From: a candidate division KSB1 bacterium
Lineage (GTDB): Bacteria; Zhuqueibacterota; JdFR-76; DREG01
Assembly: GCA_022566355.1 (NCBI GenBank)
Contig: JADFJB010000026.1
Location: 1-40,105 of the forward strand
Direction: 5' to 3'
Length of the DNA: 40,105 nucleotides
The notes beneath the pieces were generated by a model that was not told where the DNA came from, made no database searches, and saw only the letters and a list, made by a program, of their open reading frames with translations. Position 1 is the stretch's first letter. Every line of letters starts with the position of its first letter. The translations under genes were made by a program, and so were the position numbers. This document shows, in pieces, positions 1 through 40,105 of the stretch.

Positions 1-3000
1 AAAATCCATTCCCTGGTCCCGTGCCCAGGATTCGAAAGACATCACCACTCCTTTCAGAAAGGTGATGAAATTACCCGGACTCGCCTGCAGCTGCGCCTTG
101 CCGCTTTCCAGCTTCGACAAATCGAGCAACTCATTTATGAGACGGAGCAGGCGCTGGGCATTACGCCGGATTAGCGCCAGCTTCTTTTTGCCGCCTTCAG
201 TGGCTTCCTCCATCAGTTGCTCTGTGGGTCCAAGAATCAAGGTCAGAGGCGTGCGGAATTCGTGGGAAATGTTGGCGAAAAAGTCAGACTTGACATTGTC
301 GAGCTCCTTGAGCTTCTCGGCTTCGACATGCTTTAATTCAGCCTGATGCTTGAGTTGCTGGCGGCTTATTTCAAAACGGCGACCGCCATAGAGAACTCCG
401 AAAAAGCCGAGCAAATAAAGCAAGTAAGCTAATTTCGTTCGCCACCACGGTGGGGTAATGATTATTTTTAGCGCTACTCCTTCCTCATTCCAAACCCCGT
501 CGCTGTTGGCGGCTCGCACGCGAAAGACATATTTGCCCCAGGGCATTCCGGTGTAATGGGCGATGCGGTTCGTACTATTGTCGATCCATTCTTTATCATA
601 GTTTTCCATTTTAAAAGCGTAGCGGTTTTTCTTCGGTGCGCGAAAATCCAGGGCTGTCATCTCAAATGCAAGGGTATTCTGGTGGAAGGGTAGCTCTAAA
701 TTCTCAGTAAGGCTGATGTGCTTATCCAGTGGTGAATTGTTTTCGCTCACGAAAACTGGCTCATAATTGATTTGAAGGCCTGAGATCAGAACCGGCGGAT
801 CGCTTTTGTTCTCCTTGATGTTGTCGGGATGAAAAATGCTAAACCCTTTGGGACCTGTAAAAATAAGTTCTCCATTGGCCGTCTTCGCCGCGTTCTGGCC
901 ATAGAAGAAAGTGAAATCATTGCCGTGCAAGCCGTCCGCCTGATCGTAGGTACGAACACTCTTGATTTCACGGCTCTCCCGGTCCAGGATTATTTTCGAA
1001 ATTCCATTATCGGTAGCCAGCCAGAGATGTCCCTTTTCGTCAGTGAGGATGGAAGAAACATGATTACTCGGCAAGCCATCCCGTATGGTGAAGTGCCGAA
1101 AAGTCTCCTGCTCGATATCGAAACGATTCAAACCTCCTTCTTCGGTACCAAGCCAGAGGTAACGCTTGGGGAAACGGGGATCGAGACAAATGGCCTTTAC
1201 TGAATTGCTGCTCAAGGAAAGTTTATCTTTAGCATCGTGTTGATATAGCCTAAAAGATGCCTGCTTTTCCTCAAAACGCAATAAGCCATAGCCGGTAGCA
1301 ATCCAAAAAACACCCGGCTGTCCATTCTTAATATCGTAGAAATAGTAATTCAGGCGTGCTCCGTAATCGCCGGTCCAGGAATCATATTGAAATTTTCTGG
1401 CCTCGAGGTTTTCCAGGTTGATCTTATAAAGAACAGCGTCCGTCCGGCTTTTCAGCTCACTACCGTATTTCAAAAGTAAGGGAGCCCATATATTTCCATC
1501 ACCATCCCCGGTAATTGCACTTGCATTTACCGCAACTTCCCTGCCAAATTTGATAGGTTGCTCCAGAACCTCACGATCGGGATTGTAGCGGAACAGACCT
1601 CTCCCCTCAGTCCCAAACCAAACATGGCCTGTAGCGTCTTCAAAAGCGCAATTGATATATGTAAAGCCTCCATCATTAAACATAGGCTGTGGAATCAAAT
1701 TCATCTCCCCGCTGGCACGATCACATCGATAGAGTTCTTTTACTGCAATCCACAGGTTTTGATGCGAATCCTCAAAAACAAATCGCATATTTACCAGATT
1801 GGATTGCAATCGATTCAAAACAGGGTTATAGGCTGAAAACTGTAATGCCGAATCGTATTTGTACAGGCCGTGCCAAACCGTTCCCAGCCATACCACACCT
1901 GCTTCATCCTGAATGATGACGGATGGGGAAACATCAGTTTCTCCCTCCTCTTCAGTAATTTTGATCCTCTGAAATAATTTTGAAACGGGGTCAAAATTGA
2001 TCAGACCCGTTTCGCCAATCCAAAACCAGGTTGGCACATGGTTAGGAATTTCAAACAGGGCGGAGTCAATGAAATAATCTCCGGGCAGGGTATAGCTTTC
2101 TACTGTCCACAGACCATTCGATCCATCAATCCTGTGAAAGTTATCCATGAGCACCCAAATAACGCCACTGCGGTCACAAATCAGATTCTTGACATATTGT
2201 TCTGGCAGGTGGTTCGGAGCGCCCGGTTCCTCAGGAAAAAAGCTAAAAGTATAAGACATATGTGTTGAGTTGTTCGAGGCTTCAGACTCAGGAAGCTTTG
2301 TTAGCCACCCCAATCCACCTTCAGTACCCACCCATATAATACCCTGATCATCAACCACGAGTCGAGTGATTCTGTTTTTCAGGCTTTCCGGATGGCCCTC
2401 ATCCGGTAACAATCGGGTTACTTGCGCCATAGAAGTGTCAGCCGCTAGAATGGGACTTGAGCCGATGGAAACGAGCTGATCAGGATACGGGATGCGAAAC
2501 AATCCGGACAAAGTACCAACCCAAATCGCCGCTGTGGAATCTTCGCAAATAGTTCTCACCCGAAGAGGGCCATTTACCAGCGTCTGGAGATCAAAACGCG
2601 AAAAAGTCTCAGTCTCGGGATGGAAGCGGTTGAGGCCGTTTAAAGTTCCAATCCACAACCAACCACGGGAGTCCTCAAATAATGTTTCTACCCCAGAACT
2701 GGACAGTGAACTCGAATCATCAGGATCATGCTTAAAGGATTGAAACGTGTATCCATCATATCTTACCAACCCACCATCAAGTGTGCCAATCCACAAGTAT
2801 CCCTGGTGGTCCTGTAGAAGACTGGTGATTCGAGTCTGTGTGAATCCTGCATCCGCTCCAAGGCGTTCAAAACGAGGATAGATATTTTGGGTGAAATGAG
2901 TATTTGTTTCTGTTACTATATTTTGTGCAATGCTTAAGTTCGTTATGCTACTTAGTATTATAGAGAGACCCAGTGATAAAATGATATTAATATTAAATCT

Positions 3001-3057
3001 GTATTTACCCCATTGTTGTGAATTTAATATTTTTACAAAAGCAGTAGAACGATTCAT
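1..3057 (-). CDS. HTCS-type hybrid sensor histidine kinase, N-terminal part (runs off window)
   Basis: The minus strand is open for 1019 codons from ATG at 3057 to the window edge with no stop. A hydrophobic N-terminal segment (about residues 20-45) is a signal or membrane anchor. Residues about 60-780 carry many two-component-regulator propeller (Reg_prop) repeats with W-I-G-T or W-L-G-T blades. Residues about 785-865 form a Y_Y_Y domain, residues about 872-890 are a membrane helix, and then a linker leads to a HisKA dimerisation domain with the motif NISHEFRTPLT and phospho-acceptor His at about 932. HATPase, receiver and AraC-type HTH domains usual for this family would lie outside the window. 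Such sensors bind oligosaccharides or other ligands in the periplasm and control neighbouring catabolic genes. It shares its strand with the oxidoreductase cluster upstream, so it may respond to the same substrate, but that is inference. No clear Shine-Dalgarno precedes the start. Confidence 0.9.
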   Translation of the reverse strand, partial: MNRSTAFVKILNSQQWGKYRFNINIILSLGLSIILSSITNLSIAQNIVTETNTHFTQNIYPRFERLGADAGFTQTRITSLLQDHQGYLWIGTLDGGLVRYDGYTFQSFKHDPDDSSSLSSSGVETLFEDSRGWLWIGTLNGLNRFHPETETFSRFDLQTLVNGPLRVRTICEDSTAAIWVGTLSGLFRIPYPDQLVSIGSSPILAADTSMAQVTRLLPDEGHPESLKNRITRLVVDDQGIIWVGTEGGLGWLTKLPESEASNNSTHMSYTFSFFPEEPGAPNHLPEQYVKNLICDRSGVIWVLMDNFHRIDGSNGLWTVESYTLPGDYFIDSALFEIPNHVPTWFWIGETGLINFDPVSKLFQRIKITEEEGETDVSPSVIIQDEAGVVWLGTVWHGLYKYDSALQFSAYNPVLNRLQSNLVNMRFVFEDSHQNLWIAVKELYRCDRASGEMNLIPQPMFNDGGFTYINCAFEDATGHVWFGTEGRGLFRYNPDREVLEQPIKFGREVAVNASAITGDGDGNIWAPLLLKYGSELKSRTDAVLYKINLENLEARKFQYDSWTGDYGARLNYYFYDIKNGQPGVFWIATGYGLLRFEEKQASFRLYQHDAKDKLSLSSNSVKAICLDPRFPKRYLWLGTEEGGLNRFDIEQETFRHFTIRDGLPSNHVSSILTDEKGHLWLATDNGISKIILDRESREIKSVRTYDQADGLHGNDFTFFYGQNAAKTANGELIFTGPKGFSIFHPDNIKENKSDPPVLISGLQINYEPVFVSENNSPLDKHISLTENLELPFHQNTLAFEMTALDFRAPKKNRYAFKMENYDKEWIDNSTNRIAHYTGMPWGKYVFRVRAANSDGVWNEEGVALKIIITPPWWRTKLAYLLYLLGFFGVLYGGRRFEISRQQLKHQAELKHVEAEKLKELDNVKSDFFANISHEFRTPLTLILGPTEQLMEEATEGGKKKLALIRRNAQRLLRLINELLDLSKLESGKAQLQASPGNFITFLKGVVMSFESWARDQGMDF

Positions 3058-3532
3058 TAAACCATTAATTCAATTCGAATGTCACAAATAACAAAGGCTG
3101 CTTAGTGTATCGGTAAAATTTATTATGAGTTTAGGTCATTACCATGCAATGTGAATATACAAATTTAGCAACAGACATCCAAGACTATAATGTGTAATTA
3201 GCTATTTTTTTAAAAGGAAAGGAAAGTTCTTGGTGTTAACGAGAGAACGCAAGAATTAAATCTTAACTAGTGATTGAACGAAAACTCAGAAAACAATGTC
3301 AATTCGGCATTTTTTAAGACGGAATCTCATTATTCCAATCTGGAAGATTCCCGATAAAAGCATTCGGGAATGACAGAAAGGTTGTTTTCGTTCAGACACT
3401 AACTAAATAAAGTTAATAAAACATCGGGATCTTTAAGCCCCTGTATTCTATCGCTCTTCAGCATAAAAACCGTTTTTCTTTGAGAAAGTCGGATACTAAT
3501 CTGATCTTTGCCTCAATTATTTTACACATCCG
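3058..3532. other. AT-rich intergenic region with a REP-like hairpin
   Basis: This stretch separates the cytochrome stop from the sensor kinase start and shows no coding frame. The part next to the kinase (3058-3290) is very AT-rich and probably holds its promoter. At 3347-3371 there is an 8-bp stem (ATTCCCGA / TCGGGAAT) with a 9-nt loop inside a longer repeat-like sequence ending GGGAATGACAG. This looks like a dispersed palindromic element rather than a terminator, because no T-run follows. Confidence 0.5.
3347..3371. repeat. REP-like short hairpin
   Basis: The 8-nt arms ATTCCCGA and TCGGGAAT are separated by TAAAAGCAT. The flanking sequence (3341-3376) resembles short palindromic elements common between genes of FCB-type genomes. 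No U-tract is present, so a terminator role is not supported. Confidence 0.5.
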
Positions 3533-5736
3533 CTACTTCCCCGGCCCATGCGCCTTCTCATAAGTCTGCAAGGAGTGCATCAATGCTGTGGCTTGTTTGA
3601 AAGCGACCTGGATAGATTCTTTCTGGTATGGGCTAAGCATTGCATCTGTCACTATCGTCGGCACACCTTCCTGATCGACAGCATGGCAGGTGCCGCATTT
3701 TATCGGTCCGGCATGGCCATCCGGATTCAGCGCCTTCGCCTGGCTTAAACTGACCGGATCGGCGCCTTTCTCGGTTACCGGGTATAATCCATGAGTACTT
3801 TGGTGGCAGCTCTGGCACGAGATACCGCGGTGGCCTTTGCTGTAACGCATCAGGCTAAACTTCTCCACCTGGTCGATGGGCCCGTAAATGCCGCCCATAT
3901 TTTCCACGAAAGGCGGGTTGTGGCAGTCGGCGCATTTGGGTTCGCCAGCCGCGAGCCAGAAATCCTTGCCATCATCGATAATGCGATAGGGATCGGATGG
4001 CGTATCGGTCCAAATGGCTTTGATGCCATCACTCGTGGTTTTCGGATCGAAAAAATCCTCCGCGGAAAAATTGGCGTATCGTCCGTTTTCCATACGTCGC
4101 ATCGTAGTCACTATTTGATCTAGAGAACGATTTCGAAGTGTCGATCCTGTCAATGCAAGCACATTATCCAGCGTATCCGCTTTGTACAATAGTCGTGAGG
4201 CAACATTATGACAATTGGTGCAGTACATGCCTTTACCATCCATCAAAACATTTTCCTGGATCCACTTCCCTATCGAATTCAAATGTTTTTGAGTTCCCAG
4301 CACTTTGCCGGAATTCGCATTCGAGTGCAGATCACGACCCAGAAAACAACCGCCGCGATAATCGCGAATATCGCCGCCACGGAAATGACCTTCATCATTT
4401 ATCGGGTATTCCGCCAAACTGCCAGACTGCACATGGGCAGGGTGACAGCCCTGGCAATTTGCGGTTCGGCCGTTTATATCCGGATCCAGCGCTTTCTCCA
4501 AATGAAGCAGATGCATTGCTTCTGAAAGGGACGAAATTGTTTCTCCGTTCGGTTTTTTCGCGCCCTGTAATTGCCCGACGATATTATCGGCGTGGCATGC
4601 CTGGCACCGTACTGGTTGACGACCAAGCCGGGTCACCGATGCACCCGTGCGATTATCAGGATCGTAGCTTTTAAGAAATTCGGTGTCATGTTTGTCATCG
4701 TGGATTTCCAGGAGTGAAATGGAGGCAGCTTTAATTTTCGCGTAATAATCTGTCGTATTCGGGAATGTATTTTCCAAAAATTAAACTCTTTTTCCCAAAG
4801 ATTGTACTTCTCTCCATTAGCCCGTTTTGAAGCATGACATTTCTGACAACCCGGTACATCGATTGGGTTGGCGCCAAAAAAGGTTATCGGTTCTTTGGTT
4901 CGGGGATCATTCTCAATCGTCACTTCATGTTTTTGCGGAATGGAATCCGCATTCTGATCCTGCCAAACAGCCAATGAAACCGAGGCTTTTTGATAGGGCC
5001 GAATAATTTCTTCGGTTGCTTCCCGGATATTTCCGATGGAGCCATCGTAAAAAGGGGTTAATGGCAAACCGAGCGCTTCCCAATATCCACGCATAGCTAA
5101 AACCAATGGCGTTTCTGAGATGCCATCATTGGTAACCGTGTAGAGAACGGTGCCATCCGGTCCGGTATAATCCAATTTACCGTGACTCATTGGTTTACCG
5201 GTTGGACCATGATCCTGCGGAATTGCCAGGTCGGTTCCTAAATACAACTTTGTTAACTTGCCGGTCGGGTATGGCATATACCGGAGCGGTCTTTCTTCAT
5301 ATGTAAAAAGATGTTGAAAGTATGCATTGGCAAAAGAGTCGCTTGGATCCTGGACATCGCCGTCGCCATTCACGTCTACGGGCACATTCCAATACAACAT
5401 TTTGGGGCCTTCAGAATAGGTGTTGTCCACATGCTCATACCAAAGAATCAAATGATCCGCTTGTAAGTCGGTTTCAGTAAGAATTACAGGTTTCGCCATA
5501 GGTGAATCTGCAGTTTTAATAATTTGAGCGAGGATGCTATTATAAGGTGGCAAAATACAACAATAAGAAAGATCGAAGCCGGTACAATGCATACCTAAAT
5601 CATAATGGATCGTGATCACATATTCTCGACTGGGAATTTTGATTTGGGATATGGTTTGCGCAAGGGCTGGCGGGGAGTACGCAACCAAGTGCAGTATTGA
5701 AAATAAAGGAAATAAAAATTTTAGGTTCGTTTTCAT
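3533..5736 (-). pseudogene. Seven-haem secreted cytochrome c, split by a frameshift
   Basis: Two overlapping minus-strand frames together encode one secreted protein of about 735 residues. The upstream frame (from ATG 5736, or ATG 5745) has a signal peptide (MKTNLKFLFPLFSILHLVAY, cleavage near PPALAQ), a globular part with H-Y-D-L-G-M-H-C and Y-C-C-I-L-P-P motifs, and the first haem motif CQKCH. The downstream frame (4777-3533, opened only by a TTG) has no signal peptide and carries six more: CQACH, CQGCH, CTNCH, CADCH, CQSCH and CGTCH. The break is at the T5 run near 4776-4780; one extra T reads EFNF-LENTFPNTTDYY without interruption. As written, the upstream product would keep one haem and end at 4633. 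The gene lies downstream of a periplasmic Mo hydroxylase and could accept its electrons. A sequence error, a true pseudogene or slippage are all possible; a T5 tract is weak for programmed slippage. Confidence 0.8.
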
Positions 5737-5742
5737 TAAAAA

Positions 5743-5812
5743 CATTTTTAGACAGGATAAACAGGATTATCAGGATAATAATCCAGTATATCTTGTTAAT
5801 CCTGTCAAAAAA
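5743..5812. repeat. Dispersed repeat, copy 1
   Basis: This 70-bp unit runs from CATTTTTAGACAGGATAAAC to CTTGTTAATCCTGTCAAAAA. Its ends GACAGGAT and ATCCTGTC are inverted copies, so it can fold on itself. Two further copies, in the same orientation, lie at 11959-12044 and 16563-16649. This copy sits directly against the start of the cytochrome gene on the minus strand, and the ATG at 5745 belongs to the repeat. Confidence 0.9.
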
Positions 5813-5839
5813 GAAAAAACAGCTATTAAAAGAGATTAT

Positions 5840-6121
5840 TTAAGAAAGATTGTCTTCGTAATTTTTCCGGTCATTCGAGGCCACAGGGATGCTTGACAGT
5901 AATGGTTGAAAGCAAACCCTGTTGGGCGTACAATCTTCCGGGCAAACCACATCGTCATCGGGGCCAATGGGGTGGAGTGTTTTTAAGCAAAAGTATTGGT
6001 TGTACGGGTGATGAACTTCCATATAATGTTCATCAAGCATATCCGGAACATAACTGGCTTTAGTGCGCATACTCTTACAGATTGGCAGTTCCGGATGATC
6101 CGGATTTTTAATAAAAGACAT
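5840..6121 (-). CDS. Small cysteine-rich protein of unknown function
   Basis: A 93-residue protein starting at ATG 6121 behind a good ribosome site (GAGGTT, 6 nt upstream). It has no signal peptide or membrane helix. Cysteines lie at about residues 15, 45, 60, 64 and 70, the last three as C-x3-C-x5-C in the segment VVCPEDCTPNRVC, which could bind metal or form disulfides. Histidines are also frequent (H32, H37, H38, H50). I do not recognise the family. It sits 92 bp downstream of the FAD subunit of the Mo hydroxylase and upstream of the cytochrome on the same strand, so it may be part of that operon, as an accessory or maturation factor. That role is inference from position only. Confidence 0.65.
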   Translation of the reverse strand: MSFIKNPDHPELPICKSMRTKASYVPDMLDEHYMEVHHPYNQYFCLKTLHPIGPDDDVVCPEDCTPNRVCFQPLLSSIPVASNDRKNYEDNLS

Positions 6122-6159
6122 GCTGAACCTCGATTTTTATGAAATTTATTAACTTCAAA

Positions 6160-6205
6160 TTAGTTTTTCCAACTTGGCGTTCTTCGCGTCTTTGCGGTTA
6201 AAAAA
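6160..6205. repeat. Half of a CTTTGCGG-type dispersed repeat
   Basis: The sequence CTTCGCGTCTTTGCGGT at about 6180-6200, just after the FAD-subunit stop (minus strand), matches the arm of the palindromic element at 35794-35987. Only one arm is present here. Confidence 0.45.
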
Positions 6206-6213
6206 ATTATCAT

Positions 6214-7185
6214 TTAACTCAAACTCTGCAATGCTCGCCGCACCAGGTTTTCGGTCAATTGAATTTTATAGCCATTATGTTGCAACGGCAGCGCATTAGC
6301 TACAGATACAGAAGCAGCGTTCTCGATATTGGCTGCATTTAAGGTTTTACCTTCCAGCTCCGCTTCGGAATTTTTTACCCGCCAGGGTATCGACGCAACA
6401 CCACCCAGCACGATACGGGCTTTTTGCACCCGGTTGCCACTCATCTGCAAAACAGCAGCTACACTACTGATGGCGAAATCCATAGATTGTTTTTCACGGA
6501 ATTTAAGATAAGTGGATCGTGTTCCTCGTGCAGGTTCCGGGATCATTATTTTTGTGACAACCTGGTTCGCCTTTAAAATATTTTCACGCCTGAGATTATC
6601 CACTGGTAATTGAAAAAAGTCTGCAATGGCTGTCTCCTGGGTTCCTGATGCTCCAAGAATCTCGATACTGGCTGCAAGCGCCATAAGCGCCGGTGCAGAA
6701 TCAGACGGGTGGACAATAAAGCTGGGACCGCCGCCCAATATTGCGTTGTATTGATTGAGACCCTCGACAGAATAGCATTTACTCCCGCCTTTTTTAAGGC
6801 ATGGAAACTCTTTACCACGAAAATACCAACAACGCGGTCGTTGGCATATATTTCCGCCAATTGTACCCATATTACGCAATTGCGGGGTGGCTACGGAAGC
6901 TGCAGCTTCGGATAAAACTGCATACTTTCCTTGAATTTTTGGATCAGCTGCAATTGTAGCAATGGTGGTTAAAGCGCCGATTTCTATGCCATTGCCATTA
7001 CTTATCCCGTAAAGATCTTTAATATTTTTGATATTCACAACCCGCTTGGGCTCGATTAATCTTTCCTTTAGCATATCGAGTAAATCTGTTCCACCTGCCA
7101 GGATCGCACTTTCACCCCATCTGGGTCCCAAAAGCTCCGGTAAATCAGCTAGATGTTTTGCGTTGACATATTCAAACTTATTCAT
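6214..7185 (-). CDS. Mo-hydroxylase FAD-binding subunit (PaoB/YagS type)
   Basis: This 323-residue protein is the medium, flavin-carrying subunit of a xanthine-oxidase-family enzyme; it passes electrons from the iron-sulfur subunit to the outside acceptor. The FAD pyrophosphate motif AILAGGTDLL is at residues 28-37, and RNMGTIGGN at about 104-112 is the second FAD contact. The insert after it has cysteines 114, 119, 129 and 137 in a spacing like that of PaoB and 4-hydroxybenzoyl-CoA reductase beta subunits, which carry an extra [4Fe-4S] cluster. VHPSDSAPALMAL follows as expected. The C-terminal CO-dehydrogenase flavoprotein domain is complete. It starts 11 bp after the Mo subunit and has no signal peptide, consistent with export of the folded complex through the Tat signal on the small subunit. 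Confidence 0.92.
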   Translation of the reverse strand: MNKFEYVNAKHLADLPELLGPRWGESAILAGGTDLLDMLKERLIEPKRVVNIKNIKDLYGISNGNGIEIGALTTIATIAADPKIQGKYAVLSEAAASVATPQLRNMGTIGGNICQRPRCWYFRGKEFPCLKKGGSKCYSVEGLNQYNAILGGGPSFIVHPSDSAPALMALAASIEILGASGTQETAIADFFQLPVDNLRRENILKANQVVTKIMIPEPARGTRSTYLKFREKQSMDFAISSVAAVLQMSGNRVQKARIVLGGVASIPWRVKNSEAELEGKTLNAANIENAASVSVANALPLQHNGYKIQLTENLVRRALQSLS

Positions 7186-7196
7186 GATGAACCTCC

Positions 7197-9314
7197 TTAT
7201 CGGCCATTGGTTGAAGGTGTGAGTGCAGTTAACACTTTATCCGGAGTCATCGGTAATTCACGAATACGCACTCCGATAGCGTTGTAAACCGCATTTGCTA
7301 TTGCCGCCGCTGTCGGTATCGTTGGCGGTTCTCCTATTCCTATAACACCGCGTTCCGGTTCATCATGAAATATGACTTCAATTTCAGGCGTTTCCATCGT
7401 ACCTAGAATTTTGTAATTCTCGAACTCAGCATTGACCTGGACTCCTGTAATCGGATCCATTTGTCTGTTTTCGTAAAGAGCGTAACTTACACCTTGAACA
7501 ACAGCTCCATTGATCTGACTCTCGGTAGTAAGTCGATCAAGAATCAAGCCGCAATCATGAACAGCTACGATTTTGATCACATCAATTCGACCGGTTTCAA
7601 TATCCACCTCAACTTCTGCAAACTGGCAGCCGGCAACACCGGCTGAAGAAAGACCTTCGACCCATTCACCATGGACTTCGAGTGATTCGGAATCCAGCAG
7701 GCTGCAGATTTCTTTCCAGGTTAGTTTTTTATTTGCAGCCCCACGAACCGAAACTTCTCCGTTTCCCCATTCAATTTCGGTAGGCTGAACTCCAAAATGA
7801 TTCGCCGCTAATTCTATTAGTTTGGCTTTCGCTTTTTCTGTGGTATTTTTGATAGCCGGCGCCACAGAGGGAGCAGTGGTGCTTCCTCCCGAGCCACCTG
7901 ACCGTGGATAGTTTGTATCCCCTACCAGTGATCGGATTTGATTTATCTTCAACCCTAGTTCCTCTGCGGCGATGGCTGCAATAATCGTACGGGTGCCGGT
8001 GCCAATATCCTGGGTGCCACATTTTACTTCAACTCCACCATCCGGAAAAACCGTCATTGTTGCTTTTGTACCCCTGCCTCCAGTCGACCAGATACTGGCG
8101 CCTAAACCTAAACCTCGCTTCAATGGTCCGCTACCGCTGCCAGGTGTTTTATTGCGTTTATTCCAGCTAATTCTTTCTGCACCTTTTCGCCACTCTTGTA
8201 ACCTGGTTTGATTGGTATCGACTTTTAGCCGCAAATCCAGGGGATCCATTCCTAATTTTTCCGCTAATTCATCCATGATTTGCTCCATGGCAAAGGATGA
8301 CTGCGGACGACCGGGAGCCCTAAAAGGCCGGGCAGATCCGGCATTGGTAAATACATCGAAATGTTCATGTTTCCAATTCGGAAATTCATAAACAAATGGA
8401 AGGAGTGTTCTTGCGTTGGAACTGATACCCGGGGTACCCCAACTTGTTGCTGAGAATGCGACCAACTCACCGTCTTTCTTTGCGCCCGCTTTAATTTTTT
8501 GAATACTGTCGGGGCGATTCCCGGCTACCAAAAAATCCTGTTTACGAGTTAACATGAGATGTACTGGTGCATTGGCCTGTTTGGACAATTTTGCAGCAAT
8601 AGCCGAATAACTCCCTGGCTGAAGCTTGCTGCCAAACCCCCCTCCCATGTGTTGGCATATCACTCGTACTTTACTCTCCGGCATTTCCAAAAACTTCGCT
8701 AAGCCTTCACGAACACCATGAACCGCCTGGGTCGAATCCCAAACAATAAGCTCATCACCTTCCCACATAGCCACACTGCCGTGAGTTTCCAGGCTAGACT
8801 GGGTTTGTACCTGGGTTCGAAATTCATCTTCGACAATCACATCTGCCTGGGCAAAACCCGCCTCCACATCACCCTCGCCACGAACTCTCGGATCGCGAAT
8901 ATTGCTCCGATTTGTAAATACTCTTGGAGCGCCGTCTTTCATAGCCGCATCCAAATCGGCTGCAAACGGCAATACTTCATATTTCACATCAAATAATTCC
9001 AGGGCATCTTTAGCGATTTCGGCAGTAGTTGCCGCAACCGCTGCGACATCTTCACCAACATAGCGCAAAGTTCCAGTGGGATGGACATCTGTTAAGACGG
9101 CTTTCACGCCCGGCAGCCTGCGCACTTTTGAATCATCTATACTGATGATTTTTGCAGCAGGATGAGGCGAAGACAGGATAGCGCCATATAGCATGCCCTT
9201 AGGATTTTGATCATACACATACTTCGCTTGACCCGTAACTTTTTCGGCTCCATCCAGACGAGGATAACGTTTGCTCAGTATTGACATTTGATTGAGAGGT
9301 TTCCAATTCGCCAT
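7197..9314 (-). CDS. Mo-hydroxylase molybdopterin-binding catalytic subunit (PaoC/YagR type)
   Basis: A 705-residue large subunit that binds the molybdenum cofactor and hydroxylates aldehydes or related substrates. The N-terminal aldehyde-oxidase a/b hammerhead domain spans about residues 15-125, and the Mo-cofactor domain follows with QHMGGGFGSK near residue 220 and the moco-binding G-T-Q-D-I-G-T-G-T motif further on. The catalytic Glu is visible in GIGEPPTIPTAA at about residue 662, the same context as in PaoC. Length and motifs agree with the PaoC branch rather than classical xanthine dehydrogenases. It starts 3 bp after the 2Fe-2S gene, with a GGAG ribosome site overlapping that gene's end. 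The substrate cannot be read from the sequence; aromatic or aliphatic aldehydes are likeliest by family. Confidence 0.93.
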   Translation of the reverse strand: MANWKPLNQMSILSKRYPRLDGAEKVTGQAKYVYDQNPKGMLYGAILSSPHPAAKIISIDDSKVRRLPGVKAVLTDVHPTGTLRYVGEDVAAVAATTAEIAKDALELFDVKYEVLPFAADLDAAMKDGAPRVFTNRSNIRDPRVRGEGDVEAGFAQADVIVEDEFRTQVQTQSSLETHGSVAMWEGDELIVWDSTQAVHGVREGLAKFLEMPESKVRVICQHMGGGFGSKLQPGSYSAIAAKLSKQANAPVHLMLTRKQDFLVAGNRPDSIQKIKAGAKKDGELVAFSATSWGTPGISSNARTLLPFVYEFPNWKHEHFDVFTNAGSARPFRAPGRPQSSFAMEQIMDELAEKLGMDPLDLRLKVDTNQTRLQEWRKGAERISWNKRNKTPGSGSGPLKRGLGLGASIWSTGGRGTKATMTVFPDGGVEVKCGTQDIGTGTRTIIAAIAAEELGLKINQIRSLVGDTNYPRSGGSGGSTTAPSVAPAIKNTTEKAKAKLIELAANHFGVQPTEIEWGNGEVSVRGAANKKLTWKEICSLLDSESLEVHGEWVEGLSSAGVAGCQFAEVEVDIETGRIDVIKIVAVHDCGLILDRLTTESQINGAVVQGVSYALYENRQMDPITGVQVNAEFENYKILGTMETPEIEVIFHDEPERGVIGIGEPPTIPTAAAIANAVYNAIGVRIRELPMTPDKVLTALTPSTNGR

Positions 9315-9317
9315 GGC

Positions 9318-9953
9318 TCACACTCCTTTCCGCATTGTTTTTGCAGCTGCTTGTACAGCTTCAAACAATTTAGGATACGTTCCACATCGACAGGTATTAC
9401 CGGAAAGTCCTTGTTTAATTTGGTCCAGAGTAGGATTTAAATTATTTTGCAACAAGGTCGTTGCAGCCATAACAAATCCGGGAGTACAAAAACCACACAT
9501 AAGTGCATCCTTTTCTATAAAAGCCTGTTGCACGACTGTCAACTGATCTCCTTTTGCCAACCCTTCAATGGTCACGATCTTTTTTCCGCGCAAGTCAAGG
9601 GCAAGCGACATGCATGAAAGCACAAGTTCACCATCGACATGGACAGTACAAGCGCCGCATTGTCCGCGGTCGCAGACTTCTTTGCTGCCGGTAAGTTCCA
9701 GTTTTTCCCGCAACGCACATAGCAGAGTTGTCCTGGGCTCGACAGTAACGCTTTGGTTTTTGCCATTGATATTTAGTTGAATGGTTTGCGAACCAGCAAT
9801 AATTTCCGCATCCGGGTTAAAGATGGCTGCGGCCGCTTCTTTGGTGAGCAGACCGCCACTGGTAATTGCGGCAGTTGTTGCAATTCCCCCACCCACTCCT
9901 TTGAGAAATTTCCTTCGGGAAACTTTTCCGTTGGTTTTGCTCTCTTCGGGCAT
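9318..9953 (-). CDS. Mo-hydroxylase [2Fe-2S] subunit with Tat signal (PaoA/YagT type)
   Basis: A 211-residue small subunit starting at ATG 9953 behind AAAGGAGC. A twin-arginine signal SRRKFLKG at residues 12-19 (R13, R14) and a hydrophobic stretch ending in EAAAA send the folded complex to the periplasm. The plant-type ferredoxin cluster is held by C94, C99, C102 and C114, and the second [2Fe-2S] cluster by C153, C156, C188 and C190 (CGFCTPG and CRCG). All eight ligands are present. It is the first gene of the set and the only subunit with a signal, as in E. coli PaoABC. Export implies a periplasmic electron acceptor, which makes the downstream multihaem cytochrome an attractive partner. Confidence 0.94.
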   Translation of the reverse strand: MPEESKTNGKVSRRKFLKGVGGGIATTAAITSGGLLTKEAAAAIFNPDAEIIAGSQTIQLNINGKNQSVTVEPRTTLLCALREKLELTGSKEVCDRGQCGACTVHVDGELVLSCMSLALDLRGKKIVTIEGLAKGDQLTVVQQAFIEKDALMCGFCTPGFVMAATTLLQNNLNPTLDQIKQGLSGNTCRCGTYPKLFEAVQAAAKTMRKGV

Positions 9954-10197
9954 GGCAATGCTCCTTTAATTGGTTTGATAAGATTTGGTTGGTATGATGA
10001 ATTCTACGAAATTTTTAAGGGATAAGCAAGAGAATTATTGAGGGTTTTTTATTTTTAAATTATGATTAAGAATTTACCAACTGGTTTCAGTAAATATGAA
10101 TTAAATCCTTTCGGTTTTTGACCACATTTAATTTTTGTGTTCTGATGCGCTAAAGCTACGGTTCACATAACTTGTATTAACTGTTTTAATTTCAATG
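9954..10197. other. Upstream region of the Mo-hydroxylase operon
   Basis: There is no coding frame of note. The stretch must hold the promoter for the minus-strand oxidoreductase genes, and it is AT-rich at 10010-10090. I see no operator or riboswitch I can support. Confidence 0.4.
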
Positions 10198-10341
10198 CTA
10201 GGGTCTAATCTTCTGTTTTCCCGACAATTCTCTCTGTCTCTTTCGTAACGATTCTGTTTGGTTTTTCCAAAAGGTTAATTCCTCTTTTGGTGTTAAACCC
10301 GCAATTTTCTTTTTGATTTTTTCAGCAGCTTTGTTTTTCAT
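10198..10341 (-). CDS. Possible 47-residue basic protein next to VapB
   Basis: A short frame from ATG 10341 to TAG 10198 encodes a highly charged helical peptide beginning MKNKAAEKIKKKIAGLTPKE and containing EELTFWKNQTESLRKR. It starts 54 bp after the VapB-like stop on the same strand, where a VapC toxin would normally be, but it is far too short and has no PIN-domain acidic residues. The regular amphipathic pattern suggests a real peptide, yet coding status is unproven. Confidence 0.4.
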   Translation of the reverse strand: MKNKAAEKIKKKIAGLTPKEELTFWKNQTESLRKRQRELSGKQKIRP

Positions 10342-10395
10342 TTCTACACAATCGTACTCTTTTACTCATACTTGATTACCTCCAGAGATGAAATT

Positions 10396-10623
10396 TCACT
10401 GTACCTGCCTCTGCTTTTTATAAACATAATCTGGATCATAATCTACTTTCCCAAATAAATTCAATATCTGCATTTGTTTTTTGCGTTGAATGCACTCTTG
10501 AAGCGCTTTGGTCACGACTGCCTTTTTGGTCTTGTGTTTTCCAATCAACTGAGCTTTTTCAATTAGTTTATCATCTATGGCAAGGTTATCGGCATTATAT
10601 TTTTCTTTTAAGAAATTGCACAT
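10396..10623 (-). CDS. VapB-family antitoxin without a toxin
   Basis: A protein of about 75 residues with the VapB-like core NLAIDDKLIEKAQLIGKHKT, then KKAVVTKALQECIQRKKQ (ribbon-helix-helix DNA-binding half) and a tail LFGKVDYDPDYVYKKQR that would wrap the VapC toxin. Homologues usually begin just before N-L-A-I-D-D; here the nearest such ATG (10595) is one base out of frame, while the in-frame ATG at 10623 adds about 17 atypical residues and lacks a ribosome site. A one-base loss after the original start is plausible. No PIN-domain gene follows, so the antitoxin appears orphaned. Confidence 0.65.
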   Translation of the reverse strand: MCNFLKEKYNADNLAIDDKLIEKAQLIGKHKTKKAVVTKALQECIQRKKQMQILNLFGKVDYDPDYVYKKQRQVQ

Positions 10624-10657
10624 TTTAATGTGTAATATCAAGAAATAAATATTATGC

Positions 10658-11015
10658 TTATCGCAGTTCTTTGAGAAGATTTACGATAGCGGCTTCCACC
10701 TGTACATCTGTGCCATTACAATAGCGGATATCCATTGGCACGCTAATGTCCGGTTCTACACCACCCCCCCCTCCAACCTTACACCATCGATTCTTGAATC
10801 CATTACTGCCAGAAAGAGTCGACCGCCGCTTTGCAGATCCAATAGCTGGCTTTCAATTTCGGAAACTTAGCATTGAAATGTGGCATCGTAAAAATTGTTT
10901 TCAACAATTGACAAATCTCATCAAAAACATCCTGATAACCAGGTTCCCTATCGGTTGAATCATTGAATGAAGCGGCAATACCCGTAAAAAAGATAATACC
11001 CAAAACTAAAATCAA
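10658..11015 (-). pseudogene. Remnant of a secreted S41-family peptidase
   Basis: Pieces of one gene survive. The 5' piece has a hydrophobic leader (VLGIIFFTGIAASF) and VFDEICQLLKTIF...HFNAKF, resembling the N-terminal helix of C-terminal-processing-type peptidases. Directly after it, in another frame, comes a typical S41 end: SGGRLFLAVMDSRIDGVRLE, then VEPDISVPMDIRYCNGTDV and VEAAIVNLLKELR before the stop at 10658. The whole catalytic centre is deleted. A second shift lies in the G8 run (plus-strand C8 near 10763-10771); one more G would join the last two pieces. No ATG remains at the 5' end. Function is lost. Confidence 0.65.
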
Positions 11016-11366
11016 TTCTTATTCAAGAAGAAGTATATCATTCTACGTTTTGATCTTGAAGTCATACCCTTTTTCTTTTTCTGATTGTTCTATAAAGTTT
11101 TGAAGTCCTCATTCATTCGAGTAATTTTTAACCTACATAGTTCATATCGTTTTAACCGGAAAACACACAGTTTTACCATATTTGTAAAAATTAAAAAACC
11201 TTTGCTTTCTTGCAAACTCTGCGTTTCATTTTCATTATAAATAAACTAAATTTATTTTAAAAGGATAAACTCCCTTCGGCAATAAATGGATCAAAAACAT
11301 TGCAAAAATAGTCCCTGCCGGTTAAATTAATCAAATTCAAATTAATTAAATAAAACAACTTGAACG
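11016..11366. other. AT-rich intergenic region
   Basis: No coding frame, hairpin terminator or repeat was recognised. It lies between the minus-strand S41 remnant and the plus-strand acyltransferase, so it should contain the latter's promoter. Confidence 0.4.
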
Positions 11367-11891
11367 ATGAGAATTTTATTTAAATACATCAGGATATTAT
11401 TTTCTTTGGTGTTGTGGACGCAAATTATTCGTGCGATTAGAATTTTTCTGCATAGCAATGTTTATGGTATCATGCAGCTGGGTGCCATTGGAAAAGGCAC
11501 CTCTATTCTACCATCTGCACATTTAGCCTATTCCCACAATATTTTCCTGGGAAACAATGTGATCATCAACCGATCTGTGTATGTCTGGGCGGGAGAGACT
11601 TCCAAAATTGTCATTGGCGATGACTCGGCGCTTGCACCGGAAGCATTTGTCAGTTCAAGAAGTTATGGTATAAAAAAAGGAGAATTAATCTGGACCCAAC
11701 CGCCTATTGAAAAGGATGTAGTCATCGGTAAAAACGTCTGGGTGGGCACGAAAGCAGTTATCTTACCTGGTGTTCATATTGGAGATGGAGCCATTATAGC
11801 AGCCGGAGCAATTGTTACAAAAGATGTGGAAGCGAATACAATTGTTGCGGGAGTGCCGGCAAAGAAAATCAAAGAAAGAACTTACGAATAG
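11367..11891 (+). CDS. Left-handed beta-helix (hexapeptide) O-acyltransferase
   Basis: A 174-residue protein. The N-terminal 30 residues are hydrophobic and basic, likely lying on the inner membrane. From about residue 38 onward imperfect hexapeptide repeats ([33 protein letters not shown]) build a left-handed helix that binds acyl-CoA at trimer interfaces. The ending [19 protein letters not shown] is classic for WcaF/NodL/maltose-acetyltransferase relatives. The acceptor is probably a sugar of an exopolysaccharide or lipopolysaccharide, but the substrate is not readable. The next plus-strand gene may also act on carbohydrate. Confidence 0.88.
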
Positions 11892-11958
11892 GTAAATCTA
11901 TCCTGTTGAAATTTATAAGTGTTCGAAATAACCCATGAACAAATTACAAAACTCAAAT

Positions 11959-12044
11959 AACTAATCTAGATGTTCATTTTTAGACAGGATAAACAGGATT
12001 ATCAGGATAAAAATCCAGTATATCTTGTTAATCCTGTCAAAAAA
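11959..12044. repeat. Dispersed repeat, copy 2
   Basis: Same unit as at 5743-5812, with a longer left flank (AACTAATCTAGATGTT) that it shares with copy 3. The ends GACAGGAT and ATCCTGTC are inverted copies. It stands between the acyltransferase and the next gene. Confidence 0.9.
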
Positions 12045-12126
12045 GACAACCTGGCTTTTATCGGAATAATTAAGATTTTATTTGAGAGTTGATACTTGTA
12101 ACTTGGAATTTCAAGCTTCTTCCCAA

Positions 12127-13434
12127 ATGAACCAACAATCCGACTTTAAGAAATCAATTAGCCTTCGTAAGTTTCCTTACCCATACAGAGCCGGCTTCAC
12201 CATCTGCAGCGATATCGATGGGACGACTTTCGAAGATTTTGTTACCATTCACTCTTTCCTAAATTCAAAGGAGAATACGCCTCTTGGTCGGGGACTGGGA
12301 TTAGAACTGGCCGATTCATTTTGGTTTTATTCAAATCGCAACACGAAAGATCATGCCTTTTGTTATTTTGAGGAGGATAACAAAACGCCATCCAAATATG
12401 CACCTGCTATCCGGGAGCTTATCAAAACAGGATATATAGACACTTTACATTCCTACGGAAATTTTAGTAAATTTGGCGGATTCTCCAGGCAGCTAGCCGA
12501 ACGTTGCCTGGAAGAATTAGATAAACACAGCTTGAAACTCGAAACCTGGGTGAATCATGGCGATGAGTATAATTCACAAAATATCGGTTCCGCCTCATAC
12601 CAATTAGGAGACAAGCCAGTAGAGTTTATTTCTGCAACTTCCAATTATCATTCAGATATTATGATAGATGCCGGCTTTACTTATTTTTGGGATCAAGAAA
12701 CTTCGTTGACAAAAATCATTGGCCAGGATCGTCCATTTCAAAGTCATGAAGCCTATTTTAATAACCTGTTAACTCCAGGATTTCCGGATCGCTTCAGGAT
12801 GCTGGCAAAGTTTGGATTAAATAGATGGAAAAAGGATAAAATTCCTCTGCTACAAAACAATCAATTGCTAAATCAAATTGATCTGGCTGATGGAAACTCT
12901 CTACTTCATTTCAAGCGATATGGTTCCGGGCGATATGATTGGAGTGACGATTTACCGTTATTATTACATTCGAAGATGCTAACCCGACTGACTGAAAAGG
13001 AAGGATCTTGTATTCTCTATGTTCATTGGGGTGATCGTAAAAACCGAAATGCGCCCCAGCCATTTTCGGCAGCGACTGTTAAAGCGTTTGAATATCTGGC
13101 ATCGTTGTTTTATTCCGGTAAACTCTGGGTTACCACAACTTGTAAACTTCTTAACAATTCTTTTCTGGTGAATGAAATGGATTGGATCGTTAAAAAAAAT
13201 GAGAATGGTTATGAAATCAACATTAACGGCCATAATAACCATTCCTTCAAACAAAAAATAATTCAAAAGAACGATCTCCAGGAATTGACATTTTACACTC
13301 CAAAACCGGAAGCGACGGTTATCCGATTTAATGATAAAATGATACCCACAACTATCAATCCAAAAGATGAGACAGGTCGGCAAAGTATAACGATCCCTTT
13401 GAAGCGATTAGAGTTTCCGACTGATATCATGTGA
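12127..13434 (+). CDS. Putative polysaccharide-deacetylase-like protein
   Basis: A protein of about 435 residues if started at ATG 12127; a TTG at 12082 would add 15 residues, and neither has a convincing ribosome site. It has no signal peptide. Near the N-terminus AGFTICSDIDGTTFED carries paired acidic residues, followed by TLHSYGNF and WVNHGDEYN, which could be metal- or substrate-binding elements of a TIM-barrel like that of NodB-type deacetylases. The C-terminal hundred residues look like a beta-rich accessory domain. The assignment is weak; a glycoside-hydrolase-like barrel is an alternative. Its neighbour is a sugar acyltransferase, which fits a role in surface polysaccharide modification. 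Confidence 0.4.
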   Translation: MNQQSDFKKSISLRKFPYPYRAGFTICSDIDGTTFEDFVTIHSFLNSKENTPLGRGLGLELADSFWFYSNRNTKDHAFCYFEEDNKTPSKYAPAIRELIKTGYIDTLHSYGNFSKFGGFSRQLAERCLEELDKHSLKLETWVNHGDEYNSQNIGSASYQLGDKPVEFISATSNYHSDIMIDAGFTYFWDQETSLTKIIGQDRPFQSHEAYFNNLLTPGFPDRFRMLAKFGLNRWKKDKIPLLQNNQLLNQIDLADGNSLLHFKRYGSGRYDWSDDLPLLLHSKMLTRLTEKEGSCILYVHWGDRKNRNAPQPFSAATVKAFEYLASLFYSGKLWVTTTCKLLNNSFLVNEMDWIVKKNENGYEININGHNNHSFKQKIIQKNDLQELTFYTPKPEATVIRFNDKMIPTTINPKDETGRQSITIPLKRLEFPTDIM

Positions 13435-13628
13435 TTTTAAAAACCTGGTAAGGTAAGATCTAATCTAAACTACAGGTATCTCTAAATGGTTTGACCAGCA
13501 AATTTTGATGAGATTAATTTATATGCTCGGCGATCTCTGCGTTTAGTTTTCTATTCCCCCCGGAACCACAAAGAATTCCTAATCAAATTCCGTCTAAGTA
13601 TATATATAAACATAAAACTGAACTATTT

Positions 13629-14359
13629 TCGAGTAGTATTGACAATTTCCTAAAAATAGATGTGGTGTGTACTGAGCATCATGACGAGATGCACAAGAGA
13701 GGAGGATTAACCAAAGGCTTTTCAATAAACTTAATAAAGAAGTATAAGCATGAATGGGAAACGTTCTTAATCAACGAAAGAACGCGGAAAAAATCCCCTC
13801 TGGAATCAGAATCCGGGATAGAAAAAATTCTATTCAAATTTGAAATCAGCAAAAGACTATATGAAATACAAGCGATTGAAGATTCGGACACCTTTGCAAT
13901 TAAGCGAAATCTTGACTTTTTGCACACTCTCTATCTTCTCGAAGGTAGTTCAACATATTCAAAATCTATACTTGAAGGCTTCGATCAATCTGTTATACTA
14001 TCAGCCATGGGAGATATTAGTAAGACGGCTATGAAAGCACAAGAAATTCATACATACCTTATCCATCTCCCTGGTACAGAAATTGTTGATATTGACAAGC
14101 TGATATAGAAAATTTTAAAATAGCCATTGAAATATTTAAAACAATTGGAGTTTTCTCTTGTGAGTTTAATCGACATCCTTTTATCGTTGAAAAACTTGCC
14201 ACATCATGCGAGCGATTATTTGATGTTATAGCATGGTATAATCAAAGGGCCTTGGCCATGAAATTCATAAAAATGTTAGATAGTACTATTGAGGCTTGTC
14301 TTGTCATTGAAGAAGACGAAGAAGAACCATTTGAAGATGCTCTTATTATAATGAGATAA
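13629..14359 (+). pseudogene. Truncated, frameshifted HNH-endonuclease-like gene
   Basis: The frame beginning near 13629 has the second half of an HNH motif, CTEHHDEMHKRGGLTKGFS, followed by KKYKHEWE, the usual sequence after such motifs. The first half of the HNH domain and the start codon are missing; the upstream bases (13520-13600) look like inserted repeat sequence. The frame stops at 14108, but the overlapping frame continues from DIENFKIAIEIFKTIGVF to LVIEEDEEEPFEDALIIMR at 14359, so a single frame lesion at about 14095-14106 splits the C-terminal part. A GTG at 13662 could still start a 148-residue product. It is probably non-functional and of mobile or defence origin. Confidence 0.6.
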
Positions 14360-14484
14360 GTTTTTTAATCCTTTAGAATTATTAAAAGGAACAACTTGAA
14401 ATATTCATTTAATTTTTGTAATATTAACGCCTTCCTGGGTTCATCACTGTCGGTCGGTATTCTAACAAAATAAAGAGGAACATC

Positions 14485-15393
14485 ATGAAATCAAACAGGG
14501 TTTCTAAAAATATTTTCTTCATGATCGTATGGACACTTTTTAGCGTTTCACAACTTTTTGGCCAAAATGAGCAGGCCCTTAAGGAGTACTTCGAAGGCAA
14601 AATGGTCACCGTAAAATTGGATATGCCCGCTACCCAAAAAGGAATCGACGTTTACCCCCTGCGAAAACCCGTCGTCAATTTTGAAGATTACGGCAATCGA
14701 ATTAAGGAATTTGGCATATCGGTCACTTCGGGGCAGTCCATTATGGTTACCAAGGTGAGGACCAAGGGTAAGCACATTGAATTTCAACTCGGCGGCGGCG
14801 GTTATGGTACATTCTGGGATGAATCGGATAATGTCGATGCGCCTTATGTTGACAAGAGTAAACGGGAAAATCAATTGGATAAGTTAATCAAAAAAGAAAC
14901 GGATTCGGACAAGAAAAAAGAACTCAGAAAAGAACGGGATGAACTCGAGCGCGATAGAGAGAAAGAACAAAGAAGATTGGAACTGACAGCGGAAGATGCG
15001 ACCCAGGCCAAGAAAGCCAGGGTGCGAGAAAAAGCCAGTCAAGCTGGTTCACGCTTTAACGTCAGGTATGATTACAAATTGACCCACGCAGAGAAGACCC
15101 CGGAATCCATTCTGGCAGCATTAGCTCAATATGTAGATTTTTCCAACCAGGGCGCTGTTTCCGCAACTGCAACAGTATCTGCCGCAAGCATGGAAGTGGC
15201 AGAAGAAGTTGTTTTGCACAAAGGCTTATTGTGGGAAGACGTGATGCAGATGTACGGCATGCCCAAGGGTGTATCCGAAAGGATGGAGGGCACACTAAAG
15301 GTCATAACATGCAACTTCGAAGATGATGACAACATTATTAAAATGGATTTTGTCGAGAGCGTGCTCATAAAATATACCGTTACTTCGAAATAA
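14485..15393 (+). CDS. Secreted coiled-coil protein of unknown function
   Basis: A 302-residue protein from ATG 14485 behind AGAGGAAC. Residues 1-27 are a signal peptide ending FGQ. A beta-rich domain follows (EYFEGKMVTVKLDMPATQKG to about residue 125) with a Gly-rich turn GGGGYGTFW, then a highly charged coiled coil (about 128-180) and a C-terminal region (about 245-302) LLWEDVMQMYGMPKGVSERM whose pattern resembles SmpA/OmlA-like folds. No enzyme motif is visible. A periplasmic structural or assembly role is possible but unsupported. The next gene begins 84 bp later on the same strand. Confidence 0.75.
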   Translation: MKSNRVSKNIFFMIVWTLFSVSQLFGQNEQALKEYFEGKMVTVKLDMPATQKGIDVYPLRKPVVNFEDYGNRIKEFGISVTSGQSIMVTKVRTKGKHIEFQLGGGGYGTFWDESDNVDAPYVDKSKRENQLDKLIKKETDSDKKKELRKERDELERDREKEQRRLELTAEDATQAKKARVREKASQAGSRFNVRYDYKLTHAEKTPESILAALAQYVDFSNQGAVSATATVSAASMEVAEEVVLHKGLLWEDVMQMYGMPKGVSERMEGTLKVITCNFEDDDNIIKMDFVESVLIKYTVTSK

Positions 15394-15477
15394 AAAGCAT
15401 CTTAATTTTGTTTGTCTATTTGCAGATCAATCCACAAAACAAGTTCCATAATTAATAACCCAAAAACGGAGGTAATC

Positions 15478-16071
15478 ATGTTTCAAAAATTAGTTCGTCT
15501 TTCACTGGCTTTGTTTGTCCTGTGCAGTATTTTATCATTTACTGCAACTGCACAAGATTCGTATGGCAAGAAGTCGGAAATGAAAGGCTTTAAGGCGGAA
15601 TTCATGACGCAATTCAATGGTGTTGCCGATAAAATTCTGCAGTTAGCAGATGCAATGTCGCAAGAAAATTATACTTGGAGGCCCATGGAGGGTGTGCGTT
15701 GTGTGAGTGAGGTATTTATGCATATCGCTGGTGCGAATGTGTTTATGCCCTCTTTTATTGGTGGCGACATGCCAGAAGGTATGGATATGCAGGCAGCCAT
15801 GAAAATGGAAAAAGAAACCACCAACAAAGATGATGTGAAAAAACATCTCATGAGTTCATTCGACAATGTACGTAAACTTATCAAAAATATGAAAGACGCA
15901 GATCTAGACAAAGAGGTAACAATCGAGATGATGCAAATAACCACAACCTACCGCGGACTTTTGTTAATTTTGTCCGGTCATAATAATGAACATCTTGGCC
16001 AGTCCATTGCTTATGCCAGGATGAATAAGGTTGTTCCACCCTGGTCCCAACCAAGTGATGATATTGATTAA
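15478..16071 (+). CDS. Secreted DinB-family protein
   Basis: A protein of 197 residues. I chose ATG 15478 over upstream in-frame starts because ACGGAGGT lies 5 nt before it and a clean signal peptide follows (MFQKLVRLSLALFVLCSILS, cleavage after TATAQ). The mature part is a four-helix DinB domain with a possible metal triad: H82 in FMHIAG and H168/H172 in GHNNEHLGQ. DinB-family proteins include metal-dependent thiol transferases, but most members have no known reaction. The signal peptide puts it in the periplasm. A strong terminator follows at 16095. Confidence 0.88.
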   Translation: MFQKLVRLSLALFVLCSILSFTATAQDSYGKKSEMKGFKAEFMTQFNGVADKILQLADAMSQENYTWRPMEGVRCVSEVFMHIAGANVFMPSFIGGDMPEGMDMQAAMKMEKETTNKDDVKKHLMSSFDNVRKLIKNMKDADLDKEVTIEMMQITTTYRGLLLILSGHNNEHLGQSIAYARMNKVVPPWSQPSDDID

Positions 16072-16094
16072 GCCGGATTTAATAGTCGAATAGT

Positions 16095-16133
16095 AAAAAG
16101 CGTGATGGCAATAGTCTTCACGCTTTTTTTATT
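16095..16133 (+). terminator. Rho-independent terminator after the DinB gene
   Basis: An 11-bp stem, AAAAAGCGTGA paired with TCACGCTTTTT, spans a 12-nt loop and runs into a T-tract, 24 bp after the DinB-family stop codon. Confidence 0.85.
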
Positions 16134-16149
16134 ATTAACCAAAACCAGT

Positions 16150-16529
16150 ATGGTTACATTCAATTCCATCCAGGAATTTTGCCGGACTTTACCTCATACA
16201 ACTGAAGATGTAAAATGGGGAACTAATTTGGTTTTTAGTGTTGGGAACAAGATGTATGCGGTCTTGGATTTGGATCACCCGGAAGCGAACTCTGTATCCT
16301 TCAAATGTTCTCCATAAGATTACGAAAGATTCATACAACTACCTAATATCATTCCCGCACCTTATGCTGCTCGTTTAATTGGGTGAAGTTAGAAAACCTT
16401 ACTGCCCTCGAAGAAGACTTGATCTATGATCTCCTTAAACAAGCACATGAAATTGTTTTTTCCAAATTATCTAAAAAGCTCCGAACTTCTTTGAATAAAG
16501 AAGATTTGATTAACCTGGATAATTCATAG
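16150..16529 (+). pseudogene. Broken MmcQ/YjbR-family gene
   Basis: From ATG 16150 the frame reads IQEFCRTLPHTTEDVKWG, then NLVFSVGNKMYAVLDLD, the start of an MmcQ/YjbR (double-wing DNA-binding fold) protein. It stops at TAA 16315, where S-P-E-D-Y would be expected, so GAA to TAA is the likely mutation. The same frame continues DYERFIQLPNIIPAPYAARL and then shifts near 16380 to WVKLENLTALEEDLIYDLLK, ending at TAG 16529. One nonsense change and one frameshift make a product of the normal length of about 120 residues impossible. Confidence 0.75.
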
Positions 16530-16562
16530 CGCAGCTTAAGGCTGTAAACTAACAATATACTT

Positions 16563-16649
16563 TAACTAATCTAGATGTTCATTTTTAGACAGGATAAACA
16601 GGATTATCAGGATATAAATCCAGTATATCTTGTTAATCCTGTCAAAAAA
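16563..16649. repeat. Dispersed repeat, copy 3
   Basis: Nearly identical to copy 2 (11959-12044), including the left flank AACTAATCTAGATGTT; the central bases differ only slightly (GGATATAAATCC here, GGATAAAAATCC there). It lies between the YjbR pseudogene and the DUF885 gene. Confidence 0.9.
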
Positions 16650-16742
16650 TGAATAATTCAAATTAAGAGAAAATGAATATTTTTCTTGCTTAAGTCTTTC
16701 CGACTCTGTAAGTTTTTTTAAAACATAAATTATAGGTATATT

Positions 16743-18518
16743 ATGAGTTTAGATATTCGCTCCAATTCCAAAGTACTGGTATTTCTGCTAGCCACTCTAC
16801 CCTTTTCATTACAAAATCCAACCCAGGCACAAAATAATAATCAAACACAAATAACAATTAGCCAAACCAACAATACTATTATTTTCCGAGCCCAAGTTGA
16901 TCGTTACCTGGAATTGAGAAGAAGCATATTGGACCCCTCCTTAAATCTATCCAATATGAGACATGAAGAAGACGCCAAACTGGCCTTGGAATCATTATCG
17001 ATGTTTGAAAAAGAAATGAGCCAGACGCTTAGTGGGCTCAATTTATCGTTAGATGATAAAATCGACCATATTTTAATACGAAACAAAATATCCGACTATC
17101 GTGATCGGATACAGCAAAGTCTCCAGGACGAAAAAATCATTCTTGATATTTTACCTGCAGCAAATTTGCGCCTGCGCCTTCCGGATTTAACCGGGTTGGT
17201 TGAGGATAGCGATCTTGAAACCGGGCTTCGCGAATTAAAAATAGCACAAACCCAAATCCCCGCGCCCTGGGCCCCAATGCCGGAGAACCAAAGATTAAGC
17301 ATCATTCGGGCAATCTCCAGGCGTTCAGAAATTCTCTCCCGGGAAGTGAACACCTGGTATGGCCGGGTTAAAAATCGATTTCCCCAAAAAGCGGAATCGG
17401 CGGAAAAACCGGTGTCGGCCGTCCAAAAAGGACTAAAAGCGTTTTCCGAGCAACTTACCAAAGAAGTGATACCCGATTTGCAAAAAACTGAGGCTGCCTG
17501 GGGAAGTCCGGTAGGGCACGATAGATTTGTCTCTTTGCTCCGAACCCGGCACATGATTTATGAATCTCCCGAACAGCTTTTGCAAATGGGCAAAACACAG
17601 TTAGCGGAGATCCATGAACAAATCAAACAAATTGCGAGAAAGATTAACAGAAGGAAGTCCGCCGAAGAAGTATGGGAACAGCTAAAAACTGAGCATCCAT
17701 CTCGTGAAGAACTGCCCAAATTTGCATATGATGAGATGCAAAAATCACTAAAGTTATTGCTCGAGACAGACGCCGTTACCATACCGGAAAATGCCCGCAA
17801 CAATGTGATGCTCATTACGGAAGGAAGAACTTTTGACACCTACCCATTTGGCGGTTATGGCGGATTTAAATTAAAAGGTAAAGAGTTTATTGGCCGCTTT
17901 ATGACCAGTCCGCCCAAAGCAGATATGGATGCAGATGCGGCTGAAGCGCGATTGCGCGGCAATAATTATTACTGGGCCAGGGTGGTCGCCGTGCATGAAA
18001 TTTACCCGGGACACCATTTACAAAATGTTACCAAAAGACTGAAAGCGCGACCGATGCGAAGGGACTATAGTACAACCACCTTGAGCGAAGGTTGGGGCTT
18101 ATACAGCGAGCAGATGATGTATCGTTTGGGATTTTTTCCGGATGACAAAACCACTATGGCAATGTTGATGATGCGCGCCTGGCGTGCATCCAGAATTGTC
18201 ATCGATGTGAGTTTACACCTGGGTAGAATGTCTTTTGATGAGTGCGTGCAATTTTTGGTCGACAATGTGGATATGGATAAGGAAAATGCCACCGCCGAAG
18301 TGCGCAGGTATTTAGGCAACCCAACCAGGCCATTGAGTTATCTTTATGGCTACAATCAAATTGAACGACTGAGACTGGACTTTATGAAAATGCGAGGCGA
18401 TCAATTCACCGATAAAGAATTTCACGACACTTTTTTAACTTATGGGTCGATACCCATTCCGTTAATCCGATCGGGAATGTTGGGTGACCCTTTACCTGAA
18501 ATCAACTTGACTAACTAA
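16743..18518 (+). CDS. Secreted DUF885 family peptidase-like protein
   Basis: A 591-residue protein with an N-terminal signal (about residues 8-30, ending PTQAQ). The zinc-peptidase-like motif HEIYPGHHLQ is at residues 418-427, followed by LSEGWGLYSEQMMYRLGFF, the hallmark of DUF885. In zinc peptidases of this form the two His bind metal and E419 acts as general base, with a downstream Glu (in SEGWG) as third ligand. The family is thought to include carboxypeptidase-like enzymes; the substrate is unknown. It heads an operon: the first M19 gene starts 15 bp after its stop, which supports a joint role in degrading peptides outside the cytoplasm. Confidence 0.88.
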   Translation: MSLDIRSNSKVLVFLLATLPFSLQNPTQAQNNNQTQITISQTNNTIIFRAQVDRYLELRRSILDPSLNLSNMRHEEDAKLALESLSMFEKEMSQTLSGLNLSLDDKIDHILIRNKISDYRDRIQQSLQDEKIILDILPAANLRLRLPDLTGLVEDSDLETGLRELKIAQTQIPAPWAPMPENQRLSIIRAISRRSEILSREVNTWYGRVKNRFPQKAESAEKPVSAVQKGLKAFSEQLTKEVIPDLQKTEAAWGSPVGHDRFVSLLRTRHMIYESPEQLLQMGKTQLAEIHEQIKQIARKINRRKSAEEVWEQLKTEHPSREELPKFAYDEMQKSLKLLLETDAVTIPENARNNVMLITEGRTFDTYPFGGYGGFKLKGKEFIGRFMTSPPKADMDADAAEARLRGNNYYWARVVAVHEIYPGHHLQNVTKRLKARPMRRDYSTTTLSEGWGLYSEQMMYRLGFFPDDKTTMAMLMMRAWRASRIVIDVSLHLGRMSFDECVQFLVDNVDMDKENATAEVRRYLGNPTRPLSYLYGYNQIERLRLDFMKMRGDQFTDKEFHDTFLTYGSIPIPLIRSGMLGDPLPEINLTN

Positions 18519-18533
18519 CTTTGGAGGAGAAAA

Positions 18534-19799
18534 ATGAAGAATCGAACTATCCAATCCATATTAACTCCCTTAATTCTTTTTGGATTGATTAGCTGCCAGG
18601 GCAACTATGCAAGTAAGTCCGAAGACGAACTTATGAAAAAAGCAAAAGAAATCCATGCCAGGATATTAACAATAGACACTCACGATGATATCCCCCCTAC
18701 CTTTGCGACGGACGAGGTCGATCCCGGAGTTGATGGTAGTAGACAGGTAGATTTGCCTAAAATGAAGAGCGGTGGATTGGATGTTGCTTTCTTCATCGTT
18801 TATGTTGGCCAGACCGAAAGAACCCCGGAAAACTACCAGGAAGCAAAAGATGCAGCTATGGTGAAATTTAATGCTATTCATCGCATGACCGAAGAAATGT
18901 ACCCGGATAAAATAGAATTGGCACATTCGGCGGATGATATTGAAAGGATCAATCAAAGCGGCAAACTGGTAGCCTGTATCGGTATCGAAAATGGCTATGT
19001 GATCGGCAAGGATTTATCGCTTTTGCAGAAATACTACGATCTCGGCGCTCGTTATATTACTTTGGCACATGGCGGCCATAATGATATTTGCGATTCTGCA
19101 ACGCCGCGGGAAAACCTGGGTGACGGGGAAAGTGAGCATAACGGAGTGAGTGAATTCGGCAAAGAAGTGATCGCGGAAATGAACCGGTTAGGCATTATGG
19201 TGGATGTCTCCCATATCTCCAAAAAAGCCATGTTGGATGCGGTTGCACTAACGAAATCACCTGTCATAGCCTCACATTCAAGCGCGAGGGCATTGTGTGA
19301 TCATCCAAGGAATTTGGATGATGAGCAACTCCTTGCTTTGAAAGAAAACGGTGGAGTGATGCAGACCGTTGCATTTCGTAGATATGTAAAGGAGGACGTC
19401 CCTGAAAAAATTGCTGCCAGAGATTCCATTTGGGAGGCAATGGGGATTACAAGTTTTTCCGCATTGAGAGATCTTAGCGACGAAAAGAGAACTGAATATC
19501 GTGCCAGTTTGTCAGAATTAGATGAAAAATGGCCATCTGCAAATGTAAAAGATTTCGTCGACCATATCGACCATGCAGTCAAATTAATCGGCATTGACCA
19601 TGTTGGAATCAGCTCGGATTTTGACGGCGGCGGTGGCGTGGATGGCTGGAATAATGCCGGTGAATCTTTGAACCTGACCGTAGAATTGGTTCGTCGAGGC
19701 TATTCAGAGGAAGATATTGCTAAATTGTGGGGCGGTAATTTATTGCGCGTTTTGCGTGAAAACGAACGAATTGCAAAAGAGTTACAGACATCGAGTTAA
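18534..19799 (+). CDS. Lipoprotein membrane dipeptidase, M19 family (paralogue 1)
   Basis: A 421-residue enzyme with a strong ribosome site (TTGGAGGAG). Residues 1-20 plus C21 (LFGLISC) form a lipoprotein signal. All binuclear zinc ligands of renal-dipeptidase-type enzymes are visible: H50 and D52 (TIDTHDDIP), bridging E152 (GIENG), H227 (DVSHIS) and H248 (ASHSS), with the catalytic-site Asp D362 (SSDFDG). Such enzymes cleave dipeptides, including ones with a D-residue at the C-terminal side, and some act on beta-lactams. It is encoded between the DUF885 gene and a second M19 gene, and is strikingly similar to the third M19 at 32982-34244. Confidence 0.95.
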   Translation: MKNRTIQSILTPLILFGLISCQGNYASKSEDELMKKAKEIHARILTIDTHDDIPPTFATDEVDPGVDGSRQVDLPKMKSGGLDVAFFIVYVGQTERTPENYQEAKDAAMVKFNAIHRMTEEMYPDKIELAHSADDIERINQSGKLVACIGIENGYVIGKDLSLLQKYYDLGARYITLAHGGHNDICDSATPRENLGDGESEHNGVSEFGKEVIAEMNRLGIMVDVSHISKKAMLDAVALTKSPVIASHSSARALCDHPRNLDDEQLLALKENGGVMQTVAFRRYVKEDVPEKIAARDSIWEAMGITSFSALRDLSDEKRTEYRASLSELDEKWPSANVKDFVDHIDHAVKLIGIDHVGISSDFDGGGGVDGWNNAGESLNLTVELVRRGYSEEDIAKLWGGNLLRVLRENERIAKELQTSS

Positions 19800-19835
19800 T
19801 TATATCATGTGCGTTTAAAATTTAGGAGTTCAGTA

Positions 19836-21047
19836 ATGAAATTAAATCATCTTCGTCCATTTTTATTTTTATGCCTGGTTGTGATTTTCAGCTCCTGTTC
19901 GAAAAATTTAAAAGATGAAGCAGATAAAATTGCCCAAAGCACAATCATTCTAGACGGCCACGTTGATATCCCCTATCGTCTGAACAATAAAATGGAGGAT
20001 ATTTCACAAAGAACCGAAGGCGGAGATTTTGATTTTGTTCGCGCAAAGAAAGGTGGGTTGAACGCTCCGTTTATGTCTATTTATATTCCAGCTGAAAAAG
20101 AAGAAGAAGGAACTGCCAAAAAATTTGCAGATTATCTGATCGACATGGTGGAAAAAATAGCGGCGGATTCGCCGGATAAATTCGCCGTCGCAACTTCAGT
20201 TGCGGATGTTCACAGCCAGTTTGAAAAGGGAGTCATTTCTTTGCCAATGGGTATGGAAAACGGCGCGCCAATCGAAGGTGATTTGAAGAATGTCGAATAC
20301 TTTTACAACCGCGGCATTCGTTACATTACATTAACCCATTCAAAGAACAACCATATCTGTGATTCATCATACGATCCTGAAAAAAAATGGAACGGCTTAA
20401 GCCCATTCGGTAATGAGGTTGTGAAAGAGATGAACCGGGTTGGCATTATGATAGATGTTTCCCACATTACGGACGACACATTTTACCAGGTTATGGAGAT
20501 AACCCAGGCCCCGGTCATTGCTTCCCATTCTTCCTGTCGTGCTTTTACTCCGGGTTTTATGAGAAATATGGATGACGAAATGTTAAAAAAATTGGCCGAA
20601 AATGGCGGTGTCATTCAAATCAATTTTGGCTCCTCGTTTCTGGATGGCGAAATCCAAAAAAAATACGATGAAGCATTCGCAGCCTCTGCAGAATATGCCA
20701 AGGAAAATAACCTCAATGCAGACGATCCAAAACTGGATGAATTTATGAGCAAATATAAAGAGGAACACAATATAGGCTTCGCCGATATTACTGATATTGT
20801 CAAGCATATCGATCATGTTGTAAATTTAATCGGAATCGATCATGTCGGAATTGGCTCCGATTTTGATGGTGTGGGCGACTCGTTACCCACCGGCATGAAA
20901 GACGTGTCCATGTATCCAAATCTCATTCATGAGCTGCTGAAAAAAGGATACTCCAGGGAAGACATCGTAAAAATTTGTAGCGGCAATGTATTCCGGGTTT
21001 GGTCCGAAGTGGAGGCGACTGCAAAGAGGTTACAGACATCCAGTTAG
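19836..21047 (+). CDS. Lipoprotein membrane dipeptidase, M19 family (paralogue 2)
   Basis: 403 residues from ATG 19836, chosen because AGGAGT lies just upstream and a lipoprotein signal with C21 (VVIFSSC) follows at once. The zinc site is complete: H42/D44 (LDGHVDIP), E141 (GMENG), H210 (DVSHIT), H231 (ASHSSCR) and D342 (GSDFDG). Compared with paralogue 1 it is clearly divergent and has a lysine- and glutamate-rich insertion at about 270-315. It is transcribed with the previous gene (36-bp gap). Substrate preference is likely different, but that is inference. Confidence 0.94.
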   Translation: MKLNHLRPFLFLCLVVIFSSCSKNLKDEADKIAQSTIILDGHVDIPYRLNNKMEDISQRTEGGDFDFVRAKKGGLNAPFMSIYIPAEKEEEGTAKKFADYLIDMVEKIAADSPDKFAVATSVADVHSQFEKGVISLPMGMENGAPIEGDLKNVEYFYNRGIRYITLTHSKNNHICDSSYDPEKKWNGLSPFGNEVVKEMNRVGIMIDVSHITDDTFYQVMEITQAPVIASHSSCRAFTPGFMRNMDDEMLKKLAENGGVIQINFGSSFLDGEIQKKYDEAFAASAEYAKENNLNADDPKLDEFMSKYKEEHNIGFADITDIVKHIDHVVNLIGIDHVGIGSDFDGVGDSLPTGMKDVSMYPNLIHELLKKGYSREDIVKICSGNVFRVWSEVEATAKRLQTSS

Positions 21048-21352
21048 TTGGAGGAATTGTCTAAACCCTGATTAATAGAAGTAATAAGTTGACATGATTT
21101 TTTAAAAGAGAACATATCCTCTAAATATCTGTTTGGTCCTAAAATCCATGGAATCATGGTTCAGACAATAAATACACAGGCAAGGATTTCTGTGCTTCTT
21201 TAGGTTATATTGCCGCTCTCCCTGTCTCCTTTTTTTTCGTTTTTCCGTTTCACATTCCCGCTAGTCTAATATTTATTTTCACATAATGTAACAAAAAACT
21301 CTACATTTTTAAATTCTATTCGATTATATTAAATGTGATAATGGAGAAATGA
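21048..21352. other. Intergenic region before the aminotransferase
   Basis: No coding frame or convincing hairpin. A pyrimidine-rich stretch at 21218-21255 resembles other intergenic filler in this window (39961-40035). The AT-rich 21270-21340 probably holds the promoter for 21353. Confidence 0.4.
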
Positions 21353-22822
21353 ATGACCGATTTAGAAAAATATTTTGAAAAGTTTAGAAAGAATATTATC
21401 GGCTACGACCAACTCTTTCAAACTCCATATGGTGAGAAAAAAGTCGTTTATGCCGACTGGACGGCAAGCGGGAGACTCTATAAACCCATCGAGCGAAAGA
21501 TTTGTGAAACGTTTGGACCCTTTGTTGGCAATACACATTCAGAATCCAGCGTAACCGGCACCTGTATGACCAAAGCCTATCACCTGGCTCATGAGAAAAT
21601 TAAACAGCACGTAAATGCAAATTCTGATGATGTAATCATTACTACGGGTTTTGGAATGACAGCAGCAGTTAATAAATTTCAGCGTATTTTAGGGATCAAA
21701 GTTCCGGAACAGCTTAAACATTTCATCAAATTTAATGAAACCGATAGACCCGTTGTTTTTATCACCCACATGGAACATCACTCCAACCAAACCTCATGGC
21801 TGGAAACCCTGGCCGAAGTTGTTTTCATTGAACCAGACCGTGAAGGGTTTGTTGATTTCAACCATTTTCAAACGCTTCTGGACAAATACAAGAATCGCAA
21901 ATTTAAAATCGGATCGTTTACCGCTTGCTCGAATGTTTCGGGCATACAACCGCCTATCCACAAATTAGCAAAAATGATGCACGAAAATGGCGGATATTGC
22001 TTTATCGATTACGCCGCTTCTGCACCCTATGTAAAAATCGATATGCATCCAGGCGATCCGATGGAAAAATTAGACGCGATATTTTTTTCTCCCCATAAAT
22101 TTCTAGGCGGTCCGGGAACATCGGGCGTTTTGATTTTTGACTCAGCACTGTATCACAACCGCGTGCCAGATCATCCTGGCGGAGGAACGGTTAATTGGAC
22201 CAATCCCTGGGGTTCTCATAGCTATATATCCGATATTGAAGCTCGCGAAGATGGCGGAACGCCAGGCTTTCTTCAAGCCATTAAATCAGCCTTATGCATT
22301 CAACTAAAAGAAGAAATGACACCCAACAAAATGTTAGCGCGCGAAAAGGAATTGCTTAAAATTGCTTTTGCAGGTCTGCGCAAAATTCCTGGCCTCACGC
22401 TTCTTGCAGATAACTGTGAAAATCGCTTGGGCATTCTTTCATTCTATATTGACGGTATCCACTACAACCTGCTTGTCAAAATGCTGAACGATCGCTTCGG
22501 CATTCAAGTCCGCGGCGGCTGTTTCTGTGCCGGGACCTATGGCCATCTCCTGCTTCATGTGGACTATTATCGTTCCAAGCGAATCAGTGACCTAATCGAT
22601 GAAGGGGATTTGTCCGCAAAACCCGGCTGGGTACGCATGTCGATTCATCCTACATCGACAAACGATGAAGTCTATTATATAATCGATGCAATTGATCAGT
22701 GCGCTAAAAATCATGACAAATGGGAAAAAGAGTATCGATATTCAAGTCAACTAAATGAATACCAATGTATTTTAGGTGAAGATATCCAGGTGCAAAAAGT
22801 TGAAACCTGGTTTGAATTGTAA
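21353..22822 (+). CDS. Class V aminotransferase / cysteine-desulfurase-like PLP enzyme
   Basis: A 489-residue fold-type I PLP enzyme starting at ATG 21353 behind ATGGAGAA. The PLP lysine is K249 in FFSPHKFLGGPGTSG; upstream are HMEHHSNQTSW and YCFIDYAASAPY (Asp that holds the pyridine nitrogen). Near the C-terminus VRGGCFCAGTYGH has two cysteines where cysteine desulfurases carry the persulfide Cys, so desulfurase or selenocysteine-lyase-like chemistry is possible. It is longer than SufS/IscS (about 400), with an extended C-terminus. No Suf/Isc partners are nearby; the next gene is a methyltransferase 44 bp away. The exact reaction is not determined. Confidence 0.88.
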   Translation: MTDLEKYFEKFRKNIIGYDQLFQTPYGEKKVVYADWTASGRLYKPIERKICETFGPFVGNTHSESSVTGTCMTKAYHLAHEKIKQHVNANSDDVIITTGFGMTAAVNKFQRILGIKVPEQLKHFIKFNETDRPVVFITHMEHHSNQTSWLETLAEVVFIEPDREGFVDFNHFQTLLDKYKNRKFKIGSFTACSNVSGIQPPIHKLAKMMHENGGYCFIDYAASAPYVKIDMHPGDPMEKLDAIFFSPHKFLGGPGTSGVLIFDSALYHNRVPDHPGGGTVNWTNPWGSHSYISDIEAREDGGTPGFLQAIKSALCIQLKEEMTPNKMLAREKELLKIAFAGLRKIPGLTLLADNCENRLGILSFYIDGIHYNLLVKMLNDRFGIQVRGGCFCAGTYGHLLLHVDYYRSKRISDLIDEGDLSAKPGWVRMSIHPTSTNDEVYYIIDAIDQCAKNHDKWEKEYRYSSQLNEYQCILGEDIQVQKVETWFEL

Positions 22823-22866
22823 ATTCCATCTTCTCCCAGTCTTTCTAGTATCCCAATAAAATTCTG

Positions 22867-23532
22867 ATGAAAGACTCACATCTTTTAACACCACAGCAAA
22901 CTCGCGAATTTTACAACAAATTTGGCATCAAACAAGATTCACAGCGTTTCTACGAGCAAACTGCGATTGATGATCTTATTGCGCATTCGAATTTTATAGA
23001 ATGTCATTCAATTTTTGAATTCGGATGTGGCACCGGTCGATTTGCACAAGAATTATTGTCGGGCTGTCTACCACAAGATACAATTTATGTTGGACATGAT
23101 ATCAGCCAAACAATGGTACAGCTAACAGAGAACAAAATCCGGCAATTCGGTGATCGAGCTAAAGTACATTTGATAGATGGTTCGGTCAAATTGGAATTGG
23201 CTAATTATCAATTTGACCGGGTTGTATCCATGTATGTGATGGACCTACTGCCGTTTGACCGCATTGAACTTTTTCTTAATGAAGCACAACGCATTCTCGC
23301 TGCGGATGGTCTCCTTTGTCTCACCGGATTAACTTTTGGAAAAACACCACTATCCGGATTTGTCACGTGGTTTTGGTCGAGAATCCATCGTTTTAAGCCA
23401 AGTTTAGTAGGGGGTTGCAGACCTGTGCACTTAGCCGAAATTCTACCCGAGGCACATTGGCGGGTTGTTCACTCCAATGTTGTTACGTCCTGGGGAATTT
23501 CTTCTGAAGTTCTTATCGCAAAAAAGGTTTAA
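22867..23532 (+). CDS. Class I SAM-dependent methyltransferase
   Basis: 221 residues. The SAM-binding motif I is FEFGCGTGRFAQ (G53-C-G-T-G57), with VGHDIS (acidic loop) and FDRVVSMYVMDLLP as motifs II-IV. There is no signal peptide or extra domain, so the acceptor could be a small molecule or lipid. It follows the PLP enzyme with a 44-bp gap and is probably cotranscribed. Confidence 0.85.
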   Translation: MKDSHLLTPQQTREFYNKFGIKQDSQRFYEQTAIDDLIAHSNFIECHSIFEFGCGTGRFAQELLSGCLPQDTIYVGHDISQTMVQLTENKIRQFGDRAKVHLIDGSVKLELANYQFDRVVSMYVMDLLPFDRIELFLNEAQRILAADGLLCLTGLTFGKTPLSGFVTWFWSRIHRFKPSLVGGCRPVHLAEILPEAHWRVVHSNVVTSWGISSEVLIAKKV

Positions 23533-23693
23533 TGATTCGTCATCAACTACCCATGTATAATTCCAACATCAAAGTTTTGCAAATTATCAAGCTACTTCTC
23601 ATAGATTAGAATAATTCTAATTTATTTTAAATATATTGAAAAGGAACTAATAATTTTTATAAGTTTAATGACTAATTCGATAGGAGTAAAATT

Positions 23694-23900
23694 ATGGTGA
23701 GAAACTTTTCTTTAGAATATTGGCGAGATAAAAGTTGGTATGTTGGTAAATTAAAAGAAGTTCCAGGTGTTTTTAGTCAAGGGGAAACACTTGAAGAACT
23801 TGAGGAAAACATAAAAGAAGCATACCAATTAATGATGGAAGAAGAGATTTCTTTACCTGGTAAAGATATTTATATTAAAGAGATCGGGGTTAATATTTGA
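23694..23900 (+). CDS. hicB: HicB-family antitoxin
   Basis: 68 residues with a partial RNase-H-like HicB fold: LEYWRDKSWYVGKLKEVPGV, then FSQGETLEELEENIKEAY, which is diagnostic. The usual C-terminal DNA-binding domain is absent, as in many short HicB proteins. The ribosome site is AGGAG 8 nt upstream. It overlaps the toxin gene by 4 bp, so the antitoxin is made first. Confidence 0.85.
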   Translation: MVRNFSLEYWRDKSWYVGKLKEVPGVFSQGETLEELEENIKEAYQLMMEEEISLPGKDIYIKEIGVNI

Positions 23901-24076
23901 AGCGAGGGGCTTTTATTCGCAAACTTACAAAAGCAGGATGTTCTTTAAAAAGGCACGGTAAAAAACACGATATTTACATAAATTCGAAAAATGGGAAGAA
24001 AGCACCTGTTCCGAGACATTCAGAAATAAAAGAGACACTCTGTGAATTAATAAAAAACCAACTCGGAATAAAATAA
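23897..24076 (+). CDS. hicA: HicA-family mRNA interferase toxin
   Basis: 59 residues, starting at TTG 23897 inside the end of hicB (TTGA overlap). It reads KRGAFIRKLTKAGCSLKRHG, then KKHDIYINSKNG and PVPRHSEIKETLCELI, a full dsRBD-like HicA fold. H24 (in KKHDIY) is the expected catalytic histidine. The length is normal for the family and no lesion is seen, so this is the one toxin-antitoxin pair of the window that looks intact. The rare TTG start and overlap suggest coupled, low-level toxin translation. Confidence 0.85.
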   Translation: MKRGAFIRKLTKAGCSLKRHGKKHDIYINSKNGKKAPVPRHSEIKETLCELIKNQLGIK

Positions 24077-24185
24077 AAAAAGTAGTTACAATTTATATAG
24101 AACTTCGAAACGCACAAAGAAACGGCAAAAGAATGATATTGAAAAGGCCAAAGAACTAATGGCCGAATATAAGGCCAGGAGATAA
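24072..24185 (+). pseudogene. C-terminal stub of a HigB/RelE-type toxin
   Basis: The frame ending at TAA 24183-24185 reads KRTKKRQKNDIEKAKELMAE followed by YKARR. This matches the end of phage-derived Gp49-like HigB toxins (the G-D-K-x-T-Q-K-x-D-I-x-x-A region). The remaining two thirds, with the active site, are absent, replaced by hicA. The stub ends 3 bp before the antitoxin start, the normal HigBA arrangement. Confidence 0.55.
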
Positions 24186-24188
24186 CCT

Positions 24189-24524
24189 ATGGTACTTACA
24201 CGTGACTACAAAAACACGATTAGGGAGCGAGCTACTAGAGATCCTAACTTTGCGGTTTCCTTGATGAATGAAGCTGTTACCGCTTTCTTGGAAGGTGAGC
24301 CTGAAGTAGCGCGCGTAGTGTTGCGAGAATCAGTGAACGCAACTATAGGATTTGAATCATTAGCACAGGAGTTAAACAAGCCAAGCAAAAGCGTCCATCG
24401 TATGCTGTCTCCGAAAGGGAACCCAACAATGGATAACCTGACCAGAATTTTTACCATTCTTCAGGCTAAGTTAAATTTTGAAGTTGAAGTTAAACTATCA
24501 ACTCATATCAAGCGGACAGCATAA
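24189..24524 (+). CDS. HigA-like addiction-module antidote protein (HTH)
   Basis: 111 residues. The N-terminal part (RATRDPNFAVSLMNEAVTAF...GEPEVARVVLRESVNA) is the usual lead of COG3636-type antidotes, followed by a helix-turn-helix at about 54-95 (FESLAQELNKPSKSVHRMLS, GNPTMDNLTRIF). It would bind its operator and neutralise a RelE-fold toxin. Only a toxin stub precedes it, so the antitoxin is orphaned; it may still act as a regulator or protect against related toxins elsewhere. Confidence 0.8.
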   Translation: MVLTRDYKNTIRERATRDPNFAVSLMNEAVTAFLEGEPEVARVVLRESVNATIGFESLAQELNKPSKSVHRMLSPKGNPTMDNLTRIFTILQAKLNFEVEVKLSTHIKRTA

Positions 24525-24619
24525 CACCTTATCCTTAACTGATTCAGTTAGTTTTAAGTTTATATACTTTCTGTTAATTAATTTCTGGGTTGTATAAATA
24601 AAATTAAAAGGAAAAAATA

Positions 24620-27442
24620 ATGAAATCTAAACATCTCCTTAGCTTTTGGATTTTAATCTTTAGTTTCACAACAGCAATCTGCCAGGATATTTCCATTCCG
24701 GATGATCTAAAAACCATCATGCCGATCGATGCAAAAATCATCAAAGGCAAATTCGATAATGGACTTACTTACTATATCCGACAAAACAAGAAGCCGGAAA
24801 ACCGGGTTGAGCTGCGCCTTGTAGTGAAAGCCGGCTCTATTCTGGAAGACGACGACCAGCAAGGATTGGCACACTTTGCAGAGCATATGGCATTTAACGG
24901 CACCAAAAATTTTGCCAAACAAAAATTAGTGAATTACCTGGAATCCATAGGCATGCGTTTTGGCCCTGATTTAAACGCCTATACAAGTTTTGATGAAACC
25001 GTTTATATGCTACAGGTTCCAACTGACACCCTGAAAATTGTGGAAAAAGCTTTCCAGATTTTGGAAGACTGGGCATCGGCGGTCACATTCGATGAGGAAG
25101 AAATCGATAAGGAACGCGGCGTAGTCATCGAAGAATGGCGGCTTGGGCAAGGCGCCAGTAACCGAATGCGCGAAAAACAACTCCCTATCCTTTTGAAAGA
25201 CTCACGCTATGCCGAACGAATGCCGATTGGTAAAAAAGAAATCCTGGAAACATTCAAACCGGAAACTTTACTCCGGTTTTATTCCGATTGGTATCGCCCG
25301 GATCTAATGGCTGTTATTGCGGTTGGCGATTTTGAAGTGGATTGGATCGAAAGTTTAATTAATGATCATTTCAGCAAATTGAAAAATCCCGATCCGGTTA
25401 AAGAGCGTGCTAATTATCCTGTTCCGGACCACCAGGAAACATTGTTTGCATTAGCATCGGATGTGGAAGCATCCGGCTCAAGCGTGACTATCTATTATAA
25501 GCATGATATTGAACCCGAGGGCACGCTTGCGGATTACCGGAGACAGCTCGTCGATATCCTTTACAATAACATCTTAAACCAACGACTAAATGAATTAACA
25601 AAACAAGCCGAACCCCCTTTTCTGTACGGCTATTCCAGCAGCAGCAGGTTTATTGGGCCGAAAGATGTCTATTTATTGGGAGCAGGTGTGAAAGACAATG
25701 GCCTCAGCACCGGTTTAAATGCACTATTGACCGAGGCTGCTCGAATGGAACAATTCGGCATTGTCGAAACCGAATTAGAGCGACAAAAAATCTCCATGCT
25801 GCGTTCGATTGAACGGGCTTACATTGAACGTGACAAAAGTGAGTCAAGAGGTTATGCCGCCGAATTCATTCGAAATTTTTTGTATGACGAACCCATCCCC
25901 GGAATAGAATATGAATATGCTCTTTTCAATAAATATGTGCCGGACTTCACGGTTGAAGAAGTAAACCGGGTTGCGGGAAAATGGATTCGGGATGAAAATC
26001 GAGTCATAATGACTAATACACCCGAAAAAGAAGGGCTCATTCAACCCACAGAAGAATCCCTGGAACTTGTTTTTGTAGAGGTGCAAAATTCTGAAATCAC
26101 TCCGTATGAAGACATGGTATCTAATCTGCCGTTGCTAAGCGAATCCCCCACTCCGGCAAAGATTGTTGAGAGTAAAGAAATAACTTCTATCGGTGTAACG
26201 GAATGGCAGCTTTCCAATGGGATTCGGGTTGTTTTGAAACCCACTGATTTTAAGAATGATGAAATTTTATTTACTTCTTACAGTCCCGGTGGTCATTCTT
26301 TAGTGGAAGACGATGCCTATATTGCAGGCGTCACTTCATCTATGATCAGCCAGCAGTCAGGATATGGAAATTTCAATTTGATTGAATTGCAAAAATTATT
26401 AACCGGAAAAGTGGTACGGGTTAGTCCTTTCATTGGGGAGCTTTATGAAGGTATTTCCGGCAGTGCATCACCTAAAGATTTGGAAACTCTTTTTCAGCTA
26501 ATTTACCTATCAGTCACATCGGCAAGATACGACAGCACTGCTTTTCAATCCATAAAATCACGTTACCAGGGATTTCTGGAAAACCGTGAAGCCAGGCCGG
26601 AAACTGCCTTTCAGGATACTCTTCAAGTAACCCTCTCGCAATATCATCTGCGCAGCCGTCCCTGGTCCAAGGAAACTTTAGACAAAATGGATTTGAGCAA
26701 ATCATTTGAAATTTATAAAGATCGATTTACAGATTTTAGTGATTTCACATTTTTCTTTGTAGGTAATTTTGATCTTGAAACAATGGAACCCTTTGTTAAA
26801 ACTTACCTGGGGGGCTTGCCTTCAACACAGCGAAAAGAAAATTGGCGTGATGTTGGCGTCAGGCCGCCGAAGGGTGTCATCGAAAAAACTGTTAAAAAAG
26901 GCCTCGAGGAAAAAAGCCAGGTTCGTTTGGTATTCACAGGGCCGTTTAAATGGGATCGTACGGATCGCTATCATATGATTTCGATGGCGAGTGCGTTAAG
27001 GATCAAGCTACGAAAAGCGCTTCGTGAAGACCTTGGCGGGACTTATGGTGTCGGTGTAAACGCCGGGACATCACATTACCCAAATGAAGACTATTCGATA
27101 TCGATTAGCTTCGGTTGCGCCCCGGATAGAGTCGATGAGCTCACCCAAGAAATTTTCACACAAATTGACAGCCTTAAATCCTTTGGCATCGATGATGAAA
27201 CGGTTACAAAAGTTAAAGAGGCACAAAAGAGAACGAGGGAAATCGACCTTAAAAAAAATGGATTTTGGTTGAGCATACTTCAGTTTTATTACCAGCACGA
27301 TATTGATCCTGTTTCAGTCCTGGATTTTGATGAAAGACTGAAAAATCTTTCTGCCTCCGATATGCAAAAATCAGCACAAAAATATTTTGATTTGAATAAT
27401 TATGTGAAGGTTGTTTTATTACCTGAAGATAGCGGGAAATAA
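24620..27442 (+). CDS. Secreted M16 family zinc peptidase (PqqL-like, two-repeat)
   Basis: 940 residues from ATG 24620 with AAAAGGAA upstream. The signal peptide is residues 1-21. The inverted zinc motif is HFAEH at 85-89 with third ligand E165 (EEIDKERGVVIEEWR), and NLNAYTSFDETVY follows as usual. The second half (about 510-930) is the inactive M16 repeat, where GGTYGVGV carries the R/Y substrate-binding region. These clamshell peptidases degrade peptides that fit into their chamber. Together with the DUF885 and M19 proteins it suggests a periplasmic peptide-degrading set. Confidence 0.95.
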   Translation: MKSKHLLSFWILIFSFTTAICQDISIPDDLKTIMPIDAKIIKGKFDNGLTYYIRQNKKPENRVELRLVVKAGSILEDDDQQGLAHFAEHMAFNGTKNFAKQKLVNYLESIGMRFGPDLNAYTSFDETVYMLQVPTDTLKIVEKAFQILEDWASAVTFDEEEIDKERGVVIEEWRLGQGASNRMREKQLPILLKDSRYAERMPIGKKEILETFKPETLLRFYSDWYRPDLMAVIAVGDFEVDWIESLINDHFSKLKNPDPVKERANYPVPDHQETLFALASDVEASGSSVTIYYKHDIEPEGTLADYRRQLVDILYNNILNQRLNELTKQAEPPFLYGYSSSSRFIGPKDVYLLGAGVKDNGLSTGLNALLTEAARMEQFGIVETELERQKISMLRSIERAYIERDKSESRGYAAEFIRNFLYDEPIPGIEYEYALFNKYVPDFTVEEVNRVAGKWIRDENRVIMTNTPEKEGLIQPTEESLELVFVEVQNSEITPYEDMVSNLPLLSESPTPAKIVESKEITSIGVTEWQLSNGIRVVLKPTDFKNDEILFTSYSPGGHSLVEDDAYIAGVTSSMISQQSGYGNFNLIELQKLLTGKVVRVSPFIGELYEGISGSASPKDLETLFQLIYLSVTSARYDSTAFQSIKSRYQGFLENREARPETAFQDTLQVTLSQYHLRSRPWSKETLDKMDLSKSFEIYKDRFTDFSDFTFFFVGNFDLETMEPFVKTYLGGLPSTQRKENWRDVGVRPPKGVIEKTVKKGLEEKSQVRLVFTGPFKWDRTDRYHMISMASALRIKLRKALREDLGGTYGVGVNAGTSHYPNEDYSISISFGCAPDRVDELTQEIFTQIDSLKSFGIDDETVTKVKEAQKRTREIDLKKNGFWLSILQFYYQHDIDPVSVLDFDERLKNLSASDMQKSAQKYFDLNNYVKVVLLPEDSGK

Positions 27443-27470
27443 TATTTCATTGGGTAGAAGGTAAAACTAC

Positions 27471-27713
27471 ATGTTAAAAATAAAAGCAAAAAAAGTTAAT
27501 TCAGCTATGGGCTTAATTAATTAGCCTCAATGAGCTTAATAAATTAATAGAAAAAGTAAAAAAACTGAAGATGTAGAACTTACTTTAGTTAAGACAGACC
27601 TTTCAGTTGAAGGTATTATGAAATTAGAAGATGATAGTGGTGCATACGATTTTCTGAACGATCCGAGAGAAGATATATATTCTGTATCAGATTTAAAGGT
27701 CAGATACAAATGA
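27471..27713 (+). pseudogene. Broken antitoxin of a MazEF/PemIK-type pair
   Basis: Read in three steps: MLKIKAKKVNSAMGLI from ATG 27471, then SLNELNKLIEKVKK in a second frame, and finally TEDVELTLVKTDLSVEG to EDIYSVSDLKVRYK in the first frame, ending at TGA 27711. The first switch is explained by a tandem 4-bp AATT duplication at 27515-27522 and the second by a one-base loss in the A7 run at 27558-27564. The stop overlaps the toxin ATG (ATGA). As written only a 17-residue peptide is made. Confidence 0.65.
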
Positions 27714-28032
27714 AACGTGGTACTATTATCCTAACACCCTTCCCATTTACAGACCTGCATGGAAGTAAAGTTCGACCAGCTCTGATCATATCAAATGACA
27801 AAAGAAAAGGTGAAGATTTAATTATTACTTTTATTCATCAATCGTTGATCAAATTAAACTTCAAGAAACTGATATCTTGGTAAGAGAAAGCGATAAAGGA
27901 TTTTTACAATCCGGCTTGAAAACTTCTTCCGTTATAAAAGCTGATAAATTAGCAACAATTAATAGAAATATTATTCTAGGGGAATTAGGTTCTTTAATCA
28001 AAAAAACGATGGTGAAAGTTGGGGAAAAATAA
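27710..28032 (+). pseudogene. Broken MazF/PemK-family toxin
   Basis: ATG 27710 opens MKRGTIILTPFPFTDLHGSK, then VRPALIISNDKRKGEDLIITF, the typical PemK/MazF N-terminus. The frame then shifts near 27835-27842: one extra T would give F-I-S-S-I-V-D-Q followed by IKLQETDILVRESDKGFLQS, GLKTSSVIKADKLATINRNI and ILGELG to TAA 28032. As written the product stops after about 57 residues and lacks the second half of the SH3-like barrel. Both members of this pair are broken, as expected if the toxin died first. Confidence 0.75.
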
Positions 28033-28096
28033 AGGATGTATTGGATTTACCATAAAAACGAATTGTTTTTAAAAGAATATTTGATGAGTGATCTCT

Positions 28097-28792
28097 ATGT
28101 CTAAACATATTGGAATTGTTGCCTGCAGCGCTGAAGGAGCAGCGCTTTGTTACCGAACGATCTGCTCCGAAGCTCCGGCAATTTTAGGTGAGCACCGCCA
28201 TCCGGAAATAACCATGCATACGTACCCACTCTCCGACTACATGGATGCCATTTACGAGAATAATTGGGACAAAGTGGGTCAACTAATGTCTGCCTCGGCT
28301 AATATTCTTGCAAATGCCGGAGCCGAATTTGCCATATGTCCTGATAATACTATCCACCAGGCATTCGGGTTTGCAACAAAATATTCTTCAATTCCCTGGC
28401 TTCACATTGCAAAAGTGGTTGCTGAAAACGCAGTGACGAAAGGATTTTCTCACCTGGGTATTTTGGGTACTCGCTATCTGATGGAAGGACCTGTCTACTC
28501 ACAAATTTTAGAAGAATTCAATATTAAGCATTCTATCCCTTCGGAATTGGCCAGGGAAAAAATCAATCAATACATTTTCAAAGAACTTGTTAATGCTGTT
28601 TTCACAAACGACACGCGGCAATATTTCCATCACGAAATTGAAAACCTCCGGGACCTGGGTTGCGATGCAGTTGTTTTAGGATGTACAGAGATTCCATTAC
28701 TCGTCGATCCCAATCAATCAGTTTTACCAGTTCTTGATTCAACCAGGCTGCTGGCTAGTGCCGCGCTCGAAAAATCTTTGCAAACGGTTTAG
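28097..28792 (+). CDS. Aspartate/glutamate racemase family protein
   Basis: 231 residues from ATG 28097 (a GTG at 28088 would add three). Both catalytic cysteines are present: C81 in AICPDNTIHQAF and C196 in LGCTEIPLL, with LGILGTRYLMEG as the inter-domain motif. It belongs to the two-cysteine, PLP-independent racemase group that includes aspartate, glutamate and broad amino-acid racemases. Substrate is not determined. With M19 dipeptidases, some of which release D-amino acids, a role in recycling D-residues is conceivable. Confidence 0.9.
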   Translation: MSKHIGIVACSAEGAALCYRTICSEAPAILGEHRHPEITMHTYPLSDYMDAIYENNWDKVGQLMSASANILANAGAEFAICPDNTIHQAFGFATKYSSIPWLHIAKVVAENAVTKGFSHLGILGTRYLMEGPVYSQILEEFNIKHSIPSELAREKINQYIFKELVNAVFTNDTRQYFHHEIENLRDLGCDAVVLGCTEIPLLVDPNQSVLPVLDSTRLLASAALEKSLQTV

Positions 28793-28812
28793 CCTTTCGT
28801 GGATTTACCAAT

Positions 28813-28996
28813 AATTACCTTGATTTATTCATTGCCTCCAAGTCTCAAAGGCTCAAAACTTTTAAAAATAATAACTTAGAGAGATTGTCTTACTATTTTA
28901 ATCCAAAATCAGTTTATACCACTCTTCAATAATAATTTTAATATTCTTACAGACTTCGCGCCTTTGTGGCAAAAATTCATGAATTGTGCAAGTTAC
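28813..28996. repeat. Degenerate palindromic element related to 35794-35987
   Basis: The left arm (TTGATTTATTCATTGCC...AAGTCTCAAAGG) and the right arm (ACTTCGCGCCTTTGTGGC...AATTCATGAATTGTGC) are imperfect inverted copies and resemble the arms of the element at 35794-35987. It fills most of the 238-bp gap between the racemase and glycosylase genes. Confidence 0.5.
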
Positions 28997-29030
28997 TTAC
29001 ATGCTTTCATTTTAATTCCAAGAATCTACA

Positions 29031-29921
29031 ATGCAACAAAATATAGCAACTGCTGATGAGGTCAATTTTGAGCACACCTTATGGCGCTTTCAAGCTTTTG
29101 GGGAGGATGCGGCAAATTTTTTTGATGGCATAATTTTCAGAAAAGTGATCCATTTAAATGAAGATTTAACTATTCTTTCGCTGAAAAGAAATTCTCACCA
29201 AATACTTTTGGGGATCGATCCTGTCCCAAAATCAGAATCCGATTTAAACCAAATAATCGATATTAGTAAATACATCTTGGGTCTCAATTTCCCCCTGCAG
29301 GATTTCTATGAATTTACAAAATCAGATCCAATACTTTCTGATCTAACCAAAAAATTCACCGGGTTGCGTCCCACTCTTACACCTAATTTATTCGAAGCGC
29401 TGGTAACTTCCATTACTGCACAGCAAATCAACTTACGGTTTGCATTCTCAGTCAGAAGCAGACTTGTTAAAGCATTTGGTGAATCAATTGAACTTAAGGG
29501 TCAAACGTATTATGCATTCCCAACTCCAGAACGTCTAGCTATGGCTAATCCTGATTTTTTAAAAAAACTACAGCTCACGACGAGAAAATCAGAATACATT
29601 ATTGGCATTGCTGAAGAGATAGCGACAGATAAACTAAACTTAGCGGCATTCCCTGGCATGCCGGACGATGAAATTTCCCAAACGCTATTACCAATGCGCG
29701 GGATCGGGAGATGGACAGTCGACTGGCTTTTGGCAAGAGGCCTTGGTCGCGGCAATGCTGTCCCGATTGGAGATTTAGGTGTTCGTAAAGCCATCCAGAA
29801 GTTTTATTTCAACGGCGAAAAAAAATCAGAGGAAGAACTAAGAAAATTCGCATCTAAATGGGGAGAATTCTCGAACCTTGCAATCCATTATCTACTGAAG
29901 GGTTTAATGCTGGGGATATAA
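29031..29921 (+). CDS. DNA-3-methyladenine glycosylase II-like (AlkA family)
   Basis: 296 residues. The HhH-GPD domain covers about 118-285: LVTSITAQQINLRFA, the hairpin-helix-hairpin LPMRGIGRWTVDWLLARGLG (about 220-239) and the catalytic Asp D248 in PIGDLGVRKA. The N-terminal 110 residues resemble the AlkA TBP-like domain. It excises alkylated bases from DNA in the cytoplasm. No iron-sulfur cysteines follow, as is normal for AlkA. It stands alone between repeat-rich gaps. Confidence 0.9.
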   Translation: MQQNIATADEVNFEHTLWRFQAFGEDAANFFDGIIFRKVIHLNEDLTILSLKRNSHQILLGIDPVPKSESDLNQIIDISKYILGLNFPLQDFYEFTKSDPILSDLTKKFTGLRPTLTPNLFEALVTSITAQQINLRFAFSVRSRLVKAFGESIELKGQTYYAFPTPERLAMANPDFLKKLQLTTRKSEYIIGIAEEIATDKLNLAAFPGMPDDEISQTLLPMRGIGRWTVDWLLARGLGRGNAVPIGDLGVRKAIQKFYFNGEKKSEEELRKFASKWGEFSNLAIHYLLKGLMLGI

Positions 29922-30073
29922 AAGAAATTAACTTTAAGCACTCTAAACTTATTAGGCAATTCAAGAAAAATCATTTATTTGCAACAGTCCTATAATCAAA
30001 ATCTCGTTTGAAATAAATTTTTTAAAACCATATTTTCAGTGATGATTTGGCCAATTCTCATGGAGGAAATCCA

Positions 30074-30469
30074 ATGTTCGTAACTTTATTAATTGTGACA
30101 TTTTTGATTGCCTTTTGTGTGTCTTTTATCGTAATTCGCATGTTCAGTAATCCGATTGAAGGGATCCTACAACGGATTATTGCCGATGAGATCAGTGTCG
30201 CCTAGTTAAAATATCTAAAGTTTGCGATTCTTGTGGTTGGTATTTCCAAAGGAGTCAGAATCTGGAAATTAGAACAATACATTATACCCCAAACTACCGA
30301 TAATCAAAGAGTGCTGGAATTAAATACAGACCGGTGGATATTGGAAGTTTAGCGCACTATAATCGAAACTTTACAATGAATTGTCTTGGCTCCTTTTGGT
30401 TTTTTAATTTTTGCATTGATAGCTTAGGTGATTGTACGAATATTTGAAATCAAAAAAGAAAACGAATAA
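30074..30469 (+). pseudogene. Membrane-protein gene with four in-frame stop codons
   Basis: ATG 30074 follows a strong ribosome site (TGGAGGAA). The single frame runs 131 codons to TAA 30467 and looks coding throughout, but contains TAG 30203, TAG 30350, TGA 30377 and TAG 30425. The pieces are MFVTLLIVTFLIAFCVSFIV...IADEISVA (one membrane helix), LKYLKFAILVVGISKGVRIW...DRWILEV, RTIIETLQ, IVLAPFGFLIFALIA (second helix) and VIVRIFEIKKENE. Aromatic residues (Trp, Tyr) would fit at the four stops. No frameshift occurs. The first piece alone could give a 43-residue membrane peptide. I do not recognise the family. Confidence 0.6.
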
Positions 30470-30490
30470 CAAATGATGAATTTTGACCAG

Positions 30491-30525
30491 CAAAAAAGTC
30501 ACCCTGAGCGGAGTCGAAGGGTTTC
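30491..30525. repeat. Short dispersed repeat (CCTGAGCGGAGTCGAAGGGT type)
   Basis: The sequence GTCACCCTGAGCGGAGTCGA plus AGGGT forms a short imperfect stem (ACCCT / AGGGT) and is a type of intergenic repeat seen in many FCB genomes. Only one copy was found in this window. Confidence 0.5.
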
Positions 30526-30586
30526 TAATTTTTAACTTTTTACAATAGGATCTGAATCAATATAACATTAAAACAAGAGAGGTTTT

Positions 30587-31906
30587 ATGCCTAAACGTGT
30601 GCTGATCTTAGGTGCTGCGGGACGTGATTTTCACAATTTTAACGTTTATTTTCGTGATAATGAAGAATATGAAGTGGTTGCTTTTACTGCAACCCAGATC
30701 CCCAATATCGAAGGACGACTTTACCCACCTGAGCTGGCAGGAACACGTTATCCGAATGGCATCCCTATTAAAGCGGAGAGTGAATTAACCGGGCTGATAA
30801 AGGATTTGAAAGTCGATCTTGCCGTGTTCAGCTATAGCGATGTCTCCCATAAATTTGTCATGAATTTGGGTTGCCAGGTCATGGCGGCAGGGGCCGATTA
30901 TATGCTGATGGGTCCCAAAAACACATCCCTCAAATCCAAAGTACCCGTTGTATCCATTTGTGCATCTCGAACCGGTGCCGGTAAAAGTCAAACCAGTCGC
31001 AGGGTTGCAGCCATTCTACATGAAATGGGCAAACGGGTTGTTGCCATACGTCATCCAATGCCATATGGCAACCTGGTGAAACAAGCCGTGCAAAGATTTG
31101 CTACGTTTAAGGACCTGGACGACCACGATGTCACCATCGAAGAGCGCGAAGAATATGAACCGCATTTGCGGAATAACCGCATTGTTTATGCCGGCATCGA
31201 TTATGAAGCGATTTTACGCCAGGCAGAAAAAGAGGCCGATATCATCATCTGGGATGGCGGCAACAATGACCTGCCATTTTATGTCCCCGATTTACATATC
31301 GTAGTCGTCGATCCCCATCGGCCGGATCATGCAGAACGATATTATCCCGGCGAAACCAATGTGCGTATGGCCGATGTCATTGTGATTAATAAAATCGATA
31401 CCGCATCTTCCGATGACGTCGAAACGACTCGCAGAATCGCAATAGAACTCAACCCCAATGCCAAAATTGTCGATGCAGCCAGTCCGATCTTCGTCGAAGA
31501 TGGCGACCAGATCAAAGGGAAAAAAGTGCTGGTTATCGAAGACGGGCCAACTTTGACTCATGGCGAAATGACTTTTGGCGCCGGCTGGGTTGCGGCCAAG
31601 CGCTATGGCGCTGCCGAAATTATCGATCCCCGTCCTTTTGCGGTAGGTACGATCCATGATACTTTTGTGAAGTATCCCAACACCGGGCCTATTCTTCCGG
31701 CTATGGGTTACGGCAGCGAACAAACCAAGGATCTGGAGCAAACGATCAATAATTCTAATGCTGATATAGTTTTGGTTGCCACCCCGATCGATATTCGAAA
31801 TGTGATTCGCCTGGAAAAACCGGGACTGCGCGTGCGTTATGAATTGCAGGAAATCGGCGAGCCCACATTGACAGGTATTCTTTCTGATTTTGTAAAGTCA
31901 CTTTAG
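30587..31906 (+). CDS. Cyclic 2,3-diphosphoglycerate synthetase-like P-loop GTPase
   Basis: 439 residues from ATG 30587. It begins with a Rossmann-like domain (RVLILGAAGRDFHNFN), then a P-loop SICASRTGAGKSQTSR at about 123-138, DGGNNDLPFY (Walker B-like) and NKID (guanine-recognition-like motif). This is the layout of proteins annotated as cyclic 2,3-diphosphoglycerate synthetase. In methanogenic archaea that enzyme makes a thermoprotective and reserve osmolyte; for bacterial members the reaction is largely unproven. The gene is followed in the same frame by a GNAT and then a DUF3052 gene, likely one transcript. Confidence 0.85.
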   Translation: MPKRVLILGAAGRDFHNFNVYFRDNEEYEVVAFTATQIPNIEGRLYPPELAGTRYPNGIPIKAESELTGLIKDLKVDLAVFSYSDVSHKFVMNLGCQVMAAGADYMLMGPKNTSLKSKVPVVSICASRTGAGKSQTSRRVAAILHEMGKRVVAIRHPMPYGNLVKQAVQRFATFKDLDDHDVTIEEREEYEPHLRNNRIVYAGIDYEAILRQAEKEADIIIWDGGNNDLPFYVPDLHIVVVDPHRPDHAERYYPGETNVRMADVIVINKIDTASSDDVETTRRIAIELNPNAKIVDAASPIFVEDGDQIKGKKVLVIEDGPTLTHGEMTFGAGWVAAKRYGAAEIIDPRPFAVGTIHDTFVKYPNTGPILPAMGYGSEQTKDLEQTINNSNADIVLVATPIDIRNVIRLEKPGLRVRYELQEIGEPTLTGILSDFVKSL

Positions 31907-31921
31907 AACAGGGATTCTGTC

Positions 31922-32380
31922 ATACAATTCGAAATCGTTCATGCAAAAAGTGAACACCTGGATCATGTCGTTAACCTGTTTAATGACTACAGGGAGTATT
32001 ACGAACAAGAACCAAATTTAAAAAAAGCAAGGAATTTCATTAGTGCCCGATTGAGCCGGGAAGATTCTGTTATTTTCCTGGCATTATCAATTGAATCCGA
32101 TATGAGTATGGCATTAGGATTTACGCAACTCTATCCTTCTTTTTCTTCGGTTTCGACCAAACGGCTTTGGATTTTGAATGATCTGTTTGTCTCAGATGAA
32201 GCCCGAAGATTTGGCGTTGCCAGGGCATTAATGGAAAAAGCAAGAAACTTCGCAATTGAAACCGATTCCAAAGGATTAATATTGGAAACTGCTATAGATA
32301 ACGGACCCGCCCAGGCTTTATATGAATCACTTGGTTATACAAGGGATGATGAATATTATCGCTATTTTTTAAATGTTTGA
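31922..32380 (+). CDS. GNAT-family acetyltransferase without a canonical start codon
   Basis: The coding-like frame runs from the TAG that ends the preceding gene (31904-31906) to TGA 32380 in that same frame. It reads IQFEIVHAKSEHLDHVVNLF, then NDYREYYEQEPNLKKARNFI, LWILNDLFVSDEARRFGVAR (with the R-x-x-G-V/I-A acetyl-CoA loop) and ALYESLGYTRDDEYYRYF, a complete GNAT of about 152 residues. No ATG, GTG or TTG lies near the natural N-terminus; the first in-frame candidate, TTG 32051, would delete the first third. Coordinates begin at the ATA (31922) where the family usually starts. Either the start was lost or an unusual start or stop-readthrough is used. Confidence 0.65.
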   Translation: MQFEIVHAKSEHLDHVVNLFNDYREYYEQEPNLKKARNFISARLSREDSVIFLALSIESDMSMALGFTQLYPSFSSVSTKRLWILNDLFVSDEARRFGVARALMEKARNFAIETDSKGLILETAIDNGPAQALYESLGYTRDDEYYRYFLNV

Positions 32381-32392
32381 TTTGAGCATGTA

Positions 32393-32806
32393 ATGAAACA
32401 ACAAGCCGGCTATTCCAAACGGAAACTGGTGCAAAAATTGGGCATTAAAGCAGGCGACAGGATGATCATTCTCAACGCACCAAACAATTATGATCGAATT
32501 TTGTCGCCCCTGCCGGATCAAGTGGATCGGAAGGATAAGCTCGATGGCACTTTTGATTTTATCCAGTACTTCACTAAAAGCAAAATCCAACTTGCAGAAG
32601 ATCTGCCTACTCTTAAGGATCACCTGGTAAAAAACGGCATGATCTGGATCTCATGGCCCAAAATGGCATCCAAAGTTCCCACAGATATGACTGAAGATGA
32701 AGTTCGCAGAGCCGCCTTTCCATTACACCTGGTCGACATCAAAGTTTGTGCCGTGGATGAAATTTGGTCTGGATTGAAGCTGGTGATTCGGAAAGAATAC
32801 CGGTAA
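32393..32806 (+). CDS. DUF3052 family protein
   Basis: 137 residues. It shows the full DUF3052 pattern: YSKRKLVQKLGIKAGDRMII, the mid-part FDFIQYFTKSKIQLAEDLP, and the C-terminal MIWISWPKMASKVPTDMTED followed by VDIKVCAVDEIWSGLKLVIR. Function is unknown for the family; it is cytosolic. It starts 12 bp after the GNAT stop, so it is likely cotranscribed. Confidence 0.88.
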   Translation: MKQQAGYSKRKLVQKLGIKAGDRMIILNAPNNYDRILSPLPDQVDRKDKLDGTFDFIQYFTKSKIQLAEDLPTLKDHLVKNGMIWISWPKMASKVPTDMTEDEVRRAAFPLHLVDIKVCAVDEIWSGLKLVIRKEYR

Positions 32807-32818
32807 TCGTGGTTTGGT

Positions 32819-32945
32819 GATCTATTCATAAACCTTATCACTGTCATCCCGGAGGGATCTATTTTGGCAACTAATTTATACTTACGATTTTACTATTCCC
32901 TTTTTATGGAAATAGACCCCGTTGTGTGACGGGATGACAATTAGC
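32819..32945. repeat. Palindromic intergenic repeat
   Basis: Arms TGTCATCCCG (32842-32851) and CGGGATGACA (32930-32939) are perfect inverted copies, and the inner parts (GGATCTATTT / AAATAGACC) pair imperfectly. It starts with GATCTATTCATAAACC, the same start as the left arm at 35803. It sits between two convergent genes (DUF3052 and M19 paralogue 3). Confidence 0.65.
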
Positions 32946-32981
32946 CTATATTAACGAGCCGAAGATTTTGTAATTTTTAGC

Positions 32982-34244
32982 CTAGTTATTCGAAGCAGTA
33001 GCCTGCATTTCAGACGCCACACGTTCGACTTCACGCCACACACGCAATAAATTTCCACCCCAAATTTTGGTGATTTCTTCTTCTGAATATCCTCTACGCA
33101 CCAATTCCAGTGTAACATTGAAGGTTTCACTGGCATCTTTCCAACCCTCGATGCCGCCACCCCCGTCAAAGTCAGAGCTAATTCCGACATGGTCAATGCC
33201 AATCAATTTTACTGCGTGATCTATATGATCAACAAAATCCTGTACAGTTGCAGGTGGCCATTTTTCGTTGATCTCATCCCGTCTTTTTCGATAAACGGCT
33301 TGCTTTTCATCTGAAAGTTGTCTGATGGCACGACGACCACGAACTCCCAGCTCCTCGAACAATGTTTCCATTGCGGTCTGCTTTTCCGGAGGGTTCTTAA
33401 CAAAATTACCCAATGCTACTGTTTGTATTACACCACCGTTTGTTTTCAACGCCTGTAACTGCTCATCATCCATGTTGCGTGATACATCGCATAAAGCTCT
33501 TGTACTCGAATGGGAAGCAATCACCGGAGCTTTGGACAAGCTTACCGCATCGAGCATAGATTTCTTTGAAATATGGGAAACATCCACCATAATCCCCAAT
33601 CTATTCATTTCGGCAATTACTTTTTTACCGAACTCGCTGACGCCATTGTGTTCACTTTCGGAATCTCCCAGTTGTTCTCTCGGATTTGCAGAATCACAGA
33701 TGTCATTGTGACCATTGTGCGCCAGGGTAATGTAACGAGCCCCGAGATCGTGATATTTTTTTAACAGGCTCAGATCTTTGCCAACGACATAACCATTTTC
33801 AATGCCGATGCACGCCACAAGCTTACCGCTATTATTTATTCGTACCACATCATCGGCTGTGTAAGCCAGTTCGATTTTATCAGGATACATCTCCTCGGTC
33901 ATACGATGAATTGCATTGAACTTTGTCATGGCATCTTCTTTGGCCTTCGCATAGTTCTCCGGTGTTCTTTCCGTTTGACCGACAAAGACGATGAAAAACC
34001 CGGCATCCAAACCACCTTCGATCATTTTTGGCAGATCCATCTGGCGATCCCCCCGTACGCCCGGATCAACTTCTTCGCTAGCGAATGTGAGTGGAATATC
34101 GTCATGAGTATCGATTGTCAGTAGATTTTCGTGAATTCCCCTTGCTTTGGCTGTCAGCTCCTCTTCAGACATCGTAACCTCACACGACAAAAATAATGAG
34201 GAAACAATAAGCATCGATAAAATTACAATAACTTTGTGAACCAT
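32982..34244 (-). CDS. Lipoprotein membrane dipeptidase, M19 family (paralogue 3)
   Basis: 420 residues from ATG 34244, with AAGGAGAT just upstream. The lipoprotein signal ends at C21 (SSLFLSC). Zinc-site residues are complete: H47/D49 (TIDTHDDIP), E149 (GIENG), H224 (DVSHIS), H245 (ASHSS) and D358 (SSDFDG). It is far closer to paralogue 1 than to paralogue 2: long identical blocks such as RMTEEMYPDKIELA and GIDHVGISSDFDGGGG are shared. This points to a fairly recent duplication about 13 kb away on the opposite strand. It appears to be transcribed alone. Confidence 0.95.
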   Translation of the reverse strand: MVHKVIVILSMLIVSSLFLSCEVTMSEEELTAKARGIHENLLTIDTHDDIPLTFASEEVDPGVRGDRQMDLPKMIEGGLDAGFFIVFVGQTERTPENYAKAKEDAMTKFNAIHRMTEEMYPDKIELAYTADDVVRINNSGKLVACIGIENGYVVGKDLSLLKKYHDLGARYITLAHNGHNDICDSANPREQLGDSESEHNGVSEFGKKVIAEMNRLGIMVDVSHISKKSMLDAVSLSKAPVIASHSSTRALCDVSRNMDDEQLQALKTNGGVIQTVALGNFVKNPPEKQTAMETLFEELGVRGRRAIRQLSDEKQAVYRKRRDEINEKWPPATVQDFVDHIDHAVKLIGIDHVGISSDFDGGGGIEGWKDASETFNVTLELVRRGYSEEEITKIWGGNLLRVWREVERVASEMQATASNN

Positions 34245-34550
34245 GATATCTCCTTAAAAATAAGTGCATTGATTGGTGTTGCCTAAACGTTGCTTCTGCG
34301 TGATTATTCTAAGGTTGTCAAATTCCCTATTTTTGTCAAGCAAAATATTAAAATTCATTGTCTTTGTTGTATTACTTTGAAGAATCATATAGTAATTATT
34401 ATAACATGGAGTTTGTTTGTATGAATTTCAGATCGATTATTTTAAAGCATTTGGAAATTGGTCCTTAGAATATTTTTTCGGATTTTGAGATTTTGACTCG
34501 TGACTTTAAACTATCTTCTACTTTTTACAAATTAATTCTCTTGATAATCT
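34245..34550. other. Intergenic region upstream of M19 paralogue 3
   Basis: No coding frame. The minus-strand promoter of the M19 gene must lie here; the sequence is AT-rich with TTGTC/TTGTCA-like elements at about 34313-34365, but no promoter can be defined with confidence. Confidence 0.4.
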
Positions 34551-35657
34551 TTATTCACAACCCATTATAGTTTCATCAGCCAGCATGTCGACAACCGACT
34601 CCAGATTGTCTGTTTCCTGGTGTTTCTTTAATTGACGATCTGCACTTGTCCCCTCATTCAATATTGTTCGAATATACTCTACATCTTCACGGCTACCCAG
34701 TTCGTCCACGACATCATCAACAAACTCAATGAGTTCAGCGATAAGAAATCTCGCTGGTACTTCTTCTTGTTTACCCAAATCGAGGAGTTTCCCATCAATT
34801 CCATCTTTCATAGCCCGCCATTTATTTTCCGCTATCAATTCTCTTCTGTAAATTCTCCAGGTTAGGTTTTTTTTGCGTAATAAGATCAATTTTGCTACAA
34901 TAGCCTGCACCAATGCCGCAAGTGCAATCACTTCATCAATTTTTGTAGTACAATCGCAAATTCTAAATTCAATGGTATCGAACTTCGGATGAGGCCGTAG
35001 GTCCCACCAAATTTTAGTCGGATCTTCTATGCATTTGGTCTTTAACAATGTTTTAACCAGGTTATCATAATCGTCTGCTGTGCGAAAATATTCCGGGATA
35101 CCGGTTCGGGGAAGATCTCCGAAAATGACTGCACGATATGATTTGAGCCCGGTAAATTTACCGCGCCAAAAAGGCGAGGAGGTTGACAACGCAAAAATAT
35201 GAGGTGCAAAGTATGTCAATTGATTCATGATATCAATGCGAAGATTTCGATCCGGAATGCCGATGTGGATATGCATGCCAAAAATTAACAACCTACGAGC
35301 CAGAATACTCATATTCGCTTCCAAGGTTTTATACCGTTCTTTTTCAGTCACAAGTTGATCTTTCCAACTGGAAAACGGATGTGTTCCTGCAGCTATAATC
35401 TTTCGATTGTTCTTTTCTGCAATTTCTGCCACGATACTCCGCAATCGACGAATCTCCTGGCGAGCTTCTTTTATGTTACGGCAAACATGGCTGCCTACTT
35501 CAATTTGGGATTGCATAAACTCAGGTTGTACTTGGTCGCGGAATAGAACGGCGCCTTGTTCGAGAAACTTACCTATATATGAAGTGAGTTCCCGAGTATC
35601 AGGATCTATTATTTGAAATTCTTCTTCAATGCCGATGGTTAGATCTTCGATCTTCAT
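34551..35657 (-). CDS. Carboxylate-amine ligase, YbdK/GCS2 family
   Basis: 368 residues from ATG 35657, chosen over the TTG at 35660 because TGGAGG lies 5 nt before it. The N-terminus LTIGIEEEFQIIDPDTREL, with metal-binding glutamates, and later RLLIFGMHIHIGIPD (nucleotide/metal site) and FDTIEFRICDC are typical for glutamate-cysteine ligase family 2. The length fits YbdK (372). Members ligate glutamate to an amine, weakly to cysteine in E. coli YbdK; the true substrate is often unknown. There is no glutathione synthetase nearby, so glutathione synthesis is not implied. Confidence 0.9.
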   Translation of the reverse strand: MKIEDLTIGIEEEFQIIDPDTRELTSYIGKFLEQGAVLFRDQVQPEFMQSQIEVGSHVCRNIKEARQEIRRLRSIVAEIAEKNNRKIIAAGTHPFSSWKDQLVTEKERYKTLEANMSILARRLLIFGMHIHIGIPDRNLRIDIMNQLTYFAPHIFALSTSSPFWRGKFTGLKSYRAVIFGDLPRTGIPEYFRTADDYDNLVKTLLKTKCIEDPTKIWWDLRPHPKFDTIEFRICDCTTKIDEVIALAALVQAIVAKLILLRKKNLTWRIYRRELIAENKWRAMKDGIDGKLLDLGKQEEVPARFLIAELIEFVDDVVDELGSREDVEYIRTILNEGTSADRQLKKHQETDNLESVVDMLADETIMGCE

Positions 35658-36098
35658 CAAACCTCCAAACTGTGAACAAATTACTTAATTTACACAGTTT
35701 TAAATAAGAAATGCAATAGGTTTTTTGTTTAAGGCTAAATTTGTATTCCAAGCTTGACAATTAAAAACCATATGAGTAATTTTCAGAAATGAAAATTAAC
35801 CTGATCTATTCATAAACCGCCAAGACGCGAAGGACGCAAAGGATAAAAAACAATATCATATGATAGTTTCTCATTCATAGAGATTGAAATACATCTTATT
35901 GTACAAGTACAAAACTGCATGTAAGTGTTCGTTTCTTCGCGATCTTTGCGCCTTTGCGGTAAGAATTTATGAATTATCCAGGTTAATAAAAACTGACTAT
36001 CTATTACGATAGTAAAAATTAATTTAGCTCATGAATTGAAGTAAGTCGGTTTTACAGTACCATTAATCAATTAAACAACCTTCTAAAGGAGTAGTCTC
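35658..36098. other. Divergent intergenic region with MITE-like element
   Basis: This gap lies between the divergent ligase and propeller-amidohydrolase genes. It should contain both promoters. Its middle (35794-35987) is filled by a palindromic element listed separately, and 36060-36098 carries the AAAGGAG ribosome site of the next gene. Confidence 0.5.
35794..35987. repeat. MITE-like element with inverted arms of about 50 bp
   Basis: The left arm starts ATTAACCTGATCTATTCATA and runs through CCGCCAAGACGCGAAGGACG into CAAAGG. The right arm, TTCGCGATCTTTGCGCCTTT followed by GCGGTAAGAATTTATGAATT and ATCCAGGTTAAT, is its imperfect inverse. About 90 bp lie between. It holds no ORF, so it would need a transposase in trans if mobile. 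Related arms occur at 6180-6200 and 28813-28996. Confidence 0.7.
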
Positions 36099-39000
36099 AT
36101 GCAAATCAGAATTTTGGCTTTAATCGGCGCTTTTGTGTTAACCCTTTCAACACCTGCCTTTTCAACCAATTTGATCATTCAAGATCAAATAGTGGCAGAC
36201 ACTTCCAAATCCGAAATCAAAAAGAACGACAAAAAGAAAAAATGGGATGTTACCGCTGTACATGGCCCAACTGACTCTGTCAAATTTACCACAACTGAAG
36301 GCACCTGGATGAACCTGGATGTCAGTCCGGATGGCAACGAAATCGTCTTCGATTTACTTGGCGATATTTTCACAATCCCGATAACCGGTGGCGATGCAAC
36401 CTTGGTTTCCGGAGGACCGGCATTTGACGTTCAACCTCGGTATAGTCCGGATGGCAGCAAAATCAGTTTTACCAGCGATCGCGCGGGTGGAGATAATATC
36501 TGGATTATGAATCGAGATGGCTCCGATGCAAAACAAATTTCCAAAGAAAAATTTCGGTTATTGAACAATGCGACATGGACGCCGGATGGAAATTACTTGA
36601 TCGCCCGTAAGCATTTTACCAGCACGCGCTCTATTGGCGCCGGTGAAATGTGGATGTTCCATATTCCAGGCGGTGGAGGCGGACTACAAGTAACCAAGCG
36701 TAAAAACGACCAGCAGGATGCCGGTGAACCGGTGGTATCCCCCGATGGCCGTTATTTGTATTTCAGTGAAGATATGAGTGGCGGCAAGACGTTTCAATAT
36801 AATAAAAATCCATACGGACAAATTTACGTCATTCGGCGCCTGGATATGGAAACCGGAAAACTGACCAATTACATCACCGGGCCTGGCGGCGCGATACGAC
36901 CCCAGGTATCCCCGGATGGCAAATATCTTTCATTCGTACGCAGAGTCCGGCTCAAAAATGTTTTATATGTCCATGATATCGAAACCTTCGAGCAATGGCC
37001 GGTTTATGATAATTTATCCAAAGATCAGCAAGAAACCTGGGCAATTTTTGGTCCTCATCCAAACTACTCCTGGACCCCAGACAGTAAGTATATCGTAGTT
37101 TGGGCGAAAGGTAAAATCTGGAATATCAACATTGAAACAAAATCGGCAAACGAAATACCATTTCGTGCTCGCGTTGAGCACAAAATTACCAGTGCATTAC
37201 ATTTTACTTATGATCCGGATCCCGAATCCTTTGATGTGAAAATGATGCGGGATGTCACCACTTCTCCTGACGGCAATTGGATTGTGTTTGGCGCAATTGG
37301 CAAATTGTGGAAAAAGAAAATGCCGAATGGCAATGCTGAAAGATTAAGCAAAGATCAAAATTCTGAATTCTACCCGGCGTTCAGCCCGGATGGAAAATGG
37401 ATTGTTTATACAACGTGGAGCGACCAGGAATTAGGCGCTATTCATAAAATTAAAATGGGTGGTGGCAAATCGACTCAGCTTACTCAGCGAAAAGGCTACT
37501 ACCATACACCATCGTTTTCACCGGATGGCAAAAAGATTGTATACCGGCGTTCCGGAGGTAATTCTCTTTTAGGATTTTCTTACAGCACAAAGAGAGGTTT
37601 ATATTGGATTTCATCAGATGGAGGACAAGTATCTCTAATTACGGAAAGTGGTAGAAATCCCCGTTTTAGTGAAGATGGCAACAGGATTTATTATCTAAGC
37701 GGCGGCGGACTCGAGAAAAAATATAAGAGTATCGGAATCGACGGCAAGGATGAACGAACGGTTTTTGATTTAAAATACACAAATGGTATTGTCCCGAGTC
37801 CGGATGGTAAATGGGTTGCTTTTACCGAATTATTCAATGCCTACATTGCACCATTTCCAAGAACAGGCAAATCCATTTCATTGAACAAAGACACCAAAGC
37901 TATTCCGATCAAACGAGTAACCCGTGATGCCGGTAACTATTTACACTGGAGCGGTGATAGCCAGAAACTACATTGGAGTATAGGACCGGAATACTACACC
38001 CGGGAATTGAGAGAGTCTTTCCAATTTATCGAAGGGGCTCCAGATTCTCTGCCAAAACCGGATACAACCGGCTTTGTCATCCAATTAAATATTAAGACGG
38101 ATGTGCCAACAGGTAAAATCGCACTCATTGGCGCAAGGATCATTTCCATGAAGGGAGACGAAGTCATCGAGAACGGCACGATTGTCATCGATCAAAACCG
38201 AATTATAGCTGTAGGCCGGGATGTACAGATCCCTGCTGATGCCAAAAGAATTGATGTTTCCGGTAAAACAATTATGCCGGGTATGGTCGATGTGCATGCC
38301 CATACCGCTCACTTCACGTCCGGTGTATTAACGTCTCACAATTGGGCTTATTATGCCAATCTTGCCTTCGGCGTTACAACCGTGCATGATCCTTCAGCTA
38401 ATACGGAAACGGTTTTTACCCAATCGGAAATGGTAAAGGCTGGCAAAATGGTTGGTCCCAGGGTGTTCTCAACCGGGACTATCCTTTACGGAGCTGATGG
38501 TGCTTTCAAAGCAGTTGTTAATTCATTGGATGATGCACGCTCTCACTTGAGGAGGATGAAGGCAATCGGCGCTATCTCGGTGAAGAGTTACAACCAACCG
38601 CGCAGGGACCAACGGCAGCAGATTATCCAGGCTGCGCGTGAATTAGAAATGCTAGTTGTACCTGAAGGTGGATCGACCTTTTTTCACAACATCAACATGA
38701 TCCTGGACGGCCATACCGGCATCGAACATTCCATTCCAATTGCTCCGCTCTACAATGATGTGATCTCATTATGGGGTGCCAGCAAGACTGCCTACACACC
38801 CACATTTGTCGTCGCGTATGGTGGTTTATCCGGAGAATATTACTGGTACCAAAATACCAATGTTTGGGAAAATGAGCGATTGTTAAATTTTGTCCCCCGG
38901 GCATTTGTTGATGCTCGTTCACGGCGGCGGGTTATGGCACATGAAGATGATTTTAATCATATCGATGTGGCAAAAGCTGCCAATAAATTGCGTGCAGCCG

Positions 39001-39413
39001 GGGTGAACGTCCACATTGGCGCACATGGGCAACTACAAGGTCTGGCTGATCATTGGGAAATCTGGATGATGGTTCAGGGCGGATTTACTCCACTTCAGGC
39101 GATCCGAGGAGCCACTTTACATGGAGCTCAATATCTTGGTATGGACAAGGACTTAGGTTCTCTCGAAGTCGGAAAATTGGCTGATTTGGTAGTTCTCGAG
39201 AAGAACCCACTCGAAAACATCCGCAATACTGAATTTGTGAAATACGTTATGATCAACGGCCGACTATATGATGCGGAAACCATGAATGAAATCGGCAATC
39301 ATCCAAAAACAAGACCGCCATTTTATTGGGAGAACCCCAAGACCAGTGAGGCCTATGTATGGCGAGGAGAGGAAATTGGATTTCGGGAGTTTGTTTGTTC
39401 ATGCAGGCAGTAA
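36099..39413 (+). CDS. Secreted beta-propeller/amidohydrolase fusion protein
   Basis: 1104 residues from ATG 36099 behind AAAGGAG. The signal peptide covers residues 1-25 (TPAFST). Residues about 60-640 form TolB/tricorn-like propeller blades, each with an S-P-D-G core (DVSPDGNEIVFD, YSPDGSKISFTSD, FSPDGKWIVY and others). Residues about 665-1080 are an amidohydrolase: metal ligands H733 and H735 (VDVHAHT), the likely carbamylated K829 (SVKSYNQ), H877 (GIEHSIP), and GAHGQLQGLADHWE, which is the form seen in such fusions. The C-terminal LADLVVLEKNPLENI block closes the beta-sandwich. The propeller probably gates or presents the substrate; family members are annotated only broadly. It may join the peptide-degrading enzymes of this region. 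Confidence 0.92.
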   Translation: MQIRILALIGAFVLTLSTPAFSTNLIIQDQIVADTSKSEIKKNDKKKKWDVTAVHGPTDSVKFTTTEGTWMNLDVSPDGNEIVFDLLGDIFTIPITGGDATLVSGGPAFDVQPRYSPDGSKISFTSDRAGGDNIWIMNRDGSDAKQISKEKFRLLNNATWTPDGNYLIARKHFTSTRSIGAGEMWMFHIPGGGGGLQVTKRKNDQQDAGEPVVSPDGRYLYFSEDMSGGKTFQYNKNPYGQIYVIRRLDMETGKLTNYITGPGGAIRPQVSPDGKYLSFVRRVRLKNVLYVHDIETFEQWPVYDNLSKDQQETWAIFGPHPNYSWTPDSKYIVVWAKGKIWNINIETKSANEIPFRARVEHKITSALHFTYDPDPESFDVKMMRDVTTSPDGNWIVFGAIGKLWKKKMPNGNAERLSKDQNSEFYPAFSPDGKWIVYTTWSDQELGAIHKIKMGGGKSTQLTQRKGYYHTPSFSPDGKKIVYRRSGGNSLLGFSYSTKRGLYWISSDGGQVSLITESGRNPRFSEDGNRIYYLSGGGLEKKYKSIGIDGKDERTVFDLKYTNGIVPSPDGKWVAFTELFNAYIAPFPRTGKSISLNKDTKAIPIKRVTRDAGNYLHWSGDSQKLHWSIGPEYYTRELRESFQFIEGAPDSLPKPDTTGFVIQLNIKTDVPTGKIALIGARIISMKGDEVIENGTIVIDQNRIIAVGRDVQIPADAKRIDVSGKTIMPGMVDVHAHTAHFTSGVLTSHNWAYYANLAFGVTTVHDPSANTETVFTQSEMVKAGKMVGPRVFSTGTILYGADGAFKAVVNSLDDARSHLRRMKAIGAISVKSYNQPRRDQRQQIIQAARELEMLVVPEGGSTFFHNINMILDGHTGIEHSIPIAPLYNDVISLWGASKTAYTPTFVVAYGGLSGEYYWYQNTNVWENERLLNFVPRAFVDARSRRRVMAHEDDFNHIDVAKAANKLRAAGVNVHIGAHGQLQGLADHWEIWMMVQGGFTPLQAIRGATLHGAQYLGMDKDLGSLEVGKLADLVVLEKNPLENIRNTEFVKYVMINGRLYDAETMNEIGNHPKTRPPFYWENPKTSEAYVWRGEEIGFREFVCSCRQ

Positions 39414-39490
39414 ATACCAGATGCCAGATACCGGATACCAGATACCAGATGGCGGATGCTGGATGCTGGATGCTAGATGCTGGATGCTGG
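39414..39490. repeat. Short tandem repeats of about 7-8 bp units
   Basis: Directly after the amidohydrolase stop come imperfect repeats of TACCAGA/TACCGGA, then several copies of TGGATGC (39450-39490). No gene uses them. They may be slippage-prone filler. Confidence 0.8.
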
Positions 39491-39516
39491 AAACTAGAGA
39501 CTGAATGGCTGGAATT

Positions 39517-39559
39517 CCCCTCTTGAGAGGGGAAGAAAATCCCGTCCGGACGGGATTTT
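39517..39559. repeat. Two adjacent palindromes
   Basis: CCCCTCTTGAGAGGGG at 39517-39532 is followed by a perfect 24-bp palindrome at 39536-39559 with the half AAAATCCCGTCC. The second could act as a bidirectional terminator for the amidohydrolase gene, since it ends in TTTT. Both belong to common intergenic repeat types. Confidence 0.7.
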
Positions 39560-39905
39560 CAGGGGTGTGTAAAAATTGGTACGGAGCCGACATGAATGTC
39601 GGTTTACAACTCCGTTTTACGTCTTTGTGCCTTTGTTACTTTGTCACTCTGTGCCTTTGAACACCTAAACAAATCCTAAATTCCAATATGCAATATCCAA
39701 AACTTGACAGGATTGTGCTTTGCTAACAAGTAGGACAGACATTCCTGCCTGTCCACACCCAAAGACTCCTACAGACAGGTTCAGACAGATGGTGGTTTAT
39801 TAATTAAGCTTTAAGCTTATCAGAACAATCAGGCTAAATCGCATCAACACGGTTGATGCATTCCAAAAAAAAACTAAAATTGAATGGCTGCGTTATCAAA
39901 TAACT

Positions 39906-39940
39906 AAAACCTCTCAGGTTTTAAAAACCTGAGAGGTTTT
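39906..39940. terminator. Bidirectional terminator-like palindrome
   Basis: Two 17-nt arms (AAAACCTCTCAGGTTTT and AAAACCTGAGAGGTTTT) flank a single A and run into CTTTTTTC. The fold would terminate transcription on either strand, although this palindrome type also occurs as a dispersed repeat. Confidence 0.6.
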
Positions 39941-40105
39941 CTTTTTTCTTTGTCACTCTGTGTCTCTGTGGTTTTCTCCGTTTGCCCCATTCTCCTATTC
40001 CCCGTTTCATGTTTTTCCGTCTGCCGCCTGCCCTGAGACATTATGTTAAAAAGTAATTGTAAATAAAAGAAAAGCTCCTTTCTTACATTAAAGTTAGAAG
40101 CAGTA

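Follow-up and report, generated by a model that had tools for sequence, protein, structure and literature searches.

A PaoABC-like enzyme with a predicted Tat export route and a small four-cysteine protein encoded beside it in one clade

Gene content of the locus

The window analysed here is a 40,105-nucleotide stretch of a contig from a candidate division KSB1 bacterium. On its minus strand, PaoA, PaoC and PaoB reading frames, all intact, run in the order A–C–B from 9953 to 6214, followed by a small cysteine-containing gene and a multihaem cytochrome (Table 1). An earlier note on this DNA had described a complete PaoABC-type enzyme with Tat as its only signal, and this description holds: PaoA carries the Tat motif SRRKFLK, its twin arginines and cysteine pattern align with those of E. 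coli PaoA, the motif recurs in the visible PaoA N termini of relatives, and no signal was seen at the starts of PaoB or PaoC, confining the Tat signal to the [2Fe-2S] subunit. PaoC has E. coli PaoC (5g5h/5g5g) as its top PDB match by sequence and retains in alignment the glutamate of GIGEPP, which we take to be the catalytic-type residue of the enzyme family; E. coli Arg440 aligns with a tryptophan. PaoB contains a cysteine-rich loop (Cys 114/119/129/137), presumably the holder of a [4Fe-4S] cluster as in 4-HBCR-type enzymes, in which Cys 119, 129 and 137 occur in all 28 PaoB sequences of the small-protein set and Cys 114 in 75% of them. The enzyme thus falls among the PaoABC-type heterotrimers of the xanthine oxidase family: one cluster encodes its [2Fe-2S], FAD and Moco subunits as separate proteins, and the FAD subunit carries the [4Fe-4S]-type loop.

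Table 1. Features of the locus, with positions in the window
Feature	Position	Strand	Basis or location
PaoA-like subunit, two [2Fe-2S] domains, 211 aa	9318–9953	-	Pfam Fer2 / Fer2_2, weak TAT_signal
PaoC-like molybdenum-cofactor subunit, 705 aa	7197–9314	-	Pfam MoCoBD_1/2
PaoB-like FAD subunit	6214–7185	-	Pfam FAD_binding_5, CO_deh_flav_C
Small four-cysteine protein, 93 aa, without signal peptide	5840–6121	-	32-sequence alignment and linkage to PaoACB
Imperfect inverted repeat, 17-nt arms, ACAGGATTATCAGGATA / TATCTTGTTAATCCTGT	5761–5805	.	Between small gene and cytochrome start
Cytochrome, first frame: Sec-type signal, DLGMHCTGFD region, one CxxCH	4633–5745	-	ORF
Frameshift point	4770–4781	-	Comparison with L024 and L048
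Cytochrome, second frame: six CxxCH, without own signal or internal stop	3533–4780	-	

Searches against NCBIfam leave the subunits in the superfamily, well under the cut-off of any named enzyme (PaoA, 167 of 322 bits with PRK11433; PaoC, 396 of 1180 bits with NF041671), and the top-scoring family for the Moco subunit, 4-hydroxybenzoyl-CoA reductase (HcrABC), gives 416 bits against a family cut-off of 995 bits. With scores this low, aldehyde oxidation by PaoC is a sensible assumption, not a finding. One XdhC-type maturation gene is present in the window's own genome, on another contig, and MobA-like and XdhC genes adjoin pao in several relatives, as would be consistent with an aldehyde-oxidising enzyme that uses the MCD form of the cofactor.

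The window shares with E. coli PaoABC(D) a [2Fe-2S] subunit that bears the Tat signal, FAD and Moco subunits encoded by genes of their own, and a [4Fe-4S]-type cysteine loop in PaoB; it differs in gene order (A–C–B, against A–B–C–D), in the small four-cysteine gene after paoB and in having no paoD in the cluster. Export of the E. coli enzyme is reported to follow a ternary hitchhiker Tat mechanism in which it travels as a heterotrimer (PMC4273604). HcrABC shares the additional [4Fe-4S] loop of the FAD subunit, whereas the window enzyme, unlike HcrABC, is predicted to be exported through Tat.

A small protein family with four invariant cysteines

The protein encoded after paoB had been described in the earlier note as a small C-x3-C-x5-C protein. 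That motif is present, but the first of its cysteines varies between copies, and the conserved set is C15, C45, C64 and C70. An alignment of 32 sequences holds C15, C45, G53, P54, D55, C64, R68 and C70 invariant, so that four cysteines, GPD and one arginine are common to all copies, whose length is about 60–95 residues (a listing of 104 residues at L022 takes in an upstream frame). We define the family here by these residues and by its encoding with Tat-PaoACB. No signal peptide was seen among the 32 sequences. The cysteine spacing, approximately C-x24-31-C-x18-C-x5-C, fits no Fe-S motif known to us. Pfam, NCBIfam and the PDB give no match to the protein, a PDB profile search with the family returned chance matches alone (best E 0.86), a plasmid search found no copy, and the protein is absent from the open-access text searched. 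An AlphaFold2 model reached a pLDDT of 57, not good enough to look for similar folds. Remote versions of the motif with three cysteines (CGLTGRVNGPDYRPADPEKCRKGRPCF) lie at L197:7853-8149 and L198:7415-7828, near cysteine desulfurase-like and radical SAM-like genes and with no Pao genes.

We followed the family through genomes that are mostly draft assemblies, calling absence where a contig reached far enough to include the following gene. In the window's own phylum profile searches found the small protein in 17 of 82 genomes, all 17 of which contain Pao; in the phylum of G082 (a Calditrichota record) they found it in 8 of 40, among them all six genomes with a window-like PaoC; G106 and G105 of that phylum also have the small gene adjoining paoB. 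Five own-phylum genomes have a window-like PaoC without the small protein (G001, G042, G056, G062 and G063), and their contigs all stop inside pao. Beyond the two phyla, in a sample of about 300 genomes, there were seven strong matches in five families, all downstream of Tat-PaoACB; weak HMM matches in G133, G420 and G238, where Pao is not nearby, were left out.

Every confident match thus sits in a Pao-bearing genome, usually directly 3' of paoB and often with a gap of -4 to 40 nt. Exceptions are small genes 2.7 kb (G024) and 5.7 kb (G036) from pao, one about 0.5 kb off behind another reading frame (G173) and two on another contig than pao (G057 and G080); in G109 and G078 the expected position falls at contig ends. 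As separate observations on gene neighbourhoods, a TonB-dependent receptor-like gene (L027:4412-6664) separates paoB from the small gene in G036, and genomes of family f16 have argG- or argH-like genes close to the small gene or the cytochrome.

In a maximum-likelihood PaoC tree all 19 rows bearing the small gene fall on one side of a single branch (support 100/100), which is recovered in 200 of 200 bootstrap trees, while about 11 changes are required once the labels are shuffled; the same clade had come out of a previous tree that included 28 small-bearing rows. The sister row, L208, is without the small gene, and PaoC of G175 lies just outside the clade. From these sequences the small protein looks to have been acquired once and then retained in one PaoC clade by all the members that could be checked. 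The linkage of enzyme and small cysteine protein that the earlier note had drawn from one locus is therefore strongly supported across relatives. Tat-exported PaoACB enzymes without the small gene occur in the same-phylum sister group, in G175 and in others, and since these enzymes and E. coli PaoABC exist without it, the Tat-PaoACB fold does not need the small protein. Next to the small-bearing genes, the window's own phylum has a second group of Tat-PaoACB genes (L093, L094, L095, L097, L099 and L100), with PaoC 45–49% identical and no small gene.

The neighbouring multihaem cytochrome

Seven CxxCH motifs span 3536–5745, split one and six over two frames; this is far more than chance would give, the six of the second frame comparing with a mean of 0.017 in residue shuffles. 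The secreted seven-CxxCH cytochrome of the earlier note thus keeps its motifs and its signal peptide, but as deposited it is not a single gene. The first frame, 76–77% identical to residues 7–322 of the intact 737-aa protein of G032 (L024:7061-9271), loses frame after about 4771, and the second is 69% identical to residues 320–737 of the same protein. Both relatives compared (G032 and G057) hold one continuous frame, the intact ORF encoding 737 aa with seven haem motifs, and relative to their ...FW(K/R)N(T/Q)FPNT frame an A4 run (T4 at 4770–4773 on the plus strand) is one base short. Changes in the second frame still favour the third position of codons (0.58, against 0.25 and 0.19). Because both halves stay similar and change mostly at third positions, the frameshift is either recent or an error.

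Whether the gene is intact in the organism and broken only by assembly or sequencing, a question that concerns the neighbour and not the enzyme, we regard as evenly balanced. A single-base difference in a short homopolymer, a downstream frame without a stop and the third-position bias all favour an error; four or five adenines, however, make a short run for a short-read homopolymer error, and a recent real mutation would give an identical picture. Programmed frameshifting at 4770–4781 was judged unlikely, there being no X-XXY-YYZ slippery site and the relatives' frame being continuous.

The haem-motif regions match Pfam Cytochrome_C7 and Cytochrom_c3_2, and in these regions the protein resembles known multihaem c7/c3-like cytochromes; the likeness does not extend to the N-terminal 300 or so residues, which contain DLGMHCTGFD and have no Pfam or PDB relative. 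An AlphaFold2 model of the cytochrome (pLDDT 36) was too poor for a fold search. DLGMHC-type N-terminal regions, an unmodelled region of secreted cytochromes, recur in other multihaem proteins (L053:4902-7541, L156:5577-7211 and L051:2194-3693), one of them a long protein with a membrane-type N terminus and one adjoining a bd-oxidase-like gene. No terminator-like site was reported at 5761–5805, between the small gene and the cytochrome.

The earlier note had joined the five genes into a module feeding electrons into a haem wire, and relatives do not bear this out, showing largely the pattern that the note itself had named as its refutation. Among 28 loci carrying the enzyme genes and the small gene, 23 of which have 1 kb or more of sequence past the latter, a multihaem gene lies alongside in two, the window and G032; in most relatives pao and the small gene stand together with no cytochrome next to them, so the cytochrome is not conserved with the enzyme. 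Full-length cytochrome homologues occur in six of the 82 own-phylum genomes and adjoin pao in those same two only; no pao was detected next to the homologues of G057, G045, G024 and G079 (the G079 contig is short). G054, a congener of G032, carries pao together with the small gene and gave no cytochrome match. In the phylum of G082 full-length homologues were found in G109 and G098, the latter with no PaoC match at 1e-60 and with a gene combining bd-oxidase subunit I and cytochrome c domains upstream of the cytochrome. All six own-phylum genomes with the full-length cytochrome do carry Pao of the small-protein clade (Fisher p = 0.0002, kinship ignored), and the same co-presence within families f1, f12 and f16 gives Fisher p = 0.05, again ignoring kinship. 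The heptahaem cytochrome is an optional, lineage-specific neighbour outside the core unit, and the multihaem–enzyme link is weak; given the co-presence in the window's own phylum there may be an occasional functional link, in which an intact neighbouring cytochrome could accept electrons from the enzyme. A Pao–heptahaem unit was not found in the open-access literature searched.

A cytochrome c is encoded in the putative operon of the deoxyribose dehydrogenase of Pseudomonas simiae, an IorAB-like molybdenum enzyme with a potential Tat signal, and has been proposed as its acceptor (PMC6365646). That enzyme has two subunits and no FAD subunit, against the three of the window, and its cytochrome is conserved in the cluster, whereas in the window's group the cytochrome is rarely linked and the heptahaem protein belongs to another family.

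Interpretation of the locus

We consider it probable that the locus encodes a Tat-exported, PaoABC-like periplasmic molybdo-flavoenzyme together with an obligate small accessory of its own, the four-cysteine protein. What is read directly from the sequences is the set of three subunits, the Tat motif of PaoA, the four invariant cysteines and the co-inheritance with one PaoC clade; the mechanism would follow from them as a model. PaoC would hydroxylate an aldehyde or related substrate, and electrons would pass from Moco through two [2Fe-2S] clusters to FAD and then probably to a [4Fe-4S] cluster in PaoB. The complex would cross the membrane folded, using the signal of PaoA, and the signal-less small protein would bind to it, perhaps near PaoB, with its four cysteines holding a metal site, Fe-S or Zn.

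For the small protein itself we lean tentatively, at somewhat short of an even chance, towards a fourth subunit carried through Tat as part of the complex. The fuller version, in which it is a metal-carrying redox subunit that takes electrons from PaoB to periplasmic cytochromes after export with the complex, is on balance unlikely; if true, it would supply the missing acceptor link for PaoABC-type enzymes. A credible alternative, which we hold to be possible but doubtful, is a cytoplasmic maturation factor acting in Fe-S or Moco insertion or in Tat proofreading, outside the exported complex. The lack of a signal peptide in all 32 sequences and the conserved cysteines would suit such a factor, as would a gene placed last in order, like the chaperone gene paoD in E. 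coli (PMC2997495). Against it, known factors are already at hand, XdhC and MobA-like genes lying beside pao in relatives and an XdhC gene elsewhere in the window's own genome, so a role in Moco insertion looks taken while other steps could still be its task. A metal-binding subunit or a maturation partner is, taking the two readings together, probable; what is left over goes to regulation or something else.

It is improbable, in our view, that the heptahaem cytochrome serves PaoACB as its dedicated electron acceptor or wire, with the small protein bridging the two. In its favour, enzyme and cytochrome are adjacent and co-directional in the window and in G032, the two are co-present in the window's own phylum, the P. 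simiae cluster is a precedent, and a 2014 structural paper had as yet no identified physiological acceptor for E. coli PaoABC (PMC3958847). The scarcity of the arrangement, its absence in the congener G054, the bd-type neighbourhood in G098 and the broken frame in the window all weigh against it, and the multihaem wire is best no longer treated as something conserved.

What is new here is the small protein family: lacking any profile, it now has a gene context, and it offers a direct handle on electron exit from, or maturation of, exported molybdo-flavoenzymes. Sister enzymes that do without it should make its role readily accessible to experiment.

Elsewhere in the window lie three similar M19-like membrane dipeptidase-like genes (18534–19799, 19809–21047 and 32982–34244), two of them in tandem.
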